DNA from: an uncultured Bacteroidia bacterium
Lineage (GTDB): Bacteria; Bacteroidota; Bacteroidia; Bacteroidales; UBA932
NCBI GenBank assembly: GCA_902784965.1
Contig: CACZWU010000011.1
Location: 1-53,911, forward strand
Reading direction: 5' to 3'
DNA: 53,911 nucleotides
The translations under genes and the position numbers were made by a program. The notes beneath the pieces were generated by a model. The model was not told the origin of the DNA, did no database searches, and saw nothing but the letters and a program-made list of their open reading frames with translations. Within the stretch, counting starts at the first letter, position 1. Every line of letters begins with the position of its first letter. Below, one piece after another: positions 1 to 53,911 of the stretch.

Positions 1-1398
1 ACCGACGTGAACGTCGTGATGCCGGCGGTCCGCTACTACGACCGGCATCCCTCCGGCGACCGGCGGGCGAAGGCGTGGTATTATCTGGGGAGGATACAGC
101 AAAATGGGATGGATTATCCGGCTGCGAGCATATCATTGCTGAAGGCGGAAAGATATGCAGAAAATGCGTCTGACAATGATTTTAGATCATTGGTGTACCT
201 TTCAATATCTACAGTTTACGGTCAAACACATCTTCACGAGGAGGCGTTAGATTACGCGGAGCGCGCATACAAACTCTTCCTTCAAGCTTGCGATACCATC
301 AATGCCAATGCTGCATTGTTCACAATGGCACAGGATCTCAACAATGTCGGCAGATATGAGGAGTCTGATTCCTTGTATCGACTTCTGATTGAGAAGAAGG
401 AGGTTCATCCCAATCTGAATAACTCCATGAAATGCGGATATGGACTTCTACTTGTTTCCTATCGTGAAGATTTTGAAAAAGCTGTCTCCATTTTCGAAGA
501 AGTCATTGAATCCGGTGGATCATTGAAACAAATGAATTACTGGGGTGCCTATGCGTATGCACTTGCGCGAACGGGAAACCAGACCAAGTCTGATCAGCTA
601 TTCCGGCAGATTGAAAGCAAGAGTAGGCCCAATACGCTCTCCTATCCTTATTGGAAAAGCAAGGCTGATGCCTATGCAGGCGATTATGCCTCCGCCTACC
701 GCCATCAGAAAAATGCTTCTGAGATTCAAGAATGGAATGTCAAGTCGGTATTGAAACAATCCGTGATCAAAGCCCAGAAAGAATTTCTGGAGGAGATGAA
801 CCTGGAATCCGAACGAACAGCCCGGAGACAGCGGCTCATCGGAGGAATCGCCATTGCTGGATTGATGGTCATCATCTTTCTTTTGGCATTGTTCTTCAAA
901 CACCGTAGCAATAGGTCTGCCCAGGAAAGAGAATCTTTACTTGAAGCTTATGATGCGTTGACGAGTCAGGCGGAAGAGGAGAAGGCAATGGTCCGCAATC
1001 AGTACATCCATTTGTGTCAGTCGTATTTCAGCCATTTCGGTGGAATCAATGAAGTTCTTTACAAGGCGAAGGATACGGACAACAAGTTGTTCAAGGATTT
1101 GAAGCAAGCGCTGCAGGACGTCGGCATGGACAATAAGAATGCAGGTGAATTTGAAAAATTGCTGGATGAATCTTTCGACAATGTGATGACACATTTTAGA
1201 GAAGCATTTCCGAAAAGAAAGCCACGTTTTTATCAGCTCGTTGGTTTTCTTTTTGCAGGTTTCGCTACATCGACCATTTGTATCATCATTCCTGAATACA
1301 AGAAGGAAAACATTCATGTTGAGAGGTTCCGGCTCAAGAAGATGATTCGTGAATCGGACAGTCCGTACAAGGAACAGTTTTTAAATCTTCTTTCGTAA
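1..1398 (+). CDS. TPR-repeat membrane regulator, 5'-truncated by the window edge
   Basis: The frame is open from base 1 and the first Met-like codon (GTG at 7) sits inside an ongoing repeat domain, so the true start is upstream. The visible 465 residues hold TPR-like helical pairs (about 10-260), one transmembrane helix (about 275-297, rich in Ile/Leu/Val), a charged coiled-coil linker and a C-terminal helical block (about 340-463) ending in a pattern seen in Bacteroidota TPR regulators, where a helix-turn-helix-like segment follows the membrane anchor. Such proteins are usually read as membrane-tethered regulators. I see the TPR-TM-C-terminal layout; DNA binding is inference. The gene is followed by a 40-nt palindrome likely to be its terminator. 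Confidence 0.7.
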   Translation, partial: TDVNVVMPAVRYYDRHPSGDRRAKAWYYLGRIQQNGMDYPAASISLLKAERYAENASDNDFRSLVYLSISTVYGQTHLHEEALDYAERAYKLFLQACDTINANAALFTMAQDLNNVGRYEESDSLYRLLIEKKEVHPNLNNSMKCGYGLLLVSYREDFEKAVSIFEEVIESGGSLKQMNYWGAYAYALARTGNQTKSDQLFRQIESKSRPNTLSYPYWKSKADAYAGDYASAYRHQKNASEIQEWNVKSVLKQSVIKAQKEFLEEMNLESERTARRQRLIGGIAIAGLMVIIFLLALFFKHRSNRSAQERESLLEAYDALTSQAEEEKAMVRNQYIHLCQSYFSHFGGINEVLYKAKDTDNKLFKDLKQALQDVGMDNKNAGEFEKLLDESFDNVMTHFREAFPKRKPRFYQLVGFLFAGFATSTICIIIPEYKKENIHVERFRLKKMIRESDSPYKEQFLNLLS

Positions 1399-1599
1399 GT
1401 TGTTTATATACAGCGAGATACATAAGCCTATCGTTTTGTTCTCGGGGGGGGGTATAATGTATTGATAGACAGAGAGTTATAAAATGAAAGGTTTTGAGTC
1501 CTTTCATTGGCGCCAAATCGGCCCCAGAGCGCGCTCTGGGGCCGATTTGGCTTTTTAAAATGAAAGGTTATTCTTCATTGCGCTACGCATTTACGCCCG
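1399..1599. other. Intergenic region with G-tract, repeats and terminator
   Basis: No gene is visible. It holds a run of nine G (1444-1452), a direct repeat of AAAATGAAAGGTT (1481-1493 and 1557-1569), the complement CCTTTCATT (1500-1508) that could pair with either copy, and the long palindrome at 1512-1551. Confidence 0.6.
1512..1555 (+). terminator. Strong intrinsic terminator: perfect 40-nt palindrome followed by T5
   Basis: Bases 1512-1530 and 1533-1551 are exact reverse complements around a GCGC centre, giving an 18-bp GC-rich stem, followed by TTTTT. It lies about 115 bases after the stop of the first gene and could end transcription from either side. Confidence 0.75.
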
Positions 1600-1607
1600 T
1601 AACTTTG
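1577..1607 (+). promoter_or_regulatory. Bacteroidota-type promoter for the gene at 1701
   Basis: A -7 box TAACTTTG at 1600-1607 matches TAnnTTTG, with ATTG at 1577-1580 as a -33 box 19 bases upstream. This predicts a leader of roughly 85 bases, which contains a 17-codon ATG frame (1630-1683) of unknown meaning. Confidence 0.55.
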
Positions 1608-1700
1608 TGGAAGTAAATAACAAACGCATATGAAACAACTTATTTGCTGCAATGCAACGTTTCCGGTGCGAAATGCATCTTAAATACAAACTGCGACAAG

Positions 1701-2285
1701 ATGAAAAGAATCATTTTTATTTCCTTATTTCTTTTTGGTGGCATAACGACTTTACCAGCGCAAGAGAGGCAGTGCAAATGGAATATCGGAACAGAGATTT
1801 CGGCTTCGCTTGTTCCATGCTTCGCCGGAATCGGAAATTCTCACAACCAGCAATTGCAATTTGGTATAACGGCAGGTAGGACAATTGTTCCGTGGTTCTA
1901 TTTGGGTGTGGGCACTGAATATGTTCTTTTTACGAAACAAGCCGACTGTCTTCCTGTCTATTTGAATCCTCGTTTCTATACATCGAGAAATGCCTCGAGT
2001 TTTTTCTTTGATCTTCGCCCTGGTTGTGTGGTCTGGGGTCCAATAAAAAAAATGGATGGAGATCAAATCCGGGCGAAGACAGGTTTGTTTGCCGACAAGT
2101 TGGCAAAGACGGGAATACCGATTCTATCCTATTTGGATGTGTCGTTGGGATGGCAATTCAAGGAACACCTGTCCGTCAGCATCTATGGGAACCGATACAA
2201 GGCAATACAAGAGTCCCGTAAGGAGATTGACGGCGGTGGTGTTAATATGCTTTCCATTGGATTCCGGATAGGATATCAGTGGTAA
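1701..2285 (+). CDS. Exported hypothetical protein, possible small outer-membrane beta-barrel
   Basis: The frame is open from 1644 but the ATG at 1701 starts a textbook signal peptide (MKRIIFISLFLFGGITTLPA, cleavage near residue 20), so that start is preferred; it gives 194 residues. The mature part has alternating aromatic and small residues, Gly-rich turns and a final segment ending in Gly-Tyr-Gln-Trp, which resembles outer-membrane beta-barrels with a C-terminal aromatic. No family is recognised with certainty. It is a single-gene unit with its own promoter (-7 box 1600-1607) and terminator (2298-2325). A barrel fold is inference from composition; substrate and role are unknown. Confidence 0.6.
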   Translation: MKRIIFISLFLFGGITTLPAQERQCKWNIGTEISASLVPCFAGIGNSHNQQLQFGITAGRTIVPWFYLGVGTEYVLFTKQADCLPVYLNPRFYTSRNASSFFFDLRPGCVVWGPIKKMDGDQIRAKTGLFADKLAKTGIPILSYLDVSLGWQFKEHLSVSIYGNRYKAIQESRKEIDGGGVNMLSIGFRIGYQW

Positions 2286-2297
2286 AAACGAATAATT

Positions 2298-2325
2298 AAC
2301 CGGCCCGAAAGGGTCGGTTTTTTTT
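2298..2325 (+). terminator. Intrinsic terminator after the exported protein gene
   Basis: A 9-bp stem (2298-2306 with 2311-2319, one G-T pair) closes a GAAA tetraloop and is followed by a run of eight T that begins in the stem's 3' arm. Confidence 0.85.
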
Positions 2326-2394
2326 ATATAATCCCGACAAATTTGAAAAACGGTTAATCTTTCATCGGAGCTTTTTCTTGTAGGTGGGAGGGTT

Positions 2395-2402
2395 TATCTT
2401 TG
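2395..2402 (+). promoter_or_regulatory. -7 box TATCTTTG
   Basis: It matches TAnnTTTG, lies 22 bases before the ATG at 2425, and has only a weak T-rich match at the -33 position. Confidence 0.5.
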
Positions 2403-2424
2403 TTGCCGATAAAGTGGCGAAACG

Positions 2425-3357
2425 ATGAAAGAGGTGAAAGGTCGTGGGTCGAAGGGCGCGGCATCGGGGCTGGTGGCGCTGGTGTTTCTGGTGCTGGGAT
2501 TTCAGCTGGCGATTTTCGTGGTGAAGGTCGTGGATGGCCCGAGATTCCGGGTCGAGCCCGGAATGACGGTAGACGTCGAGCCCGGAATGACGGTAGACGC
2601 CGGGCCGCGAATGACGGATGGTGCTGGTTTGCCTGAAGCGAGCGAAGCTGCGGGTGGCTTTCGGAGCCGCGAGCATTTTTCTCGCGAGCGGGACGAAAGC
2701 CAGAGCAGCGTAGCGAGCGGGAAGAGACGCCCGACGGCGGTTATCGTGCCGGTGCGGACGTATGAATCCTTTGCCTTCGACCCGAATACGGTGTCCCTGG
2801 ATGACCTCCAGCGACTGGGACTGACCCTGCGGCAAGCCGAGAGCATCGAAAACTACCGCAGCAAAGGCGGCCGCTTCCGGACGAAGACCGACTTCCTGAA
2901 AATGTACGTCGTGTCGGACACCCTCTACGCCCGGCTGGAAGCCTTTATCGAAATCGCCCGGCTCGAACTCAATACCGCCGACAGCACCGCCCTCGTCGAA
3001 CTGCGCGGCATCGGCCCGTATTACGCCCGTAAAATCCTGGAATACCGCGACCGCCTCGGCGGCTTTCAGGAGAAGGAACAACTGCTCGAAATCGAAGGCT
3101 TCGGCCAGGAACGCTACGACGGACTCTGCGACGAAATCGAAGTCGACGCCAGCAAATGCCACTGGCTCGACCTGTGGAACGCATCTGAAAGCTCGCTGGC
3201 CCGCCACCCCTACCTCGGCACCAAAGGCGCCCGCAGCATCGTGCGCTACAAAGCCCTCTACGATTCCACCCGCTGGACCCTCGCCGACCTCGAACACGAA
3301 CGCGTATTGCCCGTCGAAAATATCGAAAAATTGAAAAAATATATCGAAATTCAATAA
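2425..3357 (+). CDS. Membrane-anchored helix-hairpin-helix (ComEA-like) protein with a repeat-derived insert
   Basis: The 310-residue product has an N-terminal hydrophobic segment (about 10-34), a low-complexity linker, then three helix-hairpin-helix modules (about 123-152, 180-213 and 258-276; the middle one carries LNTADSTALVELRGIGPYYA, a classic ComEA HhH). ComEA-type proteins bind double-stranded DNA non-specifically at the outer face of the membrane and are tied to DNA uptake; that role is known for the family and not shown here. The linker (residues 43-66) is made of three 24-nt tandem repeats that resemble the palindromic repeat at 3410-3430. The linker composition differs sharply from the conserved HhH part. 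Confidence 0.8.
   Translation: MKEVKGRGSKGAASGLVALVFLVLGFQLAIFVVKVVDGPRFRVEPGMTVDVEPGMTVDAGPRMTDGAGLPEASEAAGGFRSREHFSRERDESQSSVASGKRRPTAVIVPVRTYESFAFDPNTVSLDDLQRLGLTLRQAESIENYRSKGGRFRTKTDFLKMYVVSDTLYARLEAFIEIARLELNTADSTALVELRGIGPYYARKILEYRDRLGGFQEKEQLLEIEGFGQERYDGLCDEIEVDASKCHWLDLWNASESSLARHPYLGTKGARSIVRYKALYDSTRWTLADLEHERVLPVENIEKLKKYIEIQ
2551..2622 (+). repeat. Three tandem 24-bp units inside the HhH gene
   Basis: Units at 2551-2574 and 2575-2598 are identical; the third (2599-2622) has diverged. They encode VEPGMTVD, VEPGMTVD and AGPRMTDG. Each contains GAGCCCGGAATGACGG, closely matching the 3' half of the palindromes at 3410-3433 and 23741-23765. Confidence 0.85.
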
Positions 3358-3392
3358 TTATTTTTATATTTGCGAAAAATATCGAGAAGCAT

Positions 3393-3400
3393 TACCTTTG
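3393..3400 (+). promoter_or_regulatory. -7 box TACCTTTG for the ABC transporter operon
   Basis: It has TTTG at 3368-3371 as a -33 box, 21 bases upstream. The predicted transcript starts near 3406, so the palindrome at 3410-3430 would form a hairpin at the very 5' end of the mRNA. Confidence 0.6.
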
Positions 3401-3407
3401 TATGTTT

Positions 3408-3436
3408 AGATGCCGGGTCAAGCCCGGCATGACGGT
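3408..3436. repeat. Palindromic GCCGGGTCAAGCCCGGC element in a 5' leader
   Basis: ATGCCGGG (3410-3417) and CCCGGCAT (3423-3430) are inverted around TCAAG and followed by GACGG. The same element lies inside the EamA gene (23741-23765), and half-units form the tandem repeat at 2551-2622. Confidence 0.85.
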
Positions 3437-3459
3437 AAAAGGAAATTATTACATTATAT

Positions 3460-4359
3460 ATGTTAGAGTGTAAAAACATCACGAAGAAGTTCGGGGAGTT
3501 CAAGGCGCTCGACGACGTTTCGGTCGCCATCCCCGAAGGAAAGATCTTCGGCCTGCTCGGCCCGAACGGCGCCGGCAAGACGACCCTGATCCGTATCATC
3601 AACCGGATCACCATCCCCACCGCAGGCGAGGTGATCCTGAATGGGAAACACATCGACGACGAAGACGTCCGCGCCATCGGCTACCTGCCCGAAGAACGCG
3701 GCCTCTTCAAGAAAATGAAGGTCGGCGAACAGTCGCTCTACCTGGCCCGCCTCAAGGGAATGAGCACCGCGGCAGCGACCGCCGAACTCAAGAAATGGTT
3801 CATCCGCTTCGGTATCCAGAGCTGGTGGGACAAGAAAGTCGAGGAACTCTCCAAAGGCATGGCCCAGAAGGTCCAGTTCATCACCACCGTGCTGCACAAA
3901 CCCCAGTTGCTGATCCTCGATGAACCCTTCTCCGGCTTCGACCCGGTCAACGCCCAGATGATCCGCGATGAGATTCTGCGCCTGCGCGACGAAGGAACCA
4001 CCATCATCCTGTCGACCCACAACATGGAATCGGTCGAAGAACTCTGCGACAACATCGCCCTGATCAACAAGTCGCACCTCGTGGTGACCGGCGGTACCGA
4101 TGCCATCCGCCGCGAGTATGGCAACAACCAGGTGGAGGTGCTCTACCGCAGCGGCGAGGCCCTGCCACAGGGAAGGGCCTACGAAATCTTCTCCGACGAA
4201 GAAATCAAGGACGGCCGCCGGGCCGTGCTCAATGTCGCTCCGGACCGCGCCTCGCGCGATGTGCTGGGCGAACTGATCAATCAGGTCGACATCTGCTCGT
4301 ATCGCGAACTGATCCCGCGCATGAACGACATCTTCATCAAACTGGTAACCGGAAAATAG
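3460..4359 (+). CDS. ABC transporter ATP-binding protein (NatA-like)
   Basis: The 299-residue protein has all ATPase motifs of an ABC exporter: Walker A GPNGAGKTT (about 34-42), signature LSKGMAQ (about 130), Walker B LLILDEPF with FSGFD (about 151-162) and switch His in STHN (about 186-189). The C-terminal 80 residues match the DUF4162-type tail of Na+/drug-export ATPases. It hydrolyses ATP at the inner membrane to drive the permease encoded 12 bases downstream. The substrate cannot be read from sequence; NatAB-type sodium or drug efflux is family knowledge only. The leader carries a palindromic repeat hairpin. Confidence 0.93.
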   Translation: MLECKNITKKFGEFKALDDVSVAIPEGKIFGLLGPNGAGKTTLIRIINRITIPTAGEVILNGKHIDDEDVRAIGYLPEERGLFKKMKVGEQSLYLARLKGMSTAAATAELKKWFIRFGIQSWWDKKVEELSKGMAQKVQFITTVLHKPQLLILDEPFSGFDPVNAQMIRDEILRLRDEGTTIILSTHNMESVEELCDNIALINKSHLVVTGGTDAIRREYGNNQVEVLYRSGEALPQGRAYEIFSDEEIKDGRRAVLNVAPDRASRDVLGELINQVDICSYRELIPRMNDIFIKLVTGK

Positions 4360-4371
4360 GAGGGAAGCGCT

Positions 4372-5754
4372 ATGAATTGGAAAAAAGTAGGCATTGTCAT
4401 CAGCCACGAATATACCACCCGCGTCCGCAAGAAATCGTTTATCCTGACGACCTTGCTCACGCCGATCGGCATGGCCCTGCTCATCTGCGTCCCGGCGCTG
4501 ATCATGCTTTTCTCGGGGAATGAAAACCAGAAAGTGAAGGTCATCGACCAGTCGGGCATTGTCGCCCCGTATTTCGAGAACAGTGAGCATACCACCTATG
4601 AGATAGGAGGGCAGGATGAAGATATCGAGGCCCTCAGGGACCGCTTCGACGAACTGGACTACTATGCCCTGGTGGGCATCTCGCCGCTCGATGAAAAAGG
4701 TGAAGTCTCGGTGATTTCGTATTCGAAGGAACCGCTCAACATGGACCTCAAGAATACCATCGCCCGGAACGTCAACAAGGCCGTCGAGACCCGCAAGCTC
4801 GCCCAGTACGACATCGTGGATCTCGACCACATCCTGGCTGACGTGAAGACTGACATCAAGGTCAACTCCATGACGCTCACCAACGACGGTGATGCCAAGG
4901 AAGACAGCGTGGAAATCTATATGGTGCTGTCGTACCTGATGAGCTTCCTCATCTACATGTTCGTGTTCATGTTCGGCACGATGGTGATGCGCAGCGTCAT
5001 CGATGAGAAGAGCAGCCGCGTGGTCGAAGTCATCGTCTCGTCGGTCAAGAGCGTGGAGCTGATGATGGGCAAGATCATCGGCGTGGCGCTGGTGGCCCTC
5101 ACGCAGTTCTTCATCTGGATCGCCCTGACGCTGGTCATCGTGACCGCCGTCAACGCTTTCGCCGGCCAGAAGCTCATGCAGAGCGTGGGCGGCATGGAAC
5201 AAGTGGTGGCCGTTGCCGGCGAAGACGGCAATGTCGGCCCGAACGACATGGCCTCGATCCTCGAGGCGGCCGGCTCCGATCCCGACGCTTCCGGCATGGT
5301 CAAGATCCTGGCGCAGGTCCGCGGCCTGGATTGGGGAACCATCATCGGCTGCTTCCTCATCTATTTCCTGCTGGGCTACCTGCTCTATGCCTCGATGTTC
5401 GCCGCCATCGGCGCGGCCGTCGACAACGAGGCCGACACCAGCCAGCTGCAGCTGCCGGTCACCATCCCGCTGATCATCGGCCTGTTCATCATGCTCCATA
5501 CCTTCGAGCATCCGAGCAGCCCCCTGTCGGTCTGGGCGTCCATCATCCCGTGGACTTCGCCCATGGTGATGCTGGCCCGCATCCCGTTCGGCGTGGTGCC
5601 TTCCTGGCAGCTGATCCTTTCCATCGTCCTGCTGGCACTTACCTTCCTGGCCACGGCCTGGCTGTCGGCCAAGATCTATCGGATCGGTATCCTGACCTAC
5701 GGCAAGAAGTCCACCTTCAAGGATTTGCTCAAGTGGATGAAACTGAAAGACTGA
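4372..5754 (+). CDS. ABC transporter permease, ABC-2/NatB type
   Basis: The 460-residue membrane protein begins with a transmembrane helix (about 20-45), followed by a large extracytoplasmic domain (about 46-180) and five further hydrophobic helices in the C-terminal half (about 183-445), the ABC2_membrane_3 layout. A strong ribosome site (AGGAGGG) precedes the ATG by 8 bases. It forms the membrane channel for the ATPase encoded immediately upstream and is probably the second gene of an operon that continues into the 5'-nucleotidase pair. Residues 270-310 form a soluble, acidic loop. Confidence 0.92.
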   Translation: MNWKKVGIVISHEYTTRVRKKSFILTTLLTPIGMALLICVPALIMLFSGNENQKVKVIDQSGIVAPYFENSEHTTYEIGGQDEDIEALRDRFDELDYYALVGISPLDEKGEVSVISYSKEPLNMDLKNTIARNVNKAVETRKLAQYDIVDLDHILADVKTDIKVNSMTLTNDGDAKEDSVEIYMVLSYLMSFLIYMFVFMFGTMVMRSVIDEKSSRVVEVIVSSVKSVELMMGKIIGVALVALTQFFIWIALTLVIVTAVNAFAGQKLMQSVGGMEQVVAVAGEDGNVGPNDMASILEAAGSDPDASGMVKILAQVRGLDWGTIIGCFLIYFLLGYLLYASMFAAIGAAVDNEADTSQLQLPVTIPLIIGLFIMLHTFEHPSSPLSVWASIIPWTSPMVMLARIPFGVVPSWQLILSIVLLALTFLATAWLSAKIYRIGILTYGKKSTFKDLLKWMKLKD

Positions 5755-5758
5755 TCGT

Positions 5759-6514
5759 ATGAAAAGAACCCTGCTGATGATTGCGCTGCTGCTCGCCCTC
5801 CCGGGTGTGGCAGCGGCGCAGTTTACCTACAAATGGACCCCCGTTCCCATCGACTCCACCTGGGATGCGATGACGGACTTCCGTGCCACGGAGACCATCG
5901 CCAAGTACAGCGCCCAGGTAGCGCCGCTGCAGGAAATCGTGGGCTACACGGAAGAAGAATACAACCGGGAACGCCCGGAAAGCGGCCTGTCGAACTTCGC
6001 TGCCGACGTGGTGCGGGTCGTCGCCGAAAAAAAGACCGGCGAGCACGTGGACGTGGGGCTGATGAATTTCGGCGGCATCCGCACCAGCCTGCCCAAAGGA
6101 GCCGTCCGGGTGTACGACATCTATTCGATCTTTCCCTTCGACAACTATCTGGTGACCTTCGACATCAAGGGCTCCGACCTGCGTCGCTTCCTCAACCAGA
6201 TGATCGCCCGTCGGCGGGTGGAGGCCCTCAGCGGGGTGGAAATGGTGATTACCGGCAAAAAGGCCGACAAGCTTCTGGTGGCCGGCGCACCCATCGACGA
6301 CGAGCGGGTCTACAAGTTTGCCACCATCAATTTCCTGATGGACGGCGGCGATGGCATCGTGCTGTCAGACGTTGCTTTCAACCGCAAGGACACGGATATC
6401 TGGGTCCGCGACGCGATCTGCGAGTACCTGAGGGAAAAGATGGCGCGGGGCGAGATCCTTTCGCTGCACCGCGACGGCCGGGTGCAATATACGGACTGGG
6501 AGGAACGGCGATGA
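5759..6514 (+). CDS. 5'-nucleotidase C-terminal domain protein (exported)
   Basis: The 251-residue product has a clear signal peptide (about 1-20) and then one 5_nucleotid_C domain: the substrate-binding half of UshA-like 5'-nucleotidases, with GLSNFAADVV, NFGGIRTSLPKG and the aromatic SIFPFDN motif that stacks on nucleobases. The catalytic metal-binding half is missing and is encoded by the next gene, which overlaps the stop by ATGA. The two proteins probably assemble in the periplasm to hydrolyse nucleoside phosphates. In canonical UshA the order is catalytic then C-terminal domain in one chain; here the order is reversed and split. Confidence 0.88.
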   Translation: MKRTLLMIALLLALPGVAAAQFTYKWTPVPIDSTWDAMTDFRATETIAKYSAQVAPLQEIVGYTEEEYNRERPESGLSNFAADVVRVVAEKKTGEHVDVGLMNFGGIRTSLPKGAVRVYDIYSIFPFDNYLVTFDIKGSDLRRFLNQMIARRRVEALSGVEMVITGKKADKLLVAGAPIDDERVYKFATINFLMDGGDGIVLSDVAFNRKDTDIWVRDAICEYLREKMARGEILSLHRDGRVQYTDWEERR

Positions 6515-7353
6515 GAAGACATGTTATTCTGGTACTGACGGCCCTTTTATCCGGTGCGCTGGCCCTCCCGGCGCAGGACCTGGTAATCCTGCACACCAAC
6601 GATACCCACAGCCAGATCGAGCCGATCCGCGTGGGGTACAACAAGGGTCTGGGCGGCGTGGAACGCCGTCTGCAATACATCGACCAGGTACGGGAGAAAT
6701 ATGGCAGGAATCGGGTGCTGCTGCTCGATGCCGGCGATTTCAACCAGGGAACGCCCTATTATACGGTGGCCCACGGCGACCTGGAGGTGGAGCTGGTAAA
6801 TCTGATGGACTACGATGTGATGACCCTCGGCAACCACGAGTTCGACAACGGCCAGGAGGATCTTGCCCGCCGGCTCCGGAAATGCCACCACAAGACCGTC
6901 ACCTGCAACTATGACTTTTCGAATACTCCGCTCCGAAACCTGGTCAAGCCGTATGTCATCGTCCGCCGCGGCGGCATGAAGATCGGCATCATCGGGACGA
7001 CCTCCTATCTGGAAGGTGTGGTGCTGAAATCACACCTCGACGGAATGGTGCGGCTCAATGCCATTGAAGAGGTCAACAAGTGGGCGGATTACCTGAAGAA
7101 CAAGAAGCATTGCGACCTGGTGATCCTGCTGTCACACTTCGGCTACAACGGCGGTTCGCTGGAACGGCCTTCCGATATCGTGATGGTGGAGAATTCCCGC
7201 AACCTCGACCTGGTGGTCGGCGGGCACAGCCATACCTATCTCAAAGAAGTGAAAGAAGTCGTGGACCTGGACGGGCGCACGGTGCCCATCTCGCAGTGCG
7301 GCGGGCAGGGGATTGTGGTAGGAACCTGGGAGATCACTCGCGTTCGACCTTGA
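6511..7353 (+). CDS. 5'-nucleotidase/2',3'-cyclic phosphodiesterase-type metallophosphatase
   Basis: The frame is open upstream, but the ATG at 6511 starts a signal peptide (about 1-20) and overlaps the preceding stop (ATGA), so it is taken as the start (280 residues). All five metallophosphatase blocks are visible: HTNDTHS, DAGDFNQG, GNHEFDNG, LLSHFG and GGHSH, giving a dinuclear metal site for phosphate ester hydrolysis. It lacks the C-terminal nucleotide-binding domain, which is the product of the gene just before it. It converges on the DUF4783 gene with a 20-base overlap of coding ends. Confidence 0.9.
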   Translation: MRRHVILVLTALLSGALALPAQDLVILHTNDTHSQIEPIRVGYNKGLGGVERRLQYIDQVREKYGRNRVLLLDAGDFNQGTPYYTVAHGDLEVELVNLMDYDVMTLGNHEFDNGQEDLARRLRKCHHKTVTCNYDFSNTPLRNLVKPYVIVRRGGMKIGIIGTTSYLEGVVLKSHLDGMVRLNAIEEVNKWADYLKNKKHCDLVILLSHFGYNGGSLERPSDIVMVENSRNLDLVVGGHSHTYLKEVKEVVDLDGRTVPISQCGGQGIVVGTWEITRVRP

Positions 7354-7735
7354 GCTGCTCGATGTGGCTTCCCTCCTCGGTGGTTTTGACATAGAGGATC
7401 ACCCGGAAGCGTTCGCCGCCGGCGCTCAGCGAGCCCACGGCGTATTTCATCGGAGCTTTTCCGCTTTTGTGGATGATGGTGAACTTCTTGGGGGTATAGT
7501 TGGCGAAAAAGTTCTTCATGATGAGCTTGGCCTGGTTGCGGGTGCAGTTGTTCACCGCTCCGAGCATATCCAGCTCCAGGTTGTCGGCAAACCAGGCGGA
7601 GAGTTTGTCGTAATCGCCGGCCTGAAGGTATTTGCCGATGGGCGTGAAGACATCCTGTCCGTTCTCCTGGGCCGTAGAGGGGCCGGCAGTCAGAAACACA
7701 AGCAACATGGAAGCGAACCAGATAACTTTCTTCAT
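7334..7735 (-). CDS. DUF4783 domain exported protein
   Basis: The product has 133 residues with a signal peptide (about 1-22), then a compact alpha/beta domain of the DUF4783 family (a SnoaL/NTF2-like fold found in Bacteroidota) with conserved blocks around GDYDKLSAWFADNLELD and MKNFFANYTPKKF. The family has no assigned biochemical function; the NTF2-like fold suggests ligand binding or a scaffold in the periplasm. It is transcribed divergently from rlmH, and its last 20 coding bases overlap the end of the nucleotidase gene on the opposite strand. Confidence 0.85.
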   Translation of the reverse strand: MKKVIWFASMLLVFLTAGPSTAQENGQDVFTPIGKYLQAGDYDKLSAWFADNLELDMLGAVNNCTRNQAKLIMKNFFANYTPKKFTIIHKSGKAPMKYAVGSLSAGGERFRVILYVKTTEEGSHIEQLKVERE

Positions 7736-7782
7736 CCTTCTTTTTTTTCAAACGCAGACGAAAGTATTCAAAAATCACGCCA

Positions 7783-8256
7783 ATGAAGATCAGGGTGCTA
7801 TTCACGGGTAAGACTACCGAGGCCTGGGTCCGGCAGGGGATTGAGCAGTATGCCGGCCGTATCCGCCATTATGTGGGCTTTGAGCTGGTAGAACTGCCCG
7901 ATTTGCGGCAGACCGCCTCGCTGAGTGAGGAACAGGTGAAGGCGCGCGAAGGCGAAGCCATCCTCAAGGCGGTCCGGCCTTCCGACCATCTGGTGTTGCT
8001 GGATGAACACGGGGCCCGCTTTTCATCGGTCGATTGGGCACGGAATTTGGAGCAGAAAGCCGCGCATCTCCCGAAGGATTGTGTGTTCGTAATCGGCGGA
8101 CCCTATGGGTTTTCGCCGGCCGTGCTTTCCAGGAGCGATGAGAAACTTTCGCTCTCGCCGATGACCTTTTCCCACCAGCTGGTGCGGGTGGTCTTTCTGG
8201 AACAACTGTACCGGGCACTGACGATCATCAAGGGAGAGCCCTATCATCACGAATGA
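7783..8256 (+). CDS. rlmH: 23S rRNA (pseudouridine-1915-N3)-methyltransferase RlmH
   Basis: At 157 residues it is full length for RlmH, a SPOUT-class methyltransferase that uses S-adenosylmethionine to methylate pseudouridine 1915 in helix 69 of 23S rRNA. The knot region is intact: VIGGPYGF (SAM-binding loop), then LSLSPMTFSHQLVRV and LEQLYRA. The C-terminal His-His-Glu replaces the usual YHK/HR ending but keeps the His. The stop overlaps the start of the sensor kinase gene by ATGA, so the two are probably translated together. Confidence 0.95.
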   Translation: MKIRVLFTGKTTEAWVRQGIEQYAGRIRHYVGFELVELPDLRQTASLSEEQVKAREGEAILKAVRPSDHLVLLDEHGARFSSVDWARNLEQKAAHLPKDCVFVIGGPYGFSPAVLSRSDEKLSLSPMTFSHQLVRVVFLEQLYRALTIIKGEPYHHE

Positions 8257-11200
8257 GCGATCGCAAACTGTCCTTCCTCCGCCTGCGCCGCTTCCTGGTG
8301 CGCTACGGCAGCCACGTGCTGTTCGTGCTGGCCATCATCCTGCTGGCCCTGGCCAACATCCGGCCGGACTATAACGCCGACCTCAGGCGGCAGGTGGCCC
8401 GGGTGGAGCGCTCGTTGCACAAGCGGGAACTGCTGGCTGAGAAATACGCCCTGAAAGTGTTTCAGCAGGAAGATGCCGACTGGGTCGATTTCGACGACAT
8501 GCCCGAGGACATCGTGCTCTACTGTTACCAGGCCGACACGATGAAGTGCTGGACGCACCAGTTCCCGATCAACAACGACGAGGTGGACGTCTACCCGTAT
8601 TCCTACCGGCTGCAGTTCATGAGCAACCGGAACCTCTATGCCAATCCGCTGGCCTACATCGGCATCGAAGAGAAATACGTGAATCTGGGCTCCGGCTGGT
8701 ATGTGGTGACCACCCATTTCAAGCGCGACCGCAAGACCAAGGTCGTGACGGGTATCCTCATCAAGACCGAATATCCCGGCAGCGCGGTACAGAACGTCGT
8801 CAACAAGCACCTGAAACTGAAGGACGGCTACACCACCGTCGCCATCAGCGACGACGATGCGGCCATCGTCTACGGCATCGAGGAAGGGCCGCTGTTCTCG
8901 GTGGTGCCGACCACACCGCCCACGCCCGGACACGGCAACATGCCGATGCGCTGGATCGCCTTTGCGCTGATGCTGCTGGCGGTGTTCCCGTATCATTACC
9001 GGCACCATACCTGGAAGACCTTCTCCCTGGCGATCGGCGTGCTGGTCCTGGTCCGCCTGATGGCCTTCTATTATGTGGGGAACGGATATGCGACAGGCAA
9101 TATCTTCTCGCCGGTGCTCTATGCCGACACGGCGCTGTTCAGCTCCCTGGGCAGCCTGTTGCTCAACAACCTGGTAGTGGCCTTCGCTTTCTATGCGTTG
9201 TTCGTGATGCGCTACCGCCTCCACCGGCAGGTGGAAAGAAAGTCCGTAGCCGGGCAGTGGACCGTCATCGGCGGGCTGATCGTGCTGGGCGTGGCCCTGA
9301 TGGGATACATCCACTACGTGATGCGATCGCTGATCCTCAACTCCAGTATCGTGATGGAGCCGCACCGCATCGCCGACATCGGCATCTATGCCATCCTGAG
9401 CTACCTGACCTTCGCGATGCTCTTCCTGGCGCTGCTCTACCACATCTATATGGTGGTCCTGCTCATCCGCGGGGATGCCCACGTCAATCTCTTTTCCTGG
9501 CGCAACCTGATGACCTATACGGCGATCATCGCCCTGTACAGCGTGGTGGCCATCAACAATTACGGCCTGGTCAAGGAATATGAGAGCAACCGCGTCAATA
9601 CGAGCAAACTGGCCGTAGAGCGGGACCTCTCCCTGGAAATGTTCCTGCGCGACGTGGAACCGGCCATCCAGAGCGACCCCTTCTTTGCGGTGCTGACCAC
9701 CGTAGGCGGGACGGAGATGATCAAGAACCGTATGCTGGAGCGCTACCTCTACAACGATGTGGTCCGCAAATACGACATCACGCTGACCACCTGCTCGGCC
9801 AACGACCTGATCACCCTGGGCGAGGGGCAGGAGCCCCGCAACTGCTTCTCCTTCTACAAGGGGATGATCGACGAGTACGGCGTGCAGCTGGCCGCCGGTT
9901 CCAATATCTACTACCTGCACGATTACAATGGCCTGGCTTCCTATCTGGGCGTGTTCGCCTATCCCGATCCAGCTACTTATAAAGTGTCGTGGCTCTTTAT
10001 GGAACTGGAGTCGAAATTCCGCAACGACGTGGTTACCAATCCGCTCGATGCCCTTACGACCCAGGCCAGCACGGCGCCCACCCTTTCGCGCTATTATTCG
10101 TACGCCCGCTATTCCGACGACCGGCTGGTGTCGCACGGCGGCAGTTATGACTATCCGGTGAATCCCCCCGAAGACGCGCGGGCCGGTTACCAGATGATCA
10201 ACCGGAACGGCTATCTTCATTTCGTCAACCGGATTTCGGACGAGGACGTGACGATCGTGTCGCGCCCGCGGCGTCCTTTCTTCCCGCACGTGGTGTCGTT
10301 CTCCTATTTGGCCATCTTTTATGGATTGTTCCTGCTGCTGTTCACGCTGCGCTGGCGCCGGGAGAAACTGTTCAACCTGCCGAAGCATTCCCTCAAGCGG
10401 AAGATCACCCTGTGGATCACCCTGACGATGGTCGTGGCCCTCGGTTCGATGGGCATTGCCAGCGTCGTCTATGTGATGCGTCTCAATCGCGAGAACAACC
10501 GCGAGGCGATGGACCACCTGATGGCCTCGGCACAGACCCTGTTGTCGGAGCCCTGCCGCTATGCGCTGCGCTACAACGAAATCAATTCGCCGCAGCTGTT
10601 CAATGCGATGGAGGAGTTCAACAAGGTCACCCGCCACGACCTGCATCTCTATAATATCCACGGTGAACTCATCCGCTCCACCAAACCCGAGCTCTTCGAC
10701 CAGTACCTGGTGGGCAAACGCATGAGCAACCGGGCCTTCCGGCAGATCGTCAAGCAGCACCAGCTGCGCTTCATCGACCTGGAAAGCATCGCCGGTGTCA
10801 GTTTCTACTGCATCTACGAGCCGGTTTTCAATGGCGACGGCACGATGGTGGCCATTGCCGCCGTACCCTATTTCACGCGCAGCGAAGACGTGACGGACGC
10901 CACGTCGAGCACCATCTCGGTCGTGGTCAACATCTATCTGATCCTGCTGATCGCCGCCATCGTGATCGGCGCCCTGATCTCCAATTCCCTGACCCGGCCG
11001 CTGGCCGAGATCAAGGAACGTATCGACCGTCTGGCCTTCACGGGCAACCGGAAGATCCGCTACCGCAACACGAAAGACGAGCTGGGCGTCCTCATCCAGT
11101 CGTACAACAAGATGGTGGAAGACCTTGAGGAAAGTTCGCGGCGCCTGGCCCAGAATGAGCGCGAGCAGGCCTGGAAGGAAATGGCCCGCCAGATTGCCCA

Positions 11201-11855
11201 TGAGATCAAGAACCCGCTGACGCCCATGAAACTCAGCATTCAGTATCTGATGCGGCTCAAGGAGGAGAACGTACCGGGCTGGGAGGCGAAGCTCGAAAGC
11301 GTGAGCAAGTCGCTGCTGGAGCAGATTGACACCCTGTCGCAGACCGCCACGGAGTTTTCGTCGTTCGCCCGGTTCTACAGCGAGGAGATTACGCGCATCG
11401 ACCTGTGCGAATTGATCCTCGAGCAGCGGGAGCTGTTCGACAACCGCGAAGACCTCCGCTTCGAGTTCGTCCATCCGGAAGAAGGGGAGGCCTTGGTGGA
11501 TGCCCGCCGCAGCCAATTGGCACGCGTAATGGTCAATCTCATCACCAATGCCATCCAGGCCATCGACAATGCCGGTACGCCCGACGGACAGATCCGGATC
11601 TCGCTGACGCCGGCCCGGCTCAATGGGGCCGCCGCCTGGCAGATCGACGTGGAGGACAACGGCCCCGGTGTGGGGGACGAGGATCTGACAAAGCTCTTTA
11701 CGCCGAATTTCACCACGAAGAAGACCGGTACCGGGCTCGGCCTGGCCATCTGCCGCAGCATCGTCGAACAGAGCCAGGGCACGATCGCCTACAGCCGCTC
11801 CGAGCTGGGTGGTGCAAGATTTACGATTGTATTACCGGCGGTTTCGCTCGCCTAA
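8253..11855 (+). CDS. Large membrane sensor histidine kinase, NtrY-like
   Basis: At 1200 residues it is unusually long. Order: transmembrane helix (about 14-34), extracytoplasmic sensor (35-225), a block of about six helices (228-440), a second sensor region (450-675), helices near 680-700 and 718-742, a third extracytoplasmic segment, a helix at about 888-911, HAMP (912-965), HisKA with H983 in QIAHEIKNPLTPMKLS, and HATPase (about 1085-1196) with N box, DNGPGVG and GTGLGLAI. It should autophosphorylate on His983. The convergent NtrC-type regulator four bases away is the obvious partner. The multi-helix block between sensors is more elaborate than in classic NtrY; the signal is unknown. Confidence 0.9.
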   Translation: MSDRKLSFLRLRRFLVRYGSHVLFVLAIILLALANIRPDYNADLRRQVARVERSLHKRELLAEKYALKVFQQEDADWVDFDDMPEDIVLYCYQADTMKCWTHQFPINNDEVDVYPYSYRLQFMSNRNLYANPLAYIGIEEKYVNLGSGWYVVTTHFKRDRKTKVVTGILIKTEYPGSAVQNVVNKHLKLKDGYTTVAISDDDAAIVYGIEEGPLFSVVPTTPPTPGHGNMPMRWIAFALMLLAVFPYHYRHHTWKTFSLAIGVLVLVRLMAFYYVGNGYATGNIFSPVLYADTALFSSLGSLLLNNLVVAFAFYALFVMRYRLHRQVERKSVAGQWTVIGGLIVLGVALMGYIHYVMRSLILNSSIVMEPHRIADIGIYAILSYLTFAMLFLALLYHIYMVVLLIRGDAHVNLFSWRNLMTYTAIIALYSVVAINNYGLVKEYESNRVNTSKLAVERDLSLEMFLRDVEPAIQSDPFFAVLTTVGGTEMIKNRMLERYLYNDVVRKYDITLTTCSANDLITLGEGQEPRNCFSFYKGMIDEYGVQLAAGSNIYYLHDYNGLASYLGVFAYPDPATYKVSWLFMELESKFRNDVVTNPLDALTTQASTAPTLSRYYSYARYSDDRLVSHGGSYDYPVNPPEDARAGYQMINRNGYLHFVNRISDEDVTIVSRPRRPFFPHVVSFSYLAIFYGLFLLLFTLRWRREKLFNLPKHSLKRKITLWITLTMVVALGSMGIASVVYVMRLNRENNREAMDHLMASAQTLLSEPCRYALRYNEINSPQLFNAMEEFNKVTRHDLHLYNIHGELIRSTKPELFDQYLVGKRMSNRAFRQIVKQHQLRFIDLESIAGVSFYCIYEPVFNGDGTMVAIAAVPYFTRSEDVTDATSSTISVVVNIYLILLIAAIVIGALISNSLTRPLAEIKERIDRLAFTGNRKIRYRNTKDELGVLIQSYNKMVEDLEESSRRLAQNEREQAWKEMARQIAHEIKNPLTPMKLSIQYLMRLKEENVPGWEAKLESVSKSLLEQIDTLSQTATEFSSFARFYSEEITRIDLCELILEQRELFDNREDLRFEFVHPEEGEALVDARRSQLARVMVNLITNAIQAIDNAGTPDGQIRISLTPARLNGAAAWQIDVEDNGPGVGDEDLTKLFTPNFTTKKTGTGLGLAICRSIVEQSQGTIAYSRSELGGARFTIVLPAVSLA

Positions 11856-11859
11856 AGCA

Positions 11860-13020
11860 TCAGATCGACGGTGTGGCGTAAGCCGCGACGTCCGCGGCCG
11901 TAATCTCCGGGCCACAGAGAATCATCAGACGCTCCGCCACGTTGCGAAGCTCACGGATGTTGCCCGTCCAGGGCAGCTTCTGCAACTCCGCGACGGCCTC
12001 GGGCGTAACTTTCTTTTTCGCCATGCCCGTCTCCTGGCAGATCTGGTCGATGAAATAGTCCATCAGCTGCGGAATGTCCTCGAGGCGCTCCCGCAGGGCC
12101 GGCACCTGGATGACGATGACGCTCAGGCGATGATAGAGGTCTTCCCGGAACGTGCCCTTGGCGATTTCCTCGGTGAGGTTCTTGTTGGTGGCGGCTACCA
12201 CGCGCACGTTGACGGTGATGTCCTTGTCGCTGCCCACGCGCGAGAGTTTCTTCTCCTGCAGCACGCGCAGCACTTTCGCCTGGGCGGCCAGGCTCATGTC
12301 ACCGATTTCGTCGAGGAAAAGCGTACCGCCCTCTGCCTGCTCAAACTTGCCCTTGTGCTGCTTGATGGCCGACGTGAAAGCACCCTTTTCGTGACCGAAG
12401 AGCTCGCTCTCGATGAGCTCGCTCGGAATGGCCGCACAGTTGACCTCCACGAAAGGAGCCGCGGCGCGCGGACTCTTGTCGTGCAGGCGGCGGGCTACCA
12501 GCTCCTTGCCGGTACCGTTGGCACCCATGATCAGGACACGGGCGTCGGTCGCAGCCACACGGTCGACGATTTCCTTGATATGTTCGATGGCAGGGGAACT
12601 GCCCACGATGTCGTATTTGCTCTGGATCTTCTTCTTGAGACTCACCGTCTCCTTGACCAGCGAGGTCTTGTCGGTCGCGTTCTTGAGCGTGATCAGGATA
12701 CGGTTCAGGTCGAGCGGTTTCTGGATGAAATCGTAGGCGCCTTTCTTGATGCACTTGACCGCCGTGTCGATGTCGCCATGGCCCGAAATCATGATGATGG
12801 AAGCTTCACAACCCGAAGCCACCAGTGTCTCGAGCACCTCGTTGCCGTCCATCACCGGCATCTTGATGTCACAGAAGATGGCGTCGAAGCTCTCGGCCAG
12901 CGCCTTGTCCACGCCCTGCTTGCCGTCTTCGGCCGTGGTCACCTCATGCCCTTCGAATTCGAGGATTTCCTTGAGGGTATTGCGGATGCTGCGCTCGTCG
13001 TCGATAATCAGAACCTTCAT
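11860..13020 (-). CDS. Sigma-54-dependent response regulator (NtrC family) lacking a DNA-binding domain
   Basis: The frame runs back to 13125, but the ATG at 13020 begins the receiver (MKVLIIDDERSIRNTLKEI) and has a -7 box just upstream. The 386-residue protein has a receiver domain with phosphoacceptor D51 (CDIKMP), a linker and an AAA+ domain with Walker A GANGTGKE, the sigma-54 loop as GAFTSA (canonical GAFTGA) and Walker B GGTLFLDEIGD. It ends soon after NIRELRNVAERLMIL with no Fis-type helix-turn-helix, unlike classic NtrC of about 470 residues. It probably activates sigma-54 polymerase on phosphorylation by the convergently encoded kinase; without an HTH it would act from solution or through a partner. 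Confidence 0.9.
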   Translation of the reverse strand: MKVLIIDDERSIRNTLKEILEFEGHEVTTAEDGKQGVDKALAESFDAIFCDIKMPVMDGNEVLETLVASGCEASIIMISGHGDIDTAVKCIKKGAYDFIQKPLDLNRILITLKNATDKTSLVKETVSLKKKIQSKYDIVGSSPAIEHIKEIVDRVAATDARVLIMGANGTGKELVARRLHDKSPRAAAPFVEVNCAAIPSELIESELFGHEKGAFTSAIKQHKGKFEQAEGGTLFLDEIGDMSLAAQAKVLRVLQEKKLSRVGSDKDITVNVRVVAATNKNLTEEIAKGTFREDLYHRLSVIVIQVPALRERLEDIPQLMDYFIDQICQETGMAKKKVTPEAVAELQKLPWTGNIRELRNVAERLMILCGPEITAADVAAYATPSI

Positions 13021-13043
13021 AGAGAGAATTTTTTCACAGACTA

Positions 13044-13051
13044 CAAAGATA
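13044..13051 (-). promoter_or_regulatory. -7 box TATCTTTG for the NtrC-type regulator
   Basis: It matches TAnnTTTG on the minus strand, 23 bases before the ATG at 13020, and supports that start over the longer open frame. Confidence 0.5.
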
Positions 13052-13064
13052 GCGATATTTTTCA

Positions 13065-13072
13065 TATATTTG
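13065..13072 (+). promoter_or_regulatory. -7 box TATATTTG for cmk
   Basis: It matches TAnnTTTG 24 bases before the ATG of cmk; the divergent regulator promoter lies 13 bases away, so the two could interfere. Confidence 0.5.
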
Positions 13073-13096
13073 TGGAATAGACCCCGGATAGACAAC

Positions 13097-13804
13097 ATGA
13101 AAGATCCCCATATCATCATCGCCATCGACGGCTATTCCTCCACGGGCAAGGGTACCTTCGCCGTGGAAATCGCCCGCCGTCTCGGCATCCTCTACCTCGA
13201 CAGCGGCGCCCTCTACCGTACCGTCACCCTCTACGGACTGCGCAGCGGCCGCATCGAATGGAACGGCCGGATTGACGAACGGCAACTCCAGGAAGACATT
13301 CTCCTGGGCAAGATCGACATCTCGGTGATGCCCAAGGAGGACGGCTCCATGCGCGTCTTCCTGGGTGATGACGATGTTTCGGCCCAGATCCGTGAACTGG
13401 AGGTCGCCCGCAACGTGAGTGCCATCGCCGCCCTCCCCTTCGTGCGCAACTTCGTAGACGAACAGCTCCACCGCCTCGGGGCGAAGGGCTGCGTGATGGA
13501 CGGCCGCGACATCGGTACGGCGGTCTTTCCCAATGCCGACCTGAAAATCTTCATGACGGCCGACGCCCGGATCCGTGCGCAGCGGCGCGTCAGGCAGATG
13601 GAGGAGGCCGGGCAGCATCCCGACTTCGAGACCATTCTCAAGAACGTACAGGAGCGCGACTACATCGATTCACACCGCGCCATGAACCCGCTCCGCCAGG
13701 CCGACGATGCGCTGGTTCTCGACAACAGCCATATGACTGTCGAAGAGCAGATGGTCTGGCTTGATGGTATCCTGAAAGAGCGTTTCAACCTGAGCATCCT
13801 ATGA
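13097..13804 (+). CDS. cmk: Cytidylate kinase
   Basis: The ATG at 13097 (not the upstream frame opening) gives 235 residues, the normal size. The P-loop GYSSTGKGT (about 12-20), the substrate-binding DSGALYR, the DGRDIGT motif and the lid region RRVRQMEEAG are all present. It phosphorylates CMP and dCMP with ATP in pyrimidine salvage. Its stop overlaps the start of ispH by ATGA, indicating translational coupling. The promoter lies in the short divergent region shared with the NtrC-type regulator. Confidence 0.95.
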   Translation: MKDPHIIIAIDGYSSTGKGTFAVEIARRLGILYLDSGALYRTVTLYGLRSGRIEWNGRIDERQLQEDILLGKIDISVMPKEDGSMRVFLGDDDVSAQIRELEVARNVSAIAALPFVRNFVDEQLHRLGAKGCVMDGRDIGTAVFPNADLKIFMTADARIRAQRRVRQMEEAGQHPDFETILKNVQERDYIDSHRAMNPLRQADDALVLDNSHMTVEEQMVWLDGILKERFNLSIL

Positions 13805-14685
13805 GACTGACCGCCGAAATCGACCCTCGTTCAGGTTTCTGCCACGGTGTGGTCAGGGCCGTCGAACAGGCGGAAAACTACCTCAAATACAGCAGCCGGC
13901 TTTATTCACTGGGCGCCATCGTTCACAACTCCGTGGAACTGGAACGGCTGAAACAGAAAGGTTTGGAGATCCTTTCCATCGATGATGTCGGGCAGCTGCA
14001 CGACGACGTGATCCTGGTCCGCGCCCACGGTGAGCCCCCTGAAACGTACGAGCTGGCCCGACGCAACAACCTGCAGGTGATCGACTGCACCTGTCCCGTG
14101 GTGCTCAAGCTGCAGGAGCGCGTGCGCGATACCTGGCAGCGGCTCCACCCCGAAGGGGGCCAGGTGGTGATCTTCGGCAAGAAAGGACACGCCGAGGTCA
14201 ACGGCCTGGTGGGCCAGACCGGCGGCGAGGCCATCGTGGTCAGCAACGACGCTGACCTGGACCAGATCGATTTCACCCGGCCCGTAGCCCTCTTCTCCCA
14301 GACCACCAAAGACCCCGATGAATTCCACCACATTGCCGGGCGCATCCGCGAAAGGCGCCCCGATGCCGAGGTCTACGACACCATCTGCCGCCAGGTGGTC
14401 CAGCGCCATCAGTCGCTCGTCGAATTCGCCCGGAGCCACTCCGTCATCCTTTTCGTCAGCGGGCGGGAGAGTTCCAACGGTAAGGTACTCTACGAATTGT
14501 GCCGCAGCGTCAACCCCCGCACCTACCGCGTGGAAAACGCTTCCCAGATCGACCTCGCCTGGCTGCAGGAGGGTGACAACGTGGGGATTTGCGGCGCCAC
14601 TTCCACCCCGAAATGGCAGTTAGAAGAAATTTTCATATATTTGCAGCGCCTTGCCGGCGAACCCTCAGACAATAATAATCAATAA
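13801..14685 (+). CDS. ispH: 4-hydroxy-3-methylbut-2-enyl diphosphate reductase IspH
   Basis: The 294-residue enzyme makes IPP and DMAPP in the last step of the MEP isoprenoid pathway using a [4Fe-4S] cluster. All three cluster cysteines are seen: C14 in GFCHGV, the second in DCTCPVV, and the third in YDTICRQVVQRH. Substrate-binding RAHGEPP and KKGHAEV are also present. The final signature reads CGATSTPKW where AGASTP is usual, a mild deviation. It overlaps cmk by ATGA. A likely promoter for efp lies inside its 3' end. Confidence 0.95.
   Translation: MRLTAEIDPRSGFCHGVVRAVEQAENYLKYSSRLYSLGAIVHNSVELERLKQKGLEILSIDDVGQLHDDVILVRAHGEPPETYELARRNNLQVIDCTCPVVLKLQERVRDTWQRLHPEGGQVVIFGKKGHAEVNGLVGQTGGEAIVVSNDADLDQIDFTRPVALFSQTTKDPDEFHHIAGRIRERRPDAEVYDTICRQVVQRHQSLVEFARSHSVILFVSGRESSNGKVLYELCRSVNPRTYRVENASQIDLAWLQEGDNVGICGATSTPKWQLEEIFIYLQRLAGEPSDNNNQ
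14636..14643 (+). promoter_or_regulatory. -7 box TATATTTG inside ispH, likely for efp
   Basis: It matches TAnnTTTG and sits 55 bases before the efp start, within the ispH coding end. It would let efp be transcribed apart from cmk-ispH. Confidence 0.45.
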
Positions 14686-14697
14686 ATACACTACTTT

Positions 14698-15270
14698 ATG
14701 GCAACAACAGCTGATTTCAAGAACGGACTTTATCTCAATTTCGAAGGAAAACCTTGCTCCATCGTGTGGTTCCAGCACGTCAAACCGGGCAAAGGTCCCG
14801 CTTTCGTCAAGTCGAAGCTCCGCAACCTCGAGAACGGCCGCATCCTGGAGAAGACCTGGAACGCGGGCGAGAAAATCGATGTGATCACGGTCGAGCACCG
14901 CGAATACCAGTACATCTATGCCGAAGACGATGGTTTCAACTTCATGAACAACGAAACCTTCGACCAGATCAAGCTTGAGAAAGACATCGTCGAGAACGCC
15001 GACCTGATGAAGGAAGGCCAGATCGTCAACATGGTGTTCCATGTGGATGGCGAAGAGGAACGCTGCCTCACCTGCGAGCTCCCCACTTATGTGGAACTGG
15101 AAGTCACCTATACCGAGCCGGCCGTCAAGGGCAACACCGCATCGACCAACGCCCTCAAGGAAGCCACGCTCGAGACGGGTGCCATCATCATGGTCCCGCT
15201 CTTCATCAACCAGGGCGACAAGATCCGCGTCAACACGACGGACCGCTCCTACGGCGAGCGCGTCAAATAA
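14698..15270 (+). CDS. efp: Translation elongation factor P
   Basis: At 190 residues it is full length, with the three-domain EF-P layout: N-terminal KOW-like domain (1-65) and two OB domains ending in the EF-P signature near GDKIRVNTTDRSYGERVK. The loop that reaches the ribosomal peptidyl-transferase centre reads HVKPGKGPAFV with K32 at the position of the modified lysine of E. coli, so a lysine modification or none, not arginine rhamnosylation, is expected. EF-P relieves stalling at polyproline. No modification enzyme is seen in this window. Confidence 0.97.
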   Translation: MATTADFKNGLYLNFEGKPCSIVWFQHVKPGKGPAFVKSKLRNLENGRILEKTWNAGEKIDVITVEHREYQYIYAEDDGFNFMNNETFDQIKLEKDIVENADLMKEGQIVNMVFHVDGEEERCLTCELPTYVELEVTYTEPAVKGNTASTNALKEATLETGAIIMVPLFINQGDKIRVNTTDRSYGERVK

Positions 15271-15282
15271 ATCCGCCCCGCC

Positions 15283-16626
15283 ATGCGCAGAGCATTCCTC
15301 ATCCTGATGTCCACACTCGTCGTATGCGCGTGTGGACATTCTGCATCCGGCGACCCCACGCTCGACATCAGCGATGCGGAGCGCGATGCCCGCATTGCCC
15401 TCGACTTCAACCGCGACAGCGCGTTTATCGTAGACTACCTCAAGCCTTACTATCCCGACCTGACGCAGGAACAGGTGGCTGCCTGGGAAGCGAGCAAGGC
15501 CCTGGAAGGCCGCGTGATCGACGGACAGAAACGCTATTTCCGCAACGCCGGACGCAACCTTTTCCGCATCGATCCGGAAGCCCGCAAGGTCTTTGAAGCC
15601 GTCAACGGCGTGACCCGCGACGTGGAAGACGTCTATCTCGACGACTATAACCGCAACGTCATCGCCACCGTGCGCCGGACAGGCGAGAACCTGGTGGGAC
15701 CCGTCAATTTCGTCATCAAGTACGAACTGACTGTCAAGCCTGACGTCGTACCGGCCGGCAAGACCGTCCGCGCCTGGATGCCCTTCCCGCGGGAAGACCA
15801 GAACAGCATCAGCGAGGTGAAACTCGTATCGACCTCCCAGCCCGACTACATCATCGCCCCCGATGACGTGGAGCACAAGAGCATCTACATGGAGAAACCT
15901 GCCGAGGCAGGCAAGCCGACCGTGTTCTCCTATACCTTCTCTTTCACCGGCTGCAACGAATGGTATGACTTCCAGCCGGAAGACTGCCTGCCCTACGACA
16001 CGGATTCCGAACTCTATAAGACCTATACGGCCGAACGCAAGACCCACATCGTCTTCACCGACCGCATCAAGGCCATCACCGACTCGCTCGTAGCCGGAGA
16101 AACGAATCCTTACCGGAAAGTCAAGGCCATTTACGGCTGGATTGTGGACCACTTCCCCTGGGCCAGCGCCCGCGAATACTCCACGCTCGGGAACATTCCG
16201 ATGTATGTGCTGGAGAACCGTCACGGCGACTGCGGTCAGGTGGGCCTGCTGCTGGTGACGATGTGCCGCTATGCGGGCGTTCCTGCCCGCTGGCAGAGCG
16301 GATGGATGCTCCACCCGGGTGCCGTGAACATGCACGACTGGAGCGAGGTGTACTACGAAGGAATCGGCTGGGTGCCGACCGACGTGTCATTCGGCCGCGG
16401 CCGCTCCGCCGTCAGGGACAACGACGACGAGTACTACTTCTACACCAAAGGCCTGGATGCATACCGCCTGATCTGTAACAGTGACTATTCCGGCCACTTC
16501 TTCCCGGCCAAGCAGTTCATCCGCAGCGAGACGGTCGACTTCCAGCGCGGCGAGGTGGAATGGGAAGGCGGCAACCTCTATTTCAATCAATGGAGCGGCT
16601 GGATTGAGGAAATCGATTATCGTTAA
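15283..16626 (+). CDS. Transglutaminase-like domain exported protein, probable lipoprotein
   Basis: The 447-residue product has a signal peptide whose end (VCAC, Cys at about 17) looks like a lipobox. After a 160-residue N-terminal region comes a transglutaminase-core fold with a complete Cys-His-Asp triad: C317 in GDCGQ, H351 in MHDWSEV and D367 in PTDVSFG. In bacteria these are usually cysteine peptidases or cross-linkers acting on exported proteins or peptidoglycan peptides. No conserved partner is evident: it sits between efp and der. The triad suggests an active enzyme; the substrate is unknown. Confidence 0.85.
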
Positions 16627-16630
16627 TATT

Positions 16631-17944
16631 ATGAATCTGGTAGCTATCGTGGGTCGCCCGAACGTGGGCAAATCGACCCTGTTCAACCGGCTGGTGGGCA
16701 ACCGTCAGGCCATTGTCGACGAAACGGCGGGTGTGACCCGCGACCGCCATTATGGCAAATGCGAATGGTGCGGGCATGAATTCTCCGTGGTCGACACGGG
16801 CGGTTTCACATCGGGCAGCGACGATGTCTTTGAAGAGGAAATCCGCAAGCAGGTGCTGATTGCCATCGAAGAGTGCGACCTGGTGCTCTTCATGGTCGAA
16901 GCCGCCACCGGCATCACCGACTACGACGAAGAAATCGCCGACATCCTGCGCCGCTGCCGCAAACCTGTGATCCTGGTGGTCAACAAGGTCGACACCGGCG
17001 ACAAGATGTACGACAGCTATCAGTTCTACGGGCTGGGACTGGGCGACCCGATGGCCATCGCCGCCGCCACCGGCAGCGGTACGGGCGACCTGCTCGACAA
17101 GGTGGTCGAGCTGCTGCCCAAGGAAACGAAAGACGTGGTGGATCCCTATGAGGGACTTCCCCGTTTCACCATCGTGGGCAAGCCCAACGTGGGCAAATCT
17201 TCCCTCACCAACGCCCTGCTGGGCGAAGAGCGCAACATCGTTACACCCGTGGCCGGAACGACCCGCGACGCCATCTCCTCCCACTACAACAAATTCGGCC
17301 ATGAGTTCATGATCGTCGACACGGCGGGCCTGCGCAAGAAGACCAAGGTAACCGAAGACCTGGAGTTCTACTCGGTACTGCGGTCCATCCGTGCCATCGA
17401 GAATTCCGATGTCTGCATCCTGATGATCGATGCCACCAGCGGCATCGAAGCGCAGGACATGGCCATCTTCAACCTGATTGTGCGAAACCGTAAGGGCTGT
17501 GTCATCGTGGTCAACAAGTGGGACCTGGTTCCCGACAAGGACGCCAACACGATGAAAGCCTTCAAGGAAGCCATCCAGAAGCGCATCGCGCCGTTGAGCG
17601 ACATGCCCGTCGTCTTCACTTCCGCCACCAACAAGCAGCGCATCATGGACGTGCTGGAAGCTGCCGACCACGTGTACGCCAACTACTCCCGCCGCATCTC
17701 CACCTCGCAGCTCAACGATGTGATGCTGCCCGAGATCGAGAACTATCCGCCGCCGGCCTGGAAGGGGAAATACATCAAGATCAAGTACATCACGCAGCTT
17801 CCGACCCCGTCGCCGAGCTTTGCGTTCTTCTGCAATCTTCCGCAGTACATCCGCGACCCCTACAAGCGTTTCCTGGAAAACAAGCTCCGCAGCCACTTCG
17901 ACTACACCGGCTGCGTATTACAGATCTTCTTGAGGCAGAAGTAA
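16631..17944 (+). CDS. der: Ribosome biogenesis GTPase Der (EngA)
   Basis: The ATG at 16631 gives 437 residues, the normal size for Der. It carries two tandem GTPase domains, each with G1 (GRPNVGKST at about 8; GKPNVGKSS at about 182), G3 (DTGGF; DTAGL) and G4 (NKVD; NKWD), followed by the KH-like C-terminal domain. Der is an essential GTPase that assembles the 50S subunit. It is separated from the transglutaminase gene by four bases and from the YARHG gene by seven, suggesting one transcript. Confidence 0.97.
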
Positions 17945-17951
17945 GATTCGT

Positions 17952-19181
17952 ATGAAAAGAAAGTTAATTCTTTGTTTTTTCCTGCTTTTGGGAGCATTGA
18001 CCCTCATGCAGGCCCAGTCCATCCGGGAGGGAGACCGTTTCTATGACGGATTTGCCGTTTATACCGTCCGGGAGATCCGGCCAGGCAATATCATCTATAT
18101 GACAGATGTCCTCGGAGACGAGGAACTGACGCTGGAGCAATGGGGAGATACGCCGGGTGTCTACCGGCTGCGCCCCAGCCGCAACGCTGAAGAGCCGAAA
18201 TACGGCGCCGAGTTCGGCTGCCGCGTCAACTATGTCAGCCAGGCGGACAACCAGTATCTGGAGGTCATCGGCGACAACGATATTGTCCTCAAGGTGCTGC
18301 CGCTTGTCCAGCCGATGGACAACATTGCGGCAGGCAGTCTCTGGTACAGCGGATCGCTGGTGTATGACGCCACCCCAAGCGAGGACGGCATCATCCGGAT
18401 GACGGCCATGGCTGAAGGCGAGGAGCATGCGTTTCTGATTACCCCGGCGATGGGCGGGACCGACCTGTTCGAGGTGTCGGATGACCCGGACGGGGCGATG
18501 AATGCCTATGAGTATGCTGCATACGCCCGCCGGATCCGGCAGGACGGGCTGGATGTAATCTGCTTCTACGACAAGCAGAACCGCCTGACAGACGTGATGC
18601 AAGCCACGCACGTCCAGGATGCCCAGGCACTCAACGTGAAGCAATGGATGGCACTGCTCTGCGGGAATTATAAGACCGAAGGCGGGGCAGATTTTGAAAT
18701 AGCAGATACATGGTTCGCATATAAGGGATATGATTATCCCCTGGAGCCGGTCACGTTCAACGGGATGGTGACGGGCGTGCTCGATTTCGGCAACACGGAG
18801 CCCTTCTCCGGACGGTTGGAAGCCGTCCCGACCCGGGAAGGCCTTCTGCTTACCGAGGTCAAGATGAACGACGGGGAGCCATGGTTCGAGCGAACCGTTT
18901 CGTCCTATGCATTGAAATGGGCCGGCAACCAGAGCCGTTTCGCCTTCGCCGGCGACATCCTGCTCAATGGTATGCTCCACCGCTACGACAAGTCGCTGCT
19001 GCGCGTCATGCGCAATGCCATCCTGGCCGCACACGGCTATGTGTTCCGGTCAAAAGACTTGAAATCTTATTTTGAAGCGCAGCCGTGGTATCATCCGGCC
19101 GCAAATAACGCCGACATCCAGCTTTCCCTGCTGGAACAGCTCAACATCGCCCTGATCCAGGCTGCTGAACGGGCAGAATAG
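17952..19181 (+). CDS. Exported YARHG-domain protein
   Basis: The 409-residue product has a signal peptide (about 1-22, MKRKLILCFFLLLGALTLMQ) and ends in a YARHG domain (about 349-400: RNAILAAHGYVFRSKDLKSY, then QPWYHP). YARHG domains are extracellular modules, named for their conserved tetrad, whose function is not settled; peptidoglycan binding has been proposed. The middle region is beta-rich without a recognised family. It starts seven bases after der and ends close to the convergent acyltransferase gene. Confidence 0.8.
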   Translation: MKRKLILCFFLLLGALTLMQAQSIREGDRFYDGFAVYTVREIRPGNIIYMTDVLGDEELTLEQWGDTPGVYRLRPSRNAEEPKYGAEFGCRVNYVSQADNQYLEVIGDNDIVLKVLPLVQPMDNIAAGSLWYSGSLVYDATPSEDGIIRMTAMAEGEEHAFLITPAMGGTDLFEVSDDPDGAMNAYEYAAYARRIRQDGLDVICFYDKQNRLTDVMQATHVQDAQALNVKQWMALLCGNYKTEGGADFEIADTWFAYKGYDYPLEPVTFNGMVTGVLDFGNTEPFSGRLEAVPTREGLLLTEVKMNDGEPWFERTVSSYALKWAGNQSRFAFAGDILLNGMLHRYDKSLLRVMRNAILAAHGYVFRSKDLKSYFEAQPWYHPAANNADIQLSLLEQLNIALIQAAERAE

Positions 19182-19184
19182 CTT

Positions 19185-19748
19185 TCAGTCGTCAAGATAG
19201 GCCAAACAGCCCGGGTGTTTGGGCTGGACGCCTTTCTCTTTATAATACTGTTGGATCTTGCGCAGGTCGGCCATTGCGTCGTCGGAGCATTCCATGCGCC
19301 AGCCATAGCTGATTTCTTTTTTGCCCCAGTCAAAGTATCCTACGTATACCGGTACGCCGGCTGCCTTGGCTATGGTATGAAATCCTGTTTTCCAGCGTTT
19401 TACCTGCTTGCGGGTGCCTTCCGGGGCGATGCAGAGGGCGAACTGCTCACTTTTTTCCATCGCATCGATGACCTGCCGGGTAATGCCCACGGGCTTTTTG
19501 CGGTCGACCGGGATGGCACCCAGGCTACGCAGGAGGGCCCCCAGCGGCCAGAAGAAGAATTCCTTCTTGATCATCACCCGCGGCTTCCCGCCCAGCGAAC
19601 GGTAGAACAGCCAGGCGACGACGAAGTCCCAGATGGAAGAGTGGGGCACGCCCAGCAGGATGAGCTTGGGCTCGGGCGGAAGCTGGCTTTCGAGCGGGGT
19701 CCAGTGCATCCATCGGGTGAGGATCTTGTGGGCGGTAGCGGGTTTCAT
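19185..19748 (-). CDS. Lysophospholipid acyltransferase family (PlsC-like) protein
   Basis: The 187-residue protein carries the two acyltransferase motifs: HSSIWD (H36 to D41, the HX4D catalytic pair) and EGTR (110-113, glycerophosphate contact). It should transfer an acyl chain to a lysophosphatidate-like acceptor at the inner membrane. It is short compared with PlsC (about 240) and has only weak hydrophobic anchoring near residues 28-52. The gene lies four bases after parE on the same strand and is probably co-transcribed with it. Confidence 0.85.
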   Translation of the reverse strand: MKPATAHKILTRWMHWTPLESQLPPEPKLILLGVPHSSIWDFVVAWLFYRSLGGKPRVMIKKEFFFWPLGALLRSLGAIPVDRKKPVGITRQVIDAMEKSEQFALCIAPEGTRKQVKRWKTGFHTIAKAAGVPVYVGYFDWGKKEISYGWRMECSDDAMADLRKIQQYYKEKGVQPKHPGCLAYLDD

Positions 19749-19752
19749 GGCC

Positions 19753-21675
19753 TTACTGGGCTTCTTCGGTGTTGTCGATGTCCGAGCGGAGGTTGGTGCG
19801 GATGAATTTCTGGCGGACGGGGGTATTGTCGCCCATATAGAACTGGATGATGTCGGCGATCTTGTCTTCGCCGGTCAGGTGTACCTGCTCCAGCCGGATG
19901 CCGTCGCCGATGAAACCCTTGAACTCATCGGGCGAGATCTCGCCGAGGCCTTTGAAACGGGTGATCTCGGCGCTGCGCCCCAGTTTTTTCACGGCATCAT
20001 CCTTCTCATTAGAGCTGTAACAATAGATGTTGGTCTTCTTGTCGCGGACGCGGAAAAGGGGCGTCTGGAGGATGAAAAGATGCCCGGCACGAACGACGTC
20101 GGGATAGAATTTCAGGAAGAAAGTGAGCATCAGCAGGCGGATGTGCATGCCGTCGACATCGGCATCGGTGGCGATGACGATGTTGTTGTAGCGGAGCCCG
20201 TCGGGGCCGTCCTCGATGCCCAGGGCTGACTGGAGGAGGCAGAGCTCCACGTTCTTTTCGGCGTAGAGGTCTTTCTTCGAGGCCTTGGCGCAGTTGAAGG
20301 GCTTGCCCATGAGACTGAATACGGCCTGGACGTTGGCATCGCGGCTCAGGGTGATGCTGCCGGAGGCCGAGTCGCCTTCGGTAATGAAGAGGGTGCTTAG
20401 TTCGGCCTGGGGATTGCGGTCGCCGAAGTGGATGCGGCAGTCGCGCAGTTTCTTGTTGTGGACCGTGGCTTTCTTGAGGCGGGCCTTGGTCTTCTTGCTG
20501 ATGCTCGAAATGGCGTTGCGCTCCTTCTCGGAATCCTGGATCTTGGCCAGGATGATGTCGGCCACGTCGAGGTTCCGGTGCAGGTAGTTGTCGAGTTCGG
20601 TCGACAGGAAGTCGAGCATCGTCTTGCTCAGGGTCGGGCCGTGGGTGCCGGCCTGCTTGTCCTGCCACATGTATTTCGAGCCGAGCTGCACCTTGGTCTG
20701 GCCTTCGAACTCGGGTTCCTGGATACGGACGCTCACGGCGCCGATGATGGACTGGCGCACGTCGACCGGGTTGAAATCTTTCTTGTAGAAGTCCTTGAGC
20801 ACCTTGGCGATGGCTTCTTTGAAGGCGGCCAGGTGGGTGCCGCCCAGGGTCGTATTCTGGCCGTTGACGAACGAGTAGATGTTCTCGCCGTAGCCGCTGC
20901 CATGGGTGAAGGCCACTTCGATGTCCTGGGTCTTGAGATGGATCGGAGCGTAGAGGGGCTCCTCGTCGATGCTTTCGTTGAGCAGGTCGAGCAGGCCGTT
21001 CTCCGACTTGTAGTCGACACCGTTGAAGGTGAGTTTCAGGCCGACGTTGAGGTAGGCGTAGTTGCGGAGCATCGTGTCAATGTACTCCGTATTGTATTCG
21101 TAGGGTTCGAAGAGGGTGTCGTCGGGGATAAAACTCACCAGGGTGCCGTTGCGCTCGGAGGTGGGTTTCGGAGTGAAGTCGGGTGTCTGGAGGATGCCGC
21201 GTTCGTATTCGAGGGCGAGGGTTTCGCCGTTCCGGAACGACTGGACGGTAAAATGCGACGAGAGGGCGTTGGCGGCCTTGAGGCCGACGCCGTTCATGCC
21301 CACCGATTTCTGGAAGGTCTTGTTGTCGAACTTGGCACCGGTGTGGAGTTTGCTCACGGCCGCGTCGAGCAGGTTCTGGGTCTTGTCTTTCTCGCTGAAT
21401 CCGAAAGGAATGCCCCGGCCGAAGTCGCGGATGGAGATGCGATTGCCCTCGATCCGGATGAGGATCTGCTTGCCGAAGCCCATCGCAAACTCGTCGATGG
21501 AGTTGTCGATGATCTCCTTCATCAGCACGTACATGCCGTCATTGGGCGCGGTACCGTCGCCCAGGCGGCCGATATACATGCCGGGCCTCAGCCGGATGTG
21601 TTCCAGGTCTTCCAGATGGACGATGCTTTCGTCGCCGTAGTCGTGGTCGGGGATATTCAGGGTTTCGTCGCTCAT
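19753..21675 (-). CDS. parE: DNA topoisomerase IV subunit B (ParE)
   Basis: The 640-residue type IIA topoisomerase B subunit has a GHKL ATPase (EIIDNSIDEFAMG; VGMNGVGLKAANAL), a transducer domain, and a TOPRIM domain with ITEGDSASGS and the metal-binding DADVDG. The opening HLEDLEHIRLRPGMYIG and the missing GyrB insert favour ParE over GyrB; a partner ParA/ParC gene is not in the window. A TTG nine bases upstream (21684) is open in frame, but ATG at 21675 is preferred. The -7 box (21682-21689) ends seven bases before this ATG, implying a leaderless transcript. Confidence 0.9.
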   Translation of the reverse strand: MSDETLNIPDHDYGDESIVHLEDLEHIRLRPGMYIGRLGDGTAPNDGMYVLMKEIIDNSIDEFAMGFGKQILIRIEGNRISIRDFGRGIPFGFSEKDKTQNLLDAAVSKLHTGAKFDNKTFQKSVGMNGVGLKAANALSSHFTVQSFRNGETLALEYERGILQTPDFTPKPTSERNGTLVSFIPDDTLFEPYEYNTEYIDTMLRNYAYLNVGLKLTFNGVDYKSENGLLDLLNESIDEEPLYAPIHLKTQDIEVAFTHGSGYGENIYSFVNGQNTTLGGTHLAAFKEAIAKVLKDFYKKDFNPVDVRQSIIGAVSVRIQEPEFEGQTKVQLGSKYMWQDKQAGTHGPTLSKTMLDFLSTELDNYLHRNLDVADIILAKIQDSEKERNAISSISKKTKARLKKATVHNKKLRDCRIHFGDRNPQAELSTLFITEGDSASGSITLSRDANVQAVFSLMGKPFNCAKASKKDLYAEKNVELCLLQSALGIEDGPDGLRYNNIVIATDADVDGMHIRLLMLTFFLKFYPDVVRAGHLFILQTPLFRVRDKKTNIYCYSSNEKDDAVKKLGRSAEITRFKGLGEISPDEFKGFIGDGIRLEQVHLTGEDKIADIIQFYMGDNTPVRQKFIRTNLRSDIDNTEEAQ

Positions 21676-21681
21676 ATCCTG

Positions 21682-21712
21682 CAAATATAGAAATAATCCC
21701 GCTCAAATCCAA
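21682..21712 (-). promoter_or_regulatory. parE promoter abutting the start codon
   Basis: On the minus strand TATATTTG lies at 21689-21682 and TTGG at 21712-21709, 19 bases apart. Transcription would start within a few bases of the parE ATG. Confidence 0.6.
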
Positions 21713-21751
21713 CTTTCCCGCCACTTTGCAACAAAAACGTTATTGTTTTCT

Positions 21752-21772
21752 GGCTTGCGCCGGGCGCTCTGG
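21752..21772 (+). repeat. Short repeat GCTTGCGC..GGCGCTCTGG, copy 1
   Basis: An exact reverse complement of these 21 bases occurs at 26464-26484 and a two-mismatch version at 30443-30462. The core GCGC-CGG-GCGC is itself hairpin-prone. Confidence 0.8.
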
Positions 21773-21818
21773 ATGTTGCTCCAGAACCGTCTCGCGCGAG
21801 TTGGCCCCGCGATAGTGT

Positions 21819-21901
21819 CCATCCTCAAAAGACTCCCCTGGCGAGGACGGCAGTTCCAAAAACGGCCTTCCATCCTCAAATCAAGCCTCCAGTGAGGATG
21901 G
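21819..21901. repeat. REP doublet 1 (83 bp), left of the RAYT gene
   Basis: Two 32-base stem-loop units (21819-21850 and 21870-21901) are separated by a 19-base spacer. Each unit starts CCRTCCTC and ends GAGGAYGG, forming an 8-bp stem around a 16-base loop. Doublets 2 (22961-23043) and 3 (26349-26431, inverted) have identical geometry and near-identical spacers. Confidence 0.9.
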
Positions 21902-21923
21902 CGAACAATTATTTTTCGAAAGG

Positions 21924-21955
21924 CTTGCAATTCGAGCCATTGCGTCGTATATTTG
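21924..21955 (+). promoter_or_regulatory. Promoter of the RAYT gene
   Basis: CTTG at 21924-21927 and TATATTTG at 21948-21955 are 20 bases apart, a good Bacteroidota promoter, about 48 bases before the ATG at 22004. Confidence 0.6.
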
Positions 21956-22003
21956 TAACAGACCAGAGCCATGGTGGCGTTGGCGTTCATGTGAAGAAAG
22001 AAT

Positions 22004-22954
22004 ATGGCAAAGGAAGTAAAGGAGCATTCCTTCTTCGAGAAGGAAGATCGGTGCAGACGGGTTTTCGAATACACGATTCGGAAGTATGGCGGTGTGTGGC
22101 ATCTTTGTACCCCGGGTGAAAAACAATCGTTGATTTTCAAGGACAATGACTATGCGTTCGCGATGACGCTTGTGGCGATTTGCGCGTACGATTGCCCGGA
22201 TGTGCAGGTCATCACCTTTGAGATCATGAGCAATCACGTTCATTTCATCCTGTGCGGGAGCGAATCGGCCGTAATGGCTTTCTTTGCGTTGTTCAAGAAA
22301 CGCCTGCAACGGTATTTTGCGTCGAAAGGCCAGCGGATGGATCTGACGAACTTTTCCTGCGAGAAGCCGATTTCCATCGAATCGCTCGAGTCGATGCGTA
22401 ACCAGATATGTTACACCAACCGGAACAACTTTGTCGTCGATCCCGACCATACACCGTTTTCATTTCCTTACGGAGCGAACAGTTATTATTTCACACCGAA
22501 GTTGCAAGCGCAGAAAGACTGCACTTTCGGCGAACTGACCCTTCGCGAAAAACGGAACCTGATCCATGCACGTGAGCCCAATTACCCAGAAGATTTCGTC
22601 ATTACAGACGGATACTTCTCCCCAATGAATTACTGTCGGCTGGATATCGGTGAGGCCGTGTTCCGGGATGCCCGACATTACTTCAACAAGTTGGGCAAGG
22701 ACATCGAATCGTATAAAGAGATTGCCTCCATGCTGGGAGACACCATCTACTATACGGATGACGAGCTGTTTGATGTTGTCCGACGCGTCTGTAAAAATAA
22801 ATATGACGGACAGCGGCCTACCCTGCTGGGGAAAAACGAAAAGGTTGAAATGGCCCGGATGCTTCACTACGATTATAACGCCGACAACGAGCAGATCAGA
22901 CGCATGCTAAACCTTTCGCTCAGCTATCTTAATCAACTATTTCCTCCCCGATAG
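22004..22954 (+). CDS. REP-associated tyrosine transposase (RAYT, Y1/HUH family)
   Basis: The 316-residue protein has the Y1_Tnp hallmark: the HUH motif in MSNHVHFIL (H78, H80) and a single catalytic tyrosine Y137 in NQICYTNRN. The C-terminal region (about 240-316) looks like a helix-turn-helix DNA-binding tail ending SYLNQLFPPR. Y1 enzymes cut and join single-stranded DNA at hairpins; RAYTs are single-copy relatives of IS200/IS605 TnpA that recognise REP hairpins. This gene lies between two REP doublets of matching sequence, with a third 3.3 kb away. All catalytic residues are present, so activity is plausible. Confidence 0.88.
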   Translation: MAKEVKEHSFFEKEDRCRRVFEYTIRKYGGVWHLCTPGEKQSLIFKDNDYAFAMTLVAICAYDCPDVQVITFEIMSNHVHFILCGSESAVMAFFALFKKRLQRYFASKGQRMDLTNFSCEKPISIESLESMRNQICYTNRNNFVVDPDHTPFSFPYGANSYYFTPKLQAQKDCTFGELTLREKRNLIHAREPNYPEDFVITDGYFSPMNYCRLDIGEAVFRDARHYFNKLGKDIESYKEIASMLGDTIYYTDDELFDVVRRVCKNKYDGQRPTLLGKNEKVEMARMLHYDYNADNEQIRRMLNLSLSYLNQLFPPR

Positions 22955-22960
22955 TGATTC

Positions 22961-23043
22961 CCGTCCTCATCCGGCGCCTCCAGTGAGGACGGTAGCTCCA
23001 AAAAAGGACTTCCATCCTCAAATCAGGCCTTTTTTGAGGACGG
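22961..23043. repeat. REP doublet 2 (83 bp), right of the RAYT gene
   Basis: Units 22961-22992 (perfect CCGTCCTC/GAGGACGG stem) and 23012-23043 are separated by a 19-base spacer. The second unit overlaps the end of the EamA gene and encodes its last six residues and stop. Confidence 0.9.
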
Positions 23044-23988
23044 GGCGAGTTGCGCGAGGATAACGGCGACGGCGATCAGGGCGGCGCCGAGGAGTTCGCG
23101 CGGGGTGAGGCGCTGGTGGAGGATGAGCCAGCCGGCCAGTACGGCGAAGAGCGATTCGAGGCTCATCAGCAAGGAGGCCAGTGTGGGATTGAGGCCCTTC
23201 TGGCCGACGATCTGGAGGGTATAGCCCACGGCGCTGGAGAGGATGGCGGCGTAGAGCAGTGGAATCCACGCGTCACATGTGGCGAAAGGCGCCGCCCATG
23301 CCTTCAGGCCGACTGGGACGATGTCGATGAATATCATCAGCACGGAAGCCAGCACACCACAGGTCAGGAACTGGATGGCGGCCAGCTTCACCGCGTCGTA
23401 GCGCGGTGAGAAGAGGTCGACAGCCAGGATCTGTAACGAAAAGGCCACGGCGCAGAGCAGCACCAGCAGGTCGCTGAGCTGGACGGAGAACGAGGCGTCG
23501 ATGCAGAGGAACCAGAGGCCGACGAGGCCGACGGCCACGCCCAGCCAGAGCAGCGCCCCGGTCCGCCGGTGGAAGACCACCCAGTTGAGGATCGGTACCA
23601 GCACGATGTAGGTGGCTGTGATGAAACCTGCCTTGCCGGCGCTGGTGCCCAGCGCGATGCCCTCCTGTTGCAGCAGGCTGGCCAGGCAGAGCAGCACGCC
23701 GCAGAGGGTGCCCGCCTTCCAGAGACCGCGCGAAGCGCGGGATGCCGGGTCAAGCCCGGCATGACGAAAGGCAAGCCTGGCATGGCGAACAGGATCAGCC
23801 GCCCTGGACCGATCCCGCCATTGGATCACCGGCAACAGCGCAAGGGCTGCGATCAGGAATCGCAGCCCCGTGAAGGTGCAGGAGCCCATATACTGGCTCC
23901 CTTCGCTCTGTGCCACGAACGCGACGCCCCAGATGACGGCCGTCAGCGTGAGCAGCAGCGAATTGCGCAGTTGCCGGTTTTCCGCCAC
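23023..23988 (-). CDS. EamA-family (DMT) transporter with two repeat-derived segments
   Basis: The 321-residue protein has about ten hydrophobic helices in two EamA repeats, as in drug/metabolite transporters such as RhaT and YdcZ relatives; substrate unknown. Two features are odd. Between helices 2 and 3 (about residues 65-90) it carries RHAGLDPASR, the translation of the palindromic element at 23741-23765, in a likely loop. Its C-terminus, PSSKKA and the TGA stop, is encoded by REP doublet 2. Both insertions keep the frame. The gene ends about 70 bases from the RAYT gene, on the opposite strand. Confidence 0.88.
   Translation of the reverse strand: MAENRQLRNSLLLTLTAVIWGVAFVAQSEGSQYMGSCTFTGLRFLIAALALLPVIQWRDRSRAADPVRHARLAFRHAGLDPASRASRGLWKAGTLCGVLLCLASLLQQEGIALGTSAGKAGFITATYIVLVPILNWVVFHRRTGALLWLGVAVGLVGLWFLCIDASFSVQLSDLLVLLCAVAFSLQILAVDLFSPRYDAVKLAAIQFLTCGVLASVLMIFIDIVPVGLKAWAAPFATCDAWIPLLYAAILSSAVGYTLQIVGQKGLNPTLASLLMSLESLFAVLAGWLILHQRLTPRELLGAALIAVAVILAQLAPSSKKA
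23741..23765. repeat. Palindromic GCCGGGTCAAGCCCGGC element inside the EamA gene
   Basis: ATGCCGGG and CCCGGCAT flank TCAAG exactly as at 3410-3430, followed by GACG. A degenerate half unit (GCCTGGCATGGCG) follows at about 23775-23787. Confidence 0.88.
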
Positions 23989-23995
23989 GCAGCGC

Positions 23996-25621
23996 TTACT
24001 TCATGTAAGGATATTTGTAGCCGCGGGCCGGGACCAGGGTCTCCTTGATGGCGCGCGGGATGGCCCAGCGGATGAGATTGAACTCACCGCCGGCTTTGTC
24101 GTTCGTGCCCGACTTGCGGCTGCCGCCGAACGGCTGCAAGCCGACCACGGCGCCAGTGGGCTTGTCGTTGATGTAGAAGTTGCCGGCCGCATAGCGCAGC
24201 TTGTCGGCGACTTTCTGCACCATCAGGCGGTCCTGTCCGAACACGGCGCCGGTCAGGCCGTAGGGCGAGGTGGTATCGCAGAGTTCGACGGCCTTGTCCA
24301 TGTCGTTGTCCTCATAGACATAGACGGTGAGCACGGGTCCGAAGATCTCTTCTTCCATCGTCTTGAAGTGCGGATCGGTGGTCTCGATGACCGTCGGCTC
24401 CACGAAGTAGCCCTTGCTCTTGTCGCACTTGCCGCCGATAACGACCTTGGCCTTGCGCGATTTCTTCGCATACGCAATGTTGGCGGCGATGTTGTCGAAC
24501 GAAGCCTCGTCGATGACGGCGTTGATGAAGTTGTCGGGGTCACACACATCGCCCATCTTCACTTCAGCCGCAAAGGCCATCATGCCTTTCAGGATCTTCG
24601 GCCAGAGCGACTTGGGCACATACATGCGCGAAGCGGCCGAGCATTTCTGGCCCTGGAACTCGAAGGCGCCGCAGAAGGCGGCGGTGGCCACGTCCTCGGC
24701 CACGGCGGTCGGAGTCACGAAGATGAAGTCCTTGCCACCCGTCTCACCCACCAGGCGCGGGTAGTTCACGTAGGTGTCGATGTTTTCGCCCACCTGGCGC
24801 CAGAGCGTATTGAACGTGGCGCTGGAACCGGTGAAATGGACGCCGGCCAGGTGTTTCGATGCGAAGATCTCCTTGCCGATCACGGAACCCTGTCCCGGGA
24901 TGAAATTCACCACGCCGTCGGGCAGGCCGGCTTCCTTGTAGATCTGCATCAGGTAATAGTTCGAGAGGATGGCCGTAGTGGACGGTTTCCACACGGTCAC
25001 GTTGCCCATCAGCACCGGCGACATGTTGAGGTTCGAGGCGATGGACGTGAAGTTGAACGGCGTCAGCGCAAAGACGAAGCCTTCGAGGGCGCGGTACTCC
25101 ACAGTGTTGATCTGCCCCTTGGCGCTCTTCGGCTGGAAGCCGTAGATCTCGGATGCGAAGTGGGCGTTGTAGCGCAGGAAGTCGATGAGCTCGCAGGTGG
25201 AGTCGATCTCGGCCTGGTAGAAGTTCTTGCTCTGACCGAGCATCGTGGCGGCGTTCATCAGCGCACGGTATTTCGTTGAAATGAGTTCGGCAGCCTTCAT
25301 CAGGATGGCGGCACGCACCGTCCAGTCGGTCTCGGACCATTGCTTGTGAGCCTCCATGGCTGCGTCGATCGCCATCCGGACCTCCTTCGGCCCTGCCTTG
25401 TGGTAAGTAGCCAGCACATGATGATGGTCGTGCGGCATCACCACCTTTCCGGTATTGCCGGTGCGGATTTCCTTGCCGCCGATGATCAGCGGAATCTCGA
25501 TTTCGATGGAGCTTTGGCGTTTGAGCTCTTTCTCAAGGGCTTCGCGCTCAGGGGATCCTTTCAGATAGGTTTTTACCGGCTCGTTGGCCGGATCGGGGAA
25601 TGCATAGATGGCGTCTCTCAT
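23996..25621 (-). CDS. pruA: L-glutamate gamma-semialdehyde dehydrogenase (P5C dehydrogenase)
   Basis: At 541 residues it matches the class 1 P5C dehydrogenase family, which oxidises glutamate semialdehyde to glutamate with NAD+, the second step of proline breakdown. Catalytic Cys is in GQKCSAASRM, the general-base Glu in VGETGGKDF, and the cofactor region MGNVTVWKPS is intact. It starts from a -7 box on the minus strand at 25659-25666. The proline-oxidising partner is not a classical PutA; a 1082-residue oxidoreductase with the domain set of amino-acid dehydrogenases lies 1.5 kb further on and is a candidate. Confidence 0.93.
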   Translation of the reverse strand: MRDAIYAFPDPANEPVKTYLKGSPEREALEKELKRQSSIEIEIPLIIGGKEIRTGNTGKVVMPHDHHHVLATYHKAGPKEVRMAIDAAMEAHKQWSETDWTVRAAILMKAAELISTKYRALMNAATMLGQSKNFYQAEIDSTCELIDFLRYNAHFASEIYGFQPKSAKGQINTVEYRALEGFVFALTPFNFTSIASNLNMSPVLMGNVTVWKPSTTAILSNYYLMQIYKEAGLPDGVVNFIPGQGSVIGKEIFASKHLAGVHFTGSSATFNTLWRQVGENIDTYVNYPRLVGETGGKDFIFVTPTAVAEDVATAAFCGAFEFQGQKCSAASRMYVPKSLWPKILKGMMAFAAEVKMGDVCDPDNFINAVIDEASFDNIAANIAYAKKSRKAKVVIGGKCDKSKGYFVEPTVIETTDPHFKTMEEEIFGPVLTVYVYEDNDMDKAVELCDTTSPYGLTGAVFGQDRLMVQKVADKLRYAAGNFYINDKPTGAVVGLQPFGGSRKSGTNDKAGGEFNLIRWAIPRAIKETLVPARGYKYPYMK

Positions 25622-25658
25622 TTCAGTATGATTGTTTGTTGGATTGTTTCACAATCTT

Positions 25659-25666
25659 CAAAATTA
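25659..25666 (-). promoter_or_regulatory. -7 box TAATTTTG for pruA
   Basis: It matches TAnnTTTG on the minus strand, 38 bases before the ATG at 25621. Confidence 0.45.
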
Positions 25667-25714
25667 CGAAAATTTTGTGTAACTTCGCCATCGTTCACTC
25701 CAAAAATCGAAAAG

Positions 25715-26329
25715 ATGCACATCGGTATCGCCGGCAACATCGGCAGCGGCAAGACCACCCTCACCCGGATGCTGGCCCAGCACTATGGCTGGACGCCCAG
25801 ATACGAGGCCGTAACCCATAATCCGTTCCTCGAAGATTACTACAAGGACATCCAGCGCTGGTCGTTCAACCTGGAGGTGTATTTCCTGACGCAGCGCTTC
25901 AAGGACGTGATGGAGATCGCGCGCAGCAGCGAAACCATCATCCAGGACCGCACCATTTTCGAAGGCGTGTATGTGTTCGTAGCCAACAACGTGGCCATGG
26001 GCAATCTCTCGCAGCGCGACTATGCGGCCTATATGGAGCTGTTCGAAGTGATGATGCAGATGGTCAAGCTGCCCGACCTGCTCATCTATCTCCGTTGTTC
26101 GATCCCGCACCTGGTGGCGCAGATCCAGAAGCGGGGACGCGATTATGAGCAGTCGATGAGCCTCGAGTACCTGGGTGGCCTGAACCAGCGCTACGAGGAG
26201 TTCATCTACAAGGAGTACAAGGGCGAAGTCCTGACCATCGATGCCGACCATCTCGATTTCCAGAACAATCCCGAAGATTTCGCCTCCATCACCGACAAGA
26301 TCGACGCCCGCCTGTTCGGTTTGTTCTGA
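25715..26329 (+). CDS. Deoxynucleoside kinase (dAK/dGK type)
   Basis: The ATG at 25715 gives 204 residues, normal for bacterial deoxyadenosine/deoxyguanosine kinases. P-loop GNIGSGKTT (7-15), the ERS/DRS-like catalytic DRTIFEGVYVF and the lid segment KRGRDYEQSMSLEYL are present. It phosphorylates purine deoxynucleosides in salvage; the exact base preference cannot be read from sequence. A near-consensus -7 box (TAACTTCG, 25680-25687) precedes it. It is divergent from pruA. Confidence 0.9.
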   Translation: MHIGIAGNIGSGKTTLTRMLAQHYGWTPRYEAVTHNPFLEDYYKDIQRWSFNLEVYFLTQRFKDVMEIARSSETIIQDRTIFEGVYVFVANNVAMGNLSQRDYAAYMELFEVMMQMVKLPDLLIYLRCSIPHLVAQIQKRGRDYEQSMSLEYLGGLNQRYEEFIYKEYKGEVLTIDADHLDFQNNPEDFASITDKIDARLFGLF

Positions 26330-26348
26330 TCTTTCGCTCCCATGTTCG

Positions 26349-26431
26349 CCGTCCTCACTGGAGTCTTGATTTGAGGATGGAAGGCCGTTTTTGGAGCTGC
26401 TGTCCTCACCAGGGGTGTCATTTGAGGATGG
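26349..26431. repeat. REP doublet 3 (83 bp), inverted relative to doublets 1 and 2
   Basis: Units 26349-26380 and 26400-26431 with a 19-base spacer read as the reverse complement of the other doublets. It lies between the deoxynucleoside kinase and rfbC gene ends, a convergent intergenic space. Confidence 0.9.
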
Positions 26432-26463
26432 ACGCTTGCGCTTTTACGGCGCGGGAAGAGATA

Positions 26464-26484
26464 CCAGAGCGCCCGGCGCAAGCC
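26464..26484 (-). repeat. Short repeat GCTTGCGC..GGCGCTCTGG, copy 2
   Basis: It is an exact inverted copy of 21752-21772 and begins within the rfbC stop codon. GCTTGCGC at 26433-26440 and GCGCAAGC at 26476-26483 could also close a hairpin. Confidence 0.8.
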
Positions 26485-27017
26485 TATTCGAAGAACGGCG
26501 CCTTGCTGTCTTTTTCGGAGAGGATGACCTCGTCGGGGGAGATGCCCCAGTCGATATGGAAAAACGGATCGTTCCAGCGATACGATCCTTCGGCTTCGGG
26601 AGCGTAATAATTGTCGCACTTATACTGGAAGATTGTGTCGTCCTCCAACACCAGGAAACCGTGCGCAAAGCCGCGCGGAATGAAGAACTGACGCTTGTTG
26701 TCCCCGCTCAGCACCACGCTTACGTACTTGCCCAGCGTCGGCGAGCCGGGACGGATGTCCACCGCCACGTCGAGCACGCAGCCCCGCACGACGCGCAGCA
26801 GCTTGGCCTGCGCCTGGTCGCCTTTCTGGAAATGAAGGCCGCGCAGCACGCCTTTCTTCGCAGAAAGCGATTCGTTGTCCTGCACGAAATGCACCGGCCC
26901 GACCTGCTCCAGCAATTCCCGCTCCACAAACGATTCGAAGAAATAGCCGCGGTGGTCGCCGAAAACGCGGGGCTCAATGATCAGGGGGCCTTCAATGTCA
27001 GTTTTTAGGTAATTCAT
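26484..27017 (-). CDS. rfbC: dTDP-4-dehydrorhamnose 3,5-epimerase
   Basis: The frame is open much further upstream, but the ATG at 27017 gives 177 residues, the normal size, and begins the family motif. The cupin fold is clear: EPRVFGDHRGYFFESF, the catalytic-His block GVLRGLHFQK, DVRPGSPTLGK and the C-terminal IPRGFAHGF. The enzyme epimerises C3 and C5 of the keto sugar in dTDP-L-rhamnose synthesis. Its pathway neighbour rfbD is 3.4 kb away on the same strand; rfbA and rfbB are not in the window. Confidence 0.95.
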   Translation of the reverse strand: MNYLKTDIEGPLIIEPRVFGDHRGYFFESFVERELLEQVGPVHFVQDNESLSAKKGVLRGLHFQKGDQAQAKLLRVVRGCVLDVAVDIRPGSPTLGKYVSVVLSGDNKRQFFIPRGFAHGFLVLEDDTIFQYKCDNYYAPEAEGSYRWNDPFFHIDWGISPDEVILSEKDSKAPFFE

Positions 27018-27038
27018 CGGTTTCTGTTTTAAACTGTA

Positions 27039-27046
27039 CAAAGGTA
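27039..27046 (-). promoter_or_regulatory. -7 box TACCTTTG for rfbC
   Basis: A full match on the minus strand, 22 bases before the rfbC ATG. Confidence 0.5.
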
Positions 27047-27059
27047 CGTTTATTTTTCG

Positions 27060-27067
27060 TAAATTTG
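27060..27067 (+). promoter_or_regulatory. -7 box TAAATTTG for the multi-cofactor oxidoreductase
   Basis: It matches TAnnTTTG, 24 bases before the ATG at 27091, divergent from the rfbC promoter. Confidence 0.5.
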
Positions 27068-27090
27068 TAGGATTTGAAACCAAAACACCC

Positions 27091-30000
27091 ATGTATAAGA
27101 TCGAATCCCACCCGATATTGGAAATCCCCCAGGAGGATCTCCACGAGTTTCTCTTTGATGGACAGAAGGTCTGCGGACAGAAAGGCCAGACCATCGCCGC
27201 CGCCCTGCACCAGGCCGGCTTTCCCATCCACCACCACAGCCTGAAGGACCGCAAGCGCACCCTGGAGTGCGGCATCGGCAAATGCGGTGCCTGCGAAATG
27301 CTGGTCGACGGACACATCCGCCGTATCTGCATCACCAAGGTGGACGGCGTGCGCGAGGTGCGCCGTGTCGGCAAGGAAAGCTTCAACTCGGTCGACACCG
27401 CTTCCGGCAGGGATAATCCGGCCAAGAAAGTCTACCGCACGGCCGTGGCCATCATCGGCGCGGGTCCGGCCGGCCTGGCCGTCCGCGAAGAACTCAACAA
27501 GGCGGGCATCGACAATCTGGTCCTCGACAACAACGATTCCATCGGCGGACAGTTCCAGATGCAGACACACCAGTTCTTCTTTTTCGAGAAGGAGCAGAAA
27601 TTCGGCGGCATGCGCGGCTTCGACATCGCCCGGACACTGGCCGGCGATTCGCACGAAGGCATCCTGCTCAACTGCGTGGTGTGGGACATCCTGGAAGGCA
27701 GGCGGCTGGCTGTGAAGAACGTGTCTACCCAGGAAATCTTCTATGTGGATGCCGAACAGCTGGTCGTGGCGGCGGGCGCCCTGCCCTTCATGCCCGCCTT
27801 CAAGAACGACGACCTGCCCGGCGTCTATACAGCGGCCGTCGTGCAGCGGATGATGAACAAGGAGTTCACCCTCCTGGGCAAAAACATCCTGACCGTGGGG
27901 GCCGGCAACATCGGTTACCTCACCTCCTATCAGGCCATGCAGGCCGGCGCGCATGTGAAAGCCATCATCGAGGCCATGCCGCATGAGGGCGGCTTCCCCG
28001 TACAGGCCAACCGCCTCCGCCGCCTGGGTGTTCCCATCATGACCGGCTATACGCTGGTCGAGGCCATCCCCAACGAAGACTACAGCAGCGTGACGGGCGC
28101 CATCATCGCCCAGTGCGAGAACTTCAAGCCGATTCCGGGCACGGAAGTCCGCATCGACGGCATCGACTGCATCAACATCTGCACCGGCCTGCTGCCCGAC
28201 AGCCAGCTGCTGCGCAAGGGCGCCGAAGTGTTCGGTCGTGCCTGCCACGGCGTAGGCGACGCAGTCCGCATCGGTGAGGGAACCTCGGCCGTACTCCGGG
28301 GCCGCCAGTGCGCCTATGAGATCCAGATGGAACTCGGCCGCCGCATCGACTACAATGCCTATCTCGCCGTATCCAAGGAATATATCGACTCCCAGCAGCG
28401 GCCCACCCGCCTGCTCGACGAACCACGCAAACCCTCGCCCGATCGTCAGCGCAAAGGTGGCTTCGTGATCGCTGACTGCCTCTACGGCTTCGCCTGCAAC
28501 CCTTGCTCGTTCTCCTGCAAGCAGGGCGCCATCACCAAGAGTTCCACCTCCGTCACCCCGACCATCGACTACGACAAGTGCATCGGCTGCATGGAGTGCG
28601 TGTCGCACTGTCCGGGCCTGGCCATCTTCGGCTACCGGCCCGACCGCAAGCAGTTGTTCCTGCCCATTGAATTCGCTGTCGAAAAAGGCGCCGAAGTCTT
28701 CCTGGTCGACGACAACGGCCAGAAGGTGGGCGAAGGTGTCGTGGAGCGCATCCTTGTCAAACCCAACAAGACGAATATCGCCGTGGTGAAGGCCGAAAAG
28801 CTCTACGACACGACCTCCGAAGAAGCGCTGCTGGCCGCCCGCGGTTTCATCGTCAAGGAACAATATCCCGAACCGCTGGAACTCACGCCGGCTGAGGTGG
28901 ACGACGACTTCACCTACATCTGCCACTGCGAAGACGTGCGCCTGCGCGACCTGCTCGCCCTGCTGAAGGGCCGCACCAGCATCACTGCCCAGGAACTCAA
29001 GCATATCTCCCGCCTGGGCATGGGCCCGTGCCGCGGTTCCCGCTGCCTGCCGAGGGCAAAACAGGCACTCCGTCCCTATGGGATCGAGATTACCGGTGAA
29101 TTTACGCCCCGCGGCCCGATGTCCAACCTCGTGGAGATCGGTGGCGTTTGCAACGTCGACCGGAAGATGGAACTCATCACCAATCCGAAATGCACCGACG
29201 TGGAAATCCACCGCGTGGGCGCTTTTGTGGCCGGTGGCGGCATGGCGGGCACCGCTTTGTTCCGTTACCTGGCGGAAGCCGGCATGAAGCCGGTGCTGGT
29301 CAACAACGAGCATGGCAGTTCATGGCGCTGCATCGCTGGCGGCCGTCCCGCCTTCTCGCTGCCCGCACTGGCCGATATCGCCACCCACAACCTGGAGATT
29401 TTCCGCGAAGTGCAGGCACTGCGCAACATCGACCTCAAGATGACGCGCTATGTGAACTTCGTCCACGACGACGCCACCTACCGTTCACTCGATGCCTCGC
29501 GCGCCTGGTCAAACGCCTATATGATTGACAAGAAGGATTTTGCGAAAGAGATTTCGCCGTACATCAATCCTTCTCTCGACCTCTACAGCCATGCGCTGAT
29601 CTCACTGGACTGCTGGCAGGCCACTCCGGGCAAGACCATCGACACGGTGCGCCAGCTCGGTATCCAGGCCGGCGGGCAGGTGTTCGAAGACACGGAAGTT
29701 ATCAACGTCGAGAAAGTCGGAGCGCAGTACCGCATCACCGTCCGCAGCCGCGAGGGACGCTATGTCCGGTATGAAACCGAGGTGTTCGTCAATGCGATGG
29801 GTGCCGGCGCGGAAAAATTCGCCCGGCAGCTGGGCATCGAAACCGGGCTCTATCCTGTGCGGCACCAGGCCTTCATCACCAAGCGCCTGCCGCTCCTCGG
29901 AAAGGACGGCGACTCGCTCGACATGCTCATCGACCGCCGCCACTACAAAGGATTCTCTGCCGTCTACGGCCAGCAGCTGGCGGAGACCGGCCAGATCATC

Positions 30001-30339
30001 GGCTGCGCCTCCCCGGCGCAGGATGCGACCGACGCCGCCAAGAATCTGAAGGTCAACACGCAAGAGTTCCTGGAGATTGCTTCCGAGGTGTTCACGGAGT
30101 GGATTCCGCAGCTGAAAGGCATGAGCTTCCAGGCCACCTGGTGCGGCTACTACACGGAGCCGCGCTACATCATCGATCCGGCGCTGGGTCTCTTCGTGGG
30201 CATGCGCGGTCACGGCTTCATGCTGTCTCAGTACATCGCGAAACTCTACGTCGACGCCCTCCTCGGCCGTGAGGTCCCCGACTACTTCCGCGATCTCGCG
30301 CTCGGCGGCCCCGGCTTGTCAGAGCAGGCGTTCAAGTAA
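27091..30339 (+). CDS. Single-chain multi-cofactor amino-acid/amine oxidoreductase (sarcosine/proline/opine oxidase-like fusion)
   Basis: The 1082-residue protein joins what are usually separate subunits. Order: plant-type [2Fe-2S] domain with C60, C65, C68, C80; FAD/NAD disulfide-oxidoreductase domain starting IIGAGPAGLA (about 122); ferredoxin-like segment (about 464-509) including KCIGCMECVSHCPG; BFD-like [2Fe-2S] domain with CHCEDV and GPCRGSRC (about 611-653); and a DAO-type FAD oxidase (about 705-1075) starting VAGGGMAG. This is the domain set of HcnABC, opine oxidases and archaeal proline dehydrogenases. It probably oxidises a secondary amine or imino acid in the cytoplasm. pruA lies 1.5 kb away, making proline or hydroxyproline plausible, but this is inference. 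Confidence 0.85.
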   Translation: MYKIESHPILEIPQEDLHEFLFDGQKVCGQKGQTIAAALHQAGFPIHHHSLKDRKRTLECGIGKCGACEMLVDGHIRRICITKVDGVREVRRVGKESFNSVDTASGRDNPAKKVYRTAVAIIGAGPAGLAVREELNKAGIDNLVLDNNDSIGGQFQMQTHQFFFFEKEQKFGGMRGFDIARTLAGDSHEGILLNCVVWDILEGRRLAVKNVSTQEIFYVDAEQLVVAAGALPFMPAFKNDDLPGVYTAAVVQRMMNKEFTLLGKNILTVGAGNIGYLTSYQAMQAGAHVKAIIEAMPHEGGFPVQANRLRRLGVPIMTGYTLVEAIPNEDYSSVTGAIIAQCENFKPIPGTEVRIDGIDCINICTGLLPDSQLLRKGAEVFGRACHGVGDAVRIGEGTSAVLRGRQCAYEIQMELGRRIDYNAYLAVSKEYIDSQQRPTRLLDEPRKPSPDRQRKGGFVIADCLYGFACNPCSFSCKQGAITKSSTSVTPTIDYDKCIGCMECVSHCPGLAIFGYRPDRKQLFLPIEFAVEKGAEVFLVDDNGQKVGEGVVERILVKPNKTNIAVVKAEKLYDTTSEEALLAARGFIVKEQYPEPLELTPAEVDDDFTYICHCEDVRLRDLLALLKGRTSITAQELKHISRLGMGPCRGSRCLPRAKQALRPYGIEITGEFTPRGPMSNLVEIGGVCNVDRKMELITNPKCTDVEIHRVGAFVAGGGMAGTALFRYLAEAGMKPVLVNNEHGSSWRCIAGGRPAFSLPALADIATHNLEIFREVQALRNIDLKMTRYVNFVHDDATYRSLDASRAWSNAYMIDKKDFAKEISPYINPSLDLYSHALISLDCWQATPGKTIDTVRQLGIQAGGQVFEDTEVINVEKVGAQYRITVRSREGRYVRYETEVFVNAMGAGAEKFARQLGIETGLYPVRHQAFITKRLPLLGKDGDSLDMLIDRRHYKGFSAVYGQQLAETGQIIGCASPAQDATDAAKNLKVNTQEFLEIASEVFTEWIPQLKGMSFQATWCGYYTEPRYIIDPALGLFVGMRGHGFMLSQYIAKLYVDALLGREVPDYFRDLALGGPGLSEQAFK

Positions 30340-30364
30340 TACTGGGGCGCTGCCCCACACCCCG
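30340..30364. repeat. TACTGGGGC...CACACCCC intergenic motif, copy 1
   Basis: It matches 45484-45507 closely (TACTGGGGCxxxxCCCCAxACCCC). GGGGC and GCCCC form a small hairpin. Both copies lie just after genes. Confidence 0.55.
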
Positions 30365-30442
30365 CCGCTCCAGCCAGCTATTACACAAGGCCCTCCCGCT
30401 TGGCTTCCGCTAGCGCCTGATGGCGCCTCTTACTGAAGAGAT

Positions 30443-30462
30443 CAGAGCGCCAAGCGCAAGCT
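30443..30462 (-). repeat. Short repeat GCTTGCGC..GGCGCTCTG, copy 3
   Basis: It differs from copies 1 and 2 at two central bases and begins directly at the rfbD stop, mirroring the placement after rfbC. Confidence 0.65.
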
Positions 30463-31328
30463 TACAGCCGTTTCAGGCAGTCTTTCAGGGATTCCTGCCA
30501 TGGCCGAAGTTGGAGGCCGAAGTCGCGGACGATCTTGGCTTTGGACATCGTGGAATGGGCAGGGCGGACGGCCGGTGACGGGTATTCGGCCGTGGTGATG
30601 GGCTTCACGTGGCAGGGGAGGCCGGCTTCGCGCATGATGGTGGCGGCGAAGTCTGCCCAGGAGCAGACGCCGTCGTTGGTAAAGTGATAGATTTCGCCGT
30701 GGCGATGGCCGATTCGCGGAAGGAGGGCCAGGATGGTTTTGGCCAGGTCGCGGGCATAGGTCGGCGATCCGACCTGGTCGCAGACCACGCCCACTTCGGG
30801 CCGCTCGGCGCCAAGCCTGAGCATCGTTTTGACGAAATTGTTTCCGAAAGGAGAATAGAGCCAGGAGGTGCGGATGATCAGGCCGCGGCATCCGCTGTTG
30901 CGTACGGCGTCTTCGCCGTCGCGCTTGCTCCGGCCGTAGGCTGAGAGCGGATGGCGGCGGTCGGTCTCCCGGTAGCCGGAAGCCTTCCGTCCGTCGAACA
31001 CGTATTCGGTGGAAATGTGGACCAGAGCTGCGTCGTGGCGGAGAGCGGCGCGGGCCAGGACACCGGGCCCCGTGGCATTGATGAAGTGGCACAGGTCGGT
31101 CTCACTTTCAGCCGCATTCACATTGGTGTAGGCGGCGCAGTTGACAATGGCGCCGATGTTCTCTTCGGTCAGCATCCGGTCGACGGCGCGGCGGTCGCAG
31201 ATATCGAGCTTGCGCACCTGCCCGTCGGGGCGGATGTCGGTGAAAATGAAATCGGGCCGTCCTTCCGTCAGCAGCCGGAGTTCCGTGCCCAGTTGCCCGA
31301 AGGCGCCGGTAACCAATACTTTCTTCAT
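30462..31328 (-). CDS. rfbD: dTDP-4-dehydrorhamnose reductase
   Basis: The ATG at 31328 (MKKVLVTGAFGQLG) is preferred over the one seven codons upstream; it gives 288 residues. The short-chain dehydrogenase features are present: NAD(P)-binding GAFGQLG, STEYVFDG and the catalytic YGRSKRDGED (YxxxK). The enzyme reduces the 4-keto group in the last step of dTDP-L-rhamnose synthesis. It pairs functionally with rfbC, though the two genes are separated by the large oxidoreductase. A -7 box on the minus strand lies at 31347-31354. Confidence 0.94.
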   Translation of the reverse strand: MKKVLVTGAFGQLGTELRLLTEGRPDFIFTDIRPDGQVRKLDICDRRAVDRMLTEENIGAIVNCAAYTNVNAAESETDLCHFINATGPGVLARAALRHDAALVHISTEYVFDGRKASGYRETDRRHPLSAYGRSKRDGEDAVRNSGCRGLIIRTSWLYSPFGNNFVKTMLRLGAERPEVGVVCDQVGSPTYARDLAKTILALLPRIGHRHGEIYHFTNDGVCSWADFAATIMREAGLPCHVKPITTAEYPSPAVRPAHSTMSKAKIVRDFGLQLRPWQESLKDCLKRL

Positions 31329-31346
31329 CCCGCTTAAAAATTTGTG

Positions 31347-31354
31347 CAAAGTTA
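31347..31354 (-). promoter_or_regulatory. -7 box TAACTTTG for rfbD
   Basis: A TAnnTTTG match on the minus strand 19 bases before the ATG at 31328. Confidence 0.5.
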
Positions 31355-31367
31355 AGAATTATTAAAG

Positions 31368-31375
31368 TATCTTTG
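31368..31375 (+). promoter_or_regulatory. -7 box TATCTTTG for the DUF4290-ftsK unit
   Basis: A TAnnTTTG match 29 bases before the ATG at 31404; TTTG at 31341-31344 could serve as a -33 box with a long spacer of 23. Confidence 0.5.
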
Positions 31376-31403
31376 TAAGTTAAATTAAGGTAAAACCGCT
31401 ATT

Positions 31404-32042
31404 ATGGATTACAATACGCAGAGAGAGAAACTCATCCTGCCCGAGTACGGCCGGAACGTGCAGAAAATGATCGAGCAGGTGAAAGCCATCGAAGACAAGG
31501 AGAAACGCAGCGAACAGATGCGCGCCGTGGTGCAGGTGATGGGTATCCTGAACCCGCAGATCCGCGAACTGAACGACTATAAGCACAAACTCTGGGACCA
31601 CGCCCAGGTGATCGGCGGCTTCGACCTCGACATCGATGCCCCGTATCCGGCTCCCACGCCGCAGCAGTTCGAGGAGCGCCCCGATATCATCAAGCTTCCC
31701 AATACGCCCGTCAAGGCTGCCTGCTATGGCCGGAACATCGAGAATATGATCGCATTGATCGCCGAGCGGGAAGACGATGATCTCAAGAAAGAGATGATCC
31801 GCACCCTGGCCCTCTACATGCGTCAGCAATACCTCATCTGGAACAAGGACAATGTGGCGGAAGAGACCATCTTCGCCGACATCGAGCGCCTGTCCGACGG
31901 CAAGCTAAAGGTGCCTGAAGACATCCACCTGGGCGCCATCTCCCAGAATGCCAACTTCGCCCGGCCGGGTATCAGCGTGGGAACGCAGAACGGCGGAGGT
32001 TACAACAACAAGAAGAACCGCAACTGGAAACGGAAGAAATAA
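31404..32042 (+). CDS. DUF4290 domain protein
   Basis: The 212-residue cytoplasmic protein belongs to DUF4290, found almost only in Bacteroidota, with conserved NTQREKLILPEYGRNVQKMI at the N-terminus and EMIRTLALYMRQQYLIWN in the middle. It is helical, and its C-terminal 25 residues are a Gly/Asn/Lys-rich, basic tail (GGGYNNKKNRNWKRKK) that could bind nucleic acid. No function is known for the family. It ends two bases before ftsK and is probably co-transcribed with it, so a link to division or DNA handling is possible but unproven. Confidence 0.85.
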   Translation: MDYNTQREKLILPEYGRNVQKMIEQVKAIEDKEKRSEQMRAVVQVMGILNPQIRELNDYKHKLWDHAQVIGGFDLDIDAPYPAPTPQQFEERPDIIKLPNTPVKAACYGRNIENMIALIAEREDDDLKKEMIRTLALYMRQQYLIWNKDNVAEETIFADIERLSDGKLKVPEDIHLGAISQNANFARPGISVGTQNGGGYNNKKNRNWKRKK

Positions 32043-32044
32043 CG

Positions 32045-34525
<2,481 letters not shown>

Positions 34526-34537
34526 AATGATCGAGTG

Positions 34538-34963
34538 ATGAAACGCTTCTTTTTTCTCGTGGCCATCCTCCTCTGCACCGTTTCCGGCGCACAGGAACGC
34601 TTTTCCTGCCGTTTCAAGATGGTGGAGCGGGAAAGCGGCAAGACCATCGCGGAAGGGAAAGGTTACGTACAGGGCGATTGCTATCGCCTGGAAACCGAAT
34701 GGATGCAGGTATGGTGCAATGGAAAGGACCGTTGGATCTGGTCCTCGTCCAGCGAGGAACTGGTCATTGAGCCCAACGACGTGTCGTTCCTGAAAGATAT
34801 CGATGTGACCCGTCAGACAGGTGGAAAGGCTGTCATCGACTATGAAGGCTATACCATCACGCTGACCGACATCCAGGAGAAGGCTGAGCCCTGGTCGGGC
34901 ACCTTCTTCATCATCGATCCCGAATTGTTCGGCGACAATACGATTATAACAGACCTGCGTTGA
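34538..34963 (+). CDS. LolA-like outer-membrane lipoprotein carrier protein
   Basis: The ATG at 34538 (a GTG one codon earlier is open) gives 141 residues with a signal peptide (about 1-18). The mature part matches the half-barrel of LolA-type carriers, which ferry lipoproteins across the periplasm: MQVWCNGKDRWIWSSSSEEL and the Asp/Ser/Phe block NDVSFLKDIDV. It is shorter than E. coli LolA (about 200), as in several Bacteroidota homologues. It follows ftsK by 12 bases, an association seen widely (ftsK-lolA). Its end overlaps the NUDIX gene end by 20 bases. Confidence 0.8.
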   Translation: MKRFFFLVAILLCTVSGAQERFSCRFKMVERESGKTIAEGKGYVQGDCYRLETEWMQVWCNGKDRWIWSSSSEELVIEPNDVSFLKDIDVTRQTGGKAVIDYEGYTITLTDIQEKAEPWSGTFFIIDPELFGDNTIITDLR

Positions 34964-35420
34964 CGAAGACCTCGACGATCGAGGGATAAGTGCCTTCCAG
35001 ATATTCCGGGAGGCGCTCTTTTTCTACCCATTCGGCCCGGGAGATGTCTTCTTCCAGCTGGGGAAGGAGAGGCTCCTCACGGTCGTCGCTCATCGCATAC
35101 CAGTAGGTGTGCTTGAGAATCTTCTGGCCGAAGAGCTGGTAGGTGTGGTGGGTGATGCAGATGAGGCGGCCGAGCTGGAGTTCGTGCAGGCCTGTTTCCT
35201 CTTCGACCTCGCGCAGGGCGCAGGTCTCGATGGTCTCGCCGGGTTCCTGCTTGCCCTTGGGCAGATCCCACAGTTCGTGGCGGTAGATGAGCAGATACTG
35301 CCCCTCCCGGTTGCGGACCAGGCCGCCGCCGGCAGTGATTTCCGTGAAATGGGAACAGAATTCCGGGAAGGATGCGTCGTCGACGACGATGCGTTCACGC
35401 TCAAAATAGACGTTCTGCAT
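34944..35420 (-). CDS. NUDIX hydrolase
   Basis: The 158-residue protein has an intact NUDIX box, GKQEPGETIETCALREVEEE followed by TGL (GX5EX7REUXEEXGU), which binds metal and cleaves nucleoside diphosphates linked to another moiety. The N-terminal 40 residues form a small extra domain. Substrate is not predictable from sequence. It is transcribed from a -7 box on the minus strand at 35454-35461, in a region that also carries the divergent promoter of the rRNA methyltransferase. Confidence 0.9.
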   Translation of the reverse strand: MQNVYFERERIVVDDASFPEFCSHFTEITAGGGLVRNREGQYLLIYRHELWDLPKGKQEPGETIETCALREVEEETGLHELQLGRLICITHHTYQLFGQKILKHTYWYAMSDDREEPLLPQLEEDISRAEWVEKERLPEYLEGTYPSIVEVFVNAGLL

Positions 35421-35427
35421 TTTTTGC

Positions 35428-35435
35428 TACCTTTG
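35428..35435 (+). promoter_or_regulatory. -7 box TACCTTTG for the RsmF-like gene
   Basis: A full TAnnTTTG match. A start near 35441 leaves a 20-base leader to the GTG at 35462 and excludes the upstream part of the open frame. Confidence 0.5.
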
Positions 35436-35453
35436 TATGGATAAAAGCAACTG

Positions 35454-35461
35454 CAAAAGTA
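35454..35461 (-). promoter_or_regulatory. -7 box TACTTTTG for the NUDIX gene
   Basis: A TAnnTTTG match on the minus strand, 34 bases before the NUDIX ATG; it overlaps the leader of the divergent methyltransferase gene. Confidence 0.4.
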
Positions 35462-36325
35462 GTGTTTCCTGCGGAATTTATCAACGAAATGCGCGATTCT
35501 CTCGGCCCGGAACGGGCGGAGCGGGTGCTTTCGGCTTTGGCCGGAGAGCCCGCGGTGTCGGTGCGCGTGAATCCGCGCAAACTGACGCTGGTAGCGTTGC
35601 GCGCGCATTTCGGCACCCTGGCCGGTGATGTGGTGCTTTGGGCTTCTGATGAAGCTTTCTACCTGAATGACAGGCCTTCATTTACGCTCGATCCACTGTT
35701 TCACGCGGGTGCCTACTATGTGCAGGAAGCTTCGTCGATGTATGTCGGGCAGTTGTTCGAGCGGGCGAAGGCGACGCTGGGAAAGGAGGCCTTGCGTGTC
35801 CTCGACCTGTGTGCGGCGCCGGGCGGCAAGACGACGCAGCTGCTGTCGCATCTGGACGATGCTTCTCTGCTGGTGGCCAACGAGGTGGTTCCTTCGCGCG
35901 CCACGATTCTGGCAGAAAACGTGGCCCGCTGGGGCTGTTCCAATGTGGCGGTTACGTCGTCCGACCCGGCGGCTTTTGCCTCGTTCCGCGGCTTCTTCGA
36001 CATCGCCGTGGTCGATGCACCCTGTTCGGGCGAGGGTATGTTCCGCAAGGATGAACGGGCCGTGGCAGAATGGTCGCCCGACACGGTGCGGCTTTGCGCG
36101 GCCCGGCAGCGCCGGATCCTGGCGGACTTCTGGCCGTCGCTCGCTCCCGGCGGATTCCTGATTTATTCGACTTGTACCTTCAACCGCTTCGAGGACGAGG
36201 AGAATGTGGACTGGATTGTCCGGGAACTGGGTGCGGCGTGTAGAGAGATGCGGCATTTCTATCCCGGGGAAGACCGGGGAGAAGGTTTTTTCGCAGCCTT
36301 GCTGCAAAAGGAGGACGGCCGATGA
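35462..36325 (+). CDS. rRNA cytosine-C5 methyltransferase, catalytic part (RsmF-like)
   Basis: GTG at 35462 (reading MFPAEFINEMRDSLG) is chosen because homologues begin in this way and the promoter lies at 35428; ATG at 35489 is the alternative. The 287 residues hold the RsmB/NOL1/NOP2 methyltransferase fold: LDLCAAPGGKTTQL (SAM loop), VDAPCSGEGMFRKD (catalytic motif IV Cys) and YSTCTFNRFEDEENV (motif VI Cys). It methylates cytosine in 16S rRNA. RsmF normally continues into a C-terminal RNA-binding region; here a stop intervenes and that region is encoded by the next, overlapping ORF. Confidence 0.88.
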   Translation: MFPAEFINEMRDSLGPERAERVLSALAGEPAVSVRVNPRKLTLVALRAHFGTLAGDVVLWASDEAFYLNDRPSFTLDPLFHAGAYYVQEASSMYVGQLFERAKATLGKEALRVLDLCAAPGGKTTQLLSHLDDASLLVANEVVPSRATILAENVARWGCSNVAVTSSDPAAFASFRGFFDIAVVDAPCSGEGMFRKDERAVAEWSPDTVRLCAARQRRILADFWPSLAPGGFLIYSTCTFNRFEDEENVDWIVRELGAACREMRHFYPGEDRGEGFFAALLQKEDGR

Positions 36326-36705
36326 AACTGCTCGAACGCAAGGAGATGGTCAAGCAACTGAGCGGTCCGCTGGCGGCGGCGTTGCCGCAGCTGGAGAAGA
36401 CGCTGCGCGTCATCGCCTCCGGGACGGCCGTTGCGATGCGCAAGGGCCGCGACCTGGTTCCCGAGGCCGATTTTGCGCTGGCTATCGAGCGGGTGCCGCT
36501 GGAAGGTCTGCACTATGAAATCTTGGAAGTCTCGCGGGAAGATGCCCTGAAGTTTCTCTCGAAGGAGCCGCTCGTCCTGCCGGACGCGCCCCGCGGCTAT
36601 CTGCTGCTGACCTATCAAGGCCTTGGCCTGGGCTTCGTAAAGAACCTCGGTAATCGCACGAACTCTCTGTTGCCATCTTCGCGTCGCATCAAGATGAAGG
36701 CATAA
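36322..36705 (+). CDS. C-terminal RNA-binding part of the RsmF-like methyltransferase, separate ORF
   Basis: The 127 residues match the C-terminal PUA-like region of RsmF-type methyltransferases: IASGTAVAMRKGRDLVPEAD, then EALKFL-type helix (DALKFLSKEPLVL) and the ending GYLLLTYQGLGLGFVKNLGN with RTNSLLPSSRR. The ATG overlaps the upstream stop (ATGA) and has a strong ribosome site (AAGGAGG, 7 bases upstream). The gene is thus either a natural fission kept together by translational coupling or a frameshifted single gene. No stand-alone function is expected. Confidence 0.8.
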   Translation: MKLLERKEMVKQLSGPLAAALPQLEKTLRVIASGTAVAMRKGRDLVPEADFALAIERVPLEGLHYEILEVSREDALKFLSKEPLVLPDAPRGYLLLTYQGLGLGFVKNLGNRTNSLLPSSRRIKMKA

Positions 36706-36711
36706 ATTTTC

Positions 36712-36744
36712 AGAGGGCGGGTTTCTGTTGGAAACCTGCCCTCT
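36712..36744. terminator. Hairpin after the methyltransferase genes
   Basis: AGAGGGCGGGTTT (36712-36724) pairs with AAACCTGCCCTCT (36732-36744), one G-T pair. Little T-run follows on the plus strand, so it may act weakly or also serve the convergent helicase gene. Confidence 0.55.
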
Positions 36745-36771
36745 TACTTAACCTAAACTTAAACTTAAACT

Positions 36772-36861
36772 ATGAAAAACTTCGATGCTAAAAGTTACAA
36801 AACCTATGCCATCGAGGTGTTTTGTCATGGTTTAGACGATGCGAAGTTTAGCAAATTTTAG
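36772..36861 (+). CDS. Possible 29-codon ORF or gene remnant
   Basis: A 29-residue frame starting MKNFDAKSYKTYAIEV follows an AT-rich leader with CTTAAACTTAAACT just before its ATG, which looks like a real translation start. It overlaps the 3' end of the convergent helicase gene. It could be a peptide leader or the surviving 5' end of a deleted gene. No family is recognised. Confidence 0.25.
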   Translation: MKNFDAKSYKTYAIEVFCHGLDDAKFSKF

Positions 36862-39219
36862 CAGTAATGTTTTTTGCCCGCCGTTGTCGAAGGCTACGAC
36901 GGCTTTTCGGTTGGGACCATCGCCCTCCAGGGATAGGATTTTTCCATAGCCGAAGCGGTCGTGCTCGACGCGCTGGCCGACCGCCAGGGCGGAAATGGGG
37001 GAAGGTGCGAATCCGGGCGAAGGCGTATGCGCTGGCGCCGATGGCGCGGCGGGGATGGGGCGTGAGGCCCGCGGCTGGACCGGTGTCTGCCGGGGTGCCT
37101 GCTCACGGGGTTGCCGATAGGTTTGGAAGTCCGCTGCGCGAAAGCGGGTTTTCGGGAAGGGATCGTAGCGGTCCTGGTACGAGTCGGGCTCCACGGCGTA
37201 GTACTGCCGGTCGATTTCGCGCAGGAAGCGAGACGGGCGGTTCGACACCTCGCTGCCCCATTTGCGGCGGTTCTGGGCGTACGACACGGTGACGGCCTTG
37301 GCGGCACGGGTAAGGGCCACGTAGAAGAGACGCCGCTCTTCTTCGATGTCGACGATGGAATCGCTCATTCCTTCGGTGGGGAAGAGATTCTCCTCCATGC
37401 CGGCGATGTAGACGTAAGGGAACTCCAGGCCTTTGGCAGAATGGACCGTCATCAGCGTGATCTTGTTGGTCTGGTCGCGCTCCGGGTCCTGGCTGTCGTC
37501 TTTCTCCACTTCGCTCATCAGGTAGATGTTTTCGAGGTAGTCGCCCAGGCGGACGATGGTGTCGACGGGCTCTTCGCCGTCTTCTGCCAAGACCGTCCGC
37601 ATTTCCGTCTCTTCTTCGCTGAATTCCTTGATGCTGTTGAACAGTTCCTCCACGTTCTCGAAGCGGCCCATCCCTTCGGGAGACGTGTCGGCTTTCAGTG
37701 CGGCCAGATAGCCCGTGCGGTTGCCGATCTCCACGGCCAGGGCATAGCAGTCGGCGCTTTCGACCTGTTCGTCCAGCGATTCCATCAGGGCGACGAAGTC
37801 GCGGAGCTTGCGGATGGCGGCGTCCTTGAGCCCGGCAGCATAGAGTTTTTCGTTCTCCAGAAGAGGCGCGTTGTAGAGCGTGGTGCCTGCGGCTGACGCG
37901 GCGGCAGCCAGCCGGTCGATGGTGGTGTCGCCGATGCCGCGGCCCGGCACATTGACGACCCGGCGGAACGATTCGTTGTCCTGCGGGTTGACCACCAGCT
38001 TGAAATAGGCCAGCATGTCCTTGATCTCGGCCCGTTCGTAGAAAGAGTGTCCGCCGTAGATGCGGAAGGGAAGGTTGCGTTTGCGCAGGGCTTCCTCCAG
38101 GGCACGGCTCTGGGCGTTGGTGCGGTAGAGGATGGCGAAGGCGTCGTAGGAGGCCTTCGCGCTGTAGATGCGCTCGATGATGGAAGTGGCGATGAGGTGG
38201 GCCTCCTCGCTTTCGGTGTAGGCCTTGATAACGCCGATCTTCTCGCCGGCGCCGGCCGTGGAGAAGCACTCCTTGTGGAGCTGCCGCTCGTTGTGGGCGA
38301 TCAGGCTGTTTGCGGCCGCCACGATATTCTGGGTGGAGCGGTAGTTCTGCTCCAGCTTGAACTCCCTGGCTTCCGGATAGTCTTTCTTGAAGCGCAGGAT
38401 GTTTTCGATGCGGGCGCCACGGAAGCCGTAGATGCTTTGGGCGTCGTCGCCGACCACGCAGATGTTGTGGTGCGGCTCGGCCAGCTGGCGCAGGATCGAA
38501 TACTGTGCGTGGTTGGTGTCCTGGTACTCGTCCACGAGGATGTAGCGGAAGCGGGATGCGATGCTTTCGCGGGCCTCGGGGAAATGCTTGAGCAGGATGT
38601 TCATGTTGAGCAGGATGTCGTCGAAATCCATCGCTCCGGCGGCCAGGCATTTCTTCTGGTACAGCTCATAGATGTCGGCCGTGCGGGGTCGGCGTGCGGC
38701 CCGGTCGCGCTCCGTCTGTTCAGCGTCGCGCCGGTAGGCGGCCACCGTCACCAGGCTGTTTTTCGCCATCGAGATCACATTCTGCAGGGCAGCGGGCTTG
38801 TAGATCTTGTCGTCGAGTTCCATCTCCTTGACGCACTGTTTGATGACACTGCGGGAGTCGGTCTGGTCGTAGATGGTGAAGTTCTGCGGATAGCCGAGCA
38901 GGGCGGCGTATTCCCGCAGGAAACGGATGAAGATCGAATGGAACGTGCCCATCTGGATCCAGCGCGCCTTCTGCTCGCCCACCAGCAGCGCCACGCGCTC
39001 CTTCATCTCTCCGGCGGCTTTTTTGGTAAAAGTGAGGGCCAGCACCTCGCCAGGCCTGCAGTCCCCCTCCAGTATGTGTGCGACCCGGCAGGTCAGCACA
39101 CGCGTCTTCCCGGAACCGGCGCCCGCTACGATGAGCGAAGGCCCTTCCGTACACAGAACAGCCGCTTTCTGCGCGCTGTTCAACCCCTCGAACAGGTCTG
39201 TTTTCGAATTGTCGATCAT
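36832..39219 (-). CDS. ATP-dependent DNA helicase, UvrD/PcrA family
   Basis: The ATG at 39219 (MIDNSKTDLFEGLNSAQKAA) gives 795 residues, typical for PcrA/UvrD. Superfamily 1A motifs are complete: Walker A AGAGSGKTR, DEYQDTN (motif II), GDDAQSIYGFRGA (III), the NYRST motif, VHSAKGLEFPYVY (V) and VALTRAAK (VI). The C-terminal 85 residues are a Pro-rich linker and a Tudor-like domain (VGQRVEHDRFGYGKILSLEG) of the type that binds RNA polymerase or RecA in PcrA. It unwinds DNA 3'-5' in repair. A -7 box lies only five bases before the ATG. Confidence 0.95.
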   Translation of the reverse strand: MIDNSKTDLFEGLNSAQKAAVLCTEGPSLIVAGAGSGKTRVLTCRVAHILEGDCRPGEVLALTFTKKAAGEMKERVALLVGEQKARWIQMGTFHSIFIRFLREYAALLGYPQNFTIYDQTDSRSVIKQCVKEMELDDKIYKPAALQNVISMAKNSLVTVAAYRRDAEQTERDRAARRPRTADIYELYQKKCLAAGAMDFDDILLNMNILLKHFPEARESIASRFRYILVDEYQDTNHAQYSILRQLAEPHHNICVVGDDAQSIYGFRGARIENILRFKKDYPEAREFKLEQNYRSTQNIVAAANSLIAHNERQLHKECFSTAGAGEKIGVIKAYTESEEAHLIATSIIERIYSAKASYDAFAILYRTNAQSRALEEALRKRNLPFRIYGGHSFYERAEIKDMLAYFKLVVNPQDNESFRRVVNVPGRGIGDTTIDRLAAAASAAGTTLYNAPLLENEKLYAAGLKDAAIRKLRDFVALMESLDEQVESADCYALAVEIGNRTGYLAALKADTSPEGMGRFENVEELFNSIKEFSEEETEMRTVLAEDGEEPVDTIVRLGDYLENIYLMSEVEKDDSQDPERDQTNKITLMTVHSAKGLEFPYVYIAGMEENLFPTEGMSDSIVDIEEERRLFYVALTRAAKAVTVSYAQNRRKWGSEVSNRPSRFLREIDRQYYAVEPDSYQDRYDPFPKTRFRAADFQTYRQPREQAPRQTPVQPRASRPIPAAPSAPAHTPSPGFAPSPISALAVGQRVEHDRFGYGKILSLEGDGPNRKAVVAFDNGGQKTLLLKFAKLRIV

Positions 39220-39223
39220 AGTG

Positions 39224-39231
39224 CAAAAATA
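39224..39231 (-). promoter_or_regulatory. -7 box TATTTTTG abutting the helicase start
   Basis: It matches TAnnTTTG on the minus strand and ends five bases before the ATG at 39219, predicting a leaderless mRNA. The -33 box is weak. Confidence 0.4.
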
Positions 39232-39257
39232 TACTTTTTTTACTGACAATTTATAGG

Positions 39258-39265
39258 TAACTTTG
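39258..39265 (+). promoter_or_regulatory. -7 box TAACTTTG for the nqr operon
   Basis: A TAnnTTTG match 41 bases before nqrA; no other good promoter is seen before nqrF, so it probably drives all six genes. Confidence 0.55.
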
Positions 39266-39305
39266 CCGCACTTTTGTAAAATATTTATTATTAACCAAAT
39301 AATTT

Positions 39306-40652
39306 ATGTCAAATCCAATCAGATTAAAGAAGGGCCTGAATCTTCCCATCGCGGGAGCGGCCCTTTGTGAGGTGACTGCGCGCGTCGCTCCCGATCTGGT
39401 GGCTGTCAAACCGACCGATTTCCGCGGGCTGGTGCCCCGGCTTCTGGTGAAGGAGGGCGACAGCGTCAAGGCCGGCACTCCGCTGTTCGCCGACAAGAAG
39501 TACACCACGATGGTGTTCTGCTCGCCGGTCAGCGGTACGGTCGATGCCGTGATCCGCGGGGAAAAGCGCAAGCTCCTCGAAGTCCGGATCAAGTCGGACG
39601 GAAAGAACGAATCGGTGAAAGTCGACATCCCGAAGGTTTCTACGCTCGACAAGAAAGGAATGACCGAGCTGCTGCTGCAGTGCGGCCTCTGGCCCTGCAT
39701 CAAGCAGCGCCCGTTCGGCACCATTGCCGATCCGGAGGCTGAACCCAAAGCCATTTTCATTTCCGGCATGAACACGGCACCGCTCGGGGCGGACTACGAG
39801 TTCACGCTGAAAAACGATGTCGAAGCCATCCAGGCTGGTATCGATGCCCTGAACCGCCTGACGAGTGGCGGGGTGCATCTTTCCATGAATGCCCAATCGT
39901 TCGCCGGCAGTGAGTTCCACAAGCTGACCAACGTCACCTTCCACGAATTCACGGGTCCGCACCCGGCCGGCAACGTCGGCGTGCAGATCAATCACATCAG
40001 CCCCATCAACAAGGGCGAGGTGGTGTGGACGGTATCCCTTCCGCTGGTGGCCGTCATCGGCCGATTCATCCGTGAAGGCGTCTACGATACCCGTCGCATT
40101 ATCGCCGTGGCGGGACCTGCCGCCGTCAACCCTTCGTATGTCGAAGTGATGGCAGGCGTCGGGATGAAACAGCTCGCCCCGTATTTCTCTGACGGTGACA
40201 TTCGCGTGATCAGCGGTAACGTCCTTACGGGCGAAACCGTCGGCCGCGAAGGTTTCCTGGGCTTCTACGACGACCTGGTGAGCGTACTCAAGGAAGGCGA
40301 CTACTACGAGATGTTCGGCTGGATCAAACCGCTCCGCAGCAAGAAGTTCTCCGTGTCATTCGCATATCCGGCCTTCCTGCGCCGCAAGAAATACAACATG
40401 GACACCAACGAGAACGGCGGTGAACGCCCGTTCCTGATGAACGACGTCTACGGCAAGATGCTCCCGATGGACATCTATCCGCTCTACCTGTTCAAGGCCT
40501 GCCTGGCCGGCGACCTCGACAAGATGGAGCAGCTCGGCATCTACGAGGTGATCGAGGAAGACGTCGCACTCTGCGAGTATGTGTGCCCGTCGAAGATCGA
40601 AATCCAGAACATCATCCGTCAGGGCATCGACCTGATGATGAAAGAAATGTAA
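39306..40652 (+). CDS. nqrA: Na+-translocating NADH:quinone reductase subunit A
   Basis: The 448-residue cytoplasmic subunit has the NqrA N-terminal RnfC-like barrel (INLKKGLNLPIAG-type start, here PIRLKKGLNLPIAGAA) and the C-terminal region with RRKKYNMDTNENGGERPF and the Cys-containing DVALCEYVCPSK, which helps to contact quinone in this complex. It is the first of six nqr genes spaced by 3-20 bases. The complex couples NADH oxidation and quinone reduction to Na+ export, the main respiratory ion pump in most Bacteroidales. Confidence 0.97.
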   Translation: MSNPIRLKKGLNLPIAGAALCEVTARVAPDLVAVKPTDFRGLVPRLLVKEGDSVKAGTPLFADKKYTTMVFCSPVSGTVDAVIRGEKRKLLEVRIKSDGKNESVKVDIPKVSTLDKKGMTELLLQCGLWPCIKQRPFGTIADPEAEPKAIFISGMNTAPLGADYEFTLKNDVEAIQAGIDALNRLTSGGVHLSMNAQSFAGSEFHKLTNVTFHEFTGPHPAGNVGVQINHISPINKGEVVWTVSLPLVAVIGRFIREGVYDTRRIIAVAGPAAVNPSYVEVMAGVGMKQLAPYFSDGDIRVISGNVLTGETVGREGFLGFYDDLVSVLKEGDYYEMFGWIKPLRSKKFSVSFAYPAFLRRKKYNMDTNENGGERPFLMNDVYGKMLPMDIYPLYLFKACLAGDLDKMEQLGIYEVIEEDVALCEYVCPSKIEIQNIIRQGIDLMMKEM

Positions 40653-40664
40653 GGAGGAACCCGT

Positions 40665-41840
40665 ATGGCAAAGAATTTTTTCGATAAAATAAGGCCGACC
40701 TTCTCCAAAGGCGGGAAGCTGGCCTGGCTCCATTCTTCCTTCGACGCGTTCGAGACCTTCTTCTTCGTGCCGAACCGTGTTACCCGCAAGGGCTGCACGC
40801 ACGTGAAGGACTGCATCGACCTGAAGCGCCTCCTGATCATCGTGGTGATCGCCCTGGTCCCGTCCCTGCTCTTCGGTATCTGGAACCTCGGCTACCAGCA
40901 CAGCCGGGTTTTTGGCCTGGACTGGGGATTCTGGCAGATGGTGTGGTATGGCTTCGTGAAGATCATCCCTCTTTATCTGGTTTCCTATATCGTGGGCCTG
41001 GGCATCGAGTTCGCTTCGGCCCAGATGAAAGGCCATGAGGTGAGCGAAGGCTACCTGGTGAGCGGTTTCATCATTCCGCTCATCGTGCCGGTCGACGTTC
41101 CCTGGTGGATGCTGGCCCTTGCCGTGGCCTTTGCCGTGATTATCGGCAAGGAAGTCTTCGGCGGTACCGGCATGAATATCTGGAACCCCGCGCTGCTGGC
41201 GCGTGCCTTCCTGTTCTTCTCCTATCCGAGCAAGATGTCGGGCGACGCCATCTGGGTCGGCGGCCTGAGCAAGGCCCTTGCCGGCGGAACGCCCTGGAAG
41301 GGCGGGGAAGTGGTGGACGCCATCTCGGGTGCCACCCCGCTTTCCCATGCTTCGCTTGACGGCCTGTCCGCTGCCGGCACAAGTGCCTGGAACCTTTTCC
41401 TGGGCAACGTTCCGGGTGCCGTGGGTGAGACCAGCGTCATCGCCATCCTCATCGGCGCGCTGCTCCTCATGGGCACCGGCGTGGCCAGCTGGAAGATCAT
41501 GTGCTCGTCCGTACTCGGCGCCCTCTTCGTGGGCTGGCTCGGCAATATCGGCGGTGTCACCGACATCCCGTGCTGGGAAATGCTGCTCATGGGCGGTTTC
41601 GCTTTCGGTACCGTCTTCATGGCCACCGATCCGGTGACCTCGGCACAGACCGAGACCGGCAAGTGGATCTATGGTTTCCTGATCGGCGCCCTCTGCATCA
41701 CGGTGCGTCTGTTCAATCCGGGCTATCCCGAGGGCATGATGCTCGCCATCCTGCTGATGAACACCTTCGCACCGCTGATCGACCACTATGTGGTGAATGC
41801 AAACATCCAACGTCGCATCAAGCGAGCTAAAACCGTATAG
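40665..41840 (+). CDS. nqrB: Na+-translocating NADH:quinone reductase subunit B
   Basis: The 391-residue integral subunit has about ten hydrophobic helices. The flavinylation site SGATPLSHA carries T224, where FMN is attached through a phosphoester bond, and a second domain ends NPGYPEGMMLAILLMN. NqrB is the core of the Na+ channel and also binds riboflavin. A strong ribosome site (AAGGAGG) lies before the ATG, 12 bases after nqrA. Confidence 0.97.
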   Translation: MAKNFFDKIRPTFSKGGKLAWLHSSFDAFETFFFVPNRVTRKGCTHVKDCIDLKRLLIIVVIALVPSLLFGIWNLGYQHSRVFGLDWGFWQMVWYGFVKIIPLYLVSYIVGLGIEFASAQMKGHEVSEGYLVSGFIIPLIVPVDVPWWMLALAVAFAVIIGKEVFGGTGMNIWNPALLARAFLFFSYPSKMSGDAIWVGGLSKALAGGTPWKGGEVVDAISGATPLSHASLDGLSAAGTSAWNLFLGNVPGAVGETSVIAILIGALLLMGTGVASWKIMCSSVLGALFVGWLGNIGGVTDIPCWEMLLMGGFAFGTVFMATDPVTSAQTETGKWIYGFLIGALCITVRLFNPGYPEGMMLAILLMNTFAPLIDHYVVNANIQRRIKRAKTV

Positions 41841-41842
41841 TG

Positions 41843-42679
41843 ATGAATACCAACAACAACGTATATACCATCGTCTACACGACCATTGTGGTCGTCGTAG
41901 CGGCCGCCATCCTGGCAATTGCCGCGATGGCGCTCAAGCCGAAGCAGGACGCCAACATCAAGGCCGAGACCATCAGCCAGATGCTGACAGCCGCCGGCTT
42001 CTCCGACAAGGATGCGCTCGCCAAGCTCGGCAACGACCAGATCCTCGCCATGTACAGCGGCAACATCAAGACCGCTTTCCTGATTGACAAGGACGGCAAC
42101 AAGACCGGCGAGCTGGAAACCGACGTGAATGATATCGAACTGCAGGACAACCTGAAGGTCGAGAACAAGAACATTGCCGCCGGCAATCCTTCGCTTCCGG
42201 TCTACGTCTTCGAGAAGGACGGGGCCGAGATCAACGTGATTCCGATCTACGGTGCCGGTCTCTGGGGCCCGATCTGGGGCTACATCGCCTTCGACGCCAA
42301 TTGCAGCAAGATTGTGGGCGCCTACTTCGACCATGAGAGCGAGACGCCCGGCCTGGGTGCCAAGATCAAGGACGAGGCCTGGTTCCGCGAGGAGTTCGTG
42401 GGCAAGGAGGTGAATTTCGCCAAGCCGGATGACTCCTTCGACATCATCAAGGGCGGCGCGCCCAAGGATGACAAGTCGGCCGTCGATGCCATTACCGGCG
42501 CCACGATGACCTGCAACGGACTGGATGCCGCACTCGACACCTGGTTCAAGGCGTATATGCCGTTCCTGCAGAAAAAGGCCGGGGCTGCCGCCGCCGATGA
42601 CGACGCCTGCTGTGGCGGAGCTTGCGGGAAGGAATGCGACGGACAATGTGAACACGAACACAATCATCAGGAGGGTTAA
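41843..42679 (+). CDS. nqrC: Na+-translocating NADH:quinone reductase subunit C with a Cys/His-rich tail
   Basis: ATG at 41843 is preferred over GTG at 41840; it gives 278 residues. An N-terminal helix (about 10-32) anchors a periplasmic domain that carries covalent FMN on T223 in TGATMT, matching the V. cholerae site. After the usual end (about residue 243) the protein has an extra tail of about 35 residues: Ala-rich, then acidic, then DACCGGACGKECDGQC and EHEHNH. Six cysteines and three histidines suggest metal binding. The tail would lie in the periplasm and is not part of the standard NqrC fold. Confidence 0.95.
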   Translation: MNTNNNVYTIVYTTIVVVVAAAILAIAAMALKPKQDANIKAETISQMLTAAGFSDKDALAKLGNDQILAMYSGNIKTAFLIDKDGNKTGELETDVNDIELQDNLKVENKNIAAGNPSLPVYVFEKDGAEINVIPIYGAGLWGPIWGYIAFDANCSKIVGAYFDHESETPGLGAKIKDEAWFREEFVGKEVNFAKPDDSFDIIKGGAPKDDKSAVDAITGATMTCNGLDAALDTWFKAYMPFLQKKAGAAAADDDACCGGACGKECDGQCEHEHNHQEG

Positions 42680-42682
42680 GCC

Positions 42683-43288
42683 ATGAATGAAGATCTGAAG
42701 AAAACACTGTTGAACCCGATTTTCAAGGGCAACCCGATCACGGTCCTCGTGCTCGGTATCTGCTCGTCGCTGGCCGTCACGGTCCAGCTCAAGGGCGCAC
42801 TGGTGATGGCCCTCTCGGTGATCATCGTCACGGGACTGTCGAGCCTTGTGGTCTCTCTGCTCCGCAACTCGATTCCGAACCGTGTGCGCATCATCGTCCA
42901 GCTGGTCGTGGTCGCCATGATGGTGATCCTGGTCGACCAGGTGCTGCGGGCCTACGCCTATTCCATCGACAAACAGCTTTCGGTCTACATCGGCCTGATC
43001 ATCACCAACTGTATCGTGATGGGCCGCATTGAGGCCTTTGCGCTTGGCAACAAGCCCATCCCGTCGCTCCTCGACGGCCTGGCCAATGGTGCCGGCTACG
43101 GTATGATCCTGGTAATCGTGGCCTTCTTCCGTGAACTGCTCGGCAGCGGCACGCTGCTGGGCTTCCGCGTGCTTCCCGAAAGCTATGTTCCCAACAACCT
43201 CGTGATCCTTCCGCCGATGGCGCTGATCATTCTGGGCTGCATCGTCTGGGTCCAGCGCTCCATCCAGAAGGACCTGCAGGAGAAATAA
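42683..43288 (+). CDS. nqrD: Na+-translocating NADH:quinone reductase subunit D
   Basis: At 201 residues with six hydrophobic helices it is a normal NqrD. The two cysteines that ligate the intramembrane iron centre shared with NqrE are present: one in VLGICSSLAV and one in ITNCIVMGR. The ribosome site (AGGAGGG) lies in the last codons of nqrC and the ATG follows three bases after the stop. Confidence 0.97.
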   Translation: MNEDLKKTLLNPIFKGNPITVLVLGICSSLAVTVQLKGALVMALSVIIVTGLSSLVVSLLRNSIPNRVRIIVQLVVVAMMVILVDQVLRAYAYSIDKQLSVYIGLIITNCIVMGRIEAFALGNKPIPSLLDGLANGAGYGMILVIVAFFRELLGSGTLLGFRVLPESYVPNNLVILPPMALIILGCIVWVQRSIQKDLQEK

Positions 43289-43308
43289 CACCTTAACTCA
43301 AATCGATT

Positions 43309-43913
43309 ATGGAATACATCAGCTTGTTCGTAAAGTCAATTTTCGTTGACAATATGATTTCCTGGGTATGTGTTCATACCTGGCGGTGTCGAAGAACGTG
43401 AAGACAGCAAATGGTTTGGGTATTGCTGTTATCTTCGTGCTCCTTTGCACGCTCCCGCTCAACTACCTGCTCAACAAGTTTGTCCTGCAGCCCGGCGCGC
43501 TGGCCTGGCTGGGCGACGGCTTCAAGGACGTTGACCTGAGCTTCCTGAGCTATATCCTCTTCATCGCGGTGATCGCCGCCTTCGTGCAGATCGTCGAGAT
43601 GGTGGTCGAGAAGTTCCTCCCGTCGCTCTATTCGTCGCTGGGTATCTTCCTGCCGCTGATCGCCGTCAACTGCGCCATCCTGGGCGGTTCGCTGTTCATG
43701 CAGCAGCGTGAGTTCCTGAACGTCGGCGAGGCTGCGACCTACGCCCTCGGTTCGGGCATCGGCTGGTGGCTGGCCATCGTGGCCCTGGCCGCCATCCGCG
43801 AGAAGATGGCTTATTCAAAGGTTCCGGCGCCGCTCAAGGGCCTGGGCATCACCTTCATGGTGGTGGGCCTGATGGGTATGGCGTTCATGACGTTCATGGG
43901 TATTTCTTTATAA
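43309..43913 (+). pseudogene. nqrE: Subunit E of Na+-NQR, frameshifted near the N-terminus
   Basis: The ATG at 43309 starts the expected NqrE sequence ([16 protein letters not shown]), but the frame then stops at 43399-43401. The rest of NqrE lies in another frame, resuming at FLGMC (43359) and running to 43913. V. cholerae NqrE has four residues between NM and FLGMC; here only two bases separate them, so 10 bases appear deleted. An ATG at 43368 opens a 181-residue ORF that keeps the iron-ligand Cys (second residue) but loses half of helix 1 and lacks a ribosome site. Possibilities: a true null allele, an assembly error, or rescue by reinitiation. All other nqr genes are intact. Confidence 0.85.
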
Positions 43914-43925
43914 GGAGGAAGTAAG

Positions 43926-45200
43926 ATGATGACCAATACGATTCTTACAGCAATCCTCGTGATTGTCGTGGTCACCCTGATCCTGGTGGCCCTGCTCCTC
44001 TTCATCAAGATCAAGCTCACCCCGTCGGGAACGGTCAAGATCGATATCAACAACGGCAAGAAGGTGCTCGACGTCCCGCAGGGCGGCTCGCTCCTCAATA
44101 CGCTTGCCGAACAGAAGATCTTCCTCCCCTCGGCCTGCGGCGGCAAGGGCAACTGCGGCCAGTGCAAGTGCCAGGTCCTCGAAGGCGGCGGAAGCATCCT
44201 GCCCACCGAAGTCGGTTTCTTCACCCGCAAGCAGATTGCCGACAACTGGCGCCTCGGCTGCCAGGTAAAAGTCAAGGACAACCTCAAGATCCAGGTGCCC
44301 GACTCCGCCTTGAGCGTCAAGAAGCTCGAGTGCGAAGTCATCTCCAACAAGAACGTGGCCACCTTCATCAAGGAGTTTACGGTCAAGTTGCCTGAGGGAG
44401 AGAACATCGAATTCAAGAGCGGCGAATACATCCAGATCGACATTCCGGCCTACGACGTCAACTTCGCCGACATGGACGTGGATCCGATCTACCGGGCCGA
44501 CTGGGAGAAATACGGTTTCTTCGACCTCAAGTACAAGAACACCGTTCCGACCATCCGTGCCTACTCGATGGCTTCGTATCCTGCCGAGAAGAACGTCATC
44601 AAGCTCAACGTGCGTATCGCAACGCCGCCGTTCGACCGCAGCCAGCCGAAGGGCGTGTTCAAGATGCTCCCCGTACCTCCGGGCATCGCTTCCACCTTTG
44701 TGTTCTCCCGCAAGCCGGGCGACAAGGTGTGGATCAGCGGTCCTTACGGTGAGTTCCTGCTCCCGAAGGACGATCCGGACAGCCAGGAATACATCTTCGT
44801 TGGCGGCGGCGCCGGCATGGCTCCGCTCCGCAGCCACATCATGCATCTGTTCAAGACGCTCAAGACCAAGAGGGAAGTCCACTTCTTCTACGGTGCCCGC
44901 GCCCTCGTCGAGGCGTTCTACCTCGAGGATTTCGCGGAAATCGAGAAAGAATTCCCGAACTTCCACTTCCACCTGGCCCTCGACCGTCCCGACCCGGCAG
45001 CCGATGCCGCAGGCGTGAAATATACGGCCGGCTTCGTGCACAACGTGATGAACGAGACCTACCTCAAGGATCACGAGGCGCCGGAGGACATCAAGTACTT
45101 CATGTGCGGTCCGCCGATGATGGTCTCGTCGGTCGTGAACCTGCTTGATTCGCTGGGTGTCGCGCCTGAGAGCATCCTGTACGATAACTTTGGTGCATAG
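43926..45200 (+). CDS. nqrF: Na+-translocating NADH:quinone reductase subunit F
   Basis: The 424-residue NADH-oxidising subunit has an N-terminal membrane helix (about 5-25), a [2Fe-2S] ferredoxin domain with C71, C77, C80 and C112, an FAD-binding domain with RAYSMASYP, and an NADH-binding domain with VGGGAGMAPLRSH and CGPPMM. It passes electrons from NADH to the FMN and iron centres of the other subunits. A strong ribosome site (AAGGAGG) precedes it, 12 bases after nqrE. A long hairpin follows the stop. Confidence 0.97.
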   Translation: MMTNTILTAILVIVVVTLILVALLLFIKIKLTPSGTVKIDINNGKKVLDVPQGGSLLNTLAEQKIFLPSACGGKGNCGQCKCQVLEGGGSILPTEVGFFTRKQIADNWRLGCQVKVKDNLKIQVPDSALSVKKLECEVISNKNVATFIKEFTVKLPEGENIEFKSGEYIQIDIPAYDVNFADMDVDPIYRADWEKYGFFDLKYKNTVPTIRAYSMASYPAEKNVIKLNVRIATPPFDRSQPKGVFKMLPVPPGIASTFVFSRKPGDKVWISGPYGEFLLPKDDPDSQEYIFVGGGAGMAPLRSHIMHLFKTLKTKREVHFFYGARALVEAFYLEDFAEIEKEFPNFHFHLALDRPDPAADAAGVKYTAGFVHNVMNETYLKDHEAPEDIKYFMCGPPMMVSSVVNLLDSLGVAPESILYDNFGA

Positions 45201-45217
45201 ATAACGCTAGCGGCTCT

Positions 45218-45262
45218 GGTATTCCGTTCCGCGGGCAAAAAAAGCCCGCTGAACGGAATACC
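45218..45262 (+). terminator. Long hairpin after the nqr operon
   Basis: A 19-bp stem (45218-45236 with 45244-45262, one mismatch) closes an A7 loop. No T-run follows directly, but T8 occurs at 45287-45294. It may stabilise the 3' end as well as terminate. Confidence 0.65.
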
Positions 45263-45291
45263 ACCCGCCGCTGGGCTTATGCATAGTTTTT

Positions 45292-45322
45292 TTTGCATTT
45301 TATAAATAAATGCATACCTTTG
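45292..45322 (+). promoter_or_regulatory. Promoter of the tRNA-Lys gene
   Basis: TTTG at 45292-45295 and TACCTTTG at 45315-45322 are 19 bases apart, a full consensus promoter. The tRNA starts 18 bases after the -7 box. Confidence 0.75.
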
Positions 45323-45340
45323 CAGTCCCTTTTTAGGGAA

Positions 45341-45413
45341 GACTCGCTAGCTCAGTTGGTAGAGCACAGCACTTTTAATGCTGGGGTCTTGGGTTCGAGC
45401 CCCAAGCGGGTCA
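45341..45413 (+). tRNA. tRNA-Lys (anticodon TTT)
   Basis: The 73 bases fold as a standard cloverleaf. The acceptor stem GACTCGC pairs with GCGGGTC (one T-G pair), the D-arm contains AGCTCAGTTGGTAGAGC, the anticodon arm CAGCA-CTTTTAA-TGCTG gives anticodon TTT, and the T-arm has GGTTCGAGCCC. The discriminator is A and CCA is not encoded. Confidence 0.97.
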
Positions 45414-45454
45414 CAAAAAAGAATAGCAGCCGTAGCTGCTATTCTTTTTTGTGA
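45411..45454. terminator. Perfect 20-bp hairpin overlapping the tRNA 3' end
   Basis: Bases 45411-45430 are the exact complement of 45435-45454 around a CGTA loop. The 5' arm includes the last acceptor-stem bases and the discriminator of the tRNA. Its A-rich and T-rich arms make it a terminator in both directions. Confidence 0.8.
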
Positions 45455-45456
45455 CC

Positions 45457-45483
45457 GAGCCAGCCCTGAGCTGGCTCTTTTTC
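45457..45483 (+). terminator. Second terminator after tRNA-Lys
   Basis: GAGCCAG (45457-45463) pairs with CTGGCTC (45471-45477), followed by TTTTT. Confidence 0.75.
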
Positions 45484-45507
45484 TACTGGGGCACATCCCC
45501 AGACCCC
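45484..45507. repeat. TACTGGGGC...CAGACCCC intergenic motif, copy 2
   Basis: It closely matches 30340-30364 and lies right after the tRNA terminators. Confidence 0.55.
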
Positions 45508-45575
45508 TCGGCCTCCGGCCGGCGCTTCGCTATTTTTTTCGTTTGACCCGCTTGGGGCCGGAAATGGCGTATATT

Positions 45576-45606
45576 TTTGATTATTTGTATTTTTTATATA
45601 TTTTTG
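45576..45606 (+). promoter_or_regulatory. Promoter of the signalling operon
   Basis: TTTG (45576-45579) and TATTTTTG (45599-45606) are 19 bases apart in an AT-rich region, 38 bases before the ATG at 45644. No other promoter is obvious in the downstream overlapping genes. Confidence 0.6.
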
Positions 45607-45643
45607 GAATTTTAAAAGTATAGTTGACTAGTAGTTATAACCA

Positions 45644-46807
45644 ATGGCAGTTAAAATTCTCAGCGTTGACGATGAAACCGATCTTGAGTTGCTGTTGACG
45701 CAATATTTCCGTAGAAAGATCAGAAAAGGCGAATATGAGTTCTTCTTTGCCCATAACGGACTGGAGGCACTGCAGATCTTATTGAAGAATCCGGATATCG
45801 CCATCATCCTTTCGGATATCAATATGCCTGAGATGGATGGATTGACCTTGCTGGCCAAAGTCAACGAGATGCGTAACCCGTCGCTCAAGTGCATTATGGT
45901 CAGTGCCTACGGTGACATGGACAACATCCGTCACGCCATGAACAACGGGGCCTTTGATTTCGCCACCAAACCGATAGACCTGGATGACCTGCAGATTACC
46001 ATTGACAAGGCTGTAGAGCAGATCGATTATATCCGGAGCGCCCAGAAGGAACATGCGCAGCTGGTGGATATCCAAAGTGACCTGTCTGTTGCCCGCGAGA
46101 TCCAGCAGGGTATCCTGCCCCGGACATTCGACCTGAAAATGGCAGAATCCGAAAAGGTGGACATTTATGCCAGTATGCTGGCCGCCAAGGATGTGGGCGG
46201 TGATTTCTATGACTTCTTCCCGATCGACGACCACCGGATGGGATTTACAATCGCCGATGTGAGCGGCAAAGGCGTTCCGGCGGCCATCTTCATGGCGGTC
46301 AGCCATACGCTCATCAAAGCGATCGGCACGCATATCCAGTCCCCGGAAGAATGCATGAAGACAGTCAACGACATGCTTTGCGATGAAAGCGTGAACTCTA
46401 TGTTCGTGACCGTTTTCTATGGCATTTACGACATACAGACCGGTCTTGTCGAATTTACCAACGCCGGACATAATCCGCCTTTCATCCTTCGCGCCGACGG
46501 CGCAGTCGAGATGTTGAAGTGCTCCTGCAACCTGGTGCTCGGTGCAATGGGGGGCATCCCTTACAATAAAGAAACGCTTCAACTGAACGAAGGCGACTCC
46601 CTCGTGATGTACACCGATGGCGTGACCGAAGCCGAGGACAAGGACCACGCCCAATTCGGAGAAGACAGGCTGGCTGCTGTGCTGGCTGAACTGAAAGGCG
46701 CTCCCAGCAAGCAGATCGTCGACACCATCAACATCCGGGTCATTGAGTTTGTCTCCGGCGCGCCGCAGAGTGATGATATTACACAACTAGTAATCCGCAG
46801 AAAGTGA
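45644..46807 (+). CDS. Response regulator with PP2C/SpoIIE-type serine/threonine phosphatase output
   Basis: The 387-residue protein has a receiver domain (1-125) with acidic pocket DDE, phosphoacceptor D58 in LSDINMPEMDG and the conserved Lys in ATKPIDLDD, a coiled-coil linker (REIQQGILPRTF), and a PP2C/RsbU-like domain with metal-binding DVGGDFYDFF, DVSGKGVPAA, NAGHNPPF and the final SDDITQLVIR. Phosphorylation of D58 should switch the phosphatase, which in RsbU-type systems acts on an anti-anti-sigma (STAS) protein; none is in view. It is the first gene of an operon with two kinase-like genes, which probably control it. Confidence 0.93.
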   Translation: MAVKILSVDDETDLELLLTQYFRRKIRKGEYEFFFAHNGLEALQILLKNPDIAIILSDINMPEMDGLTLLAKVNEMRNPSLKCIMVSAYGDMDNIRHAMNNGAFDFATKPIDLDDLQITIDKAVEQIDYIRSAQKEHAQLVDIQSDLSVAREIQQGILPRTFDLKMAESEKVDIYASMLAAKDVGGDFYDFFPIDDHRMGFTIADVSGKGVPAAIFMAVSHTLIKAIGTHIQSPEECMKTVNDMLCDESVNSMFVTVFYGIYDIQTGLVEFTNAGHNPPFILRADGAVEMLKCSCNLVLGAMGGIPYNKETLQLNEGDSLVMYTDGVTEAEDKDHAQFGEDRLAAVLAELKGAPSKQIVDTINIRVIEFVSGAPQSDDITQLVIRRK

Positions 46808-48458
46808 AACCCCGTTCAATCATAGTGTCGTCTCTGATCGCATTGGCCGTCATCGCCGGTGTGGCTATCGTCGCCTATCAGTTGGGCCGTCGGCAGTCCC
46901 GGCAGGAGTTGGCCGCGGTGCAGGAAGAGATGGACCGGCTGGTGGCCGCCGAGAAGGATGCTGCCATCGTGAAGCGTGTCAGCCAGCAGATGGAGGATAT
47001 CGCCTATCAGCAGAAAGCGATATCCGACCAGCAGCGTGACCGTGCCGAAGAACAGTCCAACCTGGCTATCCGGAATGCCGCACGAGCCGAGATGGAGAGC
47101 CGGGCCGCCCGTGAAGCGGAGCGAAAGGCGAATGAGGCTGCAGATGTGGCTGAAAAGGAACGAGCCAATGCGGAGCGGCAGCAGGAGATCGCGCTGGAAC
47201 AAAGGGATGAGGCGACGTATGCAAGGAATGTGGCAGATACCTTGAACCGGCGCACGCAGGCAAAAGGCCTGGCAGTGAGCTCTCAGGTCCGGCGGGAGGC
47301 CGGCGAGACCGAGGTGGCCGACATTCTCGCCTATGCCAGCTGGTATTTCCTCAAGAGTAACAGGGGCAACCAGTATTATTCTGAAACCTTCAAATCCCTG
47401 GCTCAGGCCACTGGCGGCATTCCGCGCTATAAGGTCCGGGAGGGCGGCGCCGTAAATGCCATCTCGCAGGTACCCGGCAAACCCGGGCAATGTGTGGCCG
47501 CAACAAACTACGGAGAGGTGGAATGGCTTACCGCGACCGTGAACAACGGAGCCCGGCGGATTACTTCCACGGTTTTGTTGTTCGATCCTGCGTATGATTT
47601 CAGGGATGTGCAGGTTCTGTCCGGGAAGATCTATGCTCTTTCCCTCAAGGGTCCTTTGTGCATTCTGGACTTCAAGGGAGACAAGGTGATCGTGCCCTTG
47701 CCTGACGATGACTACTTCAAACTGCTGCCGGTACGGGGGCGCCTGCTCGTGGCGGGACGCCGGAGCCTGTGCTGGTATGCTGACGGAAAGATTTCGGTAC
47801 AAGCGAGTCTGAGCAAGCCCTTGTCTGCCATTGTCGAGCGGGAAGGCAGCGTCTGCCTGTTTTATGCTGACGGCTCCTATGCTGAGATGGATTCTTCCGG
47901 CCGTATTGCAGAAGAGGCCCCTTTGGTGAAGGAAGTGGTTACGGCCGCTCATTATGATAAGGCAGGCAGATGCCTGTTGCTTGGAGTGGAAGACGGCACG
48001 GTATATCCTGTCAACAGATACAACCGCGTCCTGGAGACGATGTCCGCCCATAAGGCCAGGTGTATGAGCATGGATATGCTCGGCTCGGTCGTTGTTACGG
48101 GCGGATATGACAAGTCTGCGTACATCTGGAATCTGGACAATATGCCCTTTGAGAGCGGATTGTCTTTCCACGAGGAGCTGGAGACGAAAAGCGCCGGCAA
48201 GCGTGTGGCAAACGGCAAGGAGGTTCCGGCAGAGTGGCTGGTGCCGGTGGATTATTCTTTTGACGGGTGGACGCTTGCCGTATGCGGTGACGCGGACGGG
48301 AAATCCGTGTGGATCGGGACCTCTGCAGGAAGTGTCCTCCTGCTGAATACATCGGCTGACGGCATGGCTGCGCAGCTGTACGACAAAATCAACCGTAATC
48401 TGACCCAACAGGAATGGACGCGCTATGTTGGTGCATCCATACCATATATGACGTTCAA

Positions 48459-48462
<4 letters not shown>
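46804..48462 (+). CDS. Membrane-anchored coiled-coil/beta-propeller (WD40-like) protein
   Basis: GTG at 46804 overlaps the upstream stop (GTGA) and starts a 552-residue protein. It has one transmembrane helix (about 6-27), a long charged coiled coil (about 30-160, rich in Glu, Ala, Arg and Gln) and a beta-propeller (about 195-520) with late WD40-like repeats (VVVTGGYDKSAYIWNLDN; SVWIGTSAGSVLLL). The C-terminal NRNLTQQEWTRYVGASIPY is the ending of WD40 domains of STAND-type signalling proteins, but there is no NTPase domain. It looks like a scaffold or sensor tethered to the inner membrane. The partner is probably another product of this operon. Confidence 0.85.
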
Positions 48463-51125
<2,663 letters not shown>

Positions 51126-51135
51126 GATAACTGAT

Positions 51136-52002
51136 ATGAGCGAAGAAGATATGGAAAGCCTGAAGAATCAGGTGGAAGACTTGCAGCAGCAGTTGCAAAA
51201 ACAGGACAAGATGGCATCCTTGGGGCTGCTCAGTGCCGGCATTGCCCATGAAATACAGAATCCGCTGAATTTTGTAATCAATTTCAGCAAGATGTCGGTC
51301 AAGTTGCTGGATGACCTGAAGGATATATTGGATGACTGCGCGGACAAGCTGGATGCGGATGACGCAGCCGACCTGGAAGACATCTCGGCGGACCTCAAGG
51401 AGAATCTCTCCAAGATCCAGGAGCATGGCGAGCGGGCCATCAGCATCATCCGGGGCATTTTGCAGCAGAGCCGCGGCAAGTCCGGAGAGATGCTTCCCAC
51501 CGATGTGGGGCAGCTGGTCCACGAATACGTGTGGCTCAGCTATCACGCCATGCGCGCCAATGACAAGAGCTTCAATATCACCATCCGGGAGGAAATACCG
51601 GGGGATATGCCCAAAGTCATGGTCATCCCACAGGATATCAGCCGGGCCGTGCTCAATGTCATGAACAATGCCTGCTATACGGTCAAGGAGCGGGCAGGCC
51701 AGGAGGGTGAGGACTATAAACCGGAAATAGACGTGAAGGTTTCACTGGATCCCGACGGCAATGGCGGGGGAGAACTCCGGATCGTCATCCAGGACAACGG
51801 CATGGGTATGACGCCTGAGGTCAGGGAAAAGATATTTGAGAACTTCTTCACCACCAAACCGGCCGGTCAGGGGACGGGGCTGGGAATGAGCATAACCTAT
51901 GAAATCATTACCAAGAACCATAACGGCCAGTTGCTCGTGGAATCCGAACCGAAGGTCGGATCCACGTTTACGTTCATCATTCCTGTAAAGATTGTAAAAT
52001 GA
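51136..52002 (+). CDS. Soluble sensor-less histidine kinase
   Basis: The ATG at 51136 (MSEEDMESLKNQVEDLQQQ) gives 288 residues with no membrane segment. A coiled coil (about 5-28) leads into a DHp with phosphoacceptor H38 (GIAHEIQNPLNFV) and a GHKL ATPase with N box NVMNNACY, DNGMGM and GTGLGMSI. It should autophosphorylate. It lacks any input domain; the upstream pseudokinase has the same DHp/ATPase type and could supply input by heterodimerising. The first gene of the operon offers a receiver. It overlaps the receptor gene by ATGA. Confidence 0.93.
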   Translation: MSEEDMESLKNQVEDLQQQLQKQDKMASLGLLSAGIAHEIQNPLNFVINFSKMSVKLLDDLKDILDDCADKLDADDAADLEDISADLKENLSKIQEHGERAISIIRGILQQSRGKSGEMLPTDVGQLVHEYVWLSYHAMRANDKSFNITIREEIPGDMPKVMVIPQDISRAVLNVMNNACYTVKERAGQEGEDYKPEIDVKVSLDPDGNGGGELRIVIQDNGMGMTPEVREKIFENFFTTKPAGQGTGLGMSITYEIITKNHNGQLLVESEPKVGSTFTFIIPVKIVK

Positions 52003-53911
52003 GAATCAAAGGATACCTTTTCGCCCTCGTTCTTCTTTTCCTTTCGTATGCCGTCAGGGCTCAGGATGATACGCATCTGTATGAGTCGGCGCAGGAGGCA
52101 TACGAGTACGGATTGTTTGCGAGGGCTGACTCTCTTTTGAGCAGTTCAGCGAGCAGTTTCAAGGGAGAGGACCGGATCGGCGTGTACAGACTGCTTGCAT
52201 TGTGCAACCTGAACATGGACAAGCCCGAAGTAGCCGAGAAATGGGTCGCCAGGCTGCTGGCTGTCGATCCCTACTACAGCGTTTATAACGATGCTCCGCG
52301 CTTTGCCGAGATGGTGAACCGGCTCAAGGCCGGCAAGACAGCCACGATTACTACGGCTTCCCAGCAGGCCGAGTCCATTGAAGAGGCGCCTGTCCCCGTG
52401 ACGCTGATTACGGAAGAAATGATCAGCATGAGCGGCGCCCGCAACCTGAAGGAAGTACTGACCGCCTATGTGCCCGGCATGTCCCACATCGAGTGCAACG
52501 AGGAGATGAACATTGCCATGCGGGGCATCTATGCGAGCCGGCAGGAGAAGATGCTCATCATGTTGAACGGTCACCGGCTGAACAGCTATTCGACCAATGC
52601 GGCTGCTCCCGATTTCAGTATCAGCCTGGAAAAGGTGAAGCAGATTGAGGTCCTGCGGGGACCGGCTTCGTCGTTGTACGGTGGTGTGGCATTGACGGCT
52701 GTGATCAATATCATCACCAAAGATGCGGCTGATGTCGACGGGTTGAAGATCAAGGCGAGTGTCGGCAACTATGGACAGCTGAAAGGAGACCTGCTGTTCG
52801 GCAAACGCTATATGAACCTCTCGATCCTGGCGTGGGCAAACATCTATCGGTCGACCGGCGAGTCTTTTGAAGTAGGCTATGATGACCAGCCGTACGCGCT
52901 GATTCCGAACCCCGGCACCATCACCATCGGCGGCTACAACAAGAAACCGACTCATGACCTGGGCCTTACGCTGCAATGGAAAGACCTGACTTTCACGTTT
53001 AACAACACCTTCTCGAAGACAGTGGCTCCCTACTCCATGAGTATGTTGTTCACAGCGTATCCCTACGAAAAATATGGCGTCTTCAACGGGAACAAACCGG
53101 GCTTCGGGACTTCTTCCAACTATTTTGACCTGAAATATGAAAAGAGTTTCGGAAACTGGGGAATTTCTGCCAATGTGACTTACGACGCGGCCACCCAGCA
53201 GCAGTATCAAGTGTGCGGAGATCTTTCCCCGGTGGGTTTTTACCTGATCCCGAACGCTACGACCGACACAGTCTACGTGGGCGATGGTTTCTTCCAAAAC
53301 CATATCTGGGGTGAGCATACGCTGGGCGGACATCTGCAGGGCAGTTACAGCAAAAAGTGGGGGAAACACGACTTTGTCGCCCTCCTGGGCGCGCATTCCA
53401 ACCGGATGGACTTGGAATATAGCTATTATGAGGAAGGAGATGATTTCAATCGTGTCATCAAGGTTTGGGACGAATCCAAGAACCTGATGGTGAACTACGA
53501 GATGAGTGCGGACGCCTATTTACAGCTGAAGTACAAATGGAACGACATGTTCATCGTCAATGCCGGTGCCAGATACGACTTCAAACGCCGTTACAACTAT
53601 TTGGACGACAAACATGAGAATATCAATGTGCTCTCGCCGCGTGTCGCATTCATCATGAACCTCCCTGCGTTGACCGCCAAGTTGTCGTATTCCAAGGCGT
53701 TTGTGGACGCCCCCTACTTCTATAGGAACGGGCGATTTGACACCTCCTGGGGAGGCGGACTCGAGCCCGAGTACCTGCATTCCCTCCAGGCTTCTTTCTC
53801 TTCAAATAAGATCGCCCCGAACCTGTGGGCGGAAGTGAACGTCTTCTACAACAGGTTCACGAATCTGGTTTTTTACGATGCCGGGGCGCTGATCTATCTC
53901 AATGGCGGTTC
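51999..53911 (+). CDS. TonB-dependent receptor with N-terminal TPR-like domain, 3'-truncated by the window
   Basis: The ATG at 51999 overlaps the kinase stop (ATGA). The visible 637 residues have a signal peptide (about 1-21), a helical TPR-like domain (about 25-105, with DPYYSVYNDAPRFAEMVNRL), a plug domain (about 120-240, EAPVPVTLITEEMISMSG to GPASSLYGG) and the first strands of a beta-barrel with aromatic-rich turns. The layout resembles CirA/BtuB-type receptors. The periplasmic TPR-like domain is an addition to the standard plug. It would import a substrate across the outer membrane using TonB energy, or act as the signal receiver for the preceding kinases. No SusD partner is seen in the window. 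Confidence 0.9.
   Translation, partial: MRIKGYLFALVLLFLSYAVRAQDDTHLYESAQEAYEYGLFARADSLLSSSASSFKGEDRIGVYRLLALCNLNMDKPEVAEKWVARLLAVDPYYSVYNDAPRFAEMVNRLKAGKTATITTASQQAESIEEAPVPVTLITEEMISMSGARNLKEVLTAYVPGMSHIECNEEMNIAMRGIYASRQEKMLIMLNGHRLNSYSTNAAAPDFSISLEKVKQIEVLRGPASSLYGGVALTAVINIITKDAADVDGLKIKASVGNYGQLKGDLLFGKRYMNLSILAWANIYRSTGESFEVGYDDQPYALIPNPGTITIGGYNKKPTHDLGLTLQWKDLTFTFNNTFSKTVAPYSMSMLFTAYPYEKYGVFNGNKPGFGTSSNYFDLKYEKSFGNWGISANVTYDAATQQQYQVCGDLSPVGFYLIPNATTDTVYVGDGFFQNHIWGEHTLGGHLQGSYSKKWGKHDFVALLGAHSNRMDLEYSYYEEGDDFNRVIKVWDESKNLMVNYEMSADAYLQLKYKWNDMFIVNAGARYDFKRRYNYLDDKHENINVLSPRVAFIMNLPALTAKLSYSKAFVDAPYFYRNGRFDTSWGGGLEPEYLHSLQASFSSNKIAPNLWAEVNVFYNRFTNLVFYDAGALIYLNGG

Follow-up and report, generated by a model that had tools for sequence, protein, structure and literature searches.

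Here we describe a conserved operon of Bacteroidales that would form a signalling module running from the outer membrane to the cytoplasm, in which a TonB-dependent receptor probably controls an intracellular phosphatase switch, a reading to which we give a probability of about 60%. The window, 53,911 nt from an uncultured Bacteroidia bacterium of the UBA932 lineage, is the whole of contig C11 of its assembly. The original prediction of a receptor-to-phosphatase pathway is partly supported by our analysis, and gene coupling together with co-variation suggests that the receptor acts upstream of the kinases.

Organization and recurrence of the operon

An open reading frame check of the window recovered all five predicted genes, each on the + strand, with successive junctions of −4, −4, +10 and −4 nt. 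The first gene (45644..46807, 387 aa) encodes a receiver-SpoIIE (PP2C) phosphatase, REC-SpoIIE, with Pfam Response_reg and SpoIIE matches, and the second (46804..48462, 552 aa) encodes CCprop, a protein with an N-terminal transmembrane segment, a helix of ~140 residues and a propeller of the seven-bladed type (weak WD40-type Pfam matches; AlphaFold pLDDT 84.6). The third (48459..51125, 888 aa) encodes psHK, a periplasmic propeller sensor pseudokinase, and the fourth (51136..52002, 288 aa) encodes HK, a soluble histidine kinase with Pfam HisKA and HATPase_c matches above cut-off; an alternative HK start is available at 51091. The fifth (51999..53911) encodes the TonB-dependent receptor, with a Pfam Plug match and an N-terminal periplasmic domain of ~110 residues. 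This extra domain is present as predicted, with weak likeness to TPR (TPR_19 falls below cut-off in one orthologue).

The contig stops inside the receptor gene after 637 aa, compared with 781–848 aa in complete relatives, and the gene resumes on contig C9 of the same assembly (G000:C9), which opens with the receptor C-terminus at 95% identity across 134 overlapping residues; the mismatch is strain variation, and the two contigs do not overlap exactly. Beyond the receptor, C9 carries an AMP-binding/PP-binding protein and then an LPG_synthase_TM protein. The five-gene operon of the original prediction therefore holds for the genes and their coupling but not for its end, since two more genes follow past the contig.

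A Bacteroides-type promoter match (TTTG, 19 nt, TANNTTTG; 45576..45606, + strand) lies 37 nt 5′ of the first gene. There are 4 such matches in the window against 0.29 expected, and none within 45644–53911. The interval between tRNA-Lys and the operon also contains a terminator-like hairpin with a T tail (45457..45477, + strand), of a kind no more numerous in the region than chance predicts (6 found, 7.6 expected), and scans of the region for sigma-70-type promoters and terminators gave results no better than chance.

The same five-gene order occurs at 19 loci in gut and rumen Bacteroidales, with the −4 nt HK–receptor junction kept in 17. These loci fall into 8 flank groups, 7 with flanking sequence and an eighth (L049) without any flank. 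Recurrence across 19 loci and 7 flank groups points to a conserved module and rules out chance clustering; the homologues are not scattered among relatives, the outcome that the original prediction had named as counting against it. The module is rare, a point against the main reading, occurring in 5/40 host-genus genomes and in 0/13 of those with at least 90% completeness and at most 5% contamination, and CCprop was found in 3/393 genomes of the order. PHROGs and PADLOC searches returned no family for CCprop, generic kinase matches for HK and one weak LeoA match for the sensor coiled coil.

An Asp pseudokinase paired with a His kinase

A motif scan verified the predicted H38 (HK) and D58 (receiver) as well as the D648-R649 pair that replaces His-Glu in the sensor. 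Opened to any residue at the phospho-His site, the scan returned 100 HE, 31 DR and no other motif across 90 loci. Every one of the 19 five-gene loci has one DR and one HE kinase, while the DR kinase is absent from 10 loci with a single HE sensor kinase next to REC-PP2C. In 29/31 collected loci the DR kinase has an HE kinase next to it, and the remaining two (L048, L050) end before that position. The open scan provides the unbiased count; our gene-order survey sorted kinases by residue (Asp denoting psHK), so its 31/31 Asp is by construction. An unbiased pattern search recovered five D-kinase sites, two of which (both in G621) have no adjacent REC-PP2C and one no kinase neighbour; these exceptions count against the main reading. 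All 33 of the 33 Asp kinases tested form a single clade reaching Cytophagales (support 100/99; L048 was omitted because its core is too short), and on this tree the D kinases have a single origin.

The ATP-site motifs of psHK (N788, D826-N-G-x-G830 and G854-x-G856) are kept in at least 93% of 31 alignment rows; the corresponding alignments comprise 29 rows for HK, 22 for CCprop and 20 for the receptor, where L054 and L063 are represented by their second receptor. The psHK ectodomain matches the BT4663/BT3049 hybrid two-component sensors in Foldseek (4a2l/3v9f, E 3.7e-22), with which it shares a periplasmic propeller and Y_Y_Y domain (Pfam Y_Y_Y and Reg_prop matches are weak and below cut-offs). 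In contrast to these proteins, psHK ends at HATPase_c, lacking the phospho-His, a fused receiver and a DNA-binding domain, and we rejected its membership of the hybrid two-component class. The sensor is a pseudokinase that has lost the phosphate-accepting His and seems to depend on its partner kinase.

With Asp at the DHp His position, psHK would take up no phosphate there; it keeps its ATP site and may act through HK, its ATPase domain phosphorylating H38 in a mixed dimer or psHK gating HK allosterically. FasB/FasC/FasA (PMC12675982) provides a comparable mixed dimer of two kinase-like proteins that split the labour of ATPase domain and phospho-His; here an ancient clade has fixed the split as Asp versus His, and a phosphatase takes the place of a DNA-binding regulator as output. 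A less likely competitor to phosphate donation is that psHK inhibits HK by locking it in an inactive mixed dimer, the mechanism suggested for RetS and GacS. The fixed D-R in place of H-E fits this idea, and RetS is reported to interfere directly with GacS autophosphorylation (PMC2904497), whereas the ATP-site motifs kept across the 31 rows would be needless in a pure inhibitor, a point that is not decisive because HK has a complete ATP site too.

The receptor and its relation to the kinase core

We compared pairwise gene distances across 15 loci, leaving out L049 with its split sensor ORF and cut receptor (a separate topology count left out L051, whose start codon was called too late). Distances agree closely for CCprop and psHK (r 0.92), psHK and HK (r 0.89) and PP2C and HK (r 0.74), and least for the receptor against the other module genes (r 0.50–0.63), which we count against the main reading. 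The receptor N-terminal domain on its own tracks psHK at r 0.68–0.70 in the 15 loci and at r 0.97 in the host-genus set, where the barrel does not track psHK and instead diverges in step with the downstream enzyme (r 0.99).

It is rather doubtful, in our judgement, that the core is psHK-HK-PP2C(-STAS-RsbW) alone, with CCprop and receptor as passengers or regulated targets, such as co-translated uptake cargo, and not the signal input. This account draws on the receptor's weak distance agreement, on a divergent receptor in G030 (L021), on tandem receptors at L054 and L063 and on nine loci that carry psHK-HK-PP2C without CCprop or receptor (L053, L065, L066, L083, L075, L077, L078, L079 and L170), so that in Tannerellaceae, L066 and Cytophagales the receptor is dispensable to the core. 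It is opposed by the 4-nt HK–receptor overlap and by the N-terminal domain that follows psHK when the barrel, in the genus set, does not. That the genes merely share a conserved chromosome stretch with no joint function is very improbable and largely refuted: 8 Prevotella-type loci and the host-genus loci do share flanking genes inside their own group, but the order is kept over 7 flank groups, the genes overlap by 4 nt and the D and H kinases are fixed as a pair.

TonB cell-surface signalling of the FecA/FpvA type also sets signalling genes beside a receptor whose N-terminus carries an additional periplasmic domain. Here, however, no STN domain precedes the plug (Pfam up to E 0.1 gives Plug and one sub-threshold unrelated match), a TPR-like domain stands in its place, and neither the five genes nor the two that follow include a FecR-like anti-sigma or ECF sigma gene; we rejected membership of the FecA type.

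Returning to the receptor as signal input, a tentative and rather speculative extension is that the host-genus operon acts as a self-sensing circuit. Its AMP-binding/PP-binding enzyme would make a small amino-acid-derived molecule that LPG_synthase_TM, where present, helps to place or export; the barrel would recognize it, and the N-terminal domain would plug into a constant core in which the Asp pseudokinase has to rely on a distinct His kinase. Barrel and enzyme would be swapped jointly, forming a specificity cassette comparable to the receptor–synthetase pairs of siderophore or quorum systems, and the circuit would end in a partner switch instead of a sigma factor or a regulator that binds DNA. 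The specificity codes of the AMP-binding domains, read by eye at the GrsA positions, appear different between the two types and were not used as evidence.

The phosphatase and its probable partner-switching output

The receiver acidic pair D9 and D10, phospho-Asp D58 and K109 are invariant in 7 sequences, as are the SpoIIE-type metal-binding residues D187, D205, D325, D377 and D378 (SpoIIE Pfam match 2.5e-53). The best PDB sequence match of REC-PP2C is 3eq2, presumably a receiver-PP2C response regulator of the PA3346 type. STAS and RsbW-type genes lie near REC-PP2C in 12/94 scanned loci, among them two of the 19 five-gene loci, and Parabacteroides has the order STAS-RsbW-sensor-kinase-PP2C (STAS-RsbW-psHK-HK-PP2C in Parabacteroides acidifaciens). 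These neighbours in relatives support partner switching as the probable output, as judged from gene content. The flanks of the other 17 five-gene loci, some of them short, contained neither gene, a point against the main reading. In the host genome the only STAS gene and the best RsbW-type gene are next to another PP2C on a separate contig, so the partner sought by the original prediction exists nearby in some relatives but not here, and its claim that a single transcript reaches a partner-switching output is untrue of the window. We rejected mere presence of STAS in a genome as evidence, since 39/40 host-genus genomes carry one.

Discussion

Each step of the signal flow from receptor to phosphatase is inferred from sequence, and the same holds for the way CCprop sits in the membrane, for the ligand and final target, and for the sign of the receiver effect. 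A ligand would bind the TonB-dependent receptor, whose N-terminal TPR-like domain would signal in the periplasm to psHK and to inner-membrane-anchored CCprop, the long helix of which could span the periplasm. Phosphorylated HK would pass its phosphate to D58 and thereby set the SpoIIE phosphatase, acting on a STAS protein under the control of an RsbW-type kinase.

The module is a variation on kinds of signalling already known. In Mycobacterium smegmatis RsfS/RsfR-RsfB, a histidine kinase likewise governs a phosphatase of the receiver-PP2C kind, which removes phosphate from a STAS antagonist; as far as the accessible text describes it, that system has one competent kinase and no pseudokinase, outer-membrane receptor or propeller protein, and phosphorylation lowers phosphatase activity (PMC10950880). 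Given this precedent, the receiver effect here may have either sign. HptB-PA3346-PA3347 of Pseudomonas aeruginosa (PA3345-PA3347 region) has a receiver-PP2C regulator of the same domain order acting on an anti-anti-sigma protein, but the available part of the source gives it an Hpt phosphorelay input and an operon without a receptor (PMC2904497). At L048 and L127 the module is linked with STAS, isoamylase, STAS and RsbW-type genes, an arrangement shared with the Synechocystis icfG cluster, whose phosphatase is not described within such a receptor operon in the accessible portion of the account (PMC12329169); both loci also carry GlcNAc_2-epim and DJ-1 genes. The icfG-type set of PP2C, RsbW-type kinase, two STAS and isoamylase is absent from the window. 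Our literature search, which covered papers outside subscription, found no account of a TonB receptor combined with a pseudokinase/kinase pair and PP2C partner switching, a result that falls short of proving absence.

Histidine pseudokinases with Asp-Arg for His-Glu emerge as a compact, ancient family found nearly always beside a working partner. If the main reading is right, the fixed psHK/HK pairing allows a direct test of what pseudokinases do in two-component signalling, the exchange of barrel and neighbouring enzyme gives a testable guess at the ligand, and Bacteroidales would have a pathway by which a receptor in the outer membrane reaches a switch driven by a phosphatase.

The operon and its continuation

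The five ORFs of the original prediction are all present on the + strand at 45644–53911 as described, and their tight coupling was borne out by junctions of −4, −4, +10 and −4 nt. Pfam domains are Response_reg and SpoIIE in gene 1 (REC-PP2C, a receiver–phosphatase), a weak WD40-type match in gene 2 (CCprop, a transmembrane/coiled-coil/propeller protein), weak Y_Y_Y/Reg_prop matches plus HATPase_c in gene 3 (psHK, a propeller sensor pseudokinase with Asp-Arg (DR) for His-Glu (HE)), HisKA and HATPase_c in gene 4 (HK, a soluble HE kinase) and Plug in gene 5 (the TonB-dependent receptor). Upstream lie a tRNA-Lys gene (45341–45414) and, 37 nt 5′ of gene 1, a match (45576–45606) to what we take to be the Bacteroides-type promoter consensus; our window scan with this assumed consensus gave four matches against 0.29 expected, with no other near or within the operon. 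Elsewhere, window positions 11106–13026 carry a further kinase on the + strand and, on the − strand, a receiver-like match.

The receptor is cut off because the window is the entire contig C11 of its 1.87-Mb, 78% complete assembly (G000). Contig C9 of G000 begins with a receptor C-terminus matching the window copy at 95% over 134 residues, a mismatch that is strain variation, followed by an AMP-binding/PP-binding protein and then by LPG_synthase_TM. Beyond its AMP-binding and PP-binding domains, the former protein has ~240 residues without a Pfam match, thioesterase-like by eye only. Downstream on C9 (L040:5014–15763) are genes that by eye resemble sugar-nucleotide, flippase and glycosyltransferase genes, in the style of a surface-polysaccharide locus.

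Conservation of the five-gene order

Using a seven-sequence PP2C alignment as query against 84,980 species genomes, we kept the best 80 loci of at least 433 relatives, divided into the best 37 (L047–L083) and the other 43 (L084–L126). The best 37 comprise the five-gene order (14 loci), psHK, HK and PP2C only (8), a single HE kinase with PP2C (8), loci with no kinase motif detected (5) and two, L048 and L050, that reach a contig border after the sensor; in L048 other genes also intervene between PP2C and CCprop. A motif scan of the remaining 43 kept loci found no kinase with DR (D kinase). The same order recurs across Bacteroidales in at least 19 five-gene loci (the 14 listed, the window and four more genomes), with a sensor–kinase distance of ≤25 nt in 19/19, an HK–receptor overlap of −4 nt in 17/19, and −4 junctions between CCprop and sensor in 13/19 and between PP2C and CCprop in 10/19; the L049 sensor is split over two ORFs. 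By flanks, 22 loci form 11 groups and the 19 five-gene loci form 8, L049 among them without flanking sequence; eight non-independent Prevotella-type loci share a common context. The five-gene set is real and conserved, well outside chance.

The sensor occurs in 5/40 genus genomes and in 0/13 of those ≥90% complete and ≤5% contaminated, PP2C in those five and also in G047 and G051, which belong to other families, and CCprop in 3/393 order genomes, its own genome counted. The module is therefore widespread but patchy. An rnf flank is common to the window and genome G023 and absent from G003 and G026, a distribution that suggests movement of the module.

A pseudokinase–kinase pair

A DHp motif scan of 90 loci, open to any residue, returned 131 motifs (100 HE, 31 DR, no other pair). 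Each of the 19 five-gene loci has exactly one DR and one HE, and none of ten loci with REC-PP2C and a single HE kinase has a DR kinase; HE is also present in the partner kinases of Larkinella and Dyadobacter, which the motif pattern missed. ATP-site residues of psHK are conserved (31-row alignment), and a tree built from 72 kinase cores places the D kinases in one clade (33/33, support 100/99), while for PP2C itself two changes between the states are needed. As an unbiased test, an exact DNA pattern for DRILNPxNY was run on 395 Bacteroidota genomes, giving five sites in three genomes and none with a reversed control. Three sites (window, G144 and one in G621) adjoin a kinase and REC-PP2C and two, both in G621, do not (L169 beside other kinases, L168 alone), so the pairing is strong, not absolute. 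G144 and L053 are apparently the same organism, with identical STAS, RsbW, sensor and kinase. We consider that psHK probably acts through HK, and that HK likely signals to the REC-PP2C receiver.

Two other arrangements were seen. In Hymenobacter rubidus (L079:4326–9947) a pair of D kinases, of 1243 and 307 aa, precedes one HE kinase and REC-PP2C. L128:9356–16572, an apparent intermediate, combines CCprop and REC-PP2C with a propeller sensor that is still HE; it lacks a separate soluble kinase, and its STAS and RsbW genes are divergent.

The CCprop AlphaFold model (pLDDT 84.6, first 60 residues poor) has one helix spanning residues 5–165, then a propeller matching WD40 propellers, and C-terminal helices. 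Invariant alanines A81, A88, A102, A116, A123, A130 and A137 are spaced by multiples of seven, and 141 residues at 1.5 Å would give ~210 Å, which in principle could cross the periplasm. The transmembrane segment is more positive on its N-terminal flank in 20/21 loci (one tie; L051 dropped), just +3 versus +2 in the window, and this flank charge suggests a periplasmic propeller. The sensor ectodomain resembles BT4663/BT3049 and its cytosolic part histidine kinases (model pLDDT 80.5, pTM 0.57).

The receptor and its neighboring enzyme

Distance agreement between genes (15 loci, genus collapsed) was 0.74–0.92 without the receptor versus 0.50–0.63 with it; by receptor domain, it was 0.65–0.73 for the N-domain, 0.53–0.64 for the barrel and 0.35–0.41 for the plug. 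Across six genus-group genomes, barrel identity tracks the AMP-binding enzyme (r 0.99, versus 0.46 for HK), whereas the N-domain tracks psHK (0.97, versus 0.44 for the enzyme); the 15 pairs compared are not independent, and two of the barrels are partly cut. Between the window and G023, kinases are 90–92% and N-domains 90% identical, against 47% for the barrel and 38% for the enzyme, and DNA identity falls from ~90% to ~55% near 52.5–52.7 kb; G003 and G026 have the opposite pattern (barrel and enzyme 98–99%, kinases 92–95%). The enzyme and the module occur in exactly the same 5/40 genus genomes, and in G030 the enzyme follows a receptor C-terminus on another contig; among the downstream genes listed for Prevotella-type and other loci, where flanks are short, no AMP-binding gene came after the receptor. 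Because adjacent genes can swap together without joint function, this co-variation is a lead, not proof. That the receptor is the input of the pathway stands at even odds. Tandem pairs of such receptors follow the kinase at L054:16464–21156 and L063:16342–21154, and a diacylglycerol-kinase-like ORF, by eye, lies directly 3′ of the receptor at L062:18791–19834.

A likely partner-switching output

STAS and RsbW-type genes lie near REC-PP2C in 12/94 loci (L022, L048, L053, L055, L065, L067, L076, L080, L081, L083, L127 and L128; L167, a duplicate of L053, is left out), with identities Pfam-confirmed for L048 and L053. Parabacteroides and other Tannerellaceae have the order STAS-RsbW-psHK-HK-PP2C. 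On one strand, L127:6505–18505 encodes GlcNAc_2-epim, STAS, isoamylase, STAS, RsbW, DJ-1, PP2C, CCprop, psHK, HK and receptor, and in L048:10001–18561 the epimerase-to-DJ-1 set sits between PP2C and CCprop. STAS/RsbW were not seen in the available flanks of 17/19 five-gene loci, and G000 has one STAS only and a best RsbW-type domain fused to DAGK, both of which flank another PP2C, of Cache type, on contig C16. Output via STAS/RsbW is nonetheless likely.

The C16 cluster (L024:4310–8784) comprises a DAGK/YegS–RsbW-type HATPase fusion, a 328-aa protein, a Cache-HAMP-SpoIIE phosphatase and STAS, and G023 (L173) has the same arrangement. Other PP2C genes in G026, G003 and G000 (L171, L172 and L025) adjoin large ORFs that resemble AMP-binding enzymes. 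L171 and L172 also have STAS, and partner switching may recur beside NRPS-like genes. In a Prevotellaceae MAG (L055:7513–9967), an HD-type protein (alarmone-hydrolase-like by eye), RsbW, STAS and RelA_SpoT (Pfam) lie 5′ of the five-gene operon on the same strand, hinting at a link of partner switching with alarmones.

Relation to known systems

Tested examples of HK to REC-PP2C to STAS signaling are RsfS/RsfR/RsfB, where receiver phosphorylation lowers phosphatase activity (PMC10950880), and HptB–PA3346–PA3347 (PMC2904497). Division of labor within a mixed dimer is described for FasB/FasC (PMC12675982), and a pseudokinase working via a partner for ChrS (PMC9491836). The icfG cluster combines a phosphatase, kinase slr1861, STAS proteins slr1856 and slr1859 and isoamylase slr1857 (PMC12329169), and the L127 and L048 sets resemble it in phosphatase, RsbW-type, two STAS and isoamylase genes. 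The literature searched yielded no description of an HK/REC-PP2C/STAS chain whose operon also encodes a TonB receptor and a propeller protein, nor of this Asp-Arg pseudokinase clade. In agreement with the original prediction, the parts are known already and the five-gene combination was not encountered in that literature, and we place the probability that the five genes form one functional unit at about 95%.
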